Source: Peribacillus frigoritolerans
GTDB lineage: Bacteria; Bacillota; Bacilli; Bacillales; DSM-1321
Reading direction: 5' to 3'
Length of the DNA: 64,000 nt
Assembly: GCF_040250305.1 (NCBI RefSeq)
Contig: NZ_CP158190.1
Coordinates: 5,426,001-5,490,000 of the forward strand
In this document: piece after piece, positions 1 to 64,000 of the stretch
Position numbering within the stretch: the stretch's first letter is position 1
How the letters are laid out: the number at the start of each line of letters is the position of its first letter
Position numbers and translations under genes: made by a program
Notes under the pieces: generated by a model
The model's database searches: none
Seen by the model: the letters and a program-made list of their open reading frames with translations, nothing else
What the model was told of the DNA's origin: nothing

Positions 1-2060
1 TCCTCAACTTCTTTTGCTTTCGTCCCATCGGATAGCATGGTCAGGCAATAAGGACATCCGGAACTGATCACTGTTGGACTGACGGCCAGAGCTTGTTCGG
101 TACGGGCCACATTAATACGGTTTCCTGTTTCCTCTTCCATCCACATCAAACCGCCTCCAGCTCCACAGCACATACCCTTTTCACGGTTACGCTCCATTTC
201 AATAAGTTTCACACCAGCAATGGATTGCAAGATTTCACGCGGCGGGCTGTAAACTTCATTGTACCTTCCCAAGTAACAGGAATCGTGGAATGTAATCGTC
301 TCATTCACCGGATACTGAGGGACCAACCTGCCTTCACTGACAAGTTTGGCTAACAATTCAGTATGGTGATACACTTCCGCTTCCAAGCCAAAATCCGGAT
401 ACTCATTCTTAAAGATATTGTAAGCATGCGGATCGATCGTAACGATTTTCTTTATTTCATTCTTCTGGAATTCTTCTATATTTTTCATTGCAAGTTCCTG
501 GAAAACAAACTCATTACCCAATCGACGCGGAGTATCCCCTGAGTTTTTCTCCTTATTTCCGAGAATTGCAAATTTAACGCCTGCTTCATTCAATAATTTA
601 GCAAAGGAAAGGGCAATCTTCTGGCTTCGGTTATCGTACGACCCCATTGAACCCACCCAAAATAAATACTCGAATTCTTCGTCTGCCTTTTTTAGTTCCT
701 TCACGGTTGGGACGAGGACATCTTCCCGAAGGCTTCGCCAATCTTCTCTCTCTTTACGGTTCAGTCCCCACGGGTTCCCTTGACGCTCAATATTCGTCAT
801 GGCACGTTGCGCATCAGGATCCAGTCTGCCTTCCGTCAACACTAGATATCGGCGCATATCGATGATCTTGTCAACATGTTCATTCATTACCGGGCATTGA
901 TCTTCACAGTTCCGGCATGTGGTACAAGCCCAAAGTTCTTCTTCCGTAATGACTTCGCCAATCAGGCTCGGACTGTAAGCTTCTGTTGCTGCAGCTGATT
1001 CCTGCGCCCCCTGCGCGGCACCAGCCAAAGCGATCTTATTTCCTTTCGTATTCCCAAAAACAAAAGATGGCACCCATGGCTGCTTCGTAGTAACGGCAGC
1101 GCCTGTATTTGTCAAATGGTCACGCATCTTGATTATGATATCCATCGGTGACAGCATTTTACCGGTACCTGTAGCCGGGCACATATTCGTACAGCGACCG
1201 CACTCCACACAGGCATAGAGGTCCACCATTTGATATTGCGTCAAGTCCTCGATATATTTGGCACCGTAATATTGATTACCTTCTTTGTCGAGAATTTCTT
1301 CTTCCAAATCAACCGGTTTCAATTTTCCGGGATTGTCCAGGCGATTAAGGAATACATTTATCGGGCCGGCAATCAAGTGAGCATGCTTAGATTGCGGGAT
1401 ATAAACAAGGAAAGATAATATGATCAGTAAATGCAGCCACCAAGCTACATAAAAAACGACGGTTGCCGCTGTTGTTCCCATCCAGCCGAATAAAAATGCG
1501 ATGCTCGATGCGACTGGCTCTGACCAGGTTGCATCGTGTCCATGCCAGATCATTCCCATTCCATTCCCCAGCAATACGGTGATCATGATACCGGTGATGA
1601 AGATGACAACCAAACCTGCCTTGAAATCCCTTTTCAAGCGAACGAGCTTTTCGACATAACGACGGTATGCCGCCCATAGGATTGCAACAAGAACGGTAAG
1701 CGTCACAATTTCCTGGAAGAAAGTAAAGGCCGGATAAACAGGGCCAAACGGTAAATGCCACCCCGGTCTTAAGCCTTTAACAAAAAAGTCAAGTGCGCCA
1801 AATTGCACTAAGATGAAACCATAAAATAATAAGGCATGAATGATCCCGCTCTTTTTATCTTTAAAAAGCTTCTTCTGTCCAAATACATAAACCCCTATTT
1901 TAACAAGACGATCTTTCACACGGTTATCGAATTCCACTTTTTTGCCAAGTTTTATATAAGCAATACGAGTCTTTATCAAATAGACAAACAAACCGGCGGC
2001 GTAAGCGGTTACAAGCAGGAATGCAACTAAGTTGATCCACAGTAAACCATTCATTTCCAT
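1..2060 (-). CDS. ywjF: Fe-S oxidoreductase, heterodisulfide-reductase/glycolate-oxidase-like, partial (YwjF type)
   Basis: The gene starts at an ATG at 2060 behind an AGAGGGGG site and runs off the left edge with about 686 codons visible. The first ~230 residues hold several membrane segments resembling the haem-binding subunit of respiratory reductases. Two ferredoxin-type motifs follow: CVECGRCTNMCP near residue 280 and CTTCRNCEDQCP near 380. A CCG domain comes last (HDSCYLGRY near 593, CCGAGGG near 632). This order matches membrane-bound Fe-S reductases thought to pass electrons to the quinone pool, perhaps in fatty-acid beta-oxidation; the physiological donor is not shown by the sequence. 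The adjacent ywjE-like and uvsE genes reproduce B. subtilis gene order. Confidence 0.9.
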   Translation of the reverse strand, partial: MEMNGLLWINLVAFLLVTAYAAGLFVYLIKTRIAYIKLGKKVEFDNRVKDRLVKIGVYVFGQKKLFKDKKSGIIHALLFYGFILVQFGALDFFVKGLRPGWHLPFGPVYPAFTFFQEIVTLTVLVAILWAAYRRYVEKLVRLKRDFKAGLVVIFITGIMITVLLGNGMGMIWHGHDATWSEPVASSIAFLFGWMGTTAATVVFYVAWWLHLLIILSFLVYIPQSKHAHLIAGPINVFLNRLDNPGKLKPVDLEEEILDKEGNQYYGAKYIEDLTQYQMVDLYACVECGRCTNMCPATGTGKMLSPMDIIIKMRDHLTNTGAAVTTKQPWVPSFVFGNTKGNKIALAGAAQGAQESAAATEAYSPSLIGEVITEEELWACTTCRNCEDQCPVMNEHVDKIIDMRRYLVLTEGRLDPDAQRAMTNIERQGNPWGLNRKEREDWRSLREDVLVPTVKELKKADEEFEYLFWVGSMGSYDNRSQKIALSFAKLLNEAGVKFAILGNKEKNSGDTPRRLGNEFVFQELAMKNIEEFQKNEIKKIVTIDPHAYNIFKNEYPDFGLEAEVYHHTELLAKLVSEGRLVPQYPVNETITFHDSCYLGRYNEVYSPPREILQSIAGVKLIEMERNREKGMCCGAGGGLMWMEEETGNRINVARTEQALAVSPTVISSGCPYCLTMLSDGTKAKEVE

Positions 2061-2346
2061 GCAGTCTTTCCCCCTCTTTAGTAAATTGCAAAATGCCAGG
2101 TACCATTTTGGGAAATTTGGCATTTTTCTGAAATTTGATTAATTCCATTATATAATGAATGAGCATTCAGTCAACTTTTTTCTTTTAAAAACCATTTAAT
2201 TTTTCTGCCCCTTAATTATATAATTCGACAATTCCATGCATTACCCTTCTGCATTCTAAAAAAATGAGGACCCTTTCCCCCTATTTAATGGTTACTGTCA
2301 GGGATTTAGAGCCAAACTAAATATAATCATTTAGGGGGGATTTTTT

Positions 2347-3549
2347 TTGAAGATAATCACTACGATTGCCTCTATATTTTTATTGATCTTCTCTTGGTGC
2401 TGGGTCGATCTTAAGGTAGGGCATAAGCGTTATTTGAAGCACGCAACCAACATTAAATATCCGCCTCGGAACAGTGAAATGACTGTATTCACATCAGGGA
2501 AAATCCTGTTTGAAGATTATATCAAGGAAGTCAAGCAAGCTCAGGATTCCATCCATATCCTTTTTTATATAGTAAAAAATGATAAATTCAGCAAGGACTT
2601 TTTGAAGTTACTGCAGTCAAAAGCGGAAGAGGGCGTGGAAGTGCGGCTTTTAGTCGATTGGATAGGAAGTAAAAAGATGTCCCGCCAAACCATTCAGGAG
2701 CTGACTGAAAGCGGCGTTCATTTTTCTTTCAGCTTTAAACCGAAACTCCCCTTCCTTTTCTATACCATCCAAAAAAGAAATCACCGTAAGATCACGGTGA
2801 TAGATGGAAAAATCGGCTATCTTGGCGGCTTTAATATCGGTAAGGAGTATATAAACCAAGGGGAGAAGCTGAACCCATGGAGAGATTACCATTTAAAAAT
2901 GACCGGGGAAGGTGTAAAGGACCTTCAGGAAGTCTTCCTCTCGGATTGGTTCTATGATACAAACGAGGATTACAGAGGAACACCTGCTTATTTTCCGACA
3001 TTGACTCCCGGGACTCAGGCACATCAGTTTGTCGTCACGAATGGCAGTGATCTTGAACAGTCCTTGACACACATGATTCGTCAAGCCACTAAAAAAATCA
3101 TTATCGGGACTCCATACTTCATTCCCAGTGAAACTTTATTTCAAGAATTAAGGGAAGCCCTTGCACGCAATGTTTCCGTTACGGTCATCGTACCTGAAAT
3201 TTCAGACCATGCCCTTGTCAAGGAAGCTTCTTTTCCCTTTTTCCGGGTACTAATAAAAGACGGGGCTGAAATCATGCAATTTCAAAGAGGGTTCTACCAT
3301 TCTAAAGTGATACTGATCGATGATATAATGTGTGATATCGGTACGGCTAATTTTGATAAACGCAGTTGTTTTTTAAATAGTGAAATGAACTGCATCGTAT
3401 TTGACCGGACATTTATAAAAGATGTAGAAAAGGAATTGGCAGTGGACATGGCCGAATCCAAGCCGCTAAATGGGGACGCTCTTTCCAAGATGAATGTAGT
3501 CCGTTCAGCAAAAGAATCGCTGGCTTCCATCCTTTCTCCTTTTCTTTGA
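2347..3549 (+). CDS. ywjE: Minor cardiolipin synthase, phospholipase D superfamily (YwjE/ClsB-like)
   Basis: This 400-residue protein has one N-terminal membrane helix (residues ~3-22) and two HxK(x)4D phospholipase D motifs. The first is NHRKITVID near 145-153; the second is FYHSKVILID near 317-326, each followed by a G-x-x-N element. Together they form one active site that condenses two phosphatidylglycerols into cardiolipin at the membrane. The start is a TTG at 2347 behind GGGGGGA. The gene is divergent from the Fe-S oxidoreductase and is followed after 28 bases by uvsE, so the two may be co-transcribed. Family assignment is firm; the physiological lipid product is inferred from homology. 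Confidence 0.88.
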   Translation: MKIITTIASIFLLIFSWCWVDLKVGHKRYLKHATNIKYPPRNSEMTVFTSGKILFEDYIKEVKQAQDSIHILFYIVKNDKFSKDFLKLLQSKAEEGVEVRLLVDWIGSKKMSRQTIQELTESGVHFSFSFKPKLPFLFYTIQKRNHRKITVIDGKIGYLGGFNIGKEYINQGEKLNPWRDYHLKMTGEGVKDLQEVFLSDWFYDTNEDYRGTPAYFPTLTPGTQAHQFVVTNGSDLEQSLTHMIRQATKKIIIGTPYFIPSETLFQELREALARNVSVTVIVPEISDHALVKEASFPFFRVLIKDGAEIMQFQRGFYHSKVILIDDIMCDIGTANFDKRSCFLNSEMNCIVFDRTFIKDVEKELAVDMAESKPLNGDALSKMNVVRSAKESLASILSPFL

Positions 3550-3577
3550 CAACCCTTTGCTCAAGGAGAAAAATATA

Positions 3578-4531
3578 ATGAAAATAAGATTTGGGTTCGT
3601 ATCCAATGCGACCTGTTTATGGGAAGCTTCTCCGGCCAAGACACTTACTTTCAAGCGATATAGCACACTTGGCCCAGAAAAAGGAATGGAAAAACTTCTG
3701 GATGTGACAAGGCAGAACATTGAAAATACGTTAAGGGTCCTTCAATATAACACGGCACACCAAATAGAAATATACCGGATGTCCAGTTCCATTGTACCTT
3801 TAGCCACACATCCCGAAATAGAATGGGATTTCGTCACTCCTTTTAAAAGAGAGTGGAAACAGCTTGGCGACTGGGCAACTGCACACAAAATGAGGCTCAG
3901 CTTTCATCCGAATCAGTTTACGCTGTTCACCAGCCCTAAGCCCGAGATTACACAAAATGCCGTGAAAGATATGGTGTTCCATTATAAAATGCTTGATGCA
4001 ATGGGCATTGCGGACACCTCTTTCATCAATATCCATGTCGGTGGAGCCTATGGTGATAAAGAGTCCGCTCTTGTAAGGGTTCATGACAACCTTAAATCGC
4101 TGCCTATGCACGTCAAGGAAAGAATGACTTTGGAGAATGATGATAAAACCTATACAGCATCTGAAACCCTGGGCGTATGTAAGAGGGAGGGCATCCCACT
4201 TGTATTCGATTACCACCATCATCTCGCAAACCTTTCAGATGTGCCGCTTAACGAGCTGCTCACCGAGGTGTTCACCACTTGGAATCAGGCAGGGGTGGTA
4301 CCAAAGATTCATATTTCATCACCAAAATCGGCAGGTGCATTTCGCTCGCATGCAGATTATATCGATTTGGAGTTCATCATGCCCCTTTTTAAAGTGCTTA
4401 AGGATCTTGGACAGGACGTGGATTTCATGATCGAGGCCAAGATGAAGGATCGGGCAATGTTGCAGCTGATTGAAGATATAGCTAAGGTTCGTGGTGTAAA
4501 AAGGGTGAGCGGCGGTGCCGTCGAGTGCTAA
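3578..4531 (+). CDS. uvsE: UV damage endonuclease UvsE
   Basis: This 317-residue TIM-barrel protein carries UvsE hallmarks: an N-terminal FGFVSNATCLW-like strand, FHPNQFTLF, LENDDKTYT and FDYHHH, the last group supplying metal ligands. UvsE nicks DNA 5' of UV photoproducts in an alternative excision repair route and matters for spore and radiation resistance. The ATG at 3578 is chosen because AAGGAGAA sits 7 bases upstream; an in-frame TTG 21 bases earlier has no such site. A strong hairpin terminator shared with argS follows the stop. Confidence 0.92.
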   Translation: MKIRFGFVSNATCLWEASPAKTLTFKRYSTLGPEKGMEKLLDVTRQNIENTLRVLQYNTAHQIEIYRMSSSIVPLATHPEIEWDFVTPFKREWKQLGDWATAHKMRLSFHPNQFTLFTSPKPEITQNAVKDMVFHYKMLDAMGIADTSFINIHVGGAYGDKESALVRVHDNLKSLPMHVKERMTLENDDKTYTASETLGVCKREGIPLVFDYHHHLANLSDVPLNELLTEVFTTWNQAGVVPKIHISSPKSAGAFRSHADYIDLEFIMPLFKVLKDLGQDVDFMIEAKMKDRAMLQLIEDIAKVRGVKRVSGGAVEC

Positions 4532-4542
4532 TTAACCTAAAA

Positions 4543-4578
4543 AAAGCGGCTGTTTCTCTAGAAACAGCCGCTTTTTTT
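4543..4578. terminator. Bidirectional terminator between uvsE and argS
   Basis: A perfect 14-bp stem (AAAGCGGCTGTTTC / GAAACAGCCGCTTT) with a 4-base TCTA loop is flanked by A and T runs. It can end transcription from both converging genes. Confidence 0.9.
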
Positions 4579-4581
4579 TCA

Positions 4582-6252
4582 TTACATTTTTTCCGGTGCC
4601 GAAACCCCGATGATGGCTAATGCATTCTTTAAAGTAATTTGGACGGATTTGACCAGTCCTAAACGCGCCTTACTTCTTTCCATCTCTTCAACATCCAGAA
4701 CCTTATCTGCATTGTAGAAACTGTGGAATGTAGAAGCCAGGTCATATATATAATTCGTCATGCGGTGAGGCATCCGTTTTTCGGCCGCTTCCGCTATTGC
4801 CTGCGGGAATTCTCCTAATTTCTTCAAAAGCTCCACTTCTTTTTCAGTAGATAGGGCAGAGAAATCAGTGACTCCTTCATAGCTGATCCCTTGTTCCACA
4901 CCTTGGCGCAAAATGCTGGAAATACGGGCGTGGGCATACTGTGCATAATATACCGGATTTTCATTGGATTGTGAGACCGCAAGATCCAAATCGAAGTCCA
5001 TATGAGTATCCGCACTTCTCATCGCAAAGAAATAACGTGTTGCATCCAGACCTACTTCATCAATAAGGTCACGCATCGTAACTGCTTTACCTGTACGCTT
5101 GCTCATCTTCATTTTCTCGCCATCCTTGTACAGGTGAACAAGCTGGATGATTTCGACTTCAAGCTGCTCGCGATTGTACCCTAATGCTTCGATCGCCGCT
5201 TTCATACGCGGGATATAGCCGTGGTGATCTGCACCCCAGATATTGATCAGTGTTTGAAAGCCGCGTTCCAATTTATTACGGTGATAGGCAATATCCGGTG
5301 TCAGATATGTGTAAGACCCATCCTGCTTAATAAGCACCCGGTCTTTATCATCGCCTAATTCCGTAGAGCGGAACCATGTAGCACCATCTTCCTCGTAAAC
5401 ATGGCCCCTTTCCCTCAACACTTTAAGTGCTTCATCAATTTTACCGTCTTGATAGAGGGATGTTTCGGAGTACCATACATCAAATCCGACACGGAAATTA
5501 CCCAAGTCCGTTTTCAGTTTTTCCATTTCATATTTCAAGCCGTACTCACGGAAAAATTCAAAACGTTCCTTCTCATCGGCATTTACATATTTATCCCCAT
5601 ATTCACTTGCAAGCGTCTTACCGATGCCAATGATATCTTCACCATGATAACCGCCCTCCGGCATATCCTTTTCGAGGCCAAGTGCCTGGAAATAGCGGGC
5701 TTCGATGGAAATGGCCAAATTATTGATTTGGTTTCCTGCATCATTGATATAGTATTCACGTGAAACATCGTAACCTGCTTTAGAAAGGATATTACATAGC
5801 GTATCACCTACTGCTGCACCACGTGCATGACCAAGATGGAGATCACCGGTTGGATTCGCTGAAACGAACTCCACTTGGATTTTTTCTCCTTTTCCAAAGT
5901 CACTTTCCCCATATGCTTCATCCACTTTCAAAATGACAGGAACCAATTCTGTCAAATAGGCATTATTCATGTAGAAGTTGATGAAACCTGGTCCTGCAAT
6001 TTCAATTTTTTCGATGGATGCTTTTGAGTTGTCAAAGTTTTCGATGATTGCCTCTGCTATCATCTTTGGTGCTTTCTTTGCAATCTTCGTTAATTGCATG
6101 GCCATGTTCGTGGAATAATCTCCATGTGTCTTATCTCTTGGCAGCTCCAATACAACATTTGGAATCTGCTCTTCCGTTGCTAAACCAGCTTTAATGACTG
6201 CCGCTTTAATCTCTTCTTTCAGCTTTTCCTGTACCTCTTTTACTATATTCAT
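4582..6252 (-). CDS. argS: Arginyl-tRNA synthetase
   Basis: This 556-residue class I synthetase charges tRNA-Arg with arginine. The N-terminal Arg-S additional domain spans roughly residues 1-90. The HIGH box reads HLGH at 139-142 within [14 protein letters not shown]. The KMSKR loop is intact near 375. The C-terminal part is the helical anticodon-binding domain found in this enzyme. The length is normal for Bacillus ArgS. The gene follows ywiB by 3 bases, so the two form an operon in the order ywiB-argS, as in B. subtilis. Confidence 0.96.
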
Positions 6253-6255
6253 GCG

Positions 6256-6696
6256 CTATACTTCCTCCTTGTAGGAAATCGTCATCTCATATTGACCGGG
6301 TTCGCTTCCCTGCATATGTAACGTATATTTAAGGACGAGTTTCCCTTGTTTGGTCTGCTCATCCCATTGATGATGTATCTTCTTCGCGGTCGTCCGTAAT
6401 CCTAACCTGCCATATATACTTTCGTAATGTCCATTTGTCGCTTCCTGCAGGCGGAAAAGCTGTCTCATTTTAATGGCACCATTTCTAAGCAGGATCGTTT
6501 CATCCGGTTTGTGCTTGATCGTCGTTTGCGTTTGACCGGCTTCATTTTCCTCTTTATATTGCAAATATAAATCTGCACCTTTATACATTTTTGTACCAAA
6601 TGTGACCAGCTCATACGTTTCCGTTTCTGAGCCGTGCTTGATTTTTGTCTGTAAAGTCACTTTAATCGCTTGCTTATCTATATCATGAAGAGTCAA
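6256..6696 (-). CDS. ywiB: YwiB-like DUF1934 beta-barrel protein
   Basis: This 146-residue protein is built almost entirely of alternating beta strands (repeated K-x-T-x-x-x-H/Y patterns, a GRLGLRTTA segment), typical of the DUF1934 family with a lipocalin-like fold. The function is unknown. It sits immediately upstream of argS and is probably translated from the same message. No signal peptide or membrane segment is seen, so it should be cytoplasmic. Assignment rests on overall pattern and conserved context. Confidence 0.85.
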   Translation of the reverse strand: MTLHDIDKQAIKVTLQTKIKHGSETETYELVTFGTKMYKGADLYLQYKEENEAGQTQTTIKHKPDETILLRNGAIKMRQLFRLQEATNGHYESIYGRLGLRTTAKKIHHQWDEQTKQGKLVLKYTLHMQGSEPGQYEMTISYKEEV

Positions 6697-6920
6697 AGCT
6701 ACACTTCCTTCATCATGTCGTTCTTAACTTTATAAGTATAAATATTCTTCAAGGAAGTTTCAACTTGGAGCGGAAAATAAAGTGTAAATCAAAAAAAGTG
6801 AGGATAAACTGTCGAAATCATGTTGTTGCAATTCATTTGAATTTAACACAATAATGACTCATCGGGGCGGAATTATTCAAATAGAGTCCATCAGACGTAA
6901 AATTCTTTCCCGGAATGGAT

Positions 6921-6957
6921 AAAAAAAGACCATTCCCGCTAAAAAACAGGAATAGTC
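6921..6957 (-). terminator. Terminator after speB
   Basis: Read on the minus strand, GACTATTCC pairs with GGAATGGTC (one G-T pair) and is followed by TTTTTTT, just past the speB stop codon. Confidence 0.75.
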
Positions 6958-6975
6958 AGTCAGGTCTTACATCCA

Positions 6976-7854
6976 TTAACCTTTTTGAACCCAACCTAAA
7001 ATCATTTCGCGAATCAGCTTGCTCGCAGTGTTCGCAGTTTGCTCGGATGGATCATAAATCGGTGCCACTTCTACCAAATCGCAGCCGACTACATTAATTT
7101 CAGAACGTGCTATCTCATGAATGGAAGCTAAAAGCTCTTTGGAGGTGATGCCTCCACAATCTACGGTGCCTGTTCCCGGCGCGTGCGCAGGATCAAGAAC
7201 ATCGATGTCGATCGTCACATATACAGGTCGGCCAGCTAACTGCGGCAGTACTTCTTTCAGAGGTTCAAGAACTTCAAATTTAGAGATGTGCATGCCATTT
7301 TCTTTTGCCCATTGGAATTCTTCCTTCAAACCGGAACGAATGCCGAAAGAGTATACATTTTTCGGGCCGATAAGTTCTGCGGATTTACGGATGATGGACG
7401 CATGGGAAAGCGGTTCTCCTTCATAATCCTCACGTAAATCTGTATGGGCATCCATATGGATGATGGCCATATCGGGATACTTTTTGAACATGACTTTGAT
7501 GACAGGCCATGTTACAAGATGTTCCCCTCCCATACCCATTGGGAACTTACCTGCATCCAACAAGCTGTCGACATATTTTTCAATCATATCGATACTGCGC
7601 TGCGGATTGCCGAATGGTAATGGAATATCCCCGGCATCAAAGAATTTAACTTCCTCTAATTCACGATCTAAATACGGGCTGTACTCTTCCAAACCAATCG
7701 AAACTTCACGAATTCGGGTAGGGCCGAAGCGGGAACCCGGACGGAAGCTTACCGTCCAGTCCATCGGCATGCCGTATAGCACAGCTTCCGATTCCTCAAA
7801 AACAGGGTGGCTTTTAATGAATACATTGCCTGAATAGGCTTCATCGAATTTCAT
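6976..7854 (-). CDS. speB: Agmatinase
   Basis: This 292-residue ureohydrolase hydrolyses agmatine to putrescine and urea. The binuclear manganese ligands lie in GGEHLVTWP, HMDAHTDLREDYEG and TIDIDVLDPAHAPGTG, all intact. The length matches Bacillus SpeB. It follows speE by 14 bases, so speE-speB form the polyamine operon: agmatinase supplies putrescine and spermidine synthase extends it. The same pair occupies this position in B. subtilis. Confidence 0.95.
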   Translation of the reverse strand: MKFDEAYSGNVFIKSHPVFEESEAVLYGMPMDWTVSFRPGSRFGPTRIREVSIGLEEYSPYLDRELEEVKFFDAGDIPLPFGNPQRSIDMIEKYVDSLLDAGKFPMGMGGEHLVTWPVIKVMFKKYPDMAIIHMDAHTDLREDYEGEPLSHASIIRKSAELIGPKNVYSFGIRSGLKEEFQWAKENGMHISKFEVLEPLKEVLPQLAGRPVYVTIDIDVLDPAHAPGTGTVDCGGITSKELLASIHEIARSEINVVGCDLVEVAPIYDPSEQTANTASKLIREMILGWVQKG

Positions 7855-7868
7855 GGTCCATGCCTCCC

Positions 7869-8696
7869 TTATTTCACTAAATCTTGAACGAATTTAGGCA
7901 GAACGAAAGCTGCTTTATGAAGTTCTTTTGTATAATATTTCGTTTCTAATTCATGGAAACGATCTTCAGTCACTTCTAATGGATTATATTTTTTCGATCC
8001 GATCGTGAACGCCCAAAGGCCGCTTGGGTATGTCGGGATATTCGCTAAATACAAGCTGGTGATTGGAAAAATTTCTTTTACATCACGTTGTACATCGCGA
8101 ATTAAGTCCGCTTTAAACCAAGGGTTGTCGGATTGTGCCACAAAAATCCCGTCTTCTTTCAAAGCTTTGGAAATCCCGGCATAAAAACCTTTTGTAAATA
8201 AATTGACAGCAGGTCCGACAGGTTCAGTTGAGTCAACCATGATCACGTCATATTCATTTTCACTTTTGGCGATGTGCATGAAGCCATCCCCAACTTGTAC
8301 GTCTACACGCGGATCTTCAAGCATGCCTGCAATTTCCGGCAAGTATTTCTTTGAGTATTCGATAACTTTCCCATCGATATCCACCAATGTAGCTTTTTTT
8401 ACGCTTGGGTGTTTAAGGATTTCACGGATAACTCCTCCGTCCCCTCCACCTACAACCAAAACGTTTTCTGGATTAGGATGGGTAAATAAAGGAACATGGG
8501 CTACCATTTCGTGGTAAACGAATTCATCGCGCTGTGAAGTCATTACCATGTCATCCAGCAATAGCATATTGCCCCACTCTTCCGTTTCAATCATATCAAG
8601 CTTTTGAAACTCAGTTTGCTCCGTATGTAAAGTACGATTCACTTTCATCGTAATACCAAAGTTCTCTGTTTGTTTTTCAGTAAACCAAATGCTCAT
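7869..8696 (-). CDS. speE: Spermidine synthase
   Basis: This 275-residue polyamine aminopropyltransferase moves the aminopropyl group of decarboxylated S-adenosylmethionine to putrescine. Visible motifs are the cofactor loop [14 protein letters not shown], the acidic VDIDGKVIE strand, the catalytic DSTEPVGPA loop and an N-terminal beta domain with [11 protein letters not shown]. It is the first gene of the speE-speB operon; the ATG at 8696 is followed directly by the conserved WFTEKQT-type start. Confidence 0.96.
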
Positions 8697-8903
8697 TTAT
8701 TAACGCTCCTTTTCCATTTCATATTGTCAGTCACCTTATAGGTTCCCCAAAATCGGTATAGTCATTAGCTAGAAAAATTATAGACGAATCTAGCAGAATT
8801 GCAAGATAAATTTCTTAAATGCAGTTCTTATGTTTAAAATTTTCTTTTTTTTCCATAATAGTAATAGATACTAGATTCTTACCTGATAAGAGAGGTGAAA
8901 GCA

Positions 8904-10973
8904 ATGGAATTGATTCCAAGCGAACGATTTAAAAGGACAACTAAATATGTACGGGCCTTCATTATCCTTGCCACAATCGGGCTCACAATACTCTTTGTAT
9001 TGCTTCTCTCTTTACTGATTTATGCAAAAATATTAGGTCCGCCTCCTTTGGTCGTGCCGCAGTCCACTCTCTATTATAGTGATAATGGAAATGTGATCGG
9101 TGAAACCGATAATGGCCAGAAACGTTATTGGGCCGGAATGGAGTCGATTTCACCAGAGCTCATCAAAGCGACTGTCGCCGTTGAGGACCGTCAATTTTAC
9201 ACTCATAATGGATTTGATATAAAGCGGATCGGCGGAGCCATCCTTGCTGATATTAAGGCAATGTCCAAAGTCCAGGGTGCAAGCACCATTACCCAGCAGT
9301 ATGCCAGGAACCTGTTTCTTGGGCATGACAAAACGTGGTCGCGTAAATTTAATGAGGCCTTTTATACGATACGTTTAGAAATGAACTACTCCAAAAAGGA
9401 AATTCTAGAAGGCTATTTAAATACGATTTACTATGGCCATGGCGCCTATGGAGCCCAAGCTGCAAGTCAATATTACTTTGGCAAGGATGCCAAGGATTTG
9501 ACCCTTCCTGAAGCGAGCATGCTGGCTGGAATACCAAAAGGGCCGTCAAACTATTCTCCATTGGATAACTTTGAAAAAGCGAAATCAAGGCAGAAAGTCG
9601 TCCTGCAAGCCATGAAAAGCAAAAACTACGTTTCAGGAAAGGATATCGCGGAAGCGCTGCGAACATCCCTTACATTAAAGGGAGAACACGGAACGGTCAC
9701 AAAGAAGACCGCTCCCTATTTCCAGGATGCCGTCAAGCAGGCTTTAAAAACTCAGCTTCATTTAGATGACCGGACGATCGAGCTTGGCGGGCTTAAGGTC
9801 TATACCACACTGGACGAAACCCAGCAGGATGCTGCCGAAGAAGTTCTTTCCAATACCATACCCAAGTCTTCAGGCATTCAAGCCTCGATAGTGGCAATGG
9901 ATCCGGATACCGGGGAGGTCCGTGCGCTGGTCGGAGGGAAAGATTACTCCGAGTCGCCATTCAATCGGGCCACACAGGCCGTTCGCCAGCCTGGTTCAAC
10001 CATAAAGCCCTTGCTATACTATTCAGCATTAGAGAATGGTTTCACACCATCCACCACCTTAAAAAGCGAGACAACTACATTTTCTTTCGATGATGGTCAC
10101 TCATCTTACACACCGCATAATTACAACCATCAATATGCGGAAGGCGAAATCACGATGGCCCAGGCCATTGCTCTTTCCGATAATATCTTCGCCGTAAAAA
10201 CGCACTTGTTCCTTGGGGAACAGGCATTGGTCGATACGGCGCACCGTTTCGGCATCACGGCAAAGATGGATGCGGTTCCTTCCCTGGCACTCGGTACGTC
10301 AGGTGTAAGGGCGATTGAAATGGTGAACGCATACAGCATTCTGGCTAACGGCGGCAAGAAGGTTGAACCCGTGTTTATCAAAAAGGTTGAAAATCAAAAA
10401 GGTGAAGTGATTTTTGATGAAAATGAGAAACCTGAACAGATTTTGGATGAGGATAAGGCATTTGTCATGACCCAGATGCTTACAGGGGTTTTCGATGAAA
10501 CCCTAAATGGCTATACGAAAGTGACCGGCAGCACCATCAGTTCCCAGCTGTCCCGCCCATATGCCGGCAAATCAGGCTCCACCCCGACTGATAGCTGGAT
10601 GATCGGTTACACACCGGAGCTTGTAGCAGGAGTATGGACTGGATATGATCAAGGCAAAAAGATCGAGATCCCTGCTGAAAAAGGCTATGCAAAGAAAATC
10701 TGGGCTTCCTATATGGAAAAGGGCCTGCAAGGGAAACCGGCAAAATCGTTTAAGGAAACCGAAAACGTAATCGGGGTAAACGTGAACCCCGTTAGCGGAA
10801 AATTGGCCACAAAGGACTGTCCTGCCTCAAGAATGACTTATTATGTTAAAGGGACCGAACCTGTCGAATACTGTGCCGAGCACTTTAAGGGTGAGAGTCC
10901 GAAACATGCCCCAAAAGAAGAAGAACATAAAAAGGCCCCATGGTACAAAAAAGTCTTAAAACCTTGGGGATAA
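8904..10973 (+). CDS. pbpG: Class A penicillin-binding protein (PbpG/PBP2d-like)
   Basis: This 689-residue bifunctional peptidoglycan synthase has a short cytoplasmic tail, one membrane anchor (~18-42), a family 51 glycosyltransferase domain (catalytic VEDRQFY with Glu94; GASTITQQ 125-132) and a transpeptidase domain. The transpeptidase motifs are STIK (365-368), SDN (426-428) and KSG (557-559), where many relatives have KTG. B. subtilis PbpG at this locus acts during sporulation. The ATG at 8904 is preferred over a GTG 9 bases upstream because that GTG lies inside the AGAGGTG ribosome site. The lysine-rich tail is typical. A strong terminator follows. Confidence 0.92.
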   Translation: MELIPSERFKRTTKYVRAFIILATIGLTILFVLLLSLLIYAKILGPPPLVVPQSTLYYSDNGNVIGETDNGQKRYWAGMESISPELIKATVAVEDRQFYTHNGFDIKRIGGAILADIKAMSKVQGASTITQQYARNLFLGHDKTWSRKFNEAFYTIRLEMNYSKKEILEGYLNTIYYGHGAYGAQAASQYYFGKDAKDLTLPEASMLAGIPKGPSNYSPLDNFEKAKSRQKVVLQAMKSKNYVSGKDIAEALRTSLTLKGEHGTVTKKTAPYFQDAVKQALKTQLHLDDRTIELGGLKVYTTLDETQQDAAEEVLSNTIPKSSGIQASIVAMDPDTGEVRALVGGKDYSESPFNRATQAVRQPGSTIKPLLYYSALENGFTPSTTLKSETTTFSFDDGHSSYTPHNYNHQYAEGEITMAQAIALSDNIFAVKTHLFLGEQALVDTAHRFGITAKMDAVPSLALGTSGVRAIEMVNAYSILANGGKKVEPVFIKKVENQKGEVIFDENEKPEQILDEDKAFVMTQMLTGVFDETLNGYTKVTGSTISSQLSRPYAGKSGSTPTDSWMIGYTPELVAGVWTGYDQGKKIEIPAEKGYAKKIWASYMEKGLQGKPAKSFKETENVIGVNVNPVSGKLATKDCPASRMTYYVKGTEPVEYCAEHFKGESPKHAPKEEEHKKAPWYKKVLKPWG

Positions 10974-10976
10974 CGA

Positions 10977-11014
10977 AAAACCCCCGAAGCCGGCAGCGGC
11001 TTCGGGGGTTTTTC
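10977..11014 (+). terminator. Terminator after pbpG
   Basis: A perfect 12-bp GC-rich stem (CCCCCGAAGCCG / CGGCTTCGGGGG) with loop GCAG is followed by TTTTT. Confidence 0.93.
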
Positions 11015-11123
11015 TGTCCTAGTTCCACAGTGACTAAACTGCTGTCTTTAAGTTTACTGATTTTATCGCTTTCCTACAAGTGCATTTTTCACTAAACTTA
11101 ACATTTCACCCATTAAACGAGAT

Positions 11124-11633
11124 TCAAACCGTCAATGACTCCTTCAGCAGATCTGAAGAACGCTCCCACATTCCTGCATCATGATTTCTCAGGAAGTCTG
11201 CAAGCACACGTTTTGATTTATCGTCCATGTCCTCGACGATGATTTTTCGTTTTAGCGATTTATCCATCCGGTTAACATGCTCCGGGAGCGATTTGTAACC
11301 GCGTCTAATTGACCTGTCGACCATCATTTCACATGCTGTCACACCTGCATAGTGCGGGCCATTTTGAGTGGCTTCAATGGTCACCCAAACAAGCCAGTAA
11401 GGTTTGGCATTCGGGACCTCCTCTTTTGTCTTTAAAAACTTGATCCCTTTTTCCACTGCACTTCTTGCATGCATCGCGCCGATATCGACCTCTGCTTCAC
11501 CTGCATCAACATCGATGATGACCGGAGAAATATTATCGAGCGTCAAAACCCCTGCTCCATATCCGCCATGACCTTCTGTAGGGTCGTTTTTTATAATATT
11601 GAAGCCTACCTTTTTCTTTGGTTGTTCTTCCAT
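11124..11633 (-). CDS. ywhD: YwhD family protein
   Basis: This 169-residue soluble protein matches the YwhD family by its GFNIIKND start, the GAGVLTLDNISPVIID strand and the DRSIRRGYKSLPEHV segment. No catalytic motif is recognised and the biological role is unknown. It is monocistronic or co-transcribed with ywhC, which lies 40 bases upstream on the same strand. The position between pbpG and ywhC is the same as in B. subtilis. Confidence 0.85.
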   Translation of the reverse strand: MEEQPKKKVGFNIIKNDPTEGHGGYGAGVLTLDNISPVIIDVDAGEAEVDIGAMHARSAVEKGIKFLKTKEEVPNAKPYWLVWVTIEATQNGPHYAGVTACEMMVDRSIRRGYKSLPEHVNRMDKSLKRKIIVEDMDDKSKRVLADFLRNHDAGMWERSSDLLKESLTV

Positions 11634-11673
11634 GTTCGTATCCCCCTTTATTGTATGTCATTCCTTATATTGG

Positions 11674-12348
11674 TTAAAAAAACAAAAGTGAAAAAAATTG
11701 ACTTAAGATGCCTCCAACAAAGTCTCTACCAGTTTCCAAAATCGGGCCAATTGTATACTTGCTCAGCGGTGTGATGATCAGGATCAAAAAAATAAGCGAG
11801 CCGTATTGTTCATACTGGGTCATTTTTGCCCGCAAGTCTGCTGAAACAAGATCCTGAATGATTCTATAGCCATCGAGCGGCGGCAGCGGTAACAGATTAA
11901 ATACAAATAAAAGGACATTTAAATTTATGAGTATACTTAAGAAAGGCTCGACGAAAAACGGTAAATCAGGTCCAACGCCTGCGGCAAGCAATCCGTAAAA
12001 AATCAAATACCCCAAAATTGCAACAATCAAATTGCTGAACGGACCGGCAAAAGAGACGAGCACTCCTGCCAATTTTGGATTCTTGAAATGAAAACGATTG
12101 ACCGGTACAGGTCTCGCCCAACCAAATCCAGCTATTAATATCAACAATGTTCCGATCGGATCCAAATGCGAAATCGGATTCAATGTGACTCTTCCTTCAT
12201 TCTTAGCAGTCGGGTCACCGAACTTATAGGCCACATAAGCATGGGAAAATTCATGAACCGTAAATGCGATCAACAGTGACACAATGACATATGGAAGCTT
12301 TTCCAAAGGATAAACCAAAAACCGTTCTATTTGCTCCAAGAATTGCAT
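11674..12348 (-). CDS. ywhC: Site-2-protease family membrane metalloprotease (YwhC-like)
   Basis: This 224-residue integral membrane protein belongs to peptidase family M50. The zinc ligands are in HEFSHAY (HExxH) in the second membrane helix, and the third ligand is in the NLLPLPPLDGYR motif of a later helix. About five membrane segments are visible. Such proteases cut substrates within the membrane; the substrate here is unknown. The ATG at 12348 is chosen because GGGGGAG lies 7-14 bases upstream; the in-frame ATG at 12366 would include that site. Confidence 0.88.
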   Translation of the reverse strand: MQFLEQIERFLVYPLEKLPYVIVSLLIAFTVHEFSHAYVAYKFGDPTAKNEGRVTLNPISHLDPIGTLLILIAGFGWARPVPVNRFHFKNPKLAGVLVSFAGPFSNLIVAILGYLIFYGLLAAGVGPDLPFFVEPFLSILINLNVLLFVFNLLPLPPLDGYRIIQDLVSADLRAKMTQYEQYGSLIFLILIITPLSKYTIGPILETGRDFVGGILSQFFSLLFF

Positions 12349-12488
12349 CGATAGCTTCTCCCCCATTGTTTAATACCGTTAGTATACATCAAAAGTGCAA
12401 GAAGTGAAAAAACTCTGACTTCCGTGTCTTGCATTTCTTTTTCCATTGTGAAACACTACAAGATAAGAGAGGAAGGGGGGAAAAAGAG

Positions 12489-12674
12489 ATGCCATATGTA
12501 ACAGTCAAAATGCTGGAAGGCCGTACAGACGAACAAAAAAAGGCTTTAGTCGAAAAGGTGACTGCAGCAGTTACGGAAACAACTGGAGCACCAGCTGAAG
12601 CCGTGACGATTTTCATTGAAGAAATGTCAAAAAATCATTTAGCAGTAGCCGGTATCCGTAAAAGCGATTTATAA
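12489..12674 (+). CDS. ywhB: 4-oxalocrotonate tautomerase family protein
   Basis: This 61-residue protein begins MPYVTVKMLEGR. After removal of Met, Pro1 becomes the catalytic base of the 4-oxalocrotonate tautomerase fold, and the family-type ARG/RTDEQK segment follows. Bacillus YwhB tautomerises 2-hydroxymuconate-like substrates in vitro; the physiological substrate is unknown. The ATG at 12489 is certain because Pro1 must be N-terminal, and a GGAAGGGGGG site lies about 10 bases before it. Confidence 0.93.
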   Translation: MPYVTVKMLEGRTDEQKKALVEKVTAAVTETTGAPAEAVTIFIEEMSKNHLAVAGIRKSDL

Positions 12675-12690
12675 GATTTACATAATGGGG

Positions 12691-12725
12691 AAAAGCTAAG
12701 CCATCAATTCGGCTTAGCTTTTGTT
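12691..12725. terminator. Bidirectional terminator between ywhB and ywgA
   Basis: A perfect 12-bp stem (AAAAGCTAAGCC / GGCTTAGCTTTT) with an 8-base loop. The ywgA stop codon (12704-12706) lies in the loop, so ywgA ends inside its own terminator. Confidence 0.88.
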
Positions 12726-13213
12726 TTTAGCTGCTCAATATATTCATATGCCTCATCAATTTCTTCAAGCGTATATTTTTGTTTGCTTTTCAGCGTGAAA
12801 ATTTTCTCGGTGACTTCCTCTTTTTCAAGCGTGTCGAAGTATAATACCGTTGAAACCAGCTCCAAAAACCTGGCATTCTGTTCGTTCATATCCTGTAAGC
12901 ATGCCTCAAGTGCCGGCATCTCCACTTCCTGTATGGATAGGAAATCCCGGCCTGCATCCGTTATCGAATAACAATATTGATAATAGCCTGCTTTTTTTTC
13001 CCTTACTTCATTCAAGTAGCCCATTTCGCAGAGCTCTTCAATACGTAAGGTCAACTCCTCCGAATACGGTCCATAAAAGTGAAACTGAAACTTTTCATGA
13101 AATGGGAAGGACAGCTTCTTCGCGATATAAACGATCTTCTGTAATTTTTTCCGACCCGAGATTTCACCGGCAGTAGAAATTGCATTGATAATGTTTGCAT
13201 GATCCTTAAACAA
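12704..13213 (-). CDS. ywgA: YwgA family protein
   Basis: This 169-residue soluble protein has a winged-helix-like N-terminal half (AISTAGEISGRKKLQKIVYIAK, cut here to its pattern of helix plus KLQKIVY) and a predicted helical C-terminal half. It matches YwgA from B. subtilis by context and by the FHFYGPYSEEL-type segment found in antitoxin/regulator-like SocA-type proteins. A regulatory role is only inferred. The start is TTG at 13213 behind GAGGAGTGA. The next gene upstream, ywfO, is 32 bases away. Confidence 0.75.
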   Translation of the reverse strand: MFKDHANIINAISTAGEISGRKKLQKIVYIAKKLSFPFHEKFQFHFYGPYSEELTLRIEELCEMGYLNEVREKKAGYYQYCYSITDAGRDFLSIQEVEMPALEACLQDMNEQNARFLELVSTVLYFDTLEKEEVTEKIFTLKSKQKYTLEEIDEAYEYIEQLKTKAKPN

Positions 13214-13245
13214 GGCTCGTCACTCCTCACCAAAAATGTACCACT

Positions 13246-14553
13246 CTAATCCGATAGCTCCAAAAGCTTTCGAATCTGTTTTTTTATATTTTTCTTCGTA
13301 GATTCATCACGCAATAAATCCGCTGGATAATACAACTTATGATCCGTTCTTCTTTTCCCTGAAATTGCATCGACAATTTCGGATTCACGCGATAATTCAC
13401 GAATTTCGCCATTATTTTTCAGCAAGTGAATCGGCAGTCTCTCCTCTTCCTCACCTGGCCGGTAAAAATCATACGGGAGATCTGATGAAGAATCGACGAC
13501 AAGATAATAATCAGGATCGATGCCTGCCTTCTTGAATAGCGTCCTTAACTCCATCAACCTGTTCATTTGACTGTTCGATGGATGGAATTCCACATATTTG
13601 AATAGTTTACGGTTAACGAAGCGAGTGCATAAATCTTTTAAAATCGCATCGTTTTCGTCTTCCCATGCTTCGAAATAATAGAGCATCACCGCTTCATCCA
13701 TTTTCAAGTAGTCCGTTAAAGTCACGTCTCCCCTGAACAATGAATAAAAATGGTGTGGTTCTTGGGCAAACTCATAACCGGATTCATATAAATGTTTCGC
13801 TCTATGTAGAATCTTGGTAAGTATGACCTCCGCACTTCTCGTAACTGGATGGAAATAAACCTGCCAATACATTTGGTAGCGACTCATGATATAATCCTCA
13901 ACCGCATGCATCCCGCTTTGTTTTATGACGGCATGTTCTTCCCTTGGCCTCATTACACGCAAAAGCCTTTCCATATCGAAATGTCCATAACTCACGCCAG
14001 TGAAGTAAGCATCACGCTGTAAATAGTCCATTCTATCAGCATCGATCTGACTTGAAATCAGGCTGACTACTAATTTGCCTTTATAGGTTTTCGCTATGAC
14101 TTCCGCCACTTTTTTAGGAAAATCACGTCCAACCCTAAGGAGGATCTTATTAACTTCCGTATCGCCGAGGATTATCTGCCTCGTGAATTGCTCATGATCC
14201 AGGTCAAACACCTTTTCAAAAGAATGAGAGAAAGGACCATGACCCAAATCATGCAGAAGTGCTGCGCACAAGGATAGTAACCGTTCCTCAGGTTTCCATT
14301 CGGGTCTGCCCTCGAAAACATCATCCACGATTCTCCGAACAATCTCGTATACTCCAAGCGAATGGCTAAGCCGACTATGTTCCGCACCATGAAAGGTTAA
14401 ATAAGTCGTTCCCAGCTGTTTGATCCTTCGAAGACGCTGAAATTCCTTCGTCCCTATTAAATCCCATATAACCCGGTCGCGAACATGTATATATCGGTGC
14501 ACCGGGTCCTTGAATACTTTTTCTTCTTGTAATTTTTCGCCGGAATATTCCAT
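13246..14553 (-). CDS. ywfO: HD-domain phosphohydrolase (YwfO-like)
   Basis: This 435-residue protein carries a complete HD domain: H in RLSHSLGVYEIV (near 60), the HD pair in LLHDLGHGPFSH (near 96), and the distal Asp in QIDADRMDYLQRD (near 170). Relatives such as an Enterococcus homologue act as dNTP triphosphohydrolases, so it may trim dNTP pools; this activity is inferred. The start ATG at 14553 follows AGAGGGTAG. It is likely co-transcribed with ywgA. Confidence 0.87.
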   Translation of the reverse strand: MEYSGEKLQEEKVFKDPVHRYIHVRDRVIWDLIGTKEFQRLRRIKQLGTTYLTFHGAEHSRLSHSLGVYEIVRRIVDDVFEGRPEWKPEERLLSLCAALLHDLGHGPFSHSFEKVFDLDHEQFTRQIILGDTEVNKILLRVGRDFPKKVAEVIAKTYKGKLVVSLISSQIDADRMDYLQRDAYFTGVSYGHFDMERLLRVMRPREEHAVIKQSGMHAVEDYIMSRYQMYWQVYFHPVTRSAEVILTKILHRAKHLYESGYEFAQEPHHFYSLFRGDVTLTDYLKMDEAVMLYYFEAWEDENDAILKDLCTRFVNRKLFKYVEFHPSNSQMNRLMELRTLFKKAGIDPDYYLVVDSSSDLPYDFYRPGEEEERLPIHLLKNNGEIRELSRESEIVDAISGKRRTDHKLYYPADLLRDESTKKNIKKQIRKLLELSD

Positions 14554-14702
14554 GAACTACCCTCTTTTTCGTAATCTCGATGCACTCATTATAGCGTGTT
14601 TTGACAAAAAACCCTAACTTCCACCTTGCTAGTAAGAGGGGTCATTTTGTAAGAAAACGGAAGTTTCAGTCCGATTTTGTCTTGAAAATAAAGAAATAAA
14701 AA

Positions 14703-14731
14703 ATCACCGCAGTGTGTCGAATCTGGGTGAT
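14703..14731 (-). terminator. Weak terminator after the DUF1450 gene
   Basis: On the minus strand ATCACC pairs with GGTGAT around a long loop and is followed by TTTTTTATTTC. Confidence 0.45.
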
Positions 14732-14789
14732 GATTACTTGTTTCATTTATCATAAGCAAACAATCCACTCTAACTATATATCATGGATC

Positions 14790-15011
14790 CTACTTTAGTT
14801 TTTTATTGATTTTATCTAGTAACTCGTCTTCTGTCGGTGCAGCAACTGGACGGTTATTGACAAAGGCAAAAGACTTCTTTCTGCCAGGACCGCAATAGGA
14901 TTGACAGCCCACTTCAATTTTCGCGTCGGGATCAAGCTTTTCAAGACGCGGGATCAACGTTTTAATGTTTACCGCCAAGCAGTCATCGCACACTCTGAAT
15001 TCATTGGACAT
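14790..15011 (-). CDS. DUF1450 small cysteine protein (YuzB-like)
   Basis: This 73-residue protein has two cysteine pairs, CDDC near residues 8-11 and [11 protein letters not shown] near 36-46, placed as in the thioredoxin-like DUF1450/YuzB family. The second pair resembles a [2Fe-2S] ferredoxin-like or redox-active arrangement. The function is unknown. It is a single gene, divergent from rsfA, with its own weak terminator. Confidence 0.8.
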
Positions 15012-15280
15012 CCTCCGGTCACCATCCTTTCCATGACAAACTATTTTTCATCCATTTATACGACTAAAGGGTATTTTACCGTTTCTACTTATGAATATCA
15101 AGAGGGCTGGATGATGTGAAAAGGATGTAAATAATCAAAAAACTAGTATCCTTTTAACCTTTTTGTATAAAAAATCCATATTTTGTCCAAAATGCTAGTA
15201 GAACACTCCATAAACCACTGCCACACGATATTTTATATAGTTATTTATTTTAAAAATTACCAGAAAGGGAGTATGTAGAA

Positions 15281-16027
15281 ATGAAGGTTCGTCAAGACGC
15301 CTGGACAGAAGAAGATGATTTGCTTTTGGCAGAAACGGTATTGCGCCATGTGCGGGAAGGCAGCACTCAGCTCAATGCTTTTGAAGAGGTAGGAGATAAG
15401 TTGAATCGCACCTCTGCAGCATGCGGATTCCGCTGGAATGCAGTTGTCCGCCATAATTATGATAAAGCGCTTTCCCTTGCCAAGAAACAGCGTAAGCAGC
15501 GGCAAAGGATCCTTGGAAAAGATCAAGGAGGGAAAAAACGGCTTCTTTATACACCGCCGTCCCCAACGATTTCCGACATAATGGTTCCCCATGTACAAGA
15601 AGAGGAACTAGAGTTGAATTCCGAAGTCGATACTACCAATTATGAAGCAGCAGAGGAATTCGTTGTGGCAGAAGCCCTCGCTCCTAAGACACAGCACACA
15701 CCAGTAACTTTGGAAACGGCCATGAGCCTTGATACCGTCATCGCCTATTTAGAATCCATGAACGGCCGCATGCTTCAAGCCGAAGTATTAAAAACCGAAA
15801 ATGAAAGATTGAAGCTTGAAATTAAAGGGCTGAAAAAGCGAAACGAAGAATTGGAGAATAAAATCAGCCACCTAGAACAAAACAGCGGCTTGATGCAGGA
15901 AGATTATGAAACTTTGATGAATATCATGAATCGAGCAAGAAAGCTGGTTTTGTTAGAGGAAGAGGAACGTCCGGCAACTAAGTTCAAGATGGACCGGAAT
16001 GGCAATTTGGAAAAAATGGCCGAGTAA
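15281..16027 (+). CDS. rsfA: RsfA-type prespore transcription regulator
   Basis: This 248-residue protein starts with a Myb/SANT-like DNA-binding domain (VRQDAWTEEDDLLLAE ... GFRWNAVVRHNYDKAL, residues 2-65) characteristic of RsfA. A linker follows, then a leucine-zipper-like coiled coil (~165-205, RLKLEIKGLKKRNEELENKI type) suited to dimerisation. In B. subtilis RsfA tunes sigma-F-dependent genes in the forespore. The ATG at 15281 follows AGAAAGGGAG. Its location near ywfO and lipL matches B. subtilis. Confidence 0.9.
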   Translation: MKVRQDAWTEEDDLLLAETVLRHVREGSTQLNAFEEVGDKLNRTSAACGFRWNAVVRHNYDKALSLAKKQRKQRQRILGKDQGGKKRLLYTPPSPTISDIMVPHVQEEELELNSEVDTTNYEAAEEFVVAEALAPKTQHTPVTLETAMSLDTVIAYLESMNGRMLQAEVLKTENERLKLEIKGLKKRNEELENKISHLEQNSGLMQEDYETLMNIMNRARKLVLLEEEERPATKFKMDRNGNLEKMAE

Positions 16028-16096
16028 TAAGATAATGTGGGGTTCTGTTATACAGATCAACCACATGCCAGAGGCCGTTTCCCCCATGTTTATCCG

Positions 16097-16125
16097 AAAA
16101 AGAGAGCCAACAAGGCTCTTTTTTC
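16097..16125 (+). terminator. Terminator after rsfA
   Basis: AGAGCC / GGCTCT stem with loop AACAA, preceded by AAAAG and followed by TTTTTT. Confidence 0.8.
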
Positions 16126-16207
16126 ATTGTTTCAAGAAAGATGGAATACTATCTCCGCCTATCATACAGTCCTTTTACAGTTTCAGTGAATGCTAAAGTC
16201 GTATTAA

Positions 16208-16250
16208 ATGACAGAAGCCGTTCCTGACTTAATGGAACGGCTTCTGTCAT
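16208..16250 (-). terminator. Hairpin after lipL
   Basis: A perfect 17-bp stem (ATGACAGAAGCCGTTCC / GGAACGGCTTCTGTCAT) with a 9-base loop directly abuts the lipL stop. The T run beyond it is short, so termination strength is uncertain. Confidence 0.7.
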
Positions 16251-16251
16251 A

Positions 16252-17100
16252 TCAATCCTTTAATGCATCGAATACTTTATCATTGCGTTCCACCACTCTC
16301 GTCAAGTACGCCTCATACAGCGGCCATTCCTGAACGGAAAGTGTGTCAGAGAATATCCTTTCGCTATGTTCCTTCAACACTTGAAGGAATCTGAGCATCA
16401 CGTCTTGAACACTCAATTGCACGCCCAACAATTCGGTTAGAGACGCCATTACCGAAGGGACGATATCAGGATAAGCGAATTTGGTTTCTGCATTTCCTTT
16501 AGCTGCATCATAAAAACCCTTCACGAGACTGGCACGTTCAGCCCCGCTTCCATTGACACACAAATAGATTTGCACCGCTACGCCATTGCGGATCCTGCGT
16601 TGGGATATACCGGCAAACTTTTGACCATTTATACTTAAATCATAACTGCCAGGACAATAGGAACCGACGATTTCCCGCGCCTCCATCTTGACTGGGAAAT
16701 CGGAAAACATCAATTGGACAAGCTTCCACATCGCATCATATCCACGATTGATCTCAATTTTCTGCTCGTTTTCAGGAAAAATGAGCGAAAAATTAAGGAC
16801 CCCCTCATCCAGGACGACTGCCAGCCCTCCGGAATTCCTCACGATGGCCTGAAAACCATGTTCTTCCAAATGATCCAAACCCTTTTTAAGAAAAGGTAAC
16901 TTCGTATCCTGTATACCCATGACGATGGTTCGGTGGTGTACCCACGCCCTGGCTACAGCCGCTGATTTACCTGACCCTACGGAAGCGCAAAATGTATCAT
17001 CCATCGCAAAGGACTCCAGAGCTGGAAACTGAGGTCCAACGGAAGATTGATCAATAATCCTCCACTCTTGCTGCATTAATAATGAATCTGTTTCACCCAT
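16252..17100 (-). CDS. lipL: Octanoyl-[GcvH]:protein N-octanoyltransferase
   Basis: This 282-residue lipoate/biotin-ligase-fold enzyme transfers octanoyl groups from the glycine-cleavage protein GcvH to E2 subunits in lipoate assembly. The catalytic cysteine is Cys149 in [11 protein letters not shown] and the conserved lysine is in [11 protein letters not shown]; the substrate loop [13 protein letters not shown] is near 88-100. This combination separates LipL from LipM and lipoate ligases. It lies 34 bases downstream of pta and probably shares its transcript. Confidence 0.92.
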
Positions 17101-17134
17101 ACGAATCTCCCTCTACATTTAATCCTCAAGCTGT

Positions 17135-18121
17135 CTATTGATACTGCGCCACAAATCCCTGTGCCGCTGTAATGACAGCCAGTTTATATACATCCTCTTC
17201 ACTGCATCCCCTCGAAAGGTCATTCACCGGACGATTCAGCCCCTGAAGGATCGGACCGACCGCTTCGAAGCCACCCAAGCGCTGTACCATCTTATAGCTG
17301 ATGTTCCCTGCTTCGAGACTTGGGAAAATAAAAACATTCGCATCCCCCTGAATAAGGGAATCCGGTGCTTTTTTCCTTGCTACCGAAGGAACGAAGGCCG
17401 CGTCAAACTGAAATTCCCCATCAAGAATGACTTCAGGGTCCATTTCTTTTGCCAAATCGACGGCATCAACCACTTTTAAGGTCTCGGGGGATGTTGCCGA
17501 TCCCTTTGTCGAAAAGCTCAGCATCGCCACACGCGGTTCGATATCGAACATTATTGCAGTCTTCGCACTTTCTATAGCAATTTCAGCCAGGTCCTGGGAA
17601 CTGGGGTTTATATTGATCGCACAATCCGCGAATACATATTTTTCTTCATCTCGGACCATGATGAATACTCCCGAGGTTTTTTGGACGCCCGGCTTTGTTT
17701 TAATGATCTTTAAGGCTGGGCGAACCGTATCCGCAGTCGAATGCGTTGCGCCACTAACCATTCCATGGGCCAGTTTCATATGGACGAGCATGGTTCCAAA
17801 ATAGTTCTCATCCTTTAAGATTTCACGCGCTTGTACATCGGTCGCTTTACCATCACGGACCTTCACGAACGCTTCAACCATTTCATCCATCATGATATAA
17901 TTCTTCGGATCATATATTTCGATTGCATCAAGGGAGATCTTTAGATCTTTTGCCTTCTCTTGAATCAACCCAATATCCCCGATCAATACCGGTGTCACCA
18001 GTTTTGCTTTGGCAAGCCTGCCTGCCGCTCCCAAAATCCGTTCATCCAACCCTTCTGGAAAAACGATCTTTAAATTATGCCCCATAATTTTCGATTCCAA
18101 TATTTCAAATAAATCACTCAT
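17135..18121 (-). CDS. pta: Phosphate acetyltransferase
   Basis: This 328-residue enzyme interconverts acetyl-CoA and acetyl phosphate in overflow metabolism. Family segments seen are KIVFPEGLDERIL at the start, MVSGATHSTADTVRPAL, and the C-terminal NVFIFPSLEAGNISYKMVQRLG. The ATG at 18121 follows AAGGAGG by 8 bases; the upstream in-frame extension to 18175 has no ribosome site. Length equals B. subtilis Pta. lipL follows on the same strand. Confidence 0.95.
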   Translation of the reverse strand: MSDLFEILESKIMGHNLKIVFPEGLDERILGAAGRLAKAKLVTPVLIGDIGLIQEKAKDLKISLDAIEIYDPKNYIMMDEMVEAFVKVRDGKATDVQAREILKDENYFGTMLVHMKLAHGMVSGATHSTADTVRPALKIIKTKPGVQKTSGVFIMVRDEEKYVFADCAININPSSQDLAEIAIESAKTAIMFDIEPRVAMLSFSTKGSATSPETLKVVDAVDLAKEMDPEVILDGEFQFDAAFVPSVARKKAPDSLIQGDANVFIFPSLEAGNISYKMVQRLGGFEAVGPILQGLNRPVNDLSRGCSEEDVYKLAVITAAQGFVAQYQ

Positions 18122-18360
18122 TGGCTCTTCCTCCTTTTTAGATACGTTTCCCCATTTTTTTCTATATTTAACCATCCGTTAAAATCCATTGTCGTCTTCA
18201 TTTAAGAATACTCCAGCAGCCAGGTAAATTCCAGCCATCCGCAAATTTGAAAATTGCAGAAACACCGAAAAACAGTGATGGTGTTTGCGGGTTGATATAA
18301 ATTTCCTTATACTGAAACTATGTTATATTAAAGTTATAATAAGACTTAGGAGTGATCGTA

Positions 18361-19110
18361 ATGAGTGAAGCAGCACAAACACTGGACGGCTGGTATTGTT
18401 TACATGATTTCCGTCTAATCGACTGGTCTTCTTGGAAAACGTTATCAAGTGACGAGCGCCAATTGGCCATCTCAGAATTCCAAGGTTTACTGGATAAATG
18501 GAATATGACACAAAACGACAATGAAGGCAGCCATGCCTTATATTCGATCGTTGGTCAGAAAGCGGACTTCATGCTTATGTTTGCCCGCCCAACCATGGAA
18601 GAATTGAATGCAATTGAAAACGAATTCAACAAAACGAAGCTTGCCGAATATACAATTCCCGCTTATTCATACGTTTCCGTCGTGGAATTAAGCAATTACT
18701 TAGCTGGCGGAGATGGTGAGGACCCATACCAGAATCCTCATGTCCGTTCCAGACTTTATCCGATACTTCCAAAAGCGAAACATGTATGCTTCTATCCAAT
18801 GGACAAGCGTCGTGATGGCGATGATAACTGGTATATGCTTTCCATGGAAGAGCGCAAAGGCTTAATGCGTTCCCACGGCTTGATTGGCCGCAGTTATGCA
18901 GGTAAAGTAAAACAAATCATTTCGGGTTCTGTCGGTTTTGACGATTATGAATGGGGCGTAACACTATTCGCAGATGATGTCCTTCAATTCAAAAAATTAA
19001 TCTATGAAATGCGTTTTGATGAAGTTAGTGCACGTTACGCTGCATTTGGTTCTTTCTTTGTAGGCAATATCCTGCCGGAAGAAAACGTACCTTCATTCCT
19101 ATACGTATAA
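18361..19110 (+). CDS. hemQ: Coproheme decarboxylase HemQ
   Basis: This 249-residue chlorite-dismutase-fold protein converts coproheme III to haem b in the coproporphyrin-dependent pathway of Gram-positive bacteria. The catalytic tyrosine is Tyr145 (in FYPMDKRR) and the proximal haem ligand is His172 (in RSHGLIGR). The ATG at 18361 follows AGGAGTGATCGTA; an in-frame GTG 9 bases earlier overlaps that site. The gene is divergent from pta and ends in a clear terminator. Earlier databases call this family YwfI or chlorite dismutase-like. Confidence 0.95.
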
Positions 19111-19117
19111 GACGATG

Positions 19118-19144
19118 AGCTTCCGGTTTCCGGAAGCTTTTTTT
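19118..19144 (+). terminator. Terminator after hemQ
   Basis: A 9-bp stem (AGCTTCCGG / CCGGAAGCT) with loop TTT is followed by a T run. Confidence 0.9.
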
Positions 19145-19521
19145 GCGTCCCCTCCTTATTTTTCCCCGGCTTTGGAATAAATCCATTCCACATCCCATAC
19201 ATTTTCAATAGTGATGAATTCATTTTTTCACAGTCCCATTCAGCTTCAGGAAAATTAATCAAGGCAATTCCTGACTCCAGCGAGGTGAAGGAACGTTACT
19301 TTTATTCATTTGCCGGCAAGAGGATATCGCTTATATCATGAACGGCTGCCGTTATGTATCGCTTAACATGCATTGTGGTTTTTTAAGCCACCCGGAGATT
19401 GTCCAGAAAACATATACAATACTACCGGTCGCTATAAATCGCACTGTTTCTTCCAGTCCACTCTCTCGGATTGTCCAAATTCCACAGCATCAACTAAACC
19501 TTGAATTTAGGAGGGAATGCA
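19145..19521. other. Non-coding gap before gerQ
   Basis: No frame here shows coding character or a ribosome site until the gerQ signal AGGAGGG at 19509-19515. A CATATACAAT element near 19410 could be a sporulation-sigma -10 for gerQ, but no convincing -35 partner was found. Confidence 0.4.
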
Positions 19522-20037
19522 ATGTCACAAAATAATCCTTATGGTAATTATCCGTACGGAGGAAGCCCTTATTACCCCTATGAAAATAATGAGCCTGAAC
19601 TAAGGCAGCAAAATCCTAACCAGCAACAAGGTTACCCGCAGCAAGGATACCAACAGCCATCATACCAGCAACAACAGCCCACTATGGCAGGTACGCCACA
19701 ACAAATGCCGATAACGATGGGTCAACCCCCTTCCGGACCACAGATACCTGGCATGCTTCCGGTCGAACAGTCGTACATCGAGAACATCTTGCGTTTGAAT
19801 AAAGGGAAATTGGCCACTGTTTATACAACGTTTGAAAACAACAAGGAATGGAATGCCAAGATCTTCAAAGGAATCATCGAGGCTGCAGGACGCGATCACT
19901 TAATCATAAGCGATCCTCAAACGGGAAAACGATACTTAATCCCGATGGTATACTTAGATTATATAACGTTTGATGAAGAAATCGAATATGAATATCCATT
20001 CGGGGGCACTGGGCTTACCACCTATTCGCCAAGGTAA
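19522..20037 (+). CDS. gerQ: Spore coat protein GerQ
   Basis: This 171-residue protein has a low-complexity N-terminal half rich in Gln, Tyr, Pro and Asn (repeats of QQGYPQQ type to about residue 70), then a conserved domain (SYIENILRLNKGK ... YEYPFGG). GerQ is cross-linked into the spore coat by transglutaminase through glutamine and lysine residues and helps hold the cortex hydrolase CwlJ. The ATG at 19522 follows AGGAGGG; an in-frame TTG at 19501 lacks a site. Terminator follows. Confidence 0.93.
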   Translation: MSQNNPYGNYPYGGSPYYPYENNEPELRQQNPNQQQGYPQQGYQQPSYQQQQPTMAGTPQQMPITMGQPPSGPQIPGMLPVEQSYIENILRLNKGKLATVYTTFENNKEWNAKIFKGIIEAAGRDHLIISDPQTGKRYLIPMVYLDYITFDEEIEYEYPFGGTGLTTYSPR

Positions 20038-20050
20038 AAAAATCCTAAAT

Positions 20051-20093
20051 AGAAGAGCCTCAGAATCTATTTGATTTTGAGGCTCTTCTTTAT
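20051..20093 (+). terminator. Terminator after gerQ
   Basis: A perfect 12-bp stem (AGAAGAGCCTCA / TGAGGCTCTTCT) with a 15-base loop is followed by TTTATT. Confidence 0.85.
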
Positions 20094-20145
20094 TGGAATG
20101 ACTTTTTGACAAAAAAAGCTGACCCAAGAAGATCAGCTACCTTCA

Positions 20146-20514
20146 TTACAAGTATTTATATGCAGCAACTATCATTAAGACCCAAGCAACCAAGAAAGAA
20201 ACTCCGCCAAGCGGTGTGATGGCCCCCAGGACTTTAATTTGCGTAACGCTTAGAACGAATAGACTTCCGGAAAACAGGATAATTCCTATTAACATAAGCC
20301 AGCCGGACCAGTTGATCAGCGGACTTGAAATTTTCCCGGCCAATAAACCGAGTACCAATAAACCCACCGCATGGAACATTTGATATTGAACAGCGGTTTG
20401 CCAGGTTTCTAAATATTTATCGGGAATTTTCCCTTCCAGTCCGTGTGCACCGAATGCACCTAGTGCCACAGCAATAAACCCATTCAATGCACCTAAAATG
20501 ATGAACAGTTTCAA
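20146..20514 (-). CDS. ywdK: DUF423 membrane protein (YwdK-like)
   Basis: This 122-residue protein has four membrane helices. The N-terminal GALNGFIAVALGAFGAHGLE motif and the later FSGSLFVL and TPLGG segments define the DUF423 family. The function is unknown. It lies between gerQ and ywdI as in B. subtilis, 23 bases downstream of ywdI on the same strand. Confidence 0.9.
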   Translation of the reverse strand: MKLFIILGALNGFIAVALGAFGAHGLEGKIPDKYLETWQTAVQYQMFHAVGLLVLGLLAGKISSPLINWSGWLMLIGIILFSGSLFVLSVTQIKVLGAITPLGGVSFLVAWVLMIVAAYKYL

Positions 20515-20537
20515 TTATTTCGCTCCCCTTCCCTAAT

Positions 20538-20795
20538 TTAAAAATCGAACAAGGACTCCCCATTGGCCTCATCCATTTTAACCGGTTCTACATTCGGTGT
20601 AGCCGACATAACGGGCTGGGTCAATGTGATTGGCTTCGGTATGCTGATGTTAACCGCTTTTTCATCAACCATTACTTCACAAAGGGACTTAATCGCAATT
20701 ACATACCCCTGCACCTTATCCTCTGAATTTGTCTGTTTCGCTTTTAAAACAAGCTCTTCGATTTTATCTAACATTTGTCTTGATGAAATATCCAA
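20538..20795 (-). CDS. ywdI: YwdI family protein (DUF5327)
   Basis: This 85-residue soluble protein has an N-terminal helical half (DISSRQMLDKIEELVLKAK) and a proline-rich acidic tail ending in ESLFDF. The family occurs beside ung in bacilli and its role is unknown. The start chosen is a TTG at 20795 preceded by GAGGTGG at the right distance. The frame stays open upstream to 20915, but that part looks unrelated and overlaps the next gene's 3' end. Confidence 0.75.
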   Translation of the reverse strand: MDISSRQMLDKIEELVLKAKQTNSEDKVQGYVIAIKSLCEVMVDEKAVNISIPKPITLTQPVMSATPNVEPVKMDEANGESLFDF

Positions 20796-20878
20796 CTTTA
20801 CCACCTCGTCTATATACAGGTCAAAACTATCATATCTAGCATAGCAAAAATCAGAGAAGAAAACACCTTGCATATTTC

Positions 20879-21064
20879 CTACCTTTTCATTGGCTTGGCT
20901 TGAAATTCCAAGCATGGCTGTCCTGAAGAATGAAAGACATCAAGAGAAGGCTGGTTTGATGTTTTGAATTGAAAAGCACGACAGCCCTTTGGAAAACTCG
21001 GATCCCAAGTTATATAGAAATGATTGCACGCCATACAATTCACCCGTTTCGTTTTCCTGCCCAT
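20879..21064 (-). CDS. Small conserved cysteine protein coupled to ung
   Basis: This 61-residue protein has two close cysteines (NCMACNHFYITWDPSFPKGCRAF-type region, Cys10 and Cys13, then Cys28) and a later Cys50, which could bind zinc. A similar short protein lies after ung in many bacilli and is sometimes mislabelled uracil-DNA glycosylase. Its ATG at 21064 begins one base after the ung stop codon, so it is probably translated by coupling. No independent ribosome site is visible. The role is unknown; the context suggests a link to base-excision repair. Confidence 0.65.
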   Translation of the reverse strand: MGRKTKRVNCMACNHFYITWDPSFPKGCRAFQFKTSNQPSLDVFHSSGQPCLEFQAKPMKR

Positions 21065-21065
21065 A

Positions 21066-21746
21066 TCATCGGTTCGAGATTTTCCAATCAATTGGGGATT
21101 CCCCCATTTCCATCAGCAATTGATTTGTTTTGGAAAAAGGTTTTGTGCCAAAGAAACCACGGGAAGCCGACAGCGGACTTGGATGTACGGACTTAATGAT
21201 TTTATGGCGGGTTTCATCAATCAAAGGGATTTTGGTTTGAGCAGGTTTTCCCCACAGAATGAATACAACCGGTTTCGGACGGTCATTCAATAGGCGAATA
21301 ACTTGATTCGTAAAGATTTCCCACCCTTTTCCGCGGTGTGAGTGCGCCTCTCCCTCACGCACAGTCAAGACGGTATTCAATAGAAGCACTCCCCGTTTTG
21401 CCCATTCAACAAGGTAACCATTATCCGGAACTTCATAGCCTAGATCGGTGTTTAACTCTTTAAAGATATTTCTTAAAGAGGGTGGGATGCGAACTTCCGG
21501 CTTAACTGAAAAACTAAGGCCATGCGCTTGACCAGGCCCATGGTAAGGGTCCTGTCCAAGGATGACAACCTTTACGTCCTCATAAGGAGTATAGTGAAGC
21601 GCATTGAAAATATCGTCCTGATCAGGATGAATGACTTGCTGGCTGTACTCTTGCTTTATAAATTCCCTTAGCTCCTGGTAATATTCTTTTTTGAATTCCT
21701 CTTTCAATAGAGGCCACCAATCATTTGTCAATAACTGCTTTTCCAT
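21066..21746 (-). CDS. ung: Uracil-DNA glycosylase
   Basis: This 226-residue family 1 enzyme removes uracil from DNA. The water-activating motif GQDPYHG is at 64-70 (catalytic Asp66) and the DNA-intercalating motif [11 protein letters not shown] is near 187-197. [10 protein letters not shown] contributes the uracil-recognition strand. Length equals B. subtilis Ung. It is divergent from the phospholipase D-like gene and followed by the coupled small cysteine protein. Confidence 0.96.
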
Positions 21747-21896
21747 CTGCCACAGCCCCTTTCCACTTTTTGAAACTATATTATATCAAACTTAATCGCC
21801 TTGCCTTTACCATAGATTACGATTTATGTTTCTATATACCCCAAAAGTGGGAAATAGAAAGTTAGTAAGCAATTTAACCATGTTGGAGGATTCCCT

Positions 21897-23330
21897 ATGA
21901 AAAAATGGTACAAAAGAAAACGATTTTATCTGCTTGTCAGCATTTTGATCGTCATTGCAATCGTAATCGTCTATAACAGCTACAAGCCTCTCCCCGATGG
22001 TATTTCTTATGAAGGAAAAGTTCATCATGTCGAGGATATCGATTTCATCTATGACCTCTCCTACCACGATGAACAAGGGAATCTGCAACATGAGCAGCGA
22101 ATTTTCCAAACCATTAATCAAGCCATAGAAGAGGCTGATTCTTATATCGTAATCGATATGTTTTTGTTTAATGCTTTTTATGATGAAAAGGTAAACTTCC
22201 CGAAGTTAACCGAGACTCTGAAGGATAATCTGGTGAAACAGAAGAAAAGGAAACCTGATCTCAAGGTTATATTCATTACAGATGAAGTGAATACTTCCTA
22301 TAATGCCTACCAATTAGAGGCATTGGAAACGATGAAGAAAAATGGAATTGATGTCATTGTTACCAACCTAGACCGCCTCCGGGATCCGAATCCTCTCTAT
22401 TCAGGGGTGTATCGGACCTTTTTCCAATGGTTCGGTGAAAGCGGGAAAGGCTGGATTGTCAATCCAATGGCCAAAAGCGCGCCAAAGGTCACCTTGCGTT
22501 CTTATCTTAGACTGATGAATATCAAAGCCAATCACAGAAAAGTGGTCGCTACTGAAAAAACGGCCATCATCTCATCTGCCAATCCTCATGACGCAAGTGG
22601 ATTCCATTCCAATATCGCGTTCCAGATGGATGGGAATATCATCGGTGATTTTCTTAAAGCCGAAGAAGCCGCTTCGAAATTCTCGGGAGGACCAAAGTCA
22701 TTTCCTGAGTTCAAGGGGACATCGGCAGATAAAGGACCGATATCGGTACAACTGCTAACGGAAGGAAAAATCAATAAACATGTCCTTAAGGCAATTAAGG
22801 ATGCAAAAAAGGGGGACAAGATCCATCTTGCCATGTTCTACATTGCCGATCGCGAGGTTGTCGAGGCATTAACGGATGCAGCTGAACGGGGTGTGAAGAT
22901 TCAAATGATATTGGATCCGAATCAAAACGCTTTCGGAAGTGAGAAAATCGGGCTTCCCAATCTTCCGGTTGCCGCCGAATTCGAAAAACTGGGGGATGAA
23001 AACATCTCGATCCGCTGGTACAAAACAGATAAAGAACAGTTCCATACAAAGTTGATGATGATCCAAAAGGCTAATGAAACGGTTATCCTTGGAGGATCGG
23101 CTAATTATACCTCCCGCAATCTGGATGACTATAATCTTGAAGCGAATGTTGAAATCCATGCTCCAAATGATGCTGACGTTTCCAAGGATGTCGATAGCTA
23201 TTTTCAAAGACTTTGGACAAATCAAAACGGAACTTACACGGTGGATTACAGTGAATACCAAAAGAAACTGCCTGTCTTCAAATACTTGACCTACCGCATT
23301 CAAAAGGTATTCCGCTTCACCACTTACTAA
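21897..23330 (+). CDS. Phospholipase D superfamily protein, membrane anchored
   Basis: This 477-residue protein has one N-terminal membrane helix (~9-25) after a very basic start, then two phospholipase D half-sites: NHRKVVATEKTAIISSAN near 211-228 and FHTKLMMIQ ... LGGSANYTSRN near 382-405. In the first motif the usual Asp after HxK(x)4 is replaced by Glu/Thr context, and the second lacks the Asp too, so classic HKD chemistry may be altered. It resembles cardiolipin-synthase-like proteins but is longer and separate from the enzyme at 2347. Substrate unknown. Confidence 0.8.
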   Translation: MKKWYKRKRFYLLVSILIVIAIVIVYNSYKPLPDGISYEGKVHHVEDIDFIYDLSYHDEQGNLQHEQRIFQTINQAIEEADSYIVIDMFLFNAFYDEKVNFPKLTETLKDNLVKQKKRKPDLKVIFITDEVNTSYNAYQLEALETMKKNGIDVIVTNLDRLRDPNPLYSGVYRTFFQWFGESGKGWIVNPMAKSAPKVTLRSYLRLMNIKANHRKVVATEKTAIISSANPHDASGFHSNIAFQMDGNIIGDFLKAEEAASKFSGGPKSFPEFKGTSADKGPISVQLLTEGKINKHVLKAIKDAKKGDKIHLAMFYIADREVVEALTDAAERGVKIQMILDPNQNAFGSEKIGLPNLPVAAEFEKLGDENISIRWYKTDKEQFHTKLMMIQKANETVILGGSANYTSRNLDDYNLEANVEIHAPNDADVSKDVDSYFQRLWTNQNGTYTVDYSEYQKKLPVFKYLTYRIQKVFRFTTY

Positions 23331-23348
23331 ATATTCTTCGATAAAAAT

Positions 23349-23374
23349 GTTTATCCGTGCCCAAACGAGGTTAT
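23349..23374 (+). promoter_or_regulatory. Candidate sigma-B promoter for the YflT-like gene
   Basis: GTTTAT, a 14-base spacer and GGTTAT resemble the general-stress consensus GTTTAA-N12-14-GGGTAT, about 90 bases before a gene of a stress-protein family. Confidence 0.4.
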
Positions 23375-23465
23375 ATACTACTATAGCCAATCAACAACTG
23401 TAATAAGCAAGATTCCATTTACCTATTTTCAAGAGAATCTCACTAAAATTCAAGGAGGAGTTTAT

Positions 23466-23813
23466 ATGTATCAAGTACATGTAGTAGAAAACGGTTTACA
23501 AGCAAAGGAAAAAATCGATGAATTAATTACATCAGGTTATACGAAAGACGATGTATATTTGTTTGCCCATGACAAAACCCGTTCAAAACACCTTACCGAG
23601 AATACAAATACAGAAGGTGTAGGCATGAAGGAACAAGGTTTCCTTGATACCGTCGGAAATCTCTTTAAATCACGCGGAGATGAACTTCGTAATCGAATGA
23701 GCAACCTTGGCCTTAGTGATATGGAGGCAGAACGTTACGAGGAAGTTCTTGACGAAGGAAAAGTAGTCATCGTCGCTTCGAAACAAGATAATAAAGACGG
23801 GGTTACACACTAA
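23466..23813 (+). CDS. General stress protein, YflT/GSP17M family
   Basis: This 115-residue protein starts VHVVENGLQAKEKIDELITSGY, the hallmark of the heat-induced stress protein 17M (YflT) family. A DVYLFAHD segment and a C-terminal EVLDEGKVVIVA strand follow. The biochemical role is unknown; members belong to the sigma-B general stress regulon, and a fair sigma-B-like promoter lies upstream. The ATG at 23466 follows AAGGAGG. A bidirectional terminator separates it from moeB. Confidence 0.85.
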   Translation: MYQVHVVENGLQAKEKIDELITSGYTKDDVYLFAHDKTRSKHLTENTNTEGVGMKEQGFLDTVGNLFKSRGDELRNRMSNLGLSDMEAERYEEVLDEGKVVIVASKQDNKDGVTH

Positions 23814-23844
23814 ACCCGATAACCATTACCCTATATGGATTCAC

Positions 23845-23883
23845 AAAAAAGCGAGGCCCCAAAACCTGTGGCCTCGCTTTTTA
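23845..23883. terminator. Bidirectional terminator between yflT-like gene and moeB
   Basis: AAAAAAGCGAGGCC pairs with GGCCTCGCTTTTT around an 11-base loop. Confidence 0.9.
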
Positions 23884-23889
23884 TATTCA

Positions 23890-24909
23890 TTATCCAAGGA
23901 TTCTTTGGTACGTGGCCTTTGCATGGACCATGTCCTTCGTACCGTGAATCAACGCCCGTCCATCCTTGAAAATGACGATACGCTCCCCAGCTTTTTCACA
24001 AGAGAGAAGAAATGGATTGAATTTCACCAAATAGCCGCTGCCGTCCAGATCTTTGGCTAATTTCTCGAGCTGCAATTCCAAAGGTTTTGGCGGTCTTACC
24101 TGTACAGTGTCCCTCCCGCAAAGAACAGCCGTTTTCGTTGCATTTTCCATTGTTAAAAAGGGGTATGTCCTCTGCTCTCCGCATGAGAGACAATCTTTCT
24201 TTTTCGCTTTTGTCAATTTAACGGTTTGGTATTGATTTCTCCACAGATCAAAAGTAACAAGTGCAGGTCGTACCGATTCCCAATCTTCAACAAGGATTTT
24301 CAAAGCTTCGGCAGTTTGGTGTGCCACTACCATCGTTACAGCTGGTGATATGATTCCTCCTGTGTCACAGGTCATCCCTTGAATGGGGATAGCTTTAAGC
24401 AAACAGTGCAAACATGGAGTCTGTCCGGGAAGGATAGTCAAAGCCATGCCCACACTCCCCACACATGCCCCATAAATCCACGGTATATGAAGCTTTTGTG
24501 ATAAATCATTAATAATCATCCGTGTCTCAAAATTATCGGTTGCATCCAATATCAAATCAACATCACCAAGCAGCTGCTCAAGGTTTTGGGCAGTTGCGTC
24601 CATGATGATGGCATTCACTTCAACTTCATGATTGATATCAAATAAATGACGCTTTGCCGCTTCTGCTTTTGGCAGCTTCTCCTCGACATCCCGTTCCGTA
24701 TACATTTGTTGGCGCTGTAAATTACTGGTCTCGACATAATCCCTGTCGACAATGGTAAGCTTCCCTACTCCTGCACGAGTAAGGGCCTCGGCATTAGCAG
24801 ATCCCAAAGCCCCTGCACCAAGAAGCAAGACATGCTTCTTCATAATTTTCAATTGGCCCCCTTCACCGATGGGGGCGAATAAAGTCTGCCTTGAAAATCG
24901 CTCTTTCAC
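23890..24909 (-). CDS. moeB: Molybdopterin-synthase adenylyltransferase, MoeB/ThiF family
   Basis: This 339-residue E1-like enzyme adenylates the C-terminal glycine of MoaD (or ThiS) so that sulfur can be loaded. The nucleotide loop GAGALGSANAE is near 31-41, the arginine finger is in RQTLF, the zinc cysteines are PCLHC and CLSCG, and the conserved Cys loop is TCDTGG. About 80 extra C-terminal residues beyond the ThiF fold form a rhodanese-like or ubiquitin-like extra region of unclear role. Start GTG at 24909 behind AAGGGAGGG. It follows moaD by 24 bases in the mobA-moaE-moaD-moeB operon. Confidence 0.88.
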   Translation of the reverse strand: MKERFSRQTLFAPIGEGGQLKIMKKHVLLLGAGALGSANAEALTRAGVGKLTIVDRDYVETSNLQRQQMYTERDVEEKLPKAEAAKRHLFDINHEVEVNAIIMDATAQNLEQLLGDVDLILDATDNFETRMIINDLSQKLHIPWIYGACVGSVGMALTILPGQTPCLHCLLKAIPIQGMTCDTGGIISPAVTMVVAHQTAEALKILVEDWESVRPALVTFDLWRNQYQTVKLTKAKKKDCLSCGEQRTYPFLTMENATKTAVLCGRDTVQVRPPKPLELQLEKLAKDLDGSGYLVKFNPFLLSCEKAGERIVIFKDGRALIHGTKDMVHAKATYQRILG

Positions 24910-24933
24910 CGTGAACCCTCCCTTCCGAATGCT

Positions 24934-25167
24934 TTAGCCTCCACTTACTGGCGGAATGAAAGCAACTGTATCTCCATCAGATAGAATTGTGTCATCATCG
25001 GCAAATTCTTCATTGACCGCTGTCATCACAGTTTCAAGACCTTCCAATTGAAAATCCACCTTCATTTTTCCTTTTAGCTGGGCCACACTCATTCCATTTC
25101 CTTCTATAGTAACAGTCTCTTTGCCTAGCTCATCTTTCAAATGGGCAAATAAAAGTACATTAACCAT
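24934..25167 (-). CDS. moaD: Molybdopterin synthase small subunit MoaD
   Basis: This 77-residue ubiquitin-like sulfur carrier ends in the required Gly-Gly (PPVSGG), the site of thiocarboxylation by MoeB. It pairs with MoaE to insert sulfur into precursor Z. The ATG at 25167 overlaps the last 8 bases of moaE, giving coupled translation. The frame is open further upstream but that part is the moaE gene in another frame. Confidence 0.93.
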   Translation of the reverse strand: MVNVLLFAHLKDELGKETVTIEGNGMSVAQLKGKMKVDFQLEGLETVMTAVNEEFADDDTILSDGDTVAFIPPVSGG

Positions 25168-25624
25168 CAATATCCCCCTCTTCCGGTTTCCCCGTTGGAT
25201 ATGGAACGGTTTCCAACTGGTTTCCGACCCATGTCTCCCCATCTTCCCAGTGTTCTTTTTTCCAAATCGGGACGATTTCTTTAATTCTTTCAATCGCATA
25301 CCTGTTTGCCTCATATGCATCATTTCGGTGTGGCGTACTAACGGCAATAACCACTGCGATATCCGTGATTTCAAGTTTACCTACACGATGGGTGATCGCC
25401 GTTTCTGCATCAGGCCAACGCTCCTTGATCTCAGATCCGATTTGCTCCAATTTCTTGATGGCCATCGGTTCATACGCTTCATATATTAAGAAGAGAGTCT
25501 TTTTTCCTTTCGTCATTTCCCTCACCGTACCAATAAAGGTCGTGACGGCACCTGCATTTCGACTGACTACTTTATTAATCACTTCCTGGATGACAATCGG
25601 CTCTTTTGAAATATTATAATTCAT
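25160..25624 (-). CDS. moaE: Molybdopterin synthase large subunit MoaE
   Basis: This 154-residue catalytic subunit converts precursor Z to molybdopterin using sulfur from MoaD. Family features are GAVTTFIGTVRE near 25-36, the YEAYEPMA strand and the HRVGKLEI/AVSTPHRNDA region that forms the pocket, plus the KKEHWEDG lysine motif. The ATG at 25624 is chosen because AAGGATGG lies 5 bases upstream. It overlaps the mobA 3' end by 11 bases. Confidence 0.93.
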   Translation of the reverse strand: MNYNISKEPIVIQEVINKVVSRNAGAVTTFIGTVREMTKGKKTLFLIYEAYEPMAIKKLEQIGSEIKERWPDAETAITHRVGKLEITDIAVVIAVSTPHRNDAYEANRYAIERIKEIVPIWKKEHWEDGETWVGNQLETVPYPTGKPEEGDIDG

Positions 25625-26249
25625 GTCTACCATCCTTTATATATAATTCAGTTTGATCAATATAACCTGCCTCTTGATAATCTTCCATCGTATTCATATT
25701 GAAAAAAAGGTATTGAAAATGTTCAGGATTCTCGCGATATAACTTAAAGTCGGTTTCTTTCATGATTTTCACCGAAATCTTTTCCAAAAATAGACTCATT
25801 TTCAATTCATGTTTTAATAAACAGTCCGTCAGTACAGGAAGACACCTTTTATGGTAAACAGCAAAAAGCGGCTGGATCCTGCCATTTATTTCTGGAATGA
25901 CTGCATCGAATTCAGGTTCATAATGGGAAATGATATCCTTTATGGCATCAGCATTCACAAACGGCATATCACAGGCTGCAAGGAACTGAAGCTCCGTTTT
26001 CGATGAGGTCAACCCTGCATGCAATCCGCCAAGAGGTCCATGATCTTTATGTAAATCCGGAATTAGCGGCAGCTGCAGAAAACGATATTCTTCAAATGTA
26101 TTCGTAATGACCATAATGTTTTCTGACACCTTTTTCAATTCGGATGCCACTCTTGAAATGTTCACAACGCCACTTATGGTCAACAGGGCCTTATTCACGC
26201 CCATACGGCTTGATTTCCCACCAGCTAAAAGCAACATTGTCCATTCCAT
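25614..26249 (-). CDS. mobA: Molybdenum cofactor guanylyltransferase
   Basis: This 211-residue nucleotidyltransferase attaches GMP to molybdopterin. The N-terminal LLLAGGKSSRMG-x-NKALL motif binds GTP, and ACDMPFVN carries the metal-binding Asp. First gene of a four-gene molybdopterin operon. The ATG at 26249 lies 9 bases after GGGAGG; an in-frame GTG at 26258 directly abuts that site. The set lacks moaA, moaC, moeA and mobB here, so the rest must be elsewhere. Confidence 0.9.
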   Translation of the reverse strand: MEWTMLLLAGGKSSRMGVNKALLTISGVVNISRVASELKKVSENIMVITNTFEEYRFLQLPLIPDLHKDHGPLGGLHAGLTSSKTELQFLAACDMPFVNADAIKDIISHYEPEFDAVIPEINGRIQPLFAVYHKRCLPVLTDCLLKHELKMSLFLEKISVKIMKETDFKLYRENPEHFQYLFFNMNTMEDYQEAGYIDQTELYIKDGRHEL

Positions 26250-26598
26250 AGAAATCACCCTCCCTTTTTTGGGTTTAATCCAGCATCGAACGGTAAAGCT
26301 ATACTAAATGTATCCACTATATTTAAATATTTTAAATCAACTTTGAAAATAATGACACCTTCGCAAACTTTGCTTTGTAAATCAAAAGATGGAAAGTAGG
26401 CCACACTTCCATTTTATATTCTGAATTCCAGGTCCGAAAAATGACACATGCGTGGCCATTCCATTACCTTTCTTAAGGTACTCATATTAAGGTGAAAACT
26501 AAGTTTTACATAAAAGAAATTTTGGTATATTCTAAAAATAGGATATTAACTGGTATGCTGATAATATCGATATCTAATTCTCCTGAGGAGGTCACATA
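26250..26598. other. Divergent intergenic region between mobA and pdxK
   Basis: No coding potential is seen. One short inverted repeat, TACCTT-tctt-AAGGTA (26465-26480), could be a protein site. The pdxK ribosome site GAGGAGGT closes the region. Confidence 0.4.
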
Positions 26599-27426
26599 AT
26601 GACTATGAAAAGAGCTATGACAGTTGCCGGATCGGATTCGAGCGGCGGTGCCGGTCTTCAAGCGGATTTAAAGACATTCCAAGAATTCGGCGTTTACGGT
26701 ATGTCCGCATTAACGACAATCGTGACGATGGATCCAAAGAATGGCTGGTCCCATAATGTATTCCCTACACCGGTCGAGGTTTTAGAAGCCCAAATCGAAA
26801 CGATTCTATCAATCGGCATTGATGCCATGAAAACGGGAATGCTTGGATCAGTGGAAATCATTGAACTTGTTGCCCGTAAAATAGACGAGTTGAAGCTGGA
26901 CAAGGTCGTAATCGATCCAGTTATGGTATGTAAAGGTGAAGATGAAGTATTGCACCCTGAAACTGCTGTAGCTCTGCGCGAACTGCTTGTTCCACGTGCA
27001 ACTGTAGTCACGCCAAACCTGTTCGAGGCCGCTCAGTTAGCGGGAACTGCGCCTATCAAGACGATTGACGATATGAGGGCTGCAGCCGAAAAGATTCATG
27101 CACTTGGTGCAAAATATGTCTTGATCAAAGGCGGTAATAAGCTGGATCATGATAAAGCCATTGACCTTTTATATGATGGAACTGAATTTGAAATCCTTGA
27201 ATCAGAAAAAATCGAAACGACCAATACACATGGTGCCGGCTGTTCATCTTCAGCAGCCATCGCAGCTCAATTGGCTGAAGGGAAAAGCCCGCGTGAGGCT
27301 GTCCTCATTGCTAAAGACTTCATCACCGAGGCCGTTCGCCATTCTTGGAAGATGAATGATTATGTTGGACCTGTCAATCATGGTGCATACCATAAATATG
27401 GAATCGCTGAAAAAACACAAAAATAA
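26599..27426 (+). CDS. pdxK: Pyridoxine/hydroxymethylpyrimidine kinase PdxK, dual-cysteine type
   Basis: This 275-residue ribokinase-fold enzyme phosphorylates pyridoxal-type vitamers and hydroxymethylpyrimidine. It has the GSDSSGGAGLQADLKTF start (11-27), a phosphate-binding HGAGCSSSAA loop with Cys215 where ThiD has GTGD, and a second cysteine at Cys111 in VMVCKGE. Paired cysteines like these mark the Firmicutes pyridoxal kinases that bind pyridoxal covalently. Start ATG 26599 after GAGGAGGT. Same position as B. subtilis pdxK (ywdB), often annotated thiD. Confidence 0.92.
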   Translation: MTMKRAMTVAGSDSSGGAGLQADLKTFQEFGVYGMSALTTIVTMDPKNGWSHNVFPTPVEVLEAQIETILSIGIDAMKTGMLGSVEIIELVARKIDELKLDKVVIDPVMVCKGEDEVLHPETAVALRELLVPRATVVTPNLFEAAQLAGTAPIKTIDDMRAAAEKIHALGAKYVLIKGGNKLDHDKAIDLLYDGTEFEILESEKIETTNTHGAGCSSSAAIAAQLAEGKSPREAVLIAKDFITEAVRHSWKMNDYVGPVNHGAYHKYGIAEKTQK

Positions 27427-27441
27427 AACATCAAGTTTAAT

Positions 27442-27471
27442 GGCCGCTCAAATTCATCGAGCGGCCTTTTT
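27442..27471 (+). terminator. Terminator after pdxK
   Basis: GGCCGCTC / GAGCGGCC stem with a 9-base loop, followed by TTTTT. Confidence 0.88.
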
Positions 27472-27550
27472 CGCTTTTTTTGTTTTTATTTAGTAAAATA
27501 GAAAGAAGGAAAAGCTTATCTAGCCGCCCAGTTAAGGAGGAAATTATAGA

Positions 27551-27898
27551 ATGAAACCTATAGACCGTACAGAGGTGCAAAATGCCATTGATTCTTTCGC
27601 AGGACAAGATGTATATCTTCACCTTGAAACGACAAATGGTGCCTATGCCACTCATGTAGATGAAGCTTTCTTTTCGGCAGGTGCTTATATTCGTAATGCT
27701 CTTATACAGTATGAACATGGGAAGATAGTTGGGGATGGACCCTACCGCATCGGCTTGAAGCTCAATATTGGCTGGGTATATGCAGAAGGCGTTAACCACT
27801 TCGAAATGGATGAACAAGGGAGATTGCTATTGGCAGGCCTTGATTTTTCCGGAAAGCTTGCTGTCTCCATGCAGCTCAGTCCCACTCCTTTTGAATGA
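27551..27898 (+). CDS. yojF: YojF family protein (DUF1806)
   Basis: This 115-residue beta-rich protein matches YojF/DUF1806 (VYLHLETTNGAYATH, FFSAGAYIRNA, GPYRIGLKL). It always sits before the bacillithiol deacetylase bshB2, here 97 bases upstream on the same strand, and is thought to act with it. The biochemical role is unknown. The ATG follows AAGGAGGAAATT. Confidence 0.88.
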   Translation: MKPIDRTEVQNAIDSFAGQDVYLHLETTNGAYATHVDEAFFSAGAYIRNALIQYEHGKIVGDGPYRIGLKLNIGWVYAEGVNHFEMDEQGRLLLAGLDFSGKLAVSMQLSPTPFE

Positions 27899-27995
27899 TG
27901 ACAACTTGCATGATATATATCATATAATTCCGATGAAAACTCCCATTTACCGATAACCATACTCACTGTAAGTAGAACGGAAGGAGAAATATACC

Positions 27996-28661
27996 TTGGA
28001 AAAAGAACGCCATGTATTAGTTATATTCCCACATCCCGATGATGAAGCCTTCTCGGTCTCCGGAACGCTTGCCCTTCATAGAGAAGCGGGCACTCCTGTC
28101 ACCTATTTATGCTTAACTTTAGGAGAAATGGGACGTAATTTAGGAAACCCTCCATTTGCAACAAGGGAATCCCTCCCTAAAATTCGCAAAAAGGAATTAA
28201 TCGATGCAGCAAATGCGATTGGCATCCAAGATTTACGCATGCTTGGATTGCGTGATAAGACAATTGAATTCGAAGATGATGAAAAGCTTACTTCATTATT
28301 TACCGATGCCATCAATGAATTGAATCCTTCATTGATCATTACGTTTTACCCAGGATACAGTGTCCATCCTGACCATGAAGCGACAGCACGGGCTGTGGTG
28401 CGGGCCGTTGAAAGAATGGATGCGAAAGAGAGGCCTAAACTTCATTGTGTCGCCTTCTCGAATAACTGCATTGACGAATTAGGGCAACCTGACATTATCC
28501 ATGATATCTCTGCCGTCGAAGAAAAAAAGGTAGCCACATTCACTGCCCACCGTTCGCAAACTCAGGCAATGGTGATCGATTGGAAAGAGAAATTCGAAAA
28601 TCAGGATGCCGATTTTCTAGACTGGATCCGTAAAGAACGATTATGGACCTATAAGTTTTAA
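27996..28661 (+). CDS. bshB2: Bacillithiol biosynthesis deacetylase BshB2
   Basis: This 221-residue LmbE/PIG-L family zinc hydrolase removes the acetyl group from GlcNAc-malate to give GlcN-malate in bacillithiol synthesis, and may deacetylate bacillithiol S-conjugates. The zinc motif PHPDDEAFSVSG is near residues 12-23 and the third ligand is in HPDHEATARAV. Start TTG at 27996 behind AAGGAGAAAT. It is paired with yojF as in B. subtilis yojG. Confidence 0.93.
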   Translation: MEKERHVLVIFPHPDDEAFSVSGTLALHREAGTPVTYLCLTLGEMGRNLGNPPFATRESLPKIRKKELIDAANAIGIQDLRMLGLRDKTIEFEDDEKLTSLFTDAINELNPSLIITFYPGYSVHPDHEATARAVVRAVERMDAKERPKLHCVAFSNNCIDELGQPDIIHDISAVEEKKVATFTAHRSQTQAMVIDWKEKFENQDADFLDWIRKERLWTYKF

Positions 28662-28663
28662 AG

Positions 28664-28690
28664 AAACCGCCAATATGGCGGTTTTCTTTG
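28664..28690 (+). terminator. Terminator after bshB2
   Basis: AAACCGCC / GGCGGTTT stem with loop AATAT, followed by TTCTTTG. Confidence 0.78.
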
Positions 28691-28700
28691 TTTATGGCAT

Positions 28701-28726
28701 AAAAAAACGCCTGTGGGATACAGGCG
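28701..28726 (-). terminator. Terminator after the MFS exporter gene
   Basis: On the minus strand CGCCTGT pairs with ACAGGCG and is followed by TTTTTTT. Confidence 0.75.
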
Positions 28727-28809
28727 GAGAAAAGGGGGATACTTTGGAAAATCAATCATAATATAAGCATCCCCAAAATTCTTCATTTTATACAATCATA
28801 TTCAAAAAA

Positions 28810-30015
28810 TTAGGCAGACAAGCGTTCCTCATGCTGCATTCTCACTCTTGCCGAGGCTTTTTTTCCATGCGCCAAGTAATAAATGCCAATAAGTATGAAC
28901 GCAAAGATCGACATTCCCATGAATAACCCTTTGAACCCTGTATATGGAATAAGGAATCCCAATAGGAATGGGCCCACACCAATACCGAAGTCATACATTG
29001 TAAAAAACGTGGATGTGGCTAACCCCATCCGATTCGATGGGGCTTCCTTGATGGAAATCGCTTGACTGCTTGATTGGAACGTACCATACCCCACTCCAAT
29101 AAAGGCACCGGCAATCAAAAGCGTGATACCATGATGCGATTGGCTGAGGATGACCATACCGACGGCAAATAGCAAGAGCGATGGGTAAATAACTGCATTT
29201 TCCCCCTTCACATCAAACATCCGGCCTGTAAACGGACGGGAAGCCAAAAGGAATACAGCAAATACGACAAAGAAAAAGCTTGCCGCATCCATTAAATCCA
29301 TTTCTTTTGCAAAAGATGTTAAATAGGACAAGATGCTCGAATAGGTAAATCCGGCAAACCCGATAAAAATGGAAATGGGCAGTGCCCTTTTTTCAAAGTA
29401 ATCACTGATTTTAAATCCTTTTTGTGCCGAAGCTCCGACCTTTTCCCCTTCAGGCACATTCATGAATAACGATGCAACTAAAGAAAACGCGGCAAATAAA
29501 GAGGCTGCATAGAAAATGATGGAATAACTGAAATGCTGTGTTATCAGCAATCCAATAAACGGGCCGAAAGCCATTGCCAAGTTTGTACTCATGGCAAAGT
29601 AACCTGTGCCTTCCCCGCGTCTTTCATTCGGAATGATATCTGCAGCAATCGTTCCAGTTGCCGTAGTGGCAAGGCCAAAAGCAAAACCGTGAATAAGCCG
29701 ATCGATCAATAAGAGGGATAAACCATTCACCAGGAAATAGCCGATGGATGCGATCAGGAATAGAACCAACGAGCCAAGCAACATCTTTCTGCGGCCGATC
29801 TTGTCAATTTTTTTCCCTGCAATCGGTCTGACAAGCACAGCCCCAAGAACAAAAATACTTGAAGCAAGCCCTGCTTGTGCTTGCGATGCATGAAAATTAT
29901 CCATCGTATAAATGGTCAATGTCACCATCAAGACATAAAAAGTTAAAAATAGAAAAAAGTTCGCAGACGAAACAATCAGAAAGTCTTTCGTCCACAATTT
30001 TGGTTTGTGATTCAT
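28810..30015 (-). CDS. Major facilitator superfamily transporter, drug-efflux type
   Basis: This 401-residue protein has twelve predicted membrane helices. The MFS motif A, KKIDKIGRRKMLL, lies in the loop between helices 2 and 3, and the N-terminal half has the proline-rich GPFIGLL helix of drug:proton antiporters. The substrate cannot be read from sequence. It follows a MarR regulator by 18 bases on the same strand, which makes regulated multidrug or metabolite efflux likely. Confidence 0.87.
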   Translation of the reverse strand: MNHKPKLWTKDFLIVSSANFFLFLTFYVLMVTLTIYTMDNFHASQAQAGLASSIFVLGAVLVRPIAGKKIDKIGRRKMLLGSLVLFLIASIGYFLVNGLSLLLIDRLIHGFAFGLATTATGTIAADIIPNERRGEGTGYFAMSTNLAMAFGPFIGLLITQHFSYSIIFYAASLFAAFSLVASLFMNVPEGEKVGASAQKGFKISDYFEKRALPISIFIGFAGFTYSSILSYLTSFAKEMDLMDAASFFFVVFAVFLLASRPFTGRMFDVKGENAVIYPSLLLFAVGMVILSQSHHGITLLIAGAFIGVGYGTFQSSSQAISIKEAPSNRMGLATSTFFTMYDFGIGVGPFLLGFLIPYTGFKGLFMGMSIFAFILIGIYYLAHGKKASARVRMQHEERLSA

Positions 30016-30033
30016 TTCAATCCTTCTTCCTTA

Positions 30034-30453
30034 CTATTGTTTTAATTTTTCCTTCAGGAAAATCAACGTTCGTAACGTTGCCTCCCGGTCTTCTTCAGCC
30101 AAACCGCTCATTAATTGAAGTTCAAATTCCTCAACTACCTTTTTGGCCTCTTGATAGGTCCTTACACCTGACTCCGTTAACTGTATTCTCCGTTCCCGCT
30201 TATCTTTTCCTGGGACTTGTTCAATCAAATCAAGTTCTTCCAACCGATTTACCGTCCTCGTTACCGTCGGTTTCTCCACATCTAAATAAGTGCTTATTTC
30301 AACAAGCGTAGAACAGCCAAACTGACTCAGATAATATACAATCGACCATTGTGAATGAAAAAGATCAACCTTGGCCAATTGTTCATTTAACTTTTTCGTA
30401 AATGACCTTGAAAATTGTAAGTTATGATGAAAAAAACCATTTTGAAAGGACAA
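30034..30453 (-). CDS. MarR family transcription regulator
   Basis: This 139-residue winged-helix protein has the DNA-recognition helix region STYLDVEKPTVTRTVNRLEELDLIEQ and a wing DKRERRIQLTESG, the MarR signature. It heads an operon with the MFS transporter, and a perfect 18-bp palindrome sits just before its own ribosome site. Autorepression relieved by a small-molecule ligand is the usual design and is inferred here. Start ATG at 30453 behind AGGAGGAAT. Confidence 0.92.
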   Translation of the reverse strand: MSFQNGFFHHNLQFSRSFTKKLNEQLAKVDLFHSQWSIVYYLSQFGCSTLVEISTYLDVEKPTVTRTVNRLEELDLIEQVPGKDKRERRIQLTESGVRTYQEAKKVVEEFELQLMSGLAEEDREATLRTLIFLKEKLKQ

Positions 30454-30472
30454 AGGTATTCCTCCTGTAAAT

Positions 30473-30490
30473 TAGTTACCTAGGTAACTA
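30473..30490. promoter_or_regulatory. MarR operator palindrome
   Basis: TAGTTACCTAGGTAACTA is a perfect 18-bp palindrome, 20 bases upstream of the marR start and placed where it would block transcription of the marR-MFS operon. Confidence 0.75.
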
Positions 30491-30599
30491 TACACCTATT
30501 CATTAAAAATGTCTAGCCTTCGGATGAACGAAAATAATCGTAGACACACTGTTTCCTCAGCTTCTCCATCGCTTCCGACACAAAAAATCCCCTTTTCAG

Positions 30600-30712
30600 G
30601 AGATTCGGGCTTTTATTTGGGAGTATGGAGAAAATACTCCGTGAGTTTGGTGCTTTTACTCGTGAGTTTCGGGCAAATACTCGTGAGTTTCACGCTTTTA
30701 CTCGTGAGTTTA
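30600..30712. repeat. 21-bp tandem repeat, about five units
   Basis: Three good units (30641-30661, 30662-30682, 30683-30703) share GTGAGTTT-NNN-GC-NNN-TACTC, followed by a partial unit. Two decayed units lie to the left (from ~30600 and ~30620), and the 30620-30640 copy folds as GGAGTAT-ggagaaa-ATACTCC. The period of 21 keeps a reading frame open, but no ribosome site serves it. Confidence 0.85.
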
Positions 30713-30731
30713 TAGGACATAAACCAAAAGG

Positions 30732-30755
30732 AAAACCCCGCTATTAGCGAGGTTT
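30732..30755 (-). terminator. Terminator after the sugar-dehydrogenase-like gene
   Basis: On the minus strand AAACCTCGCTA pairs with TAGCGGGGTTT (one T-G pair), ending in TTTT. Confidence 0.6.
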
Positions 30756-30786
30756 CCGATTATAAGCTTCTTTTCTTCTCATTACA

Positions 30787-31875
30787 TCAAGGCATATTTA
30801 ACCGAGATAGCGGCAAACGATAAAGCTTATCATCCTTTTCATCAGGATTTCCTCGGCCGTCCGTATTGTTGCTTATGAAATAAAGAAATTCTTCATCAAC
30901 GAATACATCGCGTATCCTTCCTGAGCCCGTAATGATATTAGTCAGTTTTCCGCTTTTTACATCATAACTCTTAAGCGCTTCGCCCCTTAAGGCTGCAAAA
31001 TAGAGCTTTCCGTCAAAATAGGCCATGCCAGAAGGAGCCCATGTATTTTCACCGGAATGAATCAATGGTTTTACCATATCAGCTTTTTGCTCATCGCCCT
31101 GTATCTCTGGCCAGCCATAGTTCTTACCCGGATCAATTTTATTTAATTCATCGTGAGCCGAATCTCCGTGCTCACTTTCATACAACTGTCCTGCTTCATC
31201 CCAAGCAAGGCCTTGTGGATTGCGGTGACCGTATGAATAGACGTATGAATTCGCGAAAGGATTATCGTTCGGAATGGTGCCATCCAGGTTCATGCGCAGA
31301 ATTTTCCCGCCTAAAGAATCTGTGTCCTGTGCGATCTCAGCCCTTCTTGCATCACCTGTCGTTGCATATAGCTTATCATCCGGACCAATCTTGATCCTGC
31401 CGCCATGGTGGAAGTCCCCGCTTGGTATTCCGTCGATTAAGGTCTCCATCTCCTGCCACTCATCATCATTTTTTTCTAAAATGACGATTCGATTGATGGA
31501 ATTCCCGCCTTCTTCATACGTATAATAAGCGAAAGCTTGCCCACTGTTAGAAAAATCGGGAGCTAATAAAAATCCAAGCAACCCAGCTTCCGCTTTAGAT
31601 GACAATGTCTTTTTTAGGTTGACCTTTTGCCGTGTCATCTTACCATTGTCCCATTCAACGATGGTTCCTGTCCGCTCCGAAACATACATTGTGTCCCCAT
31701 TCTTCTGAATCGACCATGGGGCATGCAAGTTCGTTACCAGCACATCCGGATCTTCGCCTAAAGTGCCCGTCACTTCCTTGTCAGGATTCGGCTCGGTTTT
31801 ACTGTCATCATCATTCATGTTACATCCAGTTAAAATCAATGCAGCCATAAGGAAAAATAAGAGCAACTTTTTCAA
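30787..31875 (-). CDS. PQQ-dependent sugar dehydrogenase-like lipoprotein
   Basis: This 362-residue protein has a lipoprotein signal (KKLLLFFLMAALILTGC, lipid-anchored Cys18) and a six-bladed beta-propeller of the glucose/sorbosone dehydrogenase family. Characteristic segments are HAPWSIQ, GLLGFLLAPDF, FHHGGRIKIGPDDKLY, YSYGHRNPQGLAWD and NYGWPEI. Family members oxidise aldose sugars with pyrroloquinoline quinone, but many Bacillus copies have no known PQQ supply, so activity is uncertain. It should sit on the outer face of the membrane. Single gene. Confidence 0.88.
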   Translation of the reverse strand: MKKLLLFFLMAALILTGCNMNDDDSKTEPNPDKEVTGTLGEDPDVLVTNLHAPWSIQKNGDTMYVSERTGTIVEWDNGKMTRQKVNLKKTLSSKAEAGLLGFLLAPDFSNSGQAFAYYTYEEGGNSINRIVILEKNDDEWQEMETLIDGIPSGDFHHGGRIKIGPDDKLYATTGDARRAEIAQDTDSLGGKILRMNLDGTIPNDNPFANSYVYSYGHRNPQGLAWDEAGQLYESEHGDSAHDELNKIDPGKNYGWPEIQGDEQKADMVKPLIHSGENTWAPSGMAYFDGKLYFAALRGEALKSYDVKSGKLTNIITGSGRIRDVFVDEEFLYFISNNTDGRGNPDEKDDKLYRLPLSRLNMP

Positions 31876-31902
31876 AAGTCTTTCCCCCTTCGATTCATGA
31901 GT

Positions 31903-32769
31903 TTAATAGGCTGACTGTTTAAGTACCTTTAAAATGGCCTCCGCTACACCGGATTCATCATTCTTGCCTGTTACTTCATCACACAGTTTTTTTATTTCGA
32001 GCGGGGCATTTCCCATTGCGACAGACAAACCTACCCGTTCAAACATGGATACATCATTATAATTATCCCCAATAGCCATCGTTTCCTGCATCGAGCCGGA
32101 TTTTCCATTCACATATGTTTCAAGTGCCGTACCTTTTTGAGCTGTTTCACTCATGATTTCTACATTTTCACGTCCCGATGAAGTGACTGTAACTCCCTGT
32201 CCTTTCAATTTCGAAGCAATTTCATTTAATAAATTTAAATCCTTTGAAAAGCTGAGAATTTTATAATATTCCTCATTCGAACGGCTAAATAACTCGGAAT
32301 AATCGGTAATGGAAGTTACCTGTCCAAGCTGTAAACGCTCCTCCGCATATTTCCGCATATTCTCAGGGTCAATGTCCGGATTGGCTGTAACGAATACATC
32401 AACCAAAACAGATATTGCGTTTTCATAGTCTTTAGAATAAATTCCCTGACTCGTATATATTTCGAAATAAATCCCTTGTTCTTCGAGGAATCCAGCGACC
32501 ATTTTAGCAGTGGCAGCTGACATTGGATTGGAAGCGGCAATATTTCCGTCCTCCGTGAAGAGGGCGGCACCATTTACACAGATGACAGGGCAAACGATGC
32601 CTGCTTCATCTAAAGCGAACCTTGCTTCCACATAAGATCTTCCAGTAGCAATGATCACTTCCACTCCCTCACTTTGCGCCCTCTGGATAGCTTGCTTATT
32701 ATCCTCACTGACCTTTTGCATTTTGTTTAACAATGTTCCGTCCATATCAATCGCAATCGTCTTTATCAA
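31903..32769 (-). CDS. Cof-type HAD phosphatase
   Basis: This 288-residue HAD-superfamily enzyme has the nucleophile motif DMDGTLL near the N-terminus, ATGRSYVEA (motif II region), and the C-terminal GDNYNDVSMFE acidic motif with a type IIB cap between. Such enzymes dephosphorylate sugar phosphates or flavin/pyridoxal phosphates; the substrate is unknown. The start is a TTG at 32769 placed 9 bases after AAGGAG. The frame stays open far upstream to 33012, but that part overlaps the terminator of the next gene and is not coding. Confidence 0.88.
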   Translation of the reverse strand: MIKTIAIDMDGTLLNKMQKVSEDNKQAIQRAQSEGVEVIIATGRSYVEARFALDEAGIVCPVICVNGAALFTEDGNIAASNPMSAATAKMVAGFLEEQGIYFEIYTSQGIYSKDYENAISVLVDVFVTANPDIDPENMRKYAEERLQLGQVTSITDYSELFSRSNEEYYKILSFSKDLNLLNEIASKLKGQGVTVTSSGRENVEIMSETAQKGTALETYVNGKSGSMQETMAIGDNYNDVSMFERVGLSVAMGNAPLEIKKLCDEVTGKNDESGVAEAILKVLKQSAY

Positions 32770-32899
32770 TTCAACCGGCTCCTTTTTTTTCAATATAATC
32801 CCTATTTTAACCGAAAGGACGTGGATAAACACGTTTAACAAACCCGTATCTATTCTTGTGTGACTTCCGTCATTAAAAAATCGTCTTATGTATATAAAT

Positions 32900-32935
32900 A
32901 AACTGCACCTATTAAAATAGGTGCAGTTTGTTTTC
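32900..32935 (-). terminator. Terminator after the duplicated P-loop ATPase gene
   Basis: A perfect 12-bp stem (AAACTGCACCTA / TAGGTGCAGTTT) with loop TTAAAA, lying directly past the ATPase stop codon. It has T-rich flanks on both sides. Confidence 0.8.
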
Positions 32936-34054
32936 TTAATGCAGAATCGTTTGGTTATCGACTTCTTGTGCCCGTTCAATGATCTGTTCTTGGATGTCTC
33001 TTTGAATGTCATCGATGGCAGTAAAGTCCATTGCTTTTACATAAATCTTTTCAAGTTCGTCATGCAGCTCTTTCGCCTTTGCCAGATTTGCTGTCGCTTC
33101 ATTCATTTTTGTCCGATACCTGGTGGAAACATCCTTTAACTGATCGGCATAAATTTCATCTGTTCCAGGCAGGATAGCCGTTTTATATATATCTATGATT
33201 TCATCACCTTCATAACTCGGGAAATATTCATGAGGTGATGTGCTGTCAAAAATGGCGATCCCTACCTCCCGGACGATTACCATGTCCAAGCTATGCGGAT
33301 CGAATCCGCAATGATATACTTCCACATCAAAGCCCCTTTGCTCCGCAGCCTTTGCAATCTTCTTCAGCATCGTTGATTTCCCTGAACCTGGACGTCCCTT
33401 TAAAAAGTACCGTTTTTGTATTCCCTCAGTAATATTCGGGATGAAATCAACTGCACCCTTTGGTGTAGCTGCCCCTAAGAATCGGTGACGAACATCTGAC
33501 TTCTTATTAAGGGTTATATCTCTATAAAAGCCTTCTATCAATTTATTGGTCAACCCATTCAATTTAGCGAAATCAATATTTGCTTTATAAATGTCTTCCC
33601 ATTCATCATGTATCTTCAATGCTTCAGCGAATAGGGCATATGCCTTCTCGAAACTCTTGCTTCTCGCATTCGTCAATCTTATGATGGCCGCTCTTTCAGA
33701 AGCCAGCTGCTGGGAATTCCAGGCAGCCCCCAGATTGACATATTCCTCAATTGCCCCAGGTGCCTTCGGCTCAATCACATGCGGCGCGGTCCCATCCACG
33801 AGTCCGATTTTCAAAGCAGGAATGATCACTCCATCAATGGAATCATTATCGGACGAACAATGTAAATACTCGATGTCATAGTCTTTATCCAGCCATTCTT
33901 GGCCGATTTTTTTCATAATGGTCGATTTACCGGAACCAGGTCCTCCTTTTAAAATGAACAATCTTTCCAGACCTGCCAAATTGGAATCATATAAACTATA
34001 AAAACCTTTAGCCGTATTGCCTCCTGCGAAATAATGCATCACTTTTCCTGTCAC
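32936..34054 (-). CDS. Internally duplicated P-loop ATPase (PRK06851-type)
   Basis: This 372-residue protein has two Walker A motifs, GGPGSGKST at 37-45 and GRPGSGKST at 220-228. Each is followed by the same pattern: a basic helix, YLHC/VYHC, an S-x-D-x-V-I stretch, and a G-T/S-x-P-H turn (VDGTAPHVIEP; FDSTSPHEYFP). The two halves are clearly copies of one ancestral domain. Similar proteins are found in bacilli and clostridia without known function. The GTG at 34054 is chosen for its spacing from AGGGAGAG. No membrane or DNA-binding region is seen. Confidence 0.8.
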   Translation of the reverse strand: MTGKVMHYFAGGNTAKGFYSLYDSNLAGLERLFILKGGPGSGKSTIMKKIGQEWLDKDYDIEYLHCSSDNDSIDGVIIPALKIGLVDGTAPHVIEPKAPGAIEEYVNLGAAWNSQQLASERAAIIRLTNARSKSFEKAYALFAEALKIHDEWEDIYKANIDFAKLNGLTNKLIEGFYRDITLNKKSDVRHRFLGAATPKGAVDFIPNITEGIQKRYFLKGRPGSGKSTMLKKIAKAAEQRGFDVEVYHCGFDPHSLDMVIVREVGIAIFDSTSPHEYFPSYEGDEIIDIYKTAILPGTDEIYADQLKDVSTRYRTKMNEATANLAKAKELHDELEKIYVKAMDFTAIDDIQRDIQEQIIERAQEVDNQTILH

Positions 34055-34143
34055 TTTCACACTCTCCCTCACAATACAGATGTGATCTTCAAGACAGCGT
34101 ATGCAGAAAAGAACTAATAGGTGAATGCCTACAGGTTAACAGT

Positions 34144-34620
34144 CTATTTTATTAGGGCTGCAGATTCCGCTTGTGTGACCTCTAGGAATTCTGACGGTTT
34201 TAACACGATCTGTGTACCGATCTTTCCCCCGCTTACGATGATTTCAGGCAGGTTTGCTGCACTTTCGTCAATAAAGGTCGGGTATAGCTTTTTCATTCCG
34301 ATCGGTGAACAGCCTCCCCGAATGTACCCTGTGTATTTTTGCAGATCTTTAACCGCAAGCATTTCAATTTTTTTTGCACCTGCAGCCTTCGCTGCTTTTT
34401 TCAAATCCAGTTCGGTGGCTACAGGAATGACAAATACGTAAAGCTGCTGCGGTCCGTTATGGGTAACAAGCGTTTTAAAAACGGTTTCTGGCGCTTTTCC
34501 AATTTTGTCCGCAACAGTGATACCATCGATTTTTCCATCGCGGGCATCATAGCTCATCATGCCATACTCTATACGTTTGTTATCAAGAATTCGCATTGCA
34601 TTCGTTTTACTGGCTCCCAT
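34144..34620 (-). CDS. ybaK: Cys-tRNA(Pro) deacylase, YbaK/EbsC family
   Basis: This 158-residue protein belongs to the YbaK editing family, which hydrolyses cysteine wrongly attached to tRNA-Pro. Recognised segments are KTNAMRILD at the start, FKTLVTH with the catalytic lysine, and GYIRGGCSPIGMKK. It works in trans with prolyl-tRNA synthetase. Start ATG at 34620 after AAGGGGAA. It is a single gene on the minus strand. Confidence 0.92.
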   Translation of the reverse strand: MGASKTNAMRILDNKRIEYGMMSYDARDGKIDGITVADKIGKAPETVFKTLVTHNGPQQLYVFVIPVATELDLKKAAKAAGAKKIEMLAVKDLQKYTGYIRGGCSPIGMKKLYPTFIDESAANLPEIIVSGGKIGTQIVLKPSEFLEVTQAESAALIK

Positions 34621-34677
34621 AGAAAATTCCCCTTATCGTTTTCTACCATCTTACCATTTTAAATACCAGGCAAAAAG

Positions 34678-34708
34678 AAAAGCACAGTGCCTACTGCATC
34701 TGTGCTTT
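34678..34708 (-). terminator. Terminator after gntK
   Basis: AAAGCACAG / CTGTGCTTT stem around a 12-base loop, followed on the minus strand by TTCTTTTTG. Confidence 0.8.
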
Positions 34709-34717
34709 CCCTAAGAA

Positions 34718-36262
34718 TCATTCTAAATGACGTCTTTGGAAATCAGCGATTCTCTTGTAGTCGCCTTCCAATTGCCTGCTCACGGATAAATAAATCGACA
34801 TTAATTCTTCATATACTTTAACGTTCTCTTCGATCGGGATAAGTTCATTCGTTTCCCCAACCATACCTTCAACCTCATCAAGGCTTTGGATTTCGCCTAA
34901 AGCATATAATCCAAGAACGGCTGCACCTAAGCTTGAACTCTCGAAGCTTTCAGGAATTGTCACGTTTTGATTGAATATGTCAGCCATGATTTGGCGCCAG
35001 AGCTTTGAACGGACAAATCCGCCGCTTGCATGGATCTTCTCGGGAGCACCCGTCAATTCCTTAACAGCAAGAAGGACACTGTACAAGTTATACATCACAC
35101 CCTCCAGCACTGCCCGGACCATATGGTCACGAGTGTGATGAAGCGCCAGTCCGAAGAAGGAGCCCCTTGCATCGGCACTCCATAATGGTGCCCGTTCCCC
35201 TGCCATATACGGGTGGAATATCAAACCATCAGAACCAGGTGCAATATTGGAAGCCATATCCGTAAGGATCTCATAGGAGTCCTGTCCCGAAGCCTTCGCT
35301 TTTTCGATTTCCACACGGCCTAACTGATCGCGTGCCCATCGGAAGGTGATTCCCCCATTGTTGACCGGTCCGCCGATTACCCAATGATTCTCAGTAAGGG
35401 CATAGCAGAATGTCCTGCCTTTCGGATCGGTAAGCGGCCGGTCACTGACGGTTCTTACCGCACCGCTCGTTCCGATTGTCACTGCCAGGACGCCTGGCTT
35501 GATTGCGTTTTGCCCTAAGTTGGCAAGCACACCATCACTCGCGCCAATCACAAACGGGGTACCAGCCTGAATGTTCATTTTTGCAGCTAATTCCTCACTT
35601 AATCCTGAGAGGATATGCGTTGTAGGGACAAGCATCGGCAGCTTATCAGCCCCAATTCCAGCAATGGTGAGTGCCTCTTCATCCCACTTAAGGTCATTCA
35701 TGTTGAACATGCCCGTTGCAGAAGCGAGTGAATAATCCATCACATACTCATTGAAAAATTTATAGATGATGTATTCTTTAATTCCGATAAATTTGTCCGT
35801 TTCGTTAAAAATCCCGGGATGCTCATTTTTTAACCACATTACTTTCGTGATTGGGGACATCGGGTGAATGGGTGTTCCGGTCCTGTGATACAATTGCATC
35901 CCTTGTTCCGAAGCCTTCAATTTCCTCGCATAGGCAACACTTCGATTATCAGCCCATGTAATGCTATTTGTCAGCGGTCTGCCGTCTTTTCCCATTGCAA
36001 TCAAGCTATGCATCGCCGAACTGAACGATATCAAGCCCAGTTCTTGCTTTTCTATCCCGCTTGCAATCATAACCTCGCCTATTGCAATGATGACCGCTTT
36101 ATAAATTTCTTCGGGATCTTGTTCCGCCACGGAAGGAGTTGGACTGTGCAGAGGATAACCCCTCGAACAAGATTGGACAACCTCCCCCCCTTTTGAAAAA
36201 AGAACAACCTTCGTACTCGTCGTACCAATATCTATCCCCATCATATAACCTGAATGTCCCAT
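34718..36262 (-). CDS. gntK: Gluconokinase, FGGY carbohydrate kinase family
   Basis: This 514-residue kinase phosphorylates gluconate. The ATP-binding MGIDIGTTSTKVVLF start, VIGASDGVLANLG and the FGGY signature region GGFVRSKLWRQIMADIFNQ are present. Length equals B. subtilis GntK. The ATG at 36262 is 12 bases after AAAGGAG, rather long; a two-codon ATG-TTG-TAA frame fills that space. The gene upstream on the same strand is a ruined gluconate permease, so gluconate must enter by another carrier if this enzyme is used. Confidence 0.9.
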   Translation of the reverse strand: MGHSGYMMGIDIGTTSTKVVLFSKGGEVVQSCSRGYPLHSPTPSVAEQDPEEIYKAVIIAIGEVMIASGIEKQELGLISFSSAMHSLIAMGKDGRPLTNSITWADNRSVAYARKLKASEQGMQLYHRTGTPIHPMSPITKVMWLKNEHPGIFNETDKFIGIKEYIIYKFFNEYVMDYSLASATGMFNMNDLKWDEEALTIAGIGADKLPMLVPTTHILSGLSEELAAKMNIQAGTPFVIGASDGVLANLGQNAIKPGVLAVTIGTSGAVRTVSDRPLTDPKGRTFCYALTENHWVIGGPVNNGGITFRWARDQLGRVEIEKAKASGQDSYEILTDMASNIAPGSDGLIFHPYMAGERAPLWSADARGSFFGLALHHTRDHMVRAVLEGVMYNLYSVLLAVKELTGAPEKIHASGGFVRSKLWRQIMADIFNQNVTIPESFESSSLGAAVLGLYALGEIQSLDEVEGMVGETNELIPIEENVKVYEELMSIYLSVSRQLEGDYKRIADFQRRHLE

Positions 36263-36392
36263 ATTTACAACATGCTCCTTTCTCTTAAACAATTGAATTC
36301 AATAGTAAGATTAGGATAAGTGAAACGACTGATATAATCGTTTCCATAACCGTCCAAGACTTTAACCTTTGTGAGACTGTTAAATTAAATCT

Positions 36393-36975
36393 TTAGCGAA
36401 CATAAGCTGCAACGGCTTCATCCACCCCGCTCGTGATCAATACAATTTTAAATGAACCGCACGCCCCGATAATCAAGATGATGGAGGCAGGCGGACATGA
36501 ATTGGTTTAGTTCTTCTTTATTAAAACCTCTAGCGCATCCTAATGTAAAGAATGAAACGACCACAGAAATCATGAGGGTGATGATTGACTTTCCAATGAA
36601 GGCATTCCAATCATTTCATATTGGATCTTCAGCAAACAAAGCACCGAAAGCAACAATAAAAAGACAGGCATTAAAATCGTGTTCCGCTAGCCTCTCGATG
36701 CTTGTACATCCATTAACAATGGCATTGGGAATTCCGATGATCAAAGCATATAAAATGCCAAAAGGGATTAGCTCCATCACTGCACCGCCGACTCGGCAAA
36801 CCAAGAGTATTACCTCCCCCTATCTGAACAGCATCTGCAACATCCGGAATATCCATACCTGCGATAACCCTAAAATGACGGAAGCAAGAAGTAACGCAAT
36901 AAATGGGGACCATCTTGCTTTGGCTATGATAACGATTAAGAGCAAACCATTATTATGGCTAACAATCAATAAAAG
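36393..36975 (-). pseudogene. gntP: Degraded gluconate permease gntP
   Basis: Minus-strand translation gives GntP pieces in order but in different frames: an N-terminal helix (LLLIVIIAKARWSPFIALLL), GGGNTLG, then after a deletion LYALIIGIPNAIVNG, then IGKSIITLMISVVVSFFTLG and RGFNKEELNQFMSACL, and finally IILIIGACGSFKIVLITSGV before a stop. Large middle and C-terminal parts are missing. The normal start codon and promoter appear to have been replaced by the terminator of the cobalamin operon. It lies where gntP would accompany gntK. Confidence 0.82.
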
Positions 36976-36988
36976 TAAGATTTCAATG

Positions 36989-37029
36989 AAAAAAGCATCG
37001 AACCAGTTCTTTATGAACAAACTCGATGC
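36989..37029 (-). terminator. Terminator of the cobalamin salvage operon
   Basis: On the minus strand GCATCGA pairs with TCGATGC, with an inner GTTC/GAAC stem, followed by TTTTTT. It lies 20 bases past the cblS stop. Confidence 0.8.
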
Positions 37030-37049
37030 CTGATTCAGTCATGAGAACA

Positions 37050-37748
37050 TCATTCTCCAATGAAAAGAGGACCGGATATGTGCTTGATTTCTTTCTCCAA
37101 ATGTTCAGGATAGGCAATGAGGAAGCAGGTGGATGGTCCTGATGATTTTTCGATATCGACTTTATCACTTATATGCTCAGAAACACCTTCACCACTTTGA
37201 TCCAGGTGCTTCCATTCATATGCTATCCCTTTTGAGCCGACTGGAAGTGCCTGAACGTCTTCCATTTCACATAGGCTTTTATATAAAGATAATGGCGCGA
37301 CCCAATCTTGCTGTTCCATTACTTCTTCTCCAACGAGCGGCTTGCCGATCAGAGCGATTTTCCGTAAGGGCTGTTGCTTTTTAACACGTTCATTCACTCG
37401 TTTCCCAATCACCATAAGACCAAGTGCTGATTGAAGAAGCGGCATGTTACTTTCTGTGCTGCCAGTGATGGGAAGATCCTCCATTCCCAATTCACCCAGC
37501 CCCTTTTTGACACCCCTGTTCAAGTCCTCCCAGGCTTCATCACCGCAGAAATTATTTAGAACGACGGATACGGGTCTTCCGCCAACGCCCAAACACTCCA
37601 TGACGGCAACCCGAAAGGAATAATAGCCAACGACTTCATAAGGGACATGGACAAGGTCCTTTTCCTTCAGCCCGATACCGCCGCTATTATCACTAGAAAC
37701 AATCAATGAATCTGATTCGGAAAATGGCAAAATCAATGAATCACTCAT
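37050..37748 (-). CDS. cblS: Alpha-ribazole kinase CblS
   Basis: This 232-residue protein has the AIR-synthase/ThiL-like ATP-binding fold: SSDNSGGIG near 18-26, then YYSFRVAVMECLGVGGRPVSVVLN, a pattern of the PurM N-terminal domain. In Listeria and Geobacillus the CblS kinase phosphorylates alpha-ribazole taken up by CblT, replacing the CobT route. It is the last gene of the operon and overlaps cblT by 4 bases. The assignment rests on fold pattern and on adjacency to a CblT-like transporter. Confidence 0.82.
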   Translation of the reverse strand: MSDSLILPFSESDSLIVSSDNSGGIGLKEKDLVHVPYEVVGYYSFRVAVMECLGVGGRPVSVVLNNFCGDEAWEDLNRGVKKGLGELGMEDLPITGSTESNMPLLQSALGLMVIGKRVNERVKKQQPLRKIALIGKPLVGEEVMEQQDWVAPLSLYKSLCEMEDVQALPVGSKGIAYEWKHLDQSGEGVSEHISDKVDIEKSSGPSTCFLIAYPEHLEKEIKHISGPLFIGE

Positions 37749-38239
37749 TCTACAAGTCCATCTTTAAAAAGCATTTTTTTCAAAACAGGCTCCAAGCGTG
37801 GCAGTAAAAGGGCAGCCAATACTACATTTACCGCCGTCGCTGCCGTTAATCCCGGAACCAATAACGTGTAAAAACCAGGGCTGATCAGAAATGCGAAAGG
37901 CAGGGCTAAAACGAAGGCATTACCGATAAAGAAGAGGAAAAATGCGCCTACTTTTTTTCCGTTTATATATAAAATGCCAAACATCCATGCCAGGACTGCC
38001 ATTTCGACCATGATCAAAAAGTGGAATGGCCCAAGCGGCATGCCGCCGATGAACGCTGAAATGATATGACCAAGCCCAGCAACTATAGCCCCCGATACCG
38101 GGCCAAGTATGACAGCCGCCAAAAGGGCCGGGAAACTATCCAAAGCTATGCTCCCGATCGGGGAAGGGATTTTAATCATTGCCCCTACCGCCGATAAGGC
38201 AATGAATATAGCGATTGCACTAATTTTTCTTACGTCCAT
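37745..38239 (-). CDS. cblT: Alpha-ribazole transporter CblT (ECF S-component type)
   Basis: This 164-residue membrane protein has about five helices and the ECF-type substrate-binding subunit pattern (IAIFIALSAVGAMIKIP, FPALLAAVILGPVSGAIVAGLGH). CblT imports alpha-ribazole from the medium for lower-ligand salvage. No dedicated ECF energising module is in this window, so it may work alone or share the genomic EcfA/T. It overlaps cblS by an ATGA and follows the adenosyltransferase by 2 bases. Confidence 0.85.
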   Translation of the reverse strand: MDVRKISAIAIFIALSAVGAMIKIPSPIGSIALDSFPALLAAVILGPVSGAIVAGLGHIISAFIGGMPLGPFHFLIMVEMAVLAWMFGILYINGKKVGAFFLFFIGNAFVLALPFAFLISPGFYTLLVPGLTAATAVNVVLAALLLPRLEPVLKKMLFKDGLVE

Positions 38240-38241
38240 GT

Positions 38242-38826
38242 TTACTCTTTTTCCTTTCTTTTCCCTCCACGGAACACATTTGCGCTGCGGATATACTCCA
38301 CATCTTTCACACCAAGACGGAAATTGATCACACGTGCAACAGCAAAGAAGTAATCCGACAAACGATTTAAATATTGAAGTGATAATGGTGAAACAGCCGC
38401 ACCGGACTTGATCAATGAAACGACCAATCGTTCTGCCCTTCTTGTAACGGTTCGGGCAATATGAATGGTTGCAGCCGCTTTTGAGCCGCCAGGCAGGATA
38501 AACTTTTCCAATTCCGGCGCTTCAAGTATGAAGGCATCTATCCGTTCTTCCAAATAGGTAATGGCCTCATCCGTCAGCTTTTGTGGGGCCTTCTCGGAAA
38601 CGGTTGCCAAATCACCGCCGCAGTCAAACAACTCATGCTGGATTTTCTCTAGGTCGGCCAGTATATCCGTAAATATCGCTGGATCCAATTCTGTCACCGC
38701 AAGACCGATATAGCTATTCACTTCATCAACCGTTCCATAAGATTCGACACGGATGTCATCCTTGTCAAGCCGACCTCCGATTACGCTTGTTTGTCCCTTA
38801 TCCCCTGTACGTGTATAGATTTTCAT
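38242..38826 (-). CDS. yvqK: Cob(I)alamin adenosyltransferase, PduO type
   Basis: This 194-residue enzyme adds the 5'-deoxyadenosyl group to cob(I)alamin or cobinamide. The ATP-binding N-terminus TRTGDKGQTSVIGG and the DEVNSYIG and RRAERLVVSL helices are the PduO signature. In B. subtilis the same gene (yvqK) closes the btu operon. Here it sits 14 bases downstream of the second cobU-like gene and just before cblT. Confidence 0.94.
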   Translation of the reverse strand: MKIYTRTGDKGQTSVIGGRLDKDDIRVESYGTVDEVNSYIGLAVTELDPAIFTDILADLEKIQHELFDCGGDLATVSEKAPQKLTDEAITYLEERIDAFILEAPELEKFILPGGSKAAATIHIARTVTRRAERLVVSLIKSGAAVSPLSLQYLNRLSDYFFAVARVINFRLGVKDVEYIRSANVFRGGKRKEKE

Positions 38827-38840
38827 CCCAATTACCTCCT

Positions 38841-39269
38841 CTACTTTATTCGCTGGTCAATTCCATACCAGATGATATCAACGCGCCTTGAAATGGATGC
38901 TACATCTTGAAAGACCCATCCGCAGGCATCGCGCCATCTGCGATCTCTTGCTTCCATCGGCACTATGCCTTTGGTGATATCTGAACCGATCACAATGCAG
39001 TTGCGGTCATCTCTTTCTTTCTCCCATATTCGCCAATCAGCCATGATTTCCTTCCATTTTTTTCGAATCGAATCTGAATCCATCTTTTCTGCATCTTGTT
39101 GAATCCATGCATCCAACCCTTGCAATACAACCGTCTTGCCTTGGAAAACAATCATTTCCGGCTGTTCTTTTCGATAACCGGATAGCCAAAGGACATCATT
39201 TTCCAAACCATAAAATTGCTTTACCCATTTAGTTTTGCCATTATAGGCGCCTCCTGTAACAAAGTGCAG
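38841..39269 (-). CDS. Second CobU-like adenosylcobinamide kinase/guanylyltransferase homologue
   Basis: This protein of about 142 residues has a CobU-type P-loop (FVTGGAYNGKTKWV) and a C-terminal Asp-Arg-rich region, but lacks the RHRxxR histidine motif of the complete CobU encoded at 40584-41159. The best start is a CTG at 39269, 6 bases after AAGGAGGGG, which gives the family-like opening HFVTGGA. An ATG at 39305 gives 154 residues but has no ribosome site. It overlaps the cobC 3' end by 49 bases. It may have only one of the two CobU activities or a regulatory role. Confidence 0.72.
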   Translation of the reverse strand: MHFVTGGAYNGKTKWVKQFYGLENDVLWLSGYRKEQPEMIVFQGKTVVLQGLDAWIQQDAEKMDSDSIRKKWKEIMADWRIWEKERDDRNCIVIGSDITKGIVPMEARDRRWRDACGWVFQDVASISRRVDIIWYGIDQRIK

Positions 39270-39844
39270 CGTTCTCCCCTCCTTAAGCTGTTCCGGTCTT
39301 CCCATATCAGCTCATATCCCCGGCCATGGGAAATCCTCCAATCAAAAAAAGACTTTTCCTGCGGGGCATAGCGGACCAATAAATCACGGATTACCCCTCC
39401 ATGCGTCATTAGGGCAAATCGGTTCTCCTTACAGGCAATCAATTCGTTCCAGCCATTATTCACACGCTCGGAAAATGCCGGATACCTTTCACCCCCAGGC
39501 ACCAGTGCCTCCATGGGACGTTCCAGCCAATTAAGATAATCTCCATCTGTCTTCAACTCATGATACGTCCGTCCTTCCCAATTGCCGAAGTTCATCTCAC
39601 GGAACGAAGGGTTTTTGACCGGAACTGCATGTGGAAACAGAAGTCGTGCAGTTTCCACACAGCGGGGCAAATCACTGCTGAAAATTTTTTCATACTGTGG
39701 GTATGAGCCCCTTAAGTCCAGTATTTCCTTTTCTCCTTCGGTACTTAATGGAGAATCCGTCCAGCCTAAATAGGCCTTACGTTCATTTGCTGCTGTCAGC
39801 CCATGGCGAAGTAGTGTAATAGCCACAATATCAGCCATAACCAA
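39221..39844 (-). CDS. cobC: Alpha-ribazole/adenosylcobalamin-phosphate phosphatase, CobC-like
   Basis: This 207-residue histidine phosphatase has the phosphoacceptor motif LLRHGLTAANE near 11-21, the REMNFGNWEG acid motif and the second histidine in LMTHGGVIR. In B12 synthesis it removes the 5'-phosphate from alpha-ribazole-5'-phosphate or adenosylcobalamin-5'-phosphate. The start may be TTG at 39844 (7 bases after GGAAGGGG) or ATG at 39838. It overlaps cobS by 49 bases and the following gene as well. Confidence 0.85.
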   Translation of the reverse strand: MVMADIVAITLLRHGLTAANERKAYLGWTDSPLSTEGEKEILDLRGSYPQYEKIFSSDLPRCVETARLLFPHAVPVKNPSFREMNFGNWEGRTYHELKTDGDYLNWLERPMEALVPGGERYPAFSERVNNGWNELIACKENRFALMTHGGVIRDLLVRYAPQEKSFFDWRISHGRGYELIWEDRNSLRRGERCTLLQEAPIMAKLNG

Positions 39845-40587
39845 AGCTCAACCCCTTCCACGGAAGCCCCCAGTACATCCCCCGTTATCCCACCGAACCA
39901 ACTGACGATTTTACGTTTTATATAAACCAGGAAAAACACGGCAGCCAGAAACATGATGAAAAATAAGGTGACAAGCTTAAAATCGATGATCCAGGCAATC
40001 GTCAGACTTACAAGGAGATACAGCCAATAAATGGGCAAACTGCTTTTCGTCACTGCACTTTGAAAAAAAGCACCTAGCCCCTCTTTTTTAGCCAGCGGCA
40101 TCCGGATGAGTAAATAACCCATCACACATTTGCTTAAGAGCGGAAGGGCAATGATCAAGAAGTATGTCCATTCATTTACCCTTTCGACAATTTCATAGAT
40201 AAATAGAAACCTTGCGGCCAATAGGACTATGACGGAGATGACACCGAATGCACCTGTCCTGGAATCCTTCATGATTTCCAATCGCCGATCTTTATCCTGA
40301 TAGGAAAAAAAAGCATCACTTGCATCGATCCAGCCATCGAGATGCAAACCTCCCGTTAATGCCATGGTCAAAAACCAAAGGAAAAAGGCAATCGCAAGCG
40401 ATGACAATGGGGTCCATTCCACTAGTGCATACAAAACGCCGCCCAATAACAACCCTAGCAAAAGACCTACTAATGGAAAGGTTTGAATGGCACGGTGAAT
40501 ATATTTCTTCTCCATCGGAAGCTGCTTCTTTATTGGAAAGACGGTAAAGAACTGCAGGTTAATTAAAAATCCGATCACTCCGCTCAT
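39796..40587 (-). CDS. cobS: Adenosylcobinamide-GDP ribazoletransferase (cobalamin synthase)
   Basis: This 263-residue integral membrane enzyme joins adenosylcobinamide-GDP to alpha-ribazole (phosphate). Its motif GGLHLDGWIDASDAF near 79-93, the DSRTGAFG loop near 107 and FGGITGDVLGA near 230 are standard CobS features, with about seven membrane helices. The ATG overlaps the cobU stop by 4 bases. Confidence 0.95.
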   Translation of the reverse strand: MSGVIGFLINLQFFTVFPIKKQLPMEKKYIHRAIQTFPLVGLLLGLLLGGVLYALVEWTPLSSLAIAFFLWFLTMALTGGLHLDGWIDASDAFFSYQDKDRRLEIMKDSRTGAFGVISVIVLLAARFLFIYEIVERVNEWTYFLIIALPLLSKCVMGYLLIRMPLAKKEGLGAFFQSAVTKSSLPIYWLYLLVSLTIAWIIDFKLVTLFFIMFLAAVFFLVYIKRKIVSWFGGITGDVLGASVEGVELWLWLILWLLHYFAMG

Positions 40588-41159
40588 CCCTGCATGCCCC
40601 CTTTCTTCCGCAATGGAATCCCCGCTTCCACTAGATAGGCTTCATCGGCCAGTCCGACGATCGTTTGATGAAGCAGACCCAGTGTTTTTCCGTATTTATG
40701 AAGGAAATCATCCTGGAAAATCGGTTCCTGCACCAATTCATTGCTCACGACTATTAAACAATTGGATTGTTTTCTTATCTCATTGATTCCGGTTATTATT
40801 TTTGAAAAAACGCTATTTAAGAATTCTTCTTCAAGCGGAAGGCCAGGGCCAAATAGTTCGTTATCAAGCAGGGTTGTCAGACAATCGAGCAGAATTATGG
40901 AATCCTGATCAATATCCGCCCCTATTCTTGTAATATCCGTTGCGTATTCAGAGGTCTTCCACGCAATCGGGCTGCTTTCCCTATCTTTCCGATGCCTAAG
41001 GATCCGTTCACCCATTTCAGCATCACTGACACGGCCGCAGGCAAGGTAATGCAAGTTCCCATTCGTTTGGAGCGCAAACTCCAGTGCTTTTCTTTCTGCG
41101 AAGCTGCTTTTTCCTGAACGGACACCCCCGGTTATAAAACAGAGCCTTGCTTTCTCCAC
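40584..41159 (-). CDS. cobU: Adenosylcobinamide kinase/guanylyltransferase
   Basis: This 191-residue bifunctional enzyme phosphorylates adenosylcobinamide and then transfers GMP to it. Walker A is FITGGVRSGKSSFAE near 8-22, the GMP-accepting histidine lies in RHRKDR near 55, and VVSNELVQEPI carries the catalytic region. GTG start at 41159 behind GGAGGGGG. This is the complete CobU; a shorter homologue follows later in the operon. Confidence 0.94.
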   Translation of the reverse strand: MEKARLCFITGGVRSGKSSFAERKALEFALQTNGNLHYLACGRVSDAEMGERILRHRKDRESSPIAWKTSEYATDITRIGADIDQDSIILLDCLTTLLDNELFGPGLPLEEEFLNSVFSKIITGINEIRKQSNCLIVVSNELVQEPIFQDDFLHKYGKTLGLLHQTIVGLADEAYLVEAGIPLRKKGGMQG

Positions 41160-42205
41160 TGTCTTACCCCCTCCATCAGTGCTTCGTTATCATGTTCACT
41201 CTTCACTGCAAACCGAAGCCACACTCCGTCCAAACCCGGAAAATTATTGGTATGGCGCGGTACGATTCCTTTTTTCAGCAAAAAGGGGAAAAGGGATAGA
41301 GATTCATCCTTCACCAAATAAAAATTGACTGTGCTAGCAGAGACATTCAACCCTTGCTCCTCATAAAACCGGAATAGTTTTTGCTTTTGCCATGCAATAT
41401 AGTCTCTTGTTTTTCTCATATAGGCTTCTTCCGCAAGACAGATTTCCCCCACTTCAAGCGCCACGTGGTTGACGCTCCAATGCGGCTTATAGTTTCTAAC
41501 CCGTTTTATGATGTCAGGTGCCGCAAGCAAGTAGCCTAGTCTCAAACCCGGGATTGCAAAGATTTTAGTCATTGATCTTAGAATGAGTAAATGTGGAAAT
41601 GCATTGATTAAAGAAGCATAACTAAAGGCATCTTCCGTAAAATCATAAAAAGCCTCATCCAATACAACCAGGCAATCCGCTTTTTGGCATTCCATGATCA
41701 ATTCCCTGACTGCATCCCGATTAAATGAAACACCCGTCGGATTATTAGGCGTACATAAGAAAATTGCATCATATTCGGGTAATCGGGGAATCAATCGCTC
41801 CAAGTCCAATTGCCACTCAGGAGCATCAAGCTGGTGAAAATCGACCTTACATCCTGCTGCCAAACAAGCTTCAGCATATTCCGCAAATGCCGGCTGAATG
41901 ATCAGCACCCTTTGATTGGCTAATCCGTTCGCTACCAGCATGATTATTTCAGCACCACCGTTCCCCACCAAAACGGATTGCTCAGGAAGAGCTTCTTTTT
42001 TTGCAATGGATTTTGTCAGTTTAATGGCATGCGGATCTGGGTATTGAAGGATTCCTTCGAAAAATCCAGCCCACTGTTCCTTTATGCGTAAAGGCGGACC
42101 CAATGGGTTGATGTTAGCACTGAAGTCGAGAACCCCTTCAGGCATCTCGATTTTCAGCGCTTCATAAAGATAATGAGGATTAGAGCCATGAGAAGGTAAT
42201 GTCAA
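41132..42205 (-). CDS. cobD: L-threonine-O-3-phosphate decarboxylase
   Basis: This 357-residue PLP-dependent class I/II aminotransferase-fold enzyme makes (R)-1-aminopropan-2-ol phosphate, the linker between the corrin ring and the lower ligand. The pattern FSANINPLGPP at the start, LCTPNNPTGV, VLDEAFYDF and the PLP lysine in SMTKIFAIPGLRLGY are diagnostic. TTG start at 42205 after AGGGGGG. It overlaps cbiB and cobU at its ends. Confidence 0.93.
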   Translation of the reverse strand: MTLPSHGSNPHYLYEALKIEMPEGVLDFSANINPLGPPLRIKEQWAGFFEGILQYPDPHAIKLTKSIAKKEALPEQSVLVGNGGAEIIMLVANGLANQRVLIIQPAFAEYAEACLAAGCKVDFHQLDAPEWQLDLERLIPRLPEYDAIFLCTPNNPTGVSFNRDAVRELIMECQKADCLVVLDEAFYDFTEDAFSYASLINAFPHLLILRSMTKIFAIPGLRLGYLLAAPDIIKRVRNYKPHWSVNHVALEVGEICLAEEAYMRKTRDYIAWQKQKLFRFYEEQGLNVSASTVNFYLVKDESLSLFPFLLKKGIVPRHTNNFPGLDGVWLRFAVKSEHDNEALMEGVRQWRKQGSVL

Positions 42206-43145
42206 GAATAAGCCCCCCTAGCCATAGCATCAGCAGAAATAGAAAAGATGACCGATGCATGATGGTAATCGTTTTTGGTATATGTTTTGCTTCCAATCGA
42301 ACAAGCGGAACTCCCATCCTCGCACGGTCGGAAACAATTCCGTTGTACATATTAAGGCCTCCAAGCTGTATTCCCAAAATCGCAGCAACGCCTGCTTCAC
42401 ACCACCCGCTATTCGGGCTTGGATGTTTTTTTGCGTCATTAAACAATATCCTCCATCTAGCACCAAATCCATGATAGTGAGATTTTGAGCTCAGTAACAT
42501 CAGGTAACCGGTGAGGCGGCTGGGAATCCAGTTCACGATATCATCGAGCTTGGCTGAAGCCCAGCCGAATTGCCCATATTTATCATTTTTGTACCCTACC
42601 ATGGAATCGCATGTATTAATCGCCCTGTACACCATAGCTAGCTGCGCACCGCCAATAGCTGCCCAAAACATTGGGGCTGTAATCCCATCACTGGTATTTT
42701 CCGCTACAGTTTCCACGGTGCCCCTGACAATTTCGGATTCATCAAGATCCTCCGTATCACGGCCCACGATATAGGAAAGCTTTAGCCTCGCTTCAGGAAA
42801 ATCGCGTTCATTAAGCGGAAGGCAAACATCCATCCCAGCTTGCTTCAAGCCCTTCTGAGCTATCGTAGTAGAAATGACAGCAGCTTCCCAAAGGATACCT
42901 GCAAGCGGATGGATTAGATAAGCCAAATAGACGGTAAGACCCGTAATCAATAACACCGCCGATAAGACGATGATCAACATGAAGAGTCCATTCCGTTTCT
43001 TATATGCCCCTCTATTGAATGCCAGATCCAGCTTGCTTATCATCGTTCCTATCCATTTGACTGGATGCGGCCAATTTGGCGGATCACCGATTAATAGATC
43101 AAGGAAAAATGCCAGCGTAACCGCAAAAAGATGATGATAGATCAT
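42180..43145 (-). CDS. cbiB: Adenosylcobinamide-phosphate synthase CbiB
   Basis: This 321-residue membrane enzyme attaches aminopropanol (phosphate) to adenosylcobyric acid. The family start FFLDLLIGDPPNWPHPVKWIG, the RGTVETVAENTSDGITAPMFW motif and NTCDSMVGYKNDKY are present, with several membrane helices. It overlaps the BtuD-CbiZ gene by 4 bases and works directly after CbiZ, which produces its substrate. Confidence 0.95.
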   Translation of the reverse strand: MIYHHLFAVTLAFFLDLLIGDPPNWPHPVKWIGTMISKLDLAFNRGAYKKRNGLFMLIIVLSAVLLITGLTVYLAYLIHPLAGILWEAAVISTTIAQKGLKQAGMDVCLPLNERDFPEARLKLSYIVGRDTEDLDESEIVRGTVETVAENTSDGITAPMFWAAIGGAQLAMVYRAINTCDSMVGYKNDKYGQFGWASAKLDDIVNWIPSRLTGYLMLLSSKSHYHGFGARWRILFNDAKKHPSPNSGWCEAGVAAILGIQLGGLNMYNGIVSDRARMGVPLVRLEAKHIPKTITIMHRSSFLFLLMLWLGGLILDITFSWL

Positions 43146-44614
43146 AAATCCTCAATCCGTTTCCGATTATTCTTTAATGCTTCCACTGTACAATCATATA
43201 CACCGCGACTGATCAGCTTCCCTAACGGAGTGATGGTGCCTGCATATTGAAGCTTTGCCCCTCTTTGAGCAGCCGCAATCAAAATGCTGTCAGTCGATGT
43301 TCCTGTTGCACATGTATTTGTCACCTTATCCAGTACATGCAAATCATGAAGCGCTTTTACTTTTGCCTCGGTCGCAGTAACTATGCTGTGGATGAAAGCC
43401 TCTTCTGCCAAATGTCCATTTACGAATATCCATGTATTTATCGTTCCCGGAGCGGAACTCCAAGAATGCCGGTCAGCTAAAGAAGCGTCGATGGCATTTC
43501 CTACACCAGCCGTCACGATAATGAAAACAGAGAAATCTTCCGCTCTTAAAAGCTTGAAAGCAACCGTATCGAGAAAGACAGCTGTCATCATCCCTACCGT
43601 CTCCTGAGGTTCAAAACCATGAGTTTTTAAATACTCGGCCATTTCAACATGATGATCCTCGCAGTCATAGCCATGATGTACGTGCCTATTCACAAAATAT
43701 TTATGCCAGCCCGTCCCCGAACCAGTCACTCCGGAAGACATCGTTCTAAGCGGGATCGGAGAATCCAATTGAATCATCTCAGGTCCGACTGTCAGATAAG
43801 ATTCATCAATTTCCAATGTAATAGTATCATGGCCATGCTTTTCCGGAACGATGAACATCTGCGGTTTCGGAAGGGCGGGATGTGGATGTTTTTCGATCGT
43901 CGTATGATATACACCCTGAATCCGTTCCTGTTGGAGCACTTCATTCGGCACATCAACAACCTGAATTTTCCCCTTCTCAAGCAACATCAGCCGATCACAA
44001 TATAACCCAGCCAAATTCAGGTCATGGAAAATTGAAATAACGGTCAAATTCTGCTCTTTTGCCATTTTCCTCATTAAATCAAGAAGGTCTTTTTGATAGG
44101 AAAGATCCAAGTGATTCGTAGGTTCATCCAAAAAAAGGATTTCAGGCTCTTGGGCAAGTGCCTGTGCCAGCAGGACCCGCTGCCTCTCCCCTCCTGATAA
44201 TCGTTCAAAATGCAGAGCCTGGAAATCGGCTACGCCCGTTTGTTCCATAACCCGTTGGACAATCGCTTCATCTTCTGCGGACCAACTATGGAACCAACCT
44301 GATTGATGGGCATATCGCCCAAGTGAGACCGTCTCTTTTACTGTATAGGAGAAAGCTAATGAGGAATGTTGAGGGAGCACAGCAATGACCTGTGCAAGTT
44401 GTTTTGACGAATAATCCTTCAAATCCTTACCTCTTATCCGTACGCTTCCGCCCTTATAATCGAGCACCCCGCTAAGCATTCCTAAGAGCGTCGTTTTTCC
44501 GCTGCCATTAGGACCAAGAATCCCGAATAATTCTCCTTTATGTACATCAAAAGAGACAGAGTCCAAAACAGCTTTGTTGTCATATCCACCTGTTAACCCT
44601 TTAACTTCAAGCAT
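43142..44614 (-). CDS. btuD: Fused corrinoid ABC ATPase (BtuD) and adenosylcobinamide amidohydrolase (CbiZ)
   Basis: This 490-residue protein joins two enzymes. Residues 1-~255 are an ABC ATPase: Walker A GPNGSGKTTLL, signature LSGGERQRV and Walker B ILFLDEPTNHLDL. Residues ~275-490 are a CbiZ domain (MSSGVTGSGTGWHKYFVNRHV, MTAVFLDTV, TAGVGNAID, TGTSTDSI), which cuts the amide bond of adenosylcobinamide to give adenosylcobyric acid. The same fusion exists in B. subtilis YvrA. The gene follows btuC by 6 bases. Confidence 0.93.
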   Translation of the reverse strand: MLEVKGLTGGYDNKAVLDSVSFDVHKGELFGILGPNGSGKTTLLGMLSGVLDYKGGSVRIRGKDLKDYSSKQLAQVIAVLPQHSSLAFSYTVKETVSLGRYAHQSGWFHSWSAEDEAIVQRVMEQTGVADFQALHFERLSGGERQRVLLAQALAQEPEILFLDEPTNHLDLSYQKDLLDLMRKMAKEQNLTVISIFHDLNLAGLYCDRLMLLEKGKIQVVDVPNEVLQQERIQGVYHTTIEKHPHPALPKPQMFIVPEKHGHDTITLEIDESYLTVGPEMIQLDSPIPLRTMSSGVTGSGTGWHKYFVNRHVHHGYDCEDHHVEMAEYLKTHGFEPQETVGMMTAVFLDTVAFKLLRAEDFSVFIIVTAGVGNAIDASLADRHSWSSAPGTINTWIFVNGHLAEEAFIHSIVTATEAKVKALHDLHVLDKVTNTCATGTSTDSILIAAAQRGAKLQYAGTITPLGKLISRGVYDCTVEALKNNRKRIEDL

Positions 44615-44620
44615 CCGTTT

Positions 44621-45676
44621 TTACCCTTCTCTCCGTCTCTTTAATAAAATCAGCGCAAATGCAGGTGCCCCGATAAGTGAGGTGATCACCCCGATCGGCA
44701 GTTCCGATGGGGCAATGACCGTCCGTGCTACAAAGTCAGCCAAAATTAGAAATCCGCTTCCTATCAACAATGACAGCGGAAGCAAATGTTTATGGTCAGG
44801 TCCCCATATCTTTCGGACAAAATGAGGAATGACCAATCCTACAAAGCCAATCGCCCCTGAAACGGCAACCGCTGCCCCTGTCAATGTCGAACCGGCTATC
44901 AAGATCCACATTTTCCGCCGCTTAACATTCACACCTAAGTGTTTTGCCCGGTCTTCCCCAAAAGTCATCGCATTCAATTCACTTGTATTCATGATCAAGA
45001 TAAACGAACCAAGAATAAAAAACGGCAAAATGATTGCAATATAATTCCATCCGCGCATTGAAACGCTTCCCATCAGCCAGCCGATGATTTGTCTTAATTC
45101 ATCACCCGTCAGCGCAATCATCAATGAAATGAATGCACTTAAAAACGAGCTGAAAATGATTCCCGTTAAAATGATCGTTTCCACTTTCATCGATCGATCC
45201 ATTTTTTTTGCAAAAGTCAATACGCAGAGCATCGTGAGCACTGAGCATAAGATGCTCAGTGCCGGAAGAGTGTATAAACCGATGAACGGCAGTGATATAT
45301 TCAAGAATATTGTCAATACGGCGCCGACCGATGCTCCTGATGAAATACCTAATGTGTAAGGATCAGCGAGCGGGTTCCGGAGCAGCCCCTGAAATGCCGC
45401 ACCCGCAATCGCAAGCGATGCCCCGACCAAACCCGCAAGCAACACACGCGGCAAGCGGATGTTCATCACGATATTCGTCAGCATCACATCCGGATCAGCA
45501 GAAATCGGCAAATGAAAGATCTCCTTGCCGATTATTTGTAAAAGTACGGGAATCGGTACTGACACCGAACCAAAGGAAATGCCTATCGTCATTGCGAATA
45601 ACAAAATTAACAACGCAATCAAATAAGCAAACGTCCATTTAGTTGTTAAATTGGTTCGGATAGACTGATTTGGCAA
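44621..45676 (-). CDS. btuC: Corrinoid ABC transporter permease BtuC
   Basis: This 351-residue FecCD-family permease has about nine membrane helices and the cytoplasmic loop GSLFIL/ GAIGFVGLVIPHFVR that contacts the ATPase. It carries vitamin B12 or cobinamide across the membrane with BtuF and BtuD. The start appears to be TTG at 45676 inside the 3' end of btuF, 9 bases after GGGAG, so translation is coupled. Confidence 0.93.
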   Translation of the reverse strand: MPNQSIRTNLTTKWTFAYLIALLILLFAMTIGISFGSVSVPIPVLLQIIGKEIFHLPISADPDVMLTNIVMNIRLPRVLLAGLVGASLAIAGAAFQGLLRNPLADPYTLGISSGASVGAVLTIFLNISLPFIGLYTLPALSILCSVLTMLCVLTFAKKMDRSMKVETIILTGIIFSSFLSAFISLMIALTGDELRQIIGWLMGSVSMRGWNYIAIILPFFILGSFILIMNTSELNAMTFGEDRAKHLGVNVKRRKMWILIAGSTLTGAAVAVSGAIGFVGLVIPHFVRKIWGPDHKHLLPLSLLIGSGFLILADFVARTVIAPSELPIGVITSLIGAPAFALILLKRRREG

Positions 45677-46604
45677 GTTCCTCTACTCCCTCTATCAAGC
45701 GTGGACCGGAACGGGTCACCAAGTCAGAATGGACATCAAAGACTTTGCCATTCTTAACAGCATTTACGTCTTGCCATCCTTTTCGGCCCTTCACTTCACT
45801 TACTGAATCTTTCGTATAATAACCATAAGTTGTAATGATGACATCAGGATTTGCAGCAATCATCGACTCTTCATCAATTTTTGCCCAACCGTCCAAATCA
45901 GCAGCAGCATTATCCGCTGAAATAATATTAAGCATCTCATTCATGAAAGTATTTTTTCCCGGTGTGTATATTTCCGGTGAAGGCGAAACCTCCACTAAAA
46001 CTGTCTTCCTATCCTCTTCCTTTACGGATTTGGCTTTTTCCTCGATATCCTTGAGCTTCGTTTTCATATCCGCAACGATTTCGTTTGCCTTGTCATGTTC
46101 ACCCGTTGCCTGTCCAATCATTTCAATAGACTCATAGACTTGGTCAAAGCTTTGTGCATCATTGACTACGAGGACATCTATTCCAGCATCCTTAAGCTGT
46201 TGTAAACCCTCATTCGAATTATGGGCACTTGATGCATGCGCAAGAACAAGGTCAGGCTTCATGGAGACAATCAGCTCCGTGTTCATTTCCATTCCGCCAA
46301 CTTTTTCAATTTCCTTCGTTTCTTCCGGGTAATTATCATTATCGGAAACACCAATGACCTTTTTACCCAAACCAAGTGCAAAGACCACTTCCGTATTACT
46401 TGGTATTAACGAAACGATTTTCTTCGGTTTTTGTTCTATCGTTACTTTTTCCCCAGTTGCATCTTTAATCGTAATCGGGAAAGCTTCGTGTTGAGCATGA
46501 TTCGTTTGCTGCTTTTCTTTTCCTTCATCAGTAGTGTCACTGCAGCCGACCATCATGCCTGCAACAAGCAACATCAACAGTATCAGACCAAAAATTTTCT
46601 TCAT
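45639..46604 (-). CDS. btuF: Corrinoid-binding lipoprotein BtuF
   Basis: This 321-residue class III solute-binding protein has a lipoprotein signal ending in VGC (Cys21), a domain with KKIVSLIPSNTEVVFALGLG and a C-terminal lobe linked by one long helix, as in BtuF/FhuD. It delivers corrinoids to BtuCD. The ATG at 46604 lies 6 bases after GTGGGGA. It is the first gene of the salvage operon, directly behind the cobalamin riboswitch terminator. Confidence 0.92.
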   Translation of the reverse strand: MKKIFGLILLMLLVAGMMVGCSDTTDEGKEKQQTNHAQHEAFPITIKDATGEKVTIEQKPKKIVSLIPSNTEVVFALGLGKKVIGVSDNDNYPEETKEIEKVGGMEMNTELIVSMKPDLVLAHASSAHNSNEGLQQLKDAGIDVLVVNDAQSFDQVYESIEMIGQATGEHDKANEIVADMKTKLKDIEEKAKSVKEEDRKTVLVEVSPSPEIYTPGKNTFMNEMLNIISADNAAADLDGWAKIDEESMIAANPDVIITTYGYYTKDSVSEVKGRKGWQDVNAVKNGKVFDVHSDLVTRSGPRLIEGVEELAKSVYPNQFNN

Positions 46605-46675
46605 TTTCATTCCCCACAATCTTTTTATTTAATTTCTTTCCACCTCATAATCTCGGAAGATGCCCCCAAAACAAA

Positions 46676-46704
46676 AAGCACCTCCCGTTAAACGGAAGGT
46701 GCTT
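46676..46704 (-). terminator. Riboswitch expression-platform terminator
   Basis: On the minus strand AAGCACCT-t-CCGT pairs with ACGG-g-AGGTGCTT and is followed by TTTTTG. It lies between the cobalamin aptamer and btuF. Confidence 0.85.
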
Positions 46705-46744
46705 GTATGGCAACAATATCATTACGGACTTCTTATGGTCTGCC

Positions 46745-46935
46745 ACACACCTTCCCATCCGCGTAGGTTACAGGTGTACGAATTTTGGCAGGTCTCCTGG
46801 CTCATGGTCATCGTCAACGGCACCTTCCCATATCTCATACAGTGGTACACAGCCGTCAGCTCCCATATACAGTGGCGGGACCGCGCTGGCATTTCACCAG
46901 CTTCCCTTTTAAGTCATTACGACACCAAATCGTTC
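46745..46935 (-). ncRNA. Cobalamin riboswitch
   Basis: The minus strand shows the AdoCbl aptamer hallmarks in order: GGGAAGCTGGTGAAATGCCAGC (P3/P4 region, trimmed to its GGTGAAA-type core), CCCGCCACTG, and the B12 box GAGCCAGGAGACCTGCC followed by the closing stem. A hairpin terminator lies about 40 bases downstream, so bound cobalamin should stop transcription of the whole btuF-cblS operon. Confidence 0.95.
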
Positions 46936-47030
46936 ATATGTATATAATTTTCACTGCCTTCATTATACACCATGTAAGAATCGATTATTAAATGATTTTT
47001 CTGAACAGGTTCGAAATGCCCCTGCCACCT

Positions 47031-47909
47031 TCAATGATTTGAAGCATTTTCAATCAGTGACGCAAACCCATCGACTGATAACCCGGGTGAAATCCGAACT
47101 CGATGCAGGGCATGCATCCCTTGTTCCCTTGAAGCTCCCCCAGGTTCGGTAGTGACTGCCATCTTGTATCCAGCTTCCTCTGACAGCCTGAGAGTCTCTT
47201 CGTTATACCGGCCAACCGGATAGGAAAGCACTGTCGTGTCCTGGTCGAGAATACGGTCGAATAGCTCCTTCGACTGGACCATTTCAGCTTCTTGCTGCTC
47301 TGCCGTCATGCGGTTCAGCTCCAAATGGTTGATAGTATGGCTTTCGATCGAAATCCCATTCCTGCTCATCTCCATCATTTGATTTTCAGTCAGGTGATGA
47401 CCTTTATCAATGGACTTCCCGATCATGAAGACAGTTGCTTTCATATCATTTTCTTTTATTATCGGAAAAGCCTCCGTGAAGTTATCTGTATAGCCATCAT
47501 CAAAAGTAAGCCAGACGCACTTCTCACTTGGCATCCGATTCTCGGTTAATACGAGGAATGCTTCTTCAGGGGATAATGTATAGTAGCCATTCTCCCGAAG
47601 CCAAGCCATCTGAGACCGGAATTCCTCCCTTGGAACCCGAAGGCGATTACCTTCAGAAATGCTGTGATACATCAAGATTGGAAGCTGGACGTCGGACTCG
47701 ACCGTTATCCAGTCTTCCGTATCGATTTTGCCCTCCAATTCCTGCCCTTCCCCATTCTCCGCCGCTTCGGCCACTTCAATTTCATCTTCCGCAATCGGTG
47801 CAGCAGTCTTTGTGCCTATACCTTCTAAAATCCATTGTGAGCATCCAGGTAAAATCAAAATCCCCAGCAATGCAACCATCCATAAAACTCTATATTTTCC
47901 CACTATCAT
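47031..47909 (-). CDS. Polysaccharide deacetylase lipoprotein
   Basis: This 292-residue protein has a lipoprotein signal (lipobox LPGC, Cys23) and an acidic linker, then a NodB deacetylase domain: PILMYHSI, TFDDGYTDN (metal Asp-Asp) and SHTINHLEL (metal His), with a final YPVGRYN motif. It likely removes acetyl groups from a cell-wall or surface polysaccharide outside the membrane. The substrate is unknown. Single gene. Confidence 0.9.
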   Translation of the reverse strand: MIVGKYRVLWMVALLGILILPGCSQWILEGIGTKTAAPIAEDEIEVAEAAENGEGQELEGKIDTEDWITVESDVQLPILMYHSISEGNRLRVPREEFRSQMAWLRENGYYTLSPEEAFLVLTENRMPSEKCVWLTFDDGYTDNFTEAFPIIKENDMKATVFMIGKSIDKGHHLTENQMMEMSRNGISIESHTINHLELNRMTAEQQEAEMVQSKELFDRILDQDTTVLSYPVGRYNEETLRLSEEAGYKMAVTTEPGGASREQGMHALHRVRISPGLSVDGFASLIENASNH

Positions 47910-48084
47910 TCTCCTAATTTTTTATAGTGAAATAGTACCAGAAAACTAGCGATTAATAAAGTATTCCATTAAATGAAAAAAAGGGAAAGACGAGAGTGAG
48001 GATTTTTTTTCATAAGTATGTGCTATTAGCTTGAAAAGTTTGCCTATAAGAAATATAATAAATAAGTCGTCGACTTTTTTATAT

Positions 48085-48158
48085 GTCCCAGTAGCTCAGC
48101 AGGATAGAGCGACAGCCTCCTAAGCTGTAGGTCGTAGGTTCGATTCCTATCTGGGACG
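48085..48158 (+). tRNA. tRNA-Arg (anticodon CCU)
   Basis: The 74-base cloverleaf has acceptor stem GTCCCAG/CTGGGAC, a D arm with AGCTCAGCAGGATAGAGC, anticodon stem ACAGC/GCTGT around CTCCTAA (anticodon CCT, reading AGG), and T arm GGTTCGATTCC. CCA is not encoded. A terminator follows closely. Confidence 0.96.
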
Positions 48159-48167
48159 CTAATTATA

Positions 48168-48215
48168 AACCCCTGTTACAAGCGGTCCTTCCGCGGAGTA
48201 ACAGGGGTTTTTTTC
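48168..48215 (+). terminator. Terminator after tRNA-Arg
   Basis: AACCCCTGTTAC / GTAACAGGGGTT with an inner GCGG/CCGC hairpin, followed by TTTTTTT. Confidence 0.92.
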
Positions 48216-48454
48216 TGTTGGTTAAGAACAATTGATTTTTTGATGGAGAAAACGCAGATCTCAAAGCTAAATTATTTCATCAAGCCATATAGATATAAAA
48301 AATCTGATTGCAAACTATGCATAAAGGTTGGAAATATTGGCGAACAAGAATACAAACTGTTTGATAGTAAAAAGCGTTGTATTTATTACGTCAATATATA
48401 CCTGAAAAAAATAATGGATTTCTGGATATAATCATGTCTTTTTTTGAAATATAT

Positions 48455-48479
48455 GTTTTAACCTGTCCCATCCGGGTAT
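48455..48479 (+). promoter_or_regulatory. Sigma-B-like promoter before the twin mini-genes
   Basis: GTTTTA, 13-base spacer, GGGTAT is a near match to the general stress consensus GTTTAA-N12-14-GGGTAT. It ends 42 bases before the first mini-gene start. Confidence 0.65.
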
Positions 48480-48524
48480 ATGAATACTGTAAGACATTCT
48501 CACCAAAGGAGATGATAGTGCATG

Positions 48525-48596
48525 ATGAGTACAATCAGAAGCCAATGGAACAAAGAGAATGACGCAGCGGTTTTTAGTCCCGGTGATCAGCGTTAG
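48525..48596 (+). CDS. Mini-gene A, 23-residue peptide of unknown function
   Basis: An AAAGGAGATG site precedes ATG-ATG; from the second ATG the frame codes for 23 residues with the core WNKENDAAVFSPGDQ. I do not recognise a family. The same core, W-N-x-E-N-D-x-A-x-F-S-P-G-D-Q, recurs in the next mini-gene, which is strong evidence that both are translated or derive from a duplicated coding unit. A sigma-B-like promoter lies upstream. Confidence 0.6.
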   Translation: MSTIRSQWNKENDAAVFSPGDQR

Positions 48597-48671
48597 AGTC
48601 AATTGAAGAGTTGGATGATAATCAAACATGGGAATTACTAGTCTTCTCATCCAAAGGAGGAAGATACGATC

Positions 48672-48785
48672 ATGAGTATTTACAGCCTATGGAATCCAGA
48701 GAATGATGAAGCAATTTTCAGTCCGGGTGATCAGAAGCCATTCAGTACGCTCATACGAGTAGATTCGGATAAACACACACACTGA
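48672..48785 (+). CDS. Mini-gene B, 37-residue paralogous peptide
   Basis: An AAAGGAGG site lies 11 bases before the ATG. The 37-residue product has the core WNPENDEAIFSPGDQ, 12 of 15 positions identical to mini-gene A, then a tail PFSTLIRVDSDKHTH that A lacks because of its early stop. It is soluble, with no signal peptide and no cysteines. A strong terminator lies 70 bases after the stop. Function unknown. Confidence 0.65.
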   Translation: MSIYSLWNPENDEAIFSPGDQKPFSTLIRVDSDKHTH

Positions 48786-48853
48786 CAAAACACTTGAATA
48801 TTAATTACATGGCACCGTACTGAATGAAATTTAGTCGAAGCAGGAATATACCG

Positions 48854-48885
48854 AAAAAGGATGGAGCGATTGCTCCATCCTTTTT
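48854..48885. terminator. Bidirectional terminator after the mini-genes
   Basis: A perfect 14-bp stem (AAAAAGGATGGAGC / GCTCCATCCTTTTT) with loop GATT, which also ends the topB remnant on the other strand. Confidence 0.92.
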
Positions 48886-48888
48886 CTT

Positions 48889-49190
48889 TTATTTATCGAA
48901 TTTCAGTTTCGCCAAGGCATCTGCCAATGCAGTATTAATCGGCTCTTCTTTATTTTGCTTTTTCATATAATTGGATACTTCATTTTTGGATACTTTTTGA
49001 TTTTTATTTTGCCCTCTTCGTTTATTGTAAGAAGATAGTTTTTCGTGAAAACCGCATTTACAGGTGAATGTCTGTGCTTCTCCTTGACCGCGCATTTCCA
49101 TCTTTTTATGACATTGCGGGCATCTGGCATTTGTTACACGTGAAACACTTTTTTTGTGGCCGCAATCAGGACATTTCGTTCCTGACGGGG
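48889..49190 (-). pseudogene. C-terminal remnant of a DNA topoisomerase III gene (topB)
   Basis: Minus-strand translation gives only the zinc-ribbon tail of a TopB: KCPDCGHKK, VTNARCPQCHKKMEMRG, FTCKCGFHEKLS and a C-terminal ALADALAKLKFDK. It aligns with the tail of the intact TopB encoded at 49421-51610 (VTNARCPQCKKKMELRG, FTCKCGYREKLS, FNLDK). The toprim and catalytic domains are absent and no start is present. It keeps its original terminator. Confidence 0.82.
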
Positions 49191-49420
49191 ACGAATATGG
49201 AATATCTCCTACTTTAAGATTTATTCAAATATAGAAACTACAATTTCTCCTAAAAAAGTTAATGAAATTTCCAGAGAAAATACACGCTTAAAAAAAGAAG
49301 TTTAAATTCTCAAACAAGCAATGTCTATTATGTCCTCTAAAATAGGAGTGTATGGGGCAATTTCCTCCTTGAAATTATGTTATATTAGACGGTAAATAGT
49401 TAGTAAGGGAGTTTGAACAA
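49191..49420. other. Junction region with decayed coding trace
   Basis: The plus strand around 49219-49300 can be read as ISPKKVNEISRENTRLKKEV, stop, ILKQAMSIM, which looks like a fragment of a coiled-coil gene. No complete gene fits. The rest is AT-rich and includes the promoter region of topB. Confidence 0.35.
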
Positions 49421-51610
49421 ATGTCAAAAAGTGTGGTAATTGCTGAGAAGCCTTCAGTTGCACGTGATATCGCAAATGTATTGAAGTGCAATAAAAAAGG
49501 CAATGGGTTTTTAGAAGGCGATAAATACATCGTTACGTGGGCATTAGGACATTTAGTTACACTAGCAGATCCAGAGGCATACGATATTAAATATAAAACC
49601 TGGAAACTGGAAGACCTTCCTATGCTTCCTGAACACATGAAGTTAGTTGTCATGAAACAAACAGGAAAGCAATTTAATACTGTTAAAACACAATTAAATC
49701 GCAGTGATGTAAATGAAGTAATTGTGGCTACTGATGCAGGGAGAGAAGGAGAATTAGTTGCACGTTGGATTATTGATAAAGCAAAAGTTCATAAGCCTAT
49801 CAAACGACTCTGGATTTCTTCTGTAACAGATAAAGCTATTAAAGATGGATTCAATAACTTAAAGCCTGGTAAAGCTTATGAAGACTTGTATACTTCTGCA
49901 GTAGCACGTTCGGAAGCGGATTGGTATATCGGCTTGAATGCAACTCGTGCCTTAACGACAAAATTTAATGCACAATTAAACTGTGGACGTGTTCAAACAC
50001 CAACAGTTGCAATGGTTGCAGCACGCGAAGAGGAAATTGCGAATTTCAAACCGCAAACCTATTATGGAATCGAAGCCCAAACGGATGGACTCAAGTTAAC
50101 GTGGCAAGATGAAAATGGAAATAGTCGCAGCTTTAATAAAGAAAAGACCGACGCAATCGTGAAATCACTTGGAAGTAAAGATGCGACTGTTGTTACCATT
50201 GACCGCAAAGCAAAGAAAACATTCGCACCTGGTCTATATGATTTAACAGAGTTACAACGTGATGGGAATAAACTCTTTGGCTATTCTGCTAAAGAAACAT
50301 TGAACATTATGCAAAAATTGTACGAGCAACACAAAGTCTTGACTTATCCCCGTACAGATTCACGTTATTTATCATCCGATATCGTTAGTACGCTTCCGGA
50401 GCGTTTAAAAGCATGTGCCATAGGTGAATATCGTCCTCTTGCAAATAAAGTGTTAAGTAAACCTATTAAAGTGTCAAAAGGATTTGTGGATGATAGTAAA
50501 GTGAGTGATCACCATGCCATTATTCCAACTGAAGGTTACGTAAATATTTCATCCTTCACTGACAAAGAACGCAAAATCTACGACCTTGTCGTGAAACGTT
50601 TCTTAGCTGTTTTATTCCCTGCATTTGAATATGAGCAATTAACAGTGCAAACGAAAATCGGGGATCAAAAATTTATCGCTAAAGGAAAAACAGTGATTCA
50701 TTCTGGCTGGAAAGAAGTTTATGCAAACCATTTTGATGATGAAGAATCAGATGATGTAAAAGAGCAGTTATTACCTCGTATTGAAAAAGACGATGTATTA
50801 AAGACAAAAATAATCACTCAAACGTCAGGCCAAACAAAGCCCCCAGCACGCTTTACTGAGGCGACTTTACTATCAGCAATGGAAAATCCCACGAAATACA
50901 TGAAAACAAATGATAAAAAGCTTGTGGACACGTTAAAATCTACTGGAGGACTTGGTACAGTAGCCACTCGTGCTGATATCATCGATAAATTATTTAATTC
51001 GTTCTTATTCGAAAAACGTGGCGGTAAGGAAATCTATATCACAGCTAAGGGGCGTCAGCTTTTAGATTTAGTGCCAGAAAAACTAAAATCTCCTGCAACA
51101 ACAGCTGAGTGGGAACAAAAGCTCGAGCTAATCGCAAAAGGGAAACTGAAAAAAGATGTGTTCATCAATGAAATGAAAGATTACACAAAAGAGATTGTCA
51201 GTGCAATCAAAACGAGTGACAAAAAATATAAACATGACAATATCTCAACGAAATCCTGTCCAGACTGTGGTAAGCCAATGCTTGAAGTGAATAGCAAAAA
51301 AGGCAAAATGCTCGTCTGCCAAGATCGTGAATGCGGCCATAAAAAGAATGTCGCCCGTGTAACGAATGCACGCTGTCCACAATGTAAAAAGAAAATGGAA
51401 CTACGTGGTGAAGGCGATGGTCAAATCTTCACATGTAAATGCGGATACCGCGAGAAACTATCTGCTTTTGAAGCAAGACGTAAAAAAGAGTCTGGTGGAA
51501 AAGTGGATAAACGTTCCGTTCAGAAATATTTAAAAGAGCAGGAAAAAGAAGCCGAACCGATTAATAATCCATTTGCGGACTTATTAAAAGGGTTTAATTT
51601 AGATAAATAA
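49421..51610 (+). CDS. topB: DNA topoisomerase III
   Basis: This 729-residue type IA topoisomerase starts KSVVIAEKPSVARDIA (toprim, ~1-140, with VATDAGREGEL carrying metal ligands). It has the catalytic tyrosine in TYPRTDSRYL near residue 310, and ends with zinc-ribbon modules (CPDCGKPML, CPQCKKKMEL). It decatenates and relaxes DNA. It faces the opposite way from the topB remnant next door and is more AT-rich than the backbone, suggesting replacement by an acquired copy. Start ATG after AAGGGAG. Confidence 0.94.
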   Translation: MSKSVVIAEKPSVARDIANVLKCNKKGNGFLEGDKYIVTWALGHLVTLADPEAYDIKYKTWKLEDLPMLPEHMKLVVMKQTGKQFNTVKTQLNRSDVNEVIVATDAGREGELVARWIIDKAKVHKPIKRLWISSVTDKAIKDGFNNLKPGKAYEDLYTSAVARSEADWYIGLNATRALTTKFNAQLNCGRVQTPTVAMVAAREEEIANFKPQTYYGIEAQTDGLKLTWQDENGNSRSFNKEKTDAIVKSLGSKDATVVTIDRKAKKTFAPGLYDLTELQRDGNKLFGYSAKETLNIMQKLYEQHKVLTYPRTDSRYLSSDIVSTLPERLKACAIGEYRPLANKVLSKPIKVSKGFVDDSKVSDHHAIIPTEGYVNISSFTDKERKIYDLVVKRFLAVLFPAFEYEQLTVQTKIGDQKFIAKGKTVIHSGWKEVYANHFDDEESDDVKEQLLPRIEKDDVLKTKIITQTSGQTKPPARFTEATLLSAMENPTKYMKTNDKKLVDTLKSTGGLGTVATRADIIDKLFNSFLFEKRGGKEIYITAKGRQLLDLVPEKLKSPATTAEWEQKLELIAKGKLKKDVFINEMKDYTKEIVSAIKTSDKKYKHDNISTKSCPDCGKPMLEVNSKKGKMLVCQDRECGHKKNVARVTNARCPQCKKKMELRGEGDGQIFTCKCGYREKLSAFEARRKKESGGKVDKRSVQKYLKEQEKEAEPINNPFADLLKGFNLDK

Positions 51611-51613
51611 TAA

Positions 51614-51664
51614 TTTTTTGCCCTCCACTCCCGAAAATGTAGATTTAGGGAGCGGAGGGCAAAA
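51614..51664. repeat. Long inverted repeat after topB
   Basis: TTTTGCCCTCC-a-CTCCC pairs with GGGAG-c-GGAGGGCAAAA. No T run follows on either strand, so it may act as an RNA-stability or factor-dependent end rather than a standard terminator. Confidence 0.7.
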
Positions 51665-51777
51665 CATCCAAATTGATTTCCGCAACCCAAAACGAGACGA
51701 TAACCAATCTTTAAAATGCCCTGTCGAAGTCCATTTGAGATAAAGAACGTACATAATCTTCGTAAAATGAGTGATTT

Positions 51778-51813
51778 GGAAGCTTTATGAGGTGAAAGCT
51801 GCACGTACAGTGT
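51778..51813 (+). mobile_element. Group II intron domain V remnant
   Basis: The sequence AGCTTTATG-AGGT-GAAA-GCTG-CACGTAC-AGTGT has the domain V layout: an AGC catalytic triad, lower stem, two-base bulge (AC) and GAAA tetraloop. No reverse-transcriptase reading frame or other intron domains are intact nearby, so this is a decayed 3' fragment. Confidence 0.6.
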
Positions 51814-51864
51814 GGAGCAGAACAAAAGATGAAGATTATATCGTTATTAAGTGTCAATTTACGC

Positions 51865-52506
51865 CTATTTTACAGGTGTTAAGAAGAAAGAAACATTTTT
51901 ATTAGTCGAAAATCCACTTTGGTTAAGTTCCAACCATGTATTCTCCTTCAGGTCAATTTCAAACTGATTAGCATCTCCAAAGGAATCTCCTCCTATAATT
52001 TTTTGCAAATCATCAGATATAATTTGGAACCATGGATCCTCCTTTAATGATTCATTATTTCTGGTTTCATAAGTAATGATATATTTTCCGGATTTTATTT
52101 GTTCATCAATTTGATAGAAACCAGAATGATGTATTTTATAGACATCACCATCTTTACTAACTGGTGAAAAAGCTGATCTTTCAAGCTTAATTGTTCCTTT
52201 TCCACTAACTTGGGCTATATTTTCATCATAAAGTTTCAAACCTAAAAAATGATCACCATCTGAAAGTTGAGTACCATTAAAATAATTATCACCATCGCTT
52301 GTAACGTCATAATACCCCTCTGGAATATCGTTTCCTACATGGAAGTTGCCTTGTGTGAGTCTGTATTCGATACCTCCGCCCTTGATTTTTTTTGTTTCAA
52401 GGTGTTCATTTGGCGTAAGAGATTTTATGAATTCCGGTATGGATATTATTGTGAGTAAACATACAAATGTGATAACCAAAAAAATCATTTGAGATTTTCT
52501 CATCAT
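51865..52506 (-). CDS. Membrane-anchored extracytoplasmic protein with duplicated beta module
   Basis: This 213-residue protein has one N-terminal membrane helix (~7-27) and a beta-rich outer part. Two similar modules follow a G-x-[FY]-x-[VI]-x(3)-I-x(2)-G-x-Y pattern (GNFHVGNDIPEGYYDV near 53 and GFYQIDEQIKSGKYII near 130), as seen in secreted Gram-positive proteins of unknown role. It is the last gene of the ABC operon and overlaps the ATPase stop in ATGATGA. A self-protection or signal-handling role for the exported peptide is possible but not shown. Confidence 0.7.
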   Translation of the reverse strand: MMRKSQMIFLVITFVCLLTIISIPEFIKSLTPNEHLETKKIKGGGIEYRLTQGNFHVGNDIPEGYYDVTSDGDNYFNGTQLSDGDHFLGLKLYDENIAQVSGKGTIKLERSAFSPVSKDGDVYKIHHSGFYQIDEQIKSGKYIITYETRNNESLKEDPWFQIISDDLQKIIGGDSFGDANQFEIDLKENTWLELNQSGFSTNKNVSFFLTPVK

Positions 52507-53126
52507 TTTAACCGTCCATTACTAATTTCTATAACTTCATCACAAATCGGGAAAACATCCTCTTTATTATGAGTGGCAATAATGATAGTTGCACCTCTCT
52601 CCCGTTCTTCTTGAAAAATATCAAGAACTCGTTCCACACCTTTTTCATCAATTGCATTAGTTGGTTCATCCAATAAAATAATTTCAGGTTTTTCAAAAAT
52701 TGCTTGTGCTATATTCAGTCGCTGCTTCATACCTAGAGAATATTTTCTTACTTTCAATGTACCGAACCGATCCAGCTCAAGTCTCTTTATGGCGTGTTGT
52801 ATATCTTCGAGCGACGCTGTTTTCTTAATCGCAGCAAGAATTTTCAAATTAGTCTCAGCATCGAATTGGGGAAGCAATTCGAGATTTTCAATAATAATAC
52901 CGATACTTGGCGGAAACGAAATATCTTTATGCAATACTTTTTCATTAATGGTTACACTGCCTTCAGTTGGAATAATAAGTCCAGCTATCGCCCGAAGCAA
53001 CATGGTCTTACCAGATCCATTTTTTCCAACCAAACCATAGATTCTCCCTTTTTCGAAGGTGTAAGTGATGTTTTGTAAAACATTATTTTTTTTTAACTTC
53101 TTTGATAAGTCATGGACTTCAATCAT
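52503..53126 (-). CDS. ABC transporter ATPase of the DUF2712 peptide operon
   Basis: This 207-residue ATPase has Walker A GLVGKNGSGKTMLL near 33-46, Q-loop, a variant signature YSLGMKQRLNIAQ and Walker B IILLDEPTNAID. The S-L-G-M-K-Q-R signature is typical of exporters and bacteriocin-immunity ABC systems of bacilli. It should energise the membrane proteins encoded just upstream. It follows the last permease gene by 9 bases. Confidence 0.92.
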   Translation of the reverse strand: MIEVHDLSKKLKKNNVLQNITYTFEKGRIYGLVGKNGSGKTMLLRAIAGLIIPTEGSVTINEKVLHKDISFPPSIGIIIENLELLPQFDAETNLKILAAIKKTASLEDIQHAIKRLELDRFGTLKVRKYSLGMKQRLNIAQAIFEKPEIILLDEPTNAIDEKGVERVLDIFQEERERGATIIIATHNKEDVFPICDEVIEISNGRLK

Positions 53127-53135
53127 TATAATTCC

Positions 53136-53864
53136 TCACATTAATTCTATTTTTTTTATTCTTATTACGGAAAGACAAAGCAGAAACAAAATAATAACAA
53201 CTAAAAAAAGCCCCGGCTCATTTAATTGGCCTACCGTTTCCTGCAAGTTAGGATTAGCAATAATGCCATTGCGAAAACTCATTGAAAGGTTCGGGAAAAA
53301 CACATGAAATAGCACTTTTTTTTGAACGAAACCTTCAACAATCGTTATTGATAGAAGCACATAACAATTGGTTAATATAAACGCCAATTGAGATTTCATA
53401 TACAGTTCCAATATCATTTGTATGGATAAAATAGCCATGATTGTTAACACATAAAACAATATACCTTCAAACAGGTGTGTAAATTCAAGTACAGGATCAG
53501 ATTCCAAGATTGTTTGAAAAAAAGTTGTAGCAATTAATTGAGAAAAAACTAAAACCAGTACAACCCTCCACATATGGATTACTTTAGACATTAGCCATGA
53601 AATCCTACTTTTTCCCCTTAAAATGATATATTTTCCGTAATCAAATAGTGAATCCGAGATGTGTCCTAATAAAATGAAGCTACTTGCAGCTATCGATATA
53701 TACCAGCCCATTAAATAGGTAACTGAGTGAGGATAACTAACTGGTGTCGGTACCCCATCCAAAAACGGAAAGGAAGAATGAGCTAAACTATCATTCATGA
53801 AATATACATATTGGATGAGTGCAACAATAAACAAGATGAACGCTTCATTTCTAAATTGAGTCAT
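53136..53864 (-). CDS. ABC permease-like membrane protein A (DUF2705-like)
   Basis: This 242-residue protein has about six membrane helices with an ILRGKSRISWLMSKV cytoplasmic loop, the feature that links DUF2705-like ABC permeases (RGKSR before a helix). It overlaps the preceding gene by 14 bases. It is one of three different membrane proteins in the operon and forms the transmembrane part with the ATPase. Substrate unknown. Confidence 0.8.
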   Translation of the reverse strand: MTQFRNEAFILFIVALIQYVYFMNDSLAHSSFPFLDGVPTPVSYPHSVTYLMGWYISIAASSFILLGHISDSLFDYGKYIILRGKSRISWLMSKVIHMWRVVLVLVFSQLIATTFFQTILESDPVLEFTHLFEGILFYVLTIMAILSIQMILELYMKSQLAFILTNCYVLLSITIVEGFVQKKVLFHVFFPNLSMSFRNGIIANPNLQETVGQLNEPGLFLVVIILFLLCLSVIRIKKIELM

Positions 53865-54573
53865 TTTTCAGGTAATCCTTCCTTTGAAACATGTTCCACC
53901 CAAAAACAAGCAGGACTACGACAATCGTTATTTGGCGCAAATAAATCGTTACTATACTGTACATATCACCAGAAGCTACTAATAATAAAACGATATTTGC
54001 TAGATCTCGAATCGGTGTATACAACTCTTGCATGACTAACTTATTGAAAAAGAAAGTCAATGTCACAATAAAAAACACAAAAGAGTAAGATAATATATCT
54101 GAATTTAGGATCGTTTTAATCGCTATATAAAGAAGAGCTAGCGAGAAATAATAAAAAACAAGACCAAGAAACTCACATAATAGGATCTGAACAAAACTTA
54201 CATCTTTTAAAAAAACACTTCCCAAATAGAAAAGGTTATAGCCACTTAAAATGAAAAGATGGATTGTAACGAAAATAAGAACTGCATAGAAAGCATTTAG
54301 AACGTCCTTCTGATATTTTGCACCACGCATTAAATATCTAACTGTTGCTGCTGCATGACTTGGAGTTGCAGTGTTTTTTACGAACATCAAAAAAGGATAA
54401 GTGAAAAATAGCACATGTGCTTCGATTGAATTCGGCGAATATATATTAGAGTTTATTGAGAGAAACCTGTTATAAAGTGGTTGAAGATGAACAAAGTCAC
54501 TTGTTTGTTTATACCAAAGCACCACCATAAACAGGAATAAACAGATAGTTGAAAGCAACCGTTTAGATTTCAT
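53851..54573 (-). CDS. ABC permease-like membrane protein B (DUF2705-like)
   Basis: This 240-residue protein has about six membrane helices, a short N-terminal helix followed by an extracytoplasmic segment, and a cytoplasmic loop YLMRGAKYQKDVLNAF that parallels the RGKSR loop of protein A. The two are distant paralogues. It overlaps the upstream gene by 11 bases, so the three membrane genes are translationally coupled. Confidence 0.78.
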   Translation of the reverse strand: MKSKRLLSTICLFLFMVVLWYKQTSDFVHLQPLYNRFLSINSNIYSPNSIEAHVLFFTYPFLMFVKNTATPSHAAATVRYLMRGAKYQKDVLNAFYAVLIFVTIHLFILSGYNLFYLGSVFLKDVSFVQILLCEFLGLVFYYFSLALLYIAIKTILNSDILSYSFVFFIVTLTFFFNKLVMQELYTPIRDLANIVLLLVASGDMYSIVTIYLRQITIVVVLLVFGWNMFQRKDYLKNDSI

Positions 54574-55324
54574 TTATCTTCACCTCATGGAGGTACGTCA
54601 ATATATACAAAATAAGAAAAGCAAGAGTTGAAGTAATAAAAATGGGTACTAAAGTCTCTAACCCGTACTCGGCAAACGGTTGAAATAGATACATTACCGA
54701 CTCCTTATTTGAAATAAGGATATACCAAAATGCAAACGTTACTGGATACGTTATTTTTTTATCGTAAGTCAGCATACTAAAGCAAGTACCAGCAGCCCCT
54801 ATCAAACCCGCAAAAAAAGAGGTTGTTAAGGAAAATAAAAAGATACTAAGATAAGGACTTTCGACTTGCTTCTTTAAAAAAGCTTCCCCTGACACTCCGT
54901 CATAATTGTTTGCTGTACTAAATCCGGCCATATCAAAAAAAAGAGAATTGATTAAAAAATTTATTGTTAAGGCTAAAAAAATCACAGAAAAAGACACAAT
55001 AAAAGAAGCTTTAAGCTTAACAAAGAAGTATTTCTTTTTTCCTAATTTAGAAATCCAGATGTCTCTAACGCCAGTCTTCTTATCTTGTATAGGATCATCT
55101 GAGCAAATCACCAGTAAGTAAAGTGGGAGAAACCACAGTAAAATAATTTGTGTTACATGTCCAATCGTCGACCCTGAAAGAAAAAAGGCCTTTGCCAGAT
55201 AGGAATCTTCATAAATATCAGCCGATAATAACTGAATGATCTCCATACAAGGAATCAGGATGATAGCTAAAATTCCAAAACGACTTAATTTATTTCTAAA
55301 CACTCTACTAATTTGACTTTTCAT
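54563..55324 (-). CDS. ABC permease-like membrane protein C
   Basis: This 253-residue protein starts SQISRVFRNKLSRFGIL, with a basic stretch then a helix, and has six membrane helices with a cytoplasmic loop DKKTGVRDIWISKLGKKKYFFVKL. This pattern matches ABC-2 type permeases that insert or export peptides. It has a good ribosome site (AAGGAGAAAAA) and starts 116 bases after the peptide gene. Confidence 0.78.
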   Translation of the reverse strand: MKSQISRVFRNKLSRFGILAIILIPCMEIIQLLSADIYEDSYLAKAFFLSGSTIGHVTQIILLWFLPLYLLVICSDDPIQDKKTGVRDIWISKLGKKKYFFVKLKASFIVSFSVIFLALTINFLINSLFFDMAGFSTANNYDGVSGEAFLKKQVESPYLSIFLFSLTTSFFAGLIGAAGTCFSMLTYDKKITYPVTFAFWYILISNKESVMYLFQPFAEYGLETLVPIFITSTLAFLILYILTYLHEVKINEI

Positions 55325-55360
55325 TTTTTCTCCTTGTTATGCATTTTAAGGCTCATATAA

Positions 55361-55400
55361 GCCCCCTCATACGAATCTTTCATGATGGTAAAAAGGGGGC
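55361..55400 (-). terminator. Partial-readthrough hairpin between the peptide gene and the transporter operon
   Basis: On the minus strand GCCCCCT pairs with AGGGGGC around a long loop and is followed by TTATAT, a weak T run. It would give more peptide transcript than transporter transcript. Confidence 0.5.
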
Positions 55401-55440
55401 GGCCTCTAACATACATGAATATGGATATGCTATCTTCCTG

Positions 55441-55857
55441 TTAACGCACTGCTGGATCCCAATATCCTTCTACGATATGTGATTTTGTAGATAAGTTATT
55501 ATTTTCAGCGCCAATACGTACTGAACCACTGACAGCTTTTTTAACTTTACTGGTATATTTTTTTCCTTGGTAATATTCGCTTGGATATGAGTAGGAAGTA
55601 CTTCCCTTAGCAAGCCACATTATCGAAATTGTCCCTGCACCTTCTGAAGAATAGGCAAGATTCAAATACCATGGAGCATTCTTTTCTGCGGTCGATCTTG
55701 ATTGCGTTTTTGAGTAGCCATTCTCGTAAGTAGTGCCCTTATCCGGATTGCTAGATGCAGGAACAGTAAAACGAAAACTTTTATCATCACTCGTATTGTT
55801 AGCTGCAAAAACACTTGAACCAATACTAAAAATTGAGGCGATAATCAATACAAACAT
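55441..55857 (-). CDS. Secreted DUF2712-like peptide
   Basis: The visible 138-residue frame from ATG 55857 begins inside a signal peptide (VLIIASIFSIGSSVFA, cleavage after FA-AN), leaving a ~120-residue Ser/Tyr/Asn-rich exported product ending AENNNLSTKSHIVEGYWDPAVR. The pattern matches DUF2712-type secreted proteins of bacilli. Upstream the frame stays open for 16 codons (KKKN ... RKSNFL), which would supply the missing basic n-region but has no ATG, GTG or TTG. It heads the ABC operon. Toxin, bacteriocin or signal roles are possible. Confidence 0.75.
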   Translation of the reverse strand: MFVLIIASIFSIGSSVFAANNTSDDKSFRFTVPASSNPDKGTTYENGYSKTQSRSTAEKNAPWYLNLAYSSEGAGTISIMWLAKGSTSYSYPSEYYQGKKYTSKVKKAVSGSVRIGAENNNLSTKSHIVEGYWDPAVR

Positions 55858-55929
55858 TAAAAAATTTGATTTTCTTGAAATAGTAATATTTTTCTTCTTA
55901 TATAATTATTTTGTAATCAACTAATTTTT

Positions 55930-56452
55930 TTAACATTCCGTTAATTACAATAATCTATATTCACCCTAAGTAATAGTTCTCTAACGGCGCCAATTTAGAG
56001 ACTCCACACCCATTAAACTTACCCTGTTCAACTTGATTATATTGTGCAAAAAAAAAAGGCCTTTATAATGGATGAATCAGAATCTGTTCTCAAAATAATA
56101 ATTTCGAATGAGCTTTTTTCTAATTTGTGATGGTTACTCCGATTTCCCGAATAAAGCTTCATAAATTAAGCATGGGATATCCTCATTTTATAAGAATTAA
56201 AGACACAAGGAGTTTCAAATTTGAAACTCCTTGTGTCTTTTTTGACATTTAATTGAGTCCTTTTTATGATTCGTAGTAGAGAGTATCGACCACTCGCGGA
56301 GAAGGCGGGAGTTCCATAACACAGTAATCGATGGGCCGCTCTTCTCAGTACCCACATATATGTAAATTAATAGATTAGATAGCATTCCTGTGCAGATTTT
56401 AGTATGATGAAACGTAGGGATTTTTTCAAATTAATTGGGAGGTTCAATATAA
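55930..56452. other. Leader region before the ABC-F gene
   Basis: This 520-base stretch has no clear gene. A 20-codon frame (56068-56130, plus strand, starting MDESESV) lacks a strong ribosome site. A perfect 42-base palindrome follows at 56199, then GC-richer sequence (56280-56350) that can fold. The layout resembles a regulated leader. Confidence 0.45.
56199..56246 (+). terminator. Perfect 21-bp-arm hairpin with T run
   Basis: Arms AAAGACACAAGGAGTTTCAAA and its exact complement meet with no unpaired loop bases, followed by TTTTTT on the plus strand. No plus-strand gene lies in the 580 bases before it, and the ABC-F gene starts 207 bases after it. Confidence 0.8.
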
Positions 56453-58003
56453 ATGAGCTTACTTTCTATAGATAAATTAGCACACAGCTTTGGTGACCGT
56501 ACCTTATTCAAGGATGTTTCCTTCCGCCTGATGGCCGGGGAACATGTTGGTCTGGTCGGGGCAAATGGTGTCGGGAAGTCAACTATGATGAATATCATTA
56601 CAGGGCAACTTATCCATGATGATGGCCGGGTCGAATGGACACCTGGTGTCGAATATGGCTATCTTGATCAACATACGATACTTTCTAAAGGAAAATCGAT
56701 TCGCGACGTATTAAGGGATGCATACTTACCTTTATTCGAGCAGGAAAAGGCACTGAATGAAGTTACAGAGAAAATGGGTACTGCCACTCCGGAGGAACTT
56801 GAAGAACTCTTGGAACAAATGGGTGAAATCCAGGACAAGCTGGAAGCCGGCGGTTTTTACAATCTGGATATTAAAATTGAAGAAGCGGCACGCGGTTTAG
56901 GGTTGGATGCAATCGGTTTGGACCGTGATGTCTCTGCCCTAAGCGGCGGACAACGGACAAAGGTTTTACTAGCCAAGCTACTTTTGGAACAGCCTGAAGT
57001 ACTGCTCCTTGATGAACCGACGAACTACTTGGATGTAGAGCATATCCGCTGGCTGAGCAGCTACTTAAAGGAATATCCTAATGCATTCTTATTAATTTCG
57101 CATGACACCGAGTTCATGAACGGCGTCGTCGACGTCATTTTCCATCTTGAATTTTCTAAACTGACCCGTTACACGGCAACTTATGAAAAATTTCTTGAGC
57201 TGGCTGAATTGAATAAAAACCAACATATTAACGCATATGAAAAACAGCGTGAATTCATTAAAAAGCAGGAAGATTTCATTGCAAAAAATAAAGCCCGCTA
57301 TTCAACGACCGGTCGGGCAAAGAGCCGTCAAAAGCAATTGAACCGCATGGAACGTATCGATCGTCCGGAAACTGCAATGAAACCTACCTTTGACTTTAAA
57401 GAGTCACGTGCGAGCAGCCGTTATGTATTTGAAGGTGAAGATCTGGAGATCGGATATGACCGCCCATTGCTTCCGAAGTTGTCCATGACCATCGAGCGGG
57501 GAGAAAAAATTGCCGTGGTCGGCTGTAACGGAGTTGGTAAATCCACTCTATTAAAAACGATTTTGGGTAAAATCGATCCTCTAGGCGGTAAAAGATCACT
57601 TGGCGACTTCCTTTTTTCTTCTTATTTTGAACAAGAAGTGAAAGCAGGCGATACGACGCCGATCGATGAAGTATGGAATGCATTTCCGCATCTGGACCAA
57701 CCGCAGGTACGTGCGATTCTTGCCCGTGTCGGTTTGAAAAACGAGCACATTACACGTCCGATGAGCCATTTAAGCGGTGGAGAACAAGCAAAAGTGCGCC
57801 TATGTAAACTCATGCTTACCGAAAGCAATTGGCTGTTATTCGATGAACCGACGAACCATTTGGATGTCGTTGCAAAAGAAGAACTGAAACGTGCATTGAA
57901 AGAGTATAAAGGAACGATTGTCCTTGTATGCCATGAACCTGATTTCTATGAAGATTGGGTAACCAAAGTATGGGATGTAGAGGAATGGTCGGCACAAAAT
58001 TAA
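56453..58003 (+). CDS. yfmM: ABC-F family ATPase (YfmM-like)
   Basis: This 516-residue protein has two ABC cassettes and no membrane part. The first has VGANGVGKSTMMNI, LSGGQRTKVLLA and LLLDEPTNYLD; the second has VGCNGVGKSTLLKT, LSGGEQAKVRLC and LLFDEPTNHLD. A charged linker (KQREFIKKQEDFIAKNKARYS) joins them as in ribosome-binding ABC-F proteins. Members rescue or protect ribosomes. Length and sequence fit B. subtilis YfmM. Start ATG after GGGAGG. Confidence 0.9.
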   Translation: MSLLSIDKLAHSFGDRTLFKDVSFRLMAGEHVGLVGANGVGKSTMMNIITGQLIHDDGRVEWTPGVEYGYLDQHTILSKGKSIRDVLRDAYLPLFEQEKALNEVTEKMGTATPEELEELLEQMGEIQDKLEAGGFYNLDIKIEEAARGLGLDAIGLDRDVSALSGGQRTKVLLAKLLLEQPEVLLLDEPTNYLDVEHIRWLSSYLKEYPNAFLLISHDTEFMNGVVDVIFHLEFSKLTRYTATYEKFLELAELNKNQHINAYEKQREFIKKQEDFIAKNKARYSTTGRAKSRQKQLNRMERIDRPETAMKPTFDFKESRASSRYVFEGEDLEIGYDRPLLPKLSMTIERGEKIAVVGCNGVGKSTLLKTILGKIDPLGGKRSLGDFLFSSYFEQEVKAGDTTPIDEVWNAFPHLDQPQVRAILARVGLKNEHITRPMSHLSGGEQAKVRLCKLMLTESNWLLFDEPTNHLDVVAKEELKRALKEYKGTIVLVCHEPDFYEDWVTKVWDVEEWSAQN

Positions 58004-58010
58004 TTTTTTC

Positions 58011-58041
58011 GGGGATGTCGCGGTACGCGGCATCCCCTTTA
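58011..58041 (+). terminator. Terminator after yfmM
   Basis: GGGGATGTCGCG / CGCGGCATCCCC (one T-G pair) with loop GTA, followed by TTTATT. Confidence 0.85.
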
Positions 58042-58053
58042 TTATGGAATAAA

Positions 58054-58090
58054 TAAAAAGCTGACTGAAAAGGCTCCTTCAGTCAGCTAT
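58054..58090 (-). terminator. Terminator after the methyltransferase gene
   Basis: AGCTGACTGAA / TTCAGTCAGCT stem; on the minus strand it is followed by TTTTTA. Confidence 0.82.
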
Positions 58091-58109
58091 CATTCCCTCA
58101 TCATGCAGC

Positions 58110-59297
58110 TTAAACTCGTTCCGCCACCAAGGTATATGTTTTCGGAAGCCCAATATCATGCATTTTATGATTAGGTTCTTCCTCGAGTACTTTAATAACC
58201 AGCCCTGATTGACCTATTGACGTTATAAGTTCCCCGATTGTCCATTTACGCTGTACAACTCTTGAAAGGCTCCCTTTTTCCTCATCAGGCATATGCTTCG
58301 AAAATGCGACCTCATTGTTTTCGATTGCCGGAGCGAAATAGTTGCCTGTGACTTTGTGTTTTTTACCATTTGAAGTAATGAGCTTTGTTGAAATCGGGTG
58401 AAATTCATGCAGTACGAATCGGCCTCCAGGTTTCAGCATCATTTTAATTTTTTCAAATAACGGCTGCAGATCTATTAAGTAGTGAAGCACACCGAGCTCC
58501 ATTAAAATCAAATCCTGATTCCCTGATACATGCTCGGATGATAGTGAAAGGACATCCGAAACGATATACTCGATGGAGACATTGGCACCACTCGCCAGCT
58601 CATTTGCAAACATTGCGTTTTCCTGGGAAAAATCAACAACTTTCACTTCAGCTCCCAACATGGCAAGGGCAACTGCTTTGACACCGTTCGATCCCATCAA
58701 ATGAGTGATTTTTTTACCGGATATATCTCCCATATACTTATAAAAAGGGTGCAGTCTCCATTTTGGGTTTTGCTTGATTTTTGATGCCAATTCCACGGGA
58801 TCTCCATAACGATTGACAAGCGCTAAATAATTATTCTGGTTCCACGCCTGTTCATTTTCCGCTGTGAACCCCTTCTGCTCGGCTGATAAGTAAGCATGAA
58901 TCACGGTACTGTACTTTCTCATTTCTTCTTCGTATAAATAACTGTATAACGACCTGCACCAAACCTCCATATTCCCCATCTTTATGGACAAGCGATAAGG
59001 GTCCGTTTTAATGGTCGTGTTAAACCGGCAGCAAACAGTGACAGAAACCCCCTCGACATCCATTAGAAAGAATGCAGTCTCAGGACTTCTTTCAGGCTTT
59101 GTTGGGGAGTATTCGGAAAAAAGATCCAAAGACTCATTAAAGACATCCCATTGTACATCCAGGTCGATTTTATGATATTCATCGATATCCACTCCTTGTA
59201 CGAACAGAGCAGATCGACCTGTATATTGGTATGGAATATTAGCTTGATCCAACATGTTCGCCATTAAGGTGATTGTATGATAATAACTTGCCTTCAT
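58110..59297 (-). CDS. Nucleotidyltransferase-like / class I SAM methyltransferase fusion protein
   Basis: This 395-residue protein seems to join two domains. The first ~135 residues resemble a minimal nucleotidyltransferase fold (YQYTGRSALFVQGV, then IDLDVQWDVF with paired acidic residues). From ~190 a Rossmann methyltransferase follows: ITHLMGSNGVKAVALAMLGA in the glycine-loop position, VKVVDFSQEN, LILMELGVLHYL and LKPGGRFVLHEFHP. The N-terminal assignment is tentative. The gene lies 33 bases after an APH-like kinase gene on the same strand, so both may act on one small molecule. Confidence 0.72.
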   Translation of the reverse strand: MKASYYHTITLMANMLDQANIPYQYTGRSALFVQGVDIDEYHKIDLDVQWDVFNESLDLFSEYSPTKPERSPETAFFLMDVEGVSVTVCCRFNTTIKTDPYRLSIKMGNMEVWCRSLYSYLYEEEMRKYSTVIHAYLSAEQKGFTAENEQAWNQNNYLALVNRYGDPVELASKIKQNPKWRLHPFYKYMGDISGKKITHLMGSNGVKAVALAMLGAEVKVVDFSQENAMFANELASGANVSIEYIVSDVLSLSSEHVSGNQDLILMELGVLHYLIDLQPLFEKIKMMLKPGGRFVLHEFHPISTKLITSNGKKHKVTGNYFAPAIENNEVAFSKHMPDEEKGSLSRVVQRKWTIGELITSIGQSGLVIKVLEEEPNHKMHDIGLPKTYTLVAERV

Positions 59298-59330
59298 ATG
59301 TACCTCCTAAACATCAAAAGAGAATGACGA

Positions 59331-60239
59331 TTATTCTTCCATAGCAAATTTCAAACCGGTACTCGTAATGGCAATCAGCTCTTCATCGTGGCGGTCTATG
59401 CCATAAACGAGTAATGTAACAAGCATATATATGGCTCTGAACCGGGCTAAGCTCTCTGTTTCCTTTTCGATTTCACCATAGATTTCGAAAAAAGCTCTGC
59501 GCGCCTCTTTTGGGAAATAACTGTATAAAAAGGAGAAATCAATGGCTGGATTCCCGATATGAACATCTCCCCAATCAATGATACCTGCGAGAACGCCTTC
59601 GTCATCAAGTAAAACATTCCGGATATGAATGTCTCCGTGAACGAGTGAAATCGGATGCTGAACATCCAAATCGTCTAAGGCTTCAACAAAATCCTTAACC
59701 GCCTGTGCCTGTTCAAAGTATCCTAGCTTTAATAGATTTGAGACATTTTCCATAAGTGATTTCTTTCGATAGGATACATCAAGCCTCATCATCCCATCAG
59801 GCTGCACACCCAAACGCATAGCCCTTTCCGCAGGAAAACTGTGAAGAACCTTCAAAAAACGGGCAAACCTTTTTGCCGATTCGACCTTACTTGCCTCTGA
59901 TTCTTCTTCAGGCAAGTGTCCTTTTACCATTTTATAACCGGTAAAAGGATAAGGATACAGGGTACTTGGTTTCCCAAAAAAGATCGGTTCAGGGATAGCA
60001 AGCGGCAAAGTGCCTGCAATGGATGGCAAAAGCTGACTTTCCACCTGAATCAACGTAACTGCAATAGGGCGGCGGGGGAAACGGAATACAAATTGCCCAT
60101 TGATTTGTATCACCGTGTTATCGAAACCCTCCCCAAGTTGCTTGATCTCTTTCAACTCAATTTCCGGAAACTGCAGCATGATCAATTTCCCTGCCAGCAC
60201 CAGCGAAACTGGATATTCTGCCAACCAAGGCTTTTCCAC
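59331..60239 (-). CDS. Aminoglycoside phosphotransferase-like kinase
   Basis: This 302-residue protein has the APH/choline-kinase fold: a small lobe with LGEGFDNTVIQING and FRFPRRP, the catalytic loop LVHGDIHIRNVLLD near 198-211 and the metal motif IIDWGDVHIGNPAID near 216-230. It may phosphorylate an antibiotic or a metabolite; the substrate cannot be told. GTG start at 60239 after GGGGGAG. It starts 15 bases after the helicase gene ends. Confidence 0.85.
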   Translation of the reverse strand: MEKPWLAEYPVSLVLAGKLIMLQFPEIELKEIKQLGEGFDNTVIQINGQFVFRFPRRPIAVTLIQVESQLLPSIAGTLPLAIPEPIFFGKPSTLYPYPFTGYKMVKGHLPEEESEASKVESAKRFARFLKVLHSFPAERAMRLGVQPDGMMRLDVSYRKKSLMENVSNLLKLGYFEQAQAVKDFVEALDDLDVQHPISLVHGDIHIRNVLLDDEGVLAGIIDWGDVHIGNPAIDFSFLYSYFPKEARRAFFEIYGEIEKETESLARFRAIYMLVTLLVYGIDRHDEELIAITSTGLKFAMEE

Positions 60240-60254
60240 TCCCGTCTCCCCCTT

Positions 60255-61856
60255 TTACCGGTTTCTCCCTCTATTAGAAAAGCTGCCAGATCCACCCCTA
60301 CGATTACTTGGACCTTGTGCACTAGGAGATCTTCGGCTGTCTCTTTGATCTCCTCGTGGATTGTCACGCTTTGGCTCACGGCTTTCTTCCGAGCGGCCAC
60401 CCCGCGGATTCTCTCGCCTTGGTCCGCGGCCGTTTTCCGAACGGCCTCCCCGTGAATCATCACGAATAGGTCCACGGCCGTTTTCCGAACGGCTTCCCCG
60501 TGAATCGTCACGAATAGGTCCACGACCGTTTTCCATCCGGCCTCCACGTGGTTTCTCCCTCTCGACTTCACGATTGTCCGCTTGGTTTACAGAACGGTGA
60601 CTGCCTCGATTCGGTCCTCTCGTATCTATCCGTTCCCGATGTTTCCTTCCACCTCCCGAACGCGGTCGGCGGGTACCCTCATCAGAAGAATCTTCATGAC
60701 GCTTCCTTTTTTGCCTCACCTCATCTGGTTGGAACATTTTCACTCCTTCAATCGTCCTTCTTTCGATTTTCATGGAGATCCCTTTTTCAATATCGCTTAA
60801 TAGCTGAAGATCCTTCGTTGCTATGAAGGTTACAGCCAAGCCGTTCTCACCCGCTCGGCCAGTCCGGCCAATTCGGTGGATGTAACTTTCTGCATCCTCG
60901 GGAACATCATAATTAAACACATGGGTCACGCCTTCTACATCGAGCCCTCGTGCAGCAACGTCCGTTGCCACTAAATATTGAAGCTTGGCGTCTCTGAAGT
61001 TTTTCATCACACGTTCCCGCTTTGCTTGTGAAAGGTCACCATGAAGCTCTTCCGAATTGAATCCAGCTGCCTTCAGGGCATCATTCAAAACCGAAACACG
61101 CCGTTTTGTACGGCAAAATATGATCGCAAGGTATGGCTGTTCTTCTTTGATCATGTTGATTAATGAAGACTGTTTGGCACGATCGGTCGTCTCGATGACA
61201 AGCTGCCTGATTTTCTCAACCGTTACTTGCTCAGCCTTCACAGCGGCAGTTAATGGTTTAGTCATGTAGCGTTTTGCCAATTGATGCACCTGTTCAGGCA
61301 TCGTCGCTGAAAAGAGCAGCGTTTGGCGCTCCTCTGGAAGCTGTCCCATGATCTCTTCCACTTCTGGTAAAAACCCAATATGAAGCATTTGATCAGCTTC
61401 ATCAAGCACAAGTGTTCCAGTTTGTGAGAGATCGATGGTGCCTCTTCGTAAATGATCTAATAACCTTCCTGGAGTGGCGACCACCACGGAGATGTTTCTT
61501 GTCAGCTTTTTCATTTGCTGCTCGACATCCTGTCCGCCATAAACTGCAAGCACTTGAAGTCCTTCGATTTCATCAGCGAATTTTTTCAATTCAGCAGTGA
61601 TTTGCAAAGCCAATTCCCTCGTTGGCGTGACGATCAATGATTGTATGTGGGATGCGGCGGGATCGACTTTTTCCAGGATTGGCAGCAAAAAGGCCAAAGT
61701 CTTCCCCGTTCCCGTCTGCGCCTTCGCGATGACATCCCTTCCAGCAAGGATATCTGGTATCGATTTCTCCTGAATCGGGGTAGGGGCGGATATTCCTATT
61801 TGCTTTAATATCTTATTAATCGCCGGGCTGACGCCAAGGTCGATGAATTCTGTCAT
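60255..61856 (-). CDS. DEAD-box RNA helicase with RGG-rich tail
   Basis: This 533-residue helicase has all core motifs: PTPIQ (Q motif), [10 protein letters not shown] (I), PTRELALQ (Ia), VLDEADQML (II), SATMP (III), and [10 protein letters not shown] (VI). After ~375 the tail becomes Arg/Gly/Asp/Glu rich with imperfect 16-residue repeats ([16 protein letters not shown] type, near 460-510), a likely RNA-binding region. It is the first gene of a minus-strand trio with the kinase and methyltransferase. It resembles CshA/CshE-type helicases of bacilli for cold-shock and ribosome work. Confidence 0.92.
60383..60560. repeat. 48-bp imperfect tandem repeat in the helicase tail
   Basis: Units carrying TCACGAATAGGTCCACG-CCGTTTTCC recur at about 48-base spacing (three to four copies with decay), encoding the RGG-type repeat. 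Confidence 0.75.
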
Positions 61857-62101
61857 GTATGGGCCTACTTTCTGAATTTCTTCATTTAATTGACTGATAA
61901 ATCCACTATAATGGTAACAGCTTCGTTCACTTCATGTCATTATCCTTAGTCTAAGCTATTTGTTAGTATATCATTATCTATTTTCGAGAAAACCTGTACC
62001 TTAAAATTTTTCATGCTATTGTACTTTATTTATTTTTCTAATATAATTTATAAGATTTATTATCATCGAGCTACTTACTTGAAAAAGGGTAAGCATCTCC
62101 T

Positions 62102-62132
62102 CCTTGTAGATTTTTGCAAGGGTTTTTTGTAT
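62102..62132 (+). terminator. Attenuator-like hairpin before the purine permease gene
   Basis: CCTTGT / GCAAGG stem around an AGATTTTT loop, followed by GTTTTTTG, then only 14 bases to the gene's AAAAGGAG site. Upstream CTTAC/GTAAG can also pair. Confidence 0.5.
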
Positions 62133-62151
62133 AGAAAAAAGGAGTGACCGC

Positions 62152-63444
62152 ATGTTTAAATTAAAAGAACGGAATTCAAATATTAAGACGGAAGTACTTG
62201 CGGGGCTTACAACCTTTTTAACACTGGCTTATATCATCGTTGTAAACCCCATGATCCTTTCTGATGCCGGTGTTCCATTCGACCAGGCATTCACAGCAAC
62301 CATAATCGCAATAATAGTCGGAACCCTATGCATGGCCCTTTTAGCCAATTACCCAATTGTCATAGCACCGGCAATGGGATTGAATGCTTATTTTGCATAC
62401 TCGGTATTGGGAACCCATGATATCTCATACACAGTTGCTTTCTCTGCAGTCTTTGTTACGGGCATCATCTTTATCCTTTTATCCCTAACCTCTTTCCGCT
62501 CAAAATTGATCGAGGCCATACCAAATAACTTGAAGCATGCAATCAGTGCCGGAATCGGGCTTTTCATCACCTTCATCGGACTTCGTTTGTCAGGTGTCGT
62601 AACACAGCATGAATCCAACCTGGTGACCCTTGGAAGCTTCAGGGATCCAAGTGTGGCACTTACATTGGTTGGTCTGGTCATAACGATCGTGCTGATCGTT
62701 CGTAATGTACAGGGAGCGATATTCATCGGAATGATCGTGACAGCCATAATCGCTTTTTTTACAGGCCAATTGCAAATTAACGGCCTGGTTTCCACCCCTT
62801 CCTTACCTGAAGGAATAATAGTCGCAAATCCAATCACATCTATCGCCGATGTCATTAACTATGGGCTTTATGGCGTCGTCTTCTCCATTTTACTTGTAAT
62901 GCTATTCGATACGACCGGTGCTTTATTAGGCATTGTCCGTCAAGCTGGATTGCTGAAGGAGAATAAGCTTGAAAAATCCGGCAGTGCCTTTTTTGCAGAT
63001 TCCGTCGGCACTACTGTCGGCGCAATGTTCGGTACAAGCCCGACCGCTGCCTCGGTTGAATCATCAGCTGGTGTAGGAGCGGGGGGCAAGACAGGTTTAA
63101 CCGCTTTGGTAGTGGCCATCCTATTCTTAATAACCGCCTTCTTCAGCCCGCTGATAGGAGCTGTCTCAAATGTAGCGGCAATCACGGCACCTAGCTTGAT
63201 CATCGTGGGAAGCATGATGATTAAGAGCATTAATGAAATTGACTGGACACACTTTGATGAATCATTCCCAGCCTTTTTGGTCATTGTCGCCATGCCTTTA
63301 ACATCAAGCATCGCCAACGGGATAGCACTCGGATTCATCGCCTACCCCATTTTAAAAATGGCAAGAGGCAAATTCCGTGAAGTGCATCCGTTCGTGTACA
63401 TGTTTGCTGCTCTATTTCTTTATCAACTGATTTTCCTGGCTTGA
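62152..63444 (+). CDS. NCS2-family purine (guanine/hypoxanthine) permease
   Basis: This 430-residue AzgA-type transporter has about 12-14 membrane helices, the PAMGLNAYFAY motif near 71-81, LFDTTGALLG near 250 and the GTSPTAASVESSAGVGAGGKTG signature region near 295. It imports guanine or hypoxanthine with protons, like PbuG/PbuO of B. subtilis. No purine riboswitch was recognised upstream, but a terminator-like hairpin sits before the ribosome site. Confidence 0.92.
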   Translation: MFKLKERNSNIKTEVLAGLTTFLTLAYIIVVNPMILSDAGVPFDQAFTATIIAIIVGTLCMALLANYPIVIAPAMGLNAYFAYSVLGTHDISYTVAFSAVFVTGIIFILLSLTSFRSKLIEAIPNNLKHAISAGIGLFITFIGLRLSGVVTQHESNLVTLGSFRDPSVALTLVGLVITIVLIVRNVQGAIFIGMIVTAIIAFFTGQLQINGLVSTPSLPEGIIVANPITSIADVINYGLYGVVFSILLVMLFDTTGALLGIVRQAGLLKENKLEKSGSAFFADSVGTTVGAMFGTSPTAASVESSAGVGAGGKTGLTALVVAILFLITAFFSPLIGAVSNVAAITAPSLIIVGSMMIKSINEIDWTHFDESFPAFLVIVAMPLTSSIANGIALGFIAYPILKMARGKFREVHPFVYMFAALFLYQLIFLA

Positions 63445-63472
63445 TCATCTCATGAAGGGCACCATGGGATAA

Positions 63473-63513
63473 TAAAAAGGAGTGTTCAATTAGGCTAATT
63501 GAACACTCCTTTA
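63473..63513. terminator. Bidirectional terminator between the permease and acyltransferase genes
   Basis: AAAGGAGTGTTCAATTA pairs with TAATTGAACACTCCTTT around loop GGC, flanked by A and T runs. Confidence 0.88.
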
Positions 63514-63528
63514 TTTGTTTACGTGCAA

Positions 63529-63984
63529 TTATTTTATAACGTTTTCTTTCTGCTTACCTTTAATCACACTTGGCACTCCAACTGCCGTGCAATTATCGGG
63601 AACGGATGTCAAAACAACAGCATTTGCTCCCACTTTCGAATTATTGCCAATTCGGATGCCGCCCAATATTTTAGCGCCCACTCCAATATATGCATAATCA
63701 CAAACCTCAGGAGCTTTTCTGCTTTCTTTACTTTGCCCGAACGTTACTTGGTGCAATATTGTAACATGATCCCCTATTTTAGTAAACGGATTGATTATAA
63801 TGCCTTTAGCTCCATGTGGGAGATGCAAATTTTTTCCTATTTGAGATTGCGCAGGAAATTCACAGTTCATGAAGAGTCTTATAATTAACAAATCAATCAT
63901 GCGGTACAAAATCCATAATACTTGTTTTAAGATTGGAACGTTCACTTTATAGTAAATTATATTGCCTATCCGGTAAACAAACAT
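63529..63984 (-). CDS. Serine O-acetyltransferase-like hexapeptide acyltransferase
   Basis: This protein of at least 151 residues has a left-handed beta-helix of hexapeptide repeats (IGKNLHLPHGAKGIIINPFTKIGDHVTILHQVTFG in pattern, then IGVGAKILGGIRIGNNSKVGANAVV) as in CysE-type and capsule acetyltransferases. His in LHQVTFG is the likely base. The frame remains open to the window edge without a stop, so the true start may lie outside. It could be a CysE relative or a surface-polysaccharide acetyltransferase. Confidence 0.78.
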   Translation of the reverse strand: MFVYRIGNIIYYKVNVPILKQVLWILYRMIDLLIIRLFMNCEFPAQSQIGKNLHLPHGAKGIIINPFTKIGDHVTILHQVTFGQSKESRKAPEVCDYAYIGVGAKILGGIRIGNNSKVGANAVVLTSVPDNCTAVGVPSVIKGKQKENVIK

Positions 63985-64000
63985 GACGATTATTCCGTGG

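What the first reader, a model, noticed from the sequence alone, without database searches (positions are those of the whole stretch)
51865..55910. DUF2712-like secreted peptide with a three-membrane-subunit ABC transporter and an anchored beta protein
Six minus-strand genes run with overlaps: secreted peptide, three distinct six-helix proteins, ATPase, and a one-helix protein with duplicated beta modules. A weak hairpin after the peptide gene would raise peptide over transporter levels, as in bacteriocin or signal peptide systems. The AT-rich setting beside a tRNA and intron debris suggests transfer. No known function is assigned to this arrangement.
Basis: partly seen in the sequence, partly recalled or inferred. 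Interest (0 to 1): 0.82.

Follow-up and report, generated by a model that had tools for sequence, protein, structure and literature searches.

The report
Secreted beta-protein with three-permease transporter cassette
A six-gene cassette that moves between soil bacteria encodes a small exported protein together with its own membrane pump and a membrane-tethered partner; it is the same kind as an operon of Bacillus subtilis whose job is still unknown, and it looks most like a bacteriocin with self-protection.

Summary
Six minus-strand genes (51865-55887) encode an exported DUF2712 protein, three divergent ABC-2-like half-permeases (M1; WxPxxD; DUF2705), an ATPase and a one-helix protein with two beta domains. 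They form an inherited cassette: in 397 genomes of the order all 16 DUF2712 matches (15 genomes) lie within 2 kb of a WxPxxD gene, and the order pep-M1-M2-M3-ATPase-beta is seen in 26 of 31 fetched loci. The kind is known: it corresponds to the B. subtilis yybN operon, Rok-bound, horizontally acquired, 'of unknown function'. Added here: the sixth gene; three permeases throughout (the published model omits YybM); a recurrent hairpin between peptide gene and transporter (13 of 19); copies on two plasmids; and strong evidence of transfer, topB plus operon having replaced the native topB. In this genome the peptide gene has ATT where four close relatives have a canonical start codon, and a weak ribosome-binding site. 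Best explanation: a bacteriocin-like exported protein with a LanFEG-like self-protection pump and a tethered, LanI-like beta protein (0.45). My searches found no experiment that shows a function.

The parts
55441..55887 (-). DUF2712 exported protein (148 codons from the position where relatives start; codon at 55887 is ATT here; first ATG at 55857)
   Evidence: PF10916 45.9 bits, cut-off 22; relatives of 148 aa; start region; signal-like features; AF2 all-beta
55325..55440 (-). Intergenic hairpin between peptide gene and transporter genes
   Evidence: z -2.3; aligned in five close relatives; z <= -2 in the same place in 13 of 19 loci
54563..55324 (-). M1, permease-like protein; counterpart of YybM by position (recalled)
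   Evidence: 17-member alignment A1; 10 of 17 members match DUF2705 at E <= 0.1, best 1e-9, the window's own does not; profile match to M3 at 93%
53851..54573 (-). M2, WxPxxD family membrane protein
   Evidence: NF035952 216.3 bits, cut-off 70
53136..53864 (-). M3, DUF2705 membrane protein, ABC-2-like
   Evidence: PF10920 115.4 bits, cut-off 22.4; PF10920 also matches an ABC-2 permease at 40.9 bits
52503..53126 (-). ABC ATPase; best NCBIfam family is lantibiotic-protection ATPase, below its cut-off
   Evidence: TIGR03740 149.6 bits, cut-off 309.75; this family matches 20 of 20 members of A9 at E <= 1e-30
51865..52506 (-). One-span protein with two beta domains, inferred to lie outside the cell
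   Evidence: AF2 pLDDT 90.6, helix 4-30 then beta strands; Rv1352/Rv1906c-type motif in 12 of 18 members at E <= 0.1 (window 18.5 bits, cut-off 25)
49172..56341 (.). Exchanged segment: another topB (+) plus the operon (right end lies between about 56002 and 56348)
   Evidence: Flanks 96% identical to same-species G031; operon absent there and topB only 66% and in the other orientation; 49341-56002 is 92-94% identical to G020
48880..49171 (-). C-terminal remnant of the native, divergent topB
   Evidence: 96% identical to the native topB end in G031

Best explanation
This is a mobile cassette for a Sec-exported small basic beta-sandwich protein that acts outside the cell, most likely as a bacteriocin on the envelope of related Gram-positive cells, together with its own self-protection machine. 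Steps: (1) read from sequence: the peptide has Sec-type signal features, so it should need no dedicated exporter; (2) inferred: the hairpin behind its gene lets the peptide be made in excess over the transporter; (3) inferred: ATPase plus ABC-2-like half-permeases work like LanFEG, pulling the peptide, or peptide bound to its envelope target, off the producer's membrane; (4) inferred: the tethered two-domain beta protein holds or hands over the peptide outside, like LanI. M1, the best conserved of the three permeases, is taken to be a constant part of the complex.
For: Peptide and transporter are coupled: 16 of 16 DUF2712 matches in 397 genomes lie within 2 kb of a WxPxxD gene, and starting from M1 instead, 19 of 23 loci have at least pieces of a peptide gene, one of the other 4 being cut by its contig end; pairwise identities of the six proteins correlate at 0.83-0.97 over 21 loci. 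Signal features in 62 aligned peptides: hydrophobic core 62, K/R before it 61, a loosely defined A-x-A-like site 62 (own script). TIGR03740, lantibiotic-protection ATPase, is the best family for the window's ATPase and matches 20 of 20. In B. subtilis the operon is on the same list of Rok targets as sunA, sboA-alb and sdpABC, operons for antimicrobials (recalled). Two peptide genes in tandem in L029; plasmid copies; patchy: WxPxxD in 12 of 36 Peribacillus genomes. Purifying selection in five close relatives (four for beta): mean dN/dS 0.14-0.38 for peptide, M1, M2, M3 and beta; ATPase pairs 0.12-0.18, one identical pair giving no value.
Confidence: 0.45

Rival explanations
1. The transporter is the exporter or releaser of the peptide: after Sec translocation, or instead of it, the three-permease complex moves the protein out of the membrane to the medium.
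For: The published B. subtilis survey files YybJ2KL among type V exporters, function unknown; PmtC, an exporter of secreted peptides, is among the best matches of the ATPase; strict coupling.
Against: The peptide carries Sec-type signal features (own script) and a predicted folded beta structure; neither would be needed for export by a dedicated ABC-2 transporter (inference).
Confidence: 0.2
2. Not antimicrobial: the exported protein binds an envelope polymer or a nutrient such as iron, and the transporter and tethered protein belong to envelope or metal homeostasis.
For: yybN was among the top Fur ChIP candidates and its deletion gave moderate dipyridyl sensitivity; weak fold matches to carbohydrate-binding modules; the peptide changes no faster than M1.
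Against: The fold matches are of the size that unrelated beta-sandwiches give (note); ABC-2-type permeases export as a rule (recalled); the passage read names expression changes in the fur mutant for cspB, catD and narJ, not for yybN.
Confidence: 0.22
3. A peptide-sensing or signalling unit: the beta protein senses the exported peptide and the transporter relays or resets the signal.
For: In one clostridial locus (L072) a response regulator that looks LytTR-like by eye and a membrane protein lie directly upstream of the transporter (no family search).
Against: That locus has no DUF2712 hit. On the two plasmids an AraC-type and a LuxR-type regulator lie 1.0-1.5 kb downstream of the cassette, a different one on each. 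Flanking regulators were not searched for across loci.
Confidence: 0.06

Closest known systems
Bacillus subtilis yybN operon (yybN, yybM, yybL, yybK, yybJ; exact gene set partly recalled)
   Same: PF10916, NF035952 and PF10920 ring in B. subtilis, alone of 14 control genomes; AT-rich, thought horizontally acquired, Rok target, unknown function; one ATPase with several membrane proteins
   Different: Whether B. subtilis has the sixth (beta) gene was not tested; the published structural model uses YybJ, YybK and YybL and does not mention YybM, while M1, M2 and M3 were all found in the 26 loci with the full order here
Lantibiotic protection transporters LanFEG with LanI
   Same: Closest NCBIfam ATPase family (TIGR03740); half-size ABC-2-like permeases; extra tethered extracytoplasmic protein (LanEG and LanI compared from memory)
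   Different: Below the ATPase cut-off; three permeases; the peptide is not lantibiotic-like. Neighbouring ORFs were not searched for lantibiotic genes
Lactococcin 972 family (lcn972-orf2-orf3; scbABC)
   Same: Small beta-sandwich protein thought to be Sec-exported, followed by a putative ABC immunity unit (passages read)
   Different: No match to lactococcin 972 families at E <= 1 (that these libraries hold such models is recalled); here the transporter is one ATPase, three small permeases and a beta protein

Membership tests
DUF2712 (yybN-type) cassette | PF10916 peptide over the curated cut-off | tested here: met
   45.9 bits, cut-off 22
DUF2712 (yybN-type) cassette | WxPxxD (NF035952) and DUF2705 (PF10920) membrane proteins over cut-off | tested here: met
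   216.3 bits, cut-off 70; 115.4 bits, cut-off 22.4
DUF2712 (yybN-type) cassette | Order peptide-M1-M2-M3-ATPase | tested here: met
   Window and 25 others of 31 loci, most of them picked by a DUF2712 hit, some with a broken gene; 17 of 23 named loci picked by M1 have all six in order; the sets overlap. B. subtilis DNA itself was not read
Lantibiotic protection LanFEG | ATPase over TIGR03740 cut-off | tested here: not met
   149.6 bits, cut-off 309.75
Lantibiotic protection LanFEG | Lantibiotic-protection permease families | tested here: not met
   Only WxPxxD for M2 and nothing for M1 and M3 at E <= 1 in NCBIfam; that NCBIfam holds such permease models is recalled
Lactococcin 972 | Peptide matches a lactococcin 972 family model | tested here: not met
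   No match at E <= 1 in Pfam or NCBIfam; HMMER's filters drop most matches above about 0.1
Lactococcin 972 | Same fold as lactococcin 972 | tested here: inconclusive
   Weak fold matches only; lactococcin 972 is not among the 50 rows shown
Bacteriocin | Kills or inhibits other bacteria | not testable with these tools
   Needs an assay

The most novel reading that the evidence does not exclude
DUF2712 proteins are an unrecognised class of unmodified, Sec-exported beta-sandwich bacteriocins of Bacillales and some Clostridia, protected by an ABC machine that needs three different permeases and an interchangeable tethered outer domain (tandem beta modules in Bacillales, leucine-rich repeats in some Clostridia), and spread on plasmids and by exchange of a topB-linked segment.
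Probability: 0.35. Interest if true: 0.72.

Novelty: new member of a known kind. Interest (0 to 1): 0.45.

Why it matters
The yybN operon lies in one of the eight Rok clusters of the B. subtilis genome and is described as of unknown function. The comparison says what to test: a bacteriocin and self-protection role, the membrane component left out of the published model (M1/YybM), and the sixth gene. If right it gives a new class of unmodified antimicrobial protein and an ABC transporter with an unusual three-permease make-up.

Full report
What is there. On the minus strand of 51865-55887 lie six genes: a DUF2712 protein, M1, M2 (WxPxxD), M3 (DUF2705), an ABC ATPase and a one-span beta protein. 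Neighbours overlap by 4 to 14 bases except for a 9-base gap between M3 and the ATPase and 116 bases between the peptide gene and M1. The host is a Peribacillus by its nearest peptide relatives, annotated as P. frigoritolerans and Peribacillus sp.. The genome holds a second, diverged copy at C1:4.90 Mb with two beta genes in tandem.

Not chance: an inherited cassette. DUF2712 occurs in 15 of 397 genomes sampled from the order, 16 matches in all; WxPxxD over cut-off in 17 of 397, 18 matches. Each of the 16 DUF2712 matches lies within 2 kb of a WxPxxD gene. Of the two WxPxxD loci without a DUF2712 match, G056 ends at its contig edge and G057 has other sequence there. In the class sample DUF2712 is rare: 2 of 348 genomes, one of them the window's own. 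The order peptide-M1-M2-M3-ATPase-beta is seen in 26 of 31 loci; most of these loci were fetched because of a DUF2712 hit, and some hold a broken or short gene. The exceptions are a remnant (L034), one locus with the peptide last and no beta hit (L057), one without peptide (L060), and two cut by contig ends (L059, L061). Starting from M1 instead, 17 of 23 named loci, which overlap the first set, have all six in order. The others are three Clostridia loci without a peptide hit (L072, L076, L079), one clostridial locus with peptide but another kind of sixth gene (L075), one broken in most genes (L078) and one cut by its contig start (L083). Over 21 loci with all six genes (one of 22, L066, dropped for a split ATPase) pairwise identities of the six proteins correlate at 0.83-0.97, so the unit descends as a whole.

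The proteins. Peptide: in a 62-member alignment a hydrophobic core is seen in 62 of 62, a K or R before it in 61 and a loosely defined A-x-A-like site in 62 (a simple script, not a trained predictor). The inferred mature window protein has 120 residues, 13.2 kDa, pI 9.4. AlphaFold gives a nearly all-beta mature part (pLDDT 75-93 per block from residue 31 on) with only weak, generic beta-sandwich relatives. Permeases: M1-M3 and M2-M3 are related by profile (93% and 94.5%), M1-M2 not directly (8.6%). DUF2705 also matches an ABC-2 permease over its cut-off (40.9 bits), which ties M3 to the ABC-2 fold. M1 is the best conserved of the three (mean identity 0.43 against 0.30 and 0.31). ATPase: TIGR03740, lantibiotic protection, is the best NCBIfam family for the window's ATPase though well below its cut-off (149.6 against 309.75 bits), and it matches 20 of 20 cassette ATPases; so do drrA, PmtC and CcmA models. 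Beta protein: one N-terminal helix (4-30) with basic residues before it, then beta strands in two domains (pLDDT 90.6); a weak Rv1352/Rv1906c-type motif in 12 of 18 members. That the beta domains lie outside is inferred from the basic N-terminus. In two Clostridia loci the sixth gene is a leucine-rich-repeat protein instead (L075, L079), so a tethered outer domain seems wanted but not always of one fold.

Expression signals. The stretch between peptide gene and M1 is more stable than shuffles (z -2.3; 2 of 200 shuffles as stable). In 13 of 19 loci (window plus 18 named) it folds at z <= -2, in 6 of 19 it does not. The 19 include two groups of close relatives, so the count of independent cases is smaller; the stems differ in sequence between groups. 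An attenuator that favours the peptide is plausible and not shown. The sigma-70-type promoter scan found no more sites than shuffles (19 against 20.2), and its terminator scan no more than shuffles either (3 against 3.1); the intergenic hairpin is not among those three. In this genome the codon at the position where four close relatives have a canonical start is ATT, and the ribosome-binding site is weak; in one of those four, L031, a small frameshift follows the start. Whether the window's peptide is made is open. Codon comparison of five close relatives (four for beta) shows purifying selection on all six genes (mean dN/dS 0.24 for the peptide), so any loss is recent.

Transfer. By my count of the coordinates, 24 of 36 Peribacillus genomes, the same-species G031 among them, have a topB divergent from the ABC-F gene, about 180-400 bases apart, mostly 65-68% identical to the window's topB (in one, G015, topB is itself broken). 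In 5 of 36 (the window's genome, G020, G021, G025, G037) a topB that is 95-100% identical to the window's points towards the ABC-F gene with the operon in between. In 5 of 36 (G026 95%, G039 91%, G034 84%, G042 83%, G019 81%) such a co-directional topB is present without the operon in between. In 2 of 36 (G009, G010) the two genes are apart or split. The window keeps a C-terminal remnant of the native topB on the minus strand (48880-49171, 96% identical to G031), and identity to G031 resumes at 56348 at 96%. The interior (49341-56002) is 92-94% identical to G020, while the right flank is only 80-88% identical to it. The simplest reading is that topB plus operon came in together from a relative and replaced the native topB; whether the operon was added to or lost from the co-directional topB arrangement earlier is open. 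Plasmids of two Priestia strains carry the cassette, one with six and one with five listed genes in the same order (that gene table is incomplete).

What it is known as. PF10916, NF035952 and PF10920 ring in one of 14 control genomes, B. subtilis. That these are YybN, YybL and YybK is partly recalled. Passages read: Rok binds the yybN/yybM-yybL-yybK unit, whose mRNA rises in a rok mutant, a region postulated to be horizontally acquired, listed with sboA, sunA and sdpA (PMC2978689); 'operon of unknown function' (PMC11841835); YybJ2KL modelled as a type V exporter of unknown function, with a gap between the permeases judged unlikely to be accurate and no mention of YybM (PMC11466899); moderate dipyridyl sensitivity of a yybN deletion (PMC6212828). 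Searches for DUF2712, and for WxPxxD or DUF2705, found nothing relevant.

How it most likely works. The peptide has Sec-type signal features, so the pump is more likely to act on a peptide that is already outside. With a LanF-like ATPase, half-size ABC-2-like permeases and a tethered outer protein, self-protection of a bacteriocin producer fits best (0.45). Lactococcin 972-type loci are a working parallel: a beta-sandwich thought to be Sec-exported plus a putative ABC immunity unit, in which the roles of the B and C genes have also not been verified (PMC11796350, passages; PMC4055356, passages). Export or release of the peptide (0.2) and envelope or metal homeostasis (0.22) remain open. Nothing here shows killing, protection or the subunit make-up.

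Noticed in passing
48880-49171: Remnant of the native divergent topB, the scar of an allele swap that brought in another topB with the operon
   Followed up: yes
51778-51858: Sub-threshold match to the group II intron family (27.8 bits, gathering 40) just downstream of the beta gene
   Followed up: partly
56199-56240: 42-base palindrome, a terminator-like hairpin of 19 pairs, between the operon and the ABC-F gene
   Followed up: no
46770-46944: Cobalamin riboswitch (112.5 bits) upstream of what looks by eye like a corrinoid-type uptake operon
   Followed up: no
L020:3280-4643: Second cassette of the same genome has two tandem beta-protein genes
   Followed up: partly
L061:275-3372: A second, related M1-like and ATPase pair on the other strand next to a partial cassette
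   Followed up: no
L060:8300-9700: Cassette relative in which no DUF2712 hit lies upstream of M1; other, apparently disrupted coding sequence is there
   Followed up: partly
P0103: Database protein that joins the first part of a DUF2712 peptide to the last part of the ATPase, as an internal deletion of the operon would
   Followed up: no
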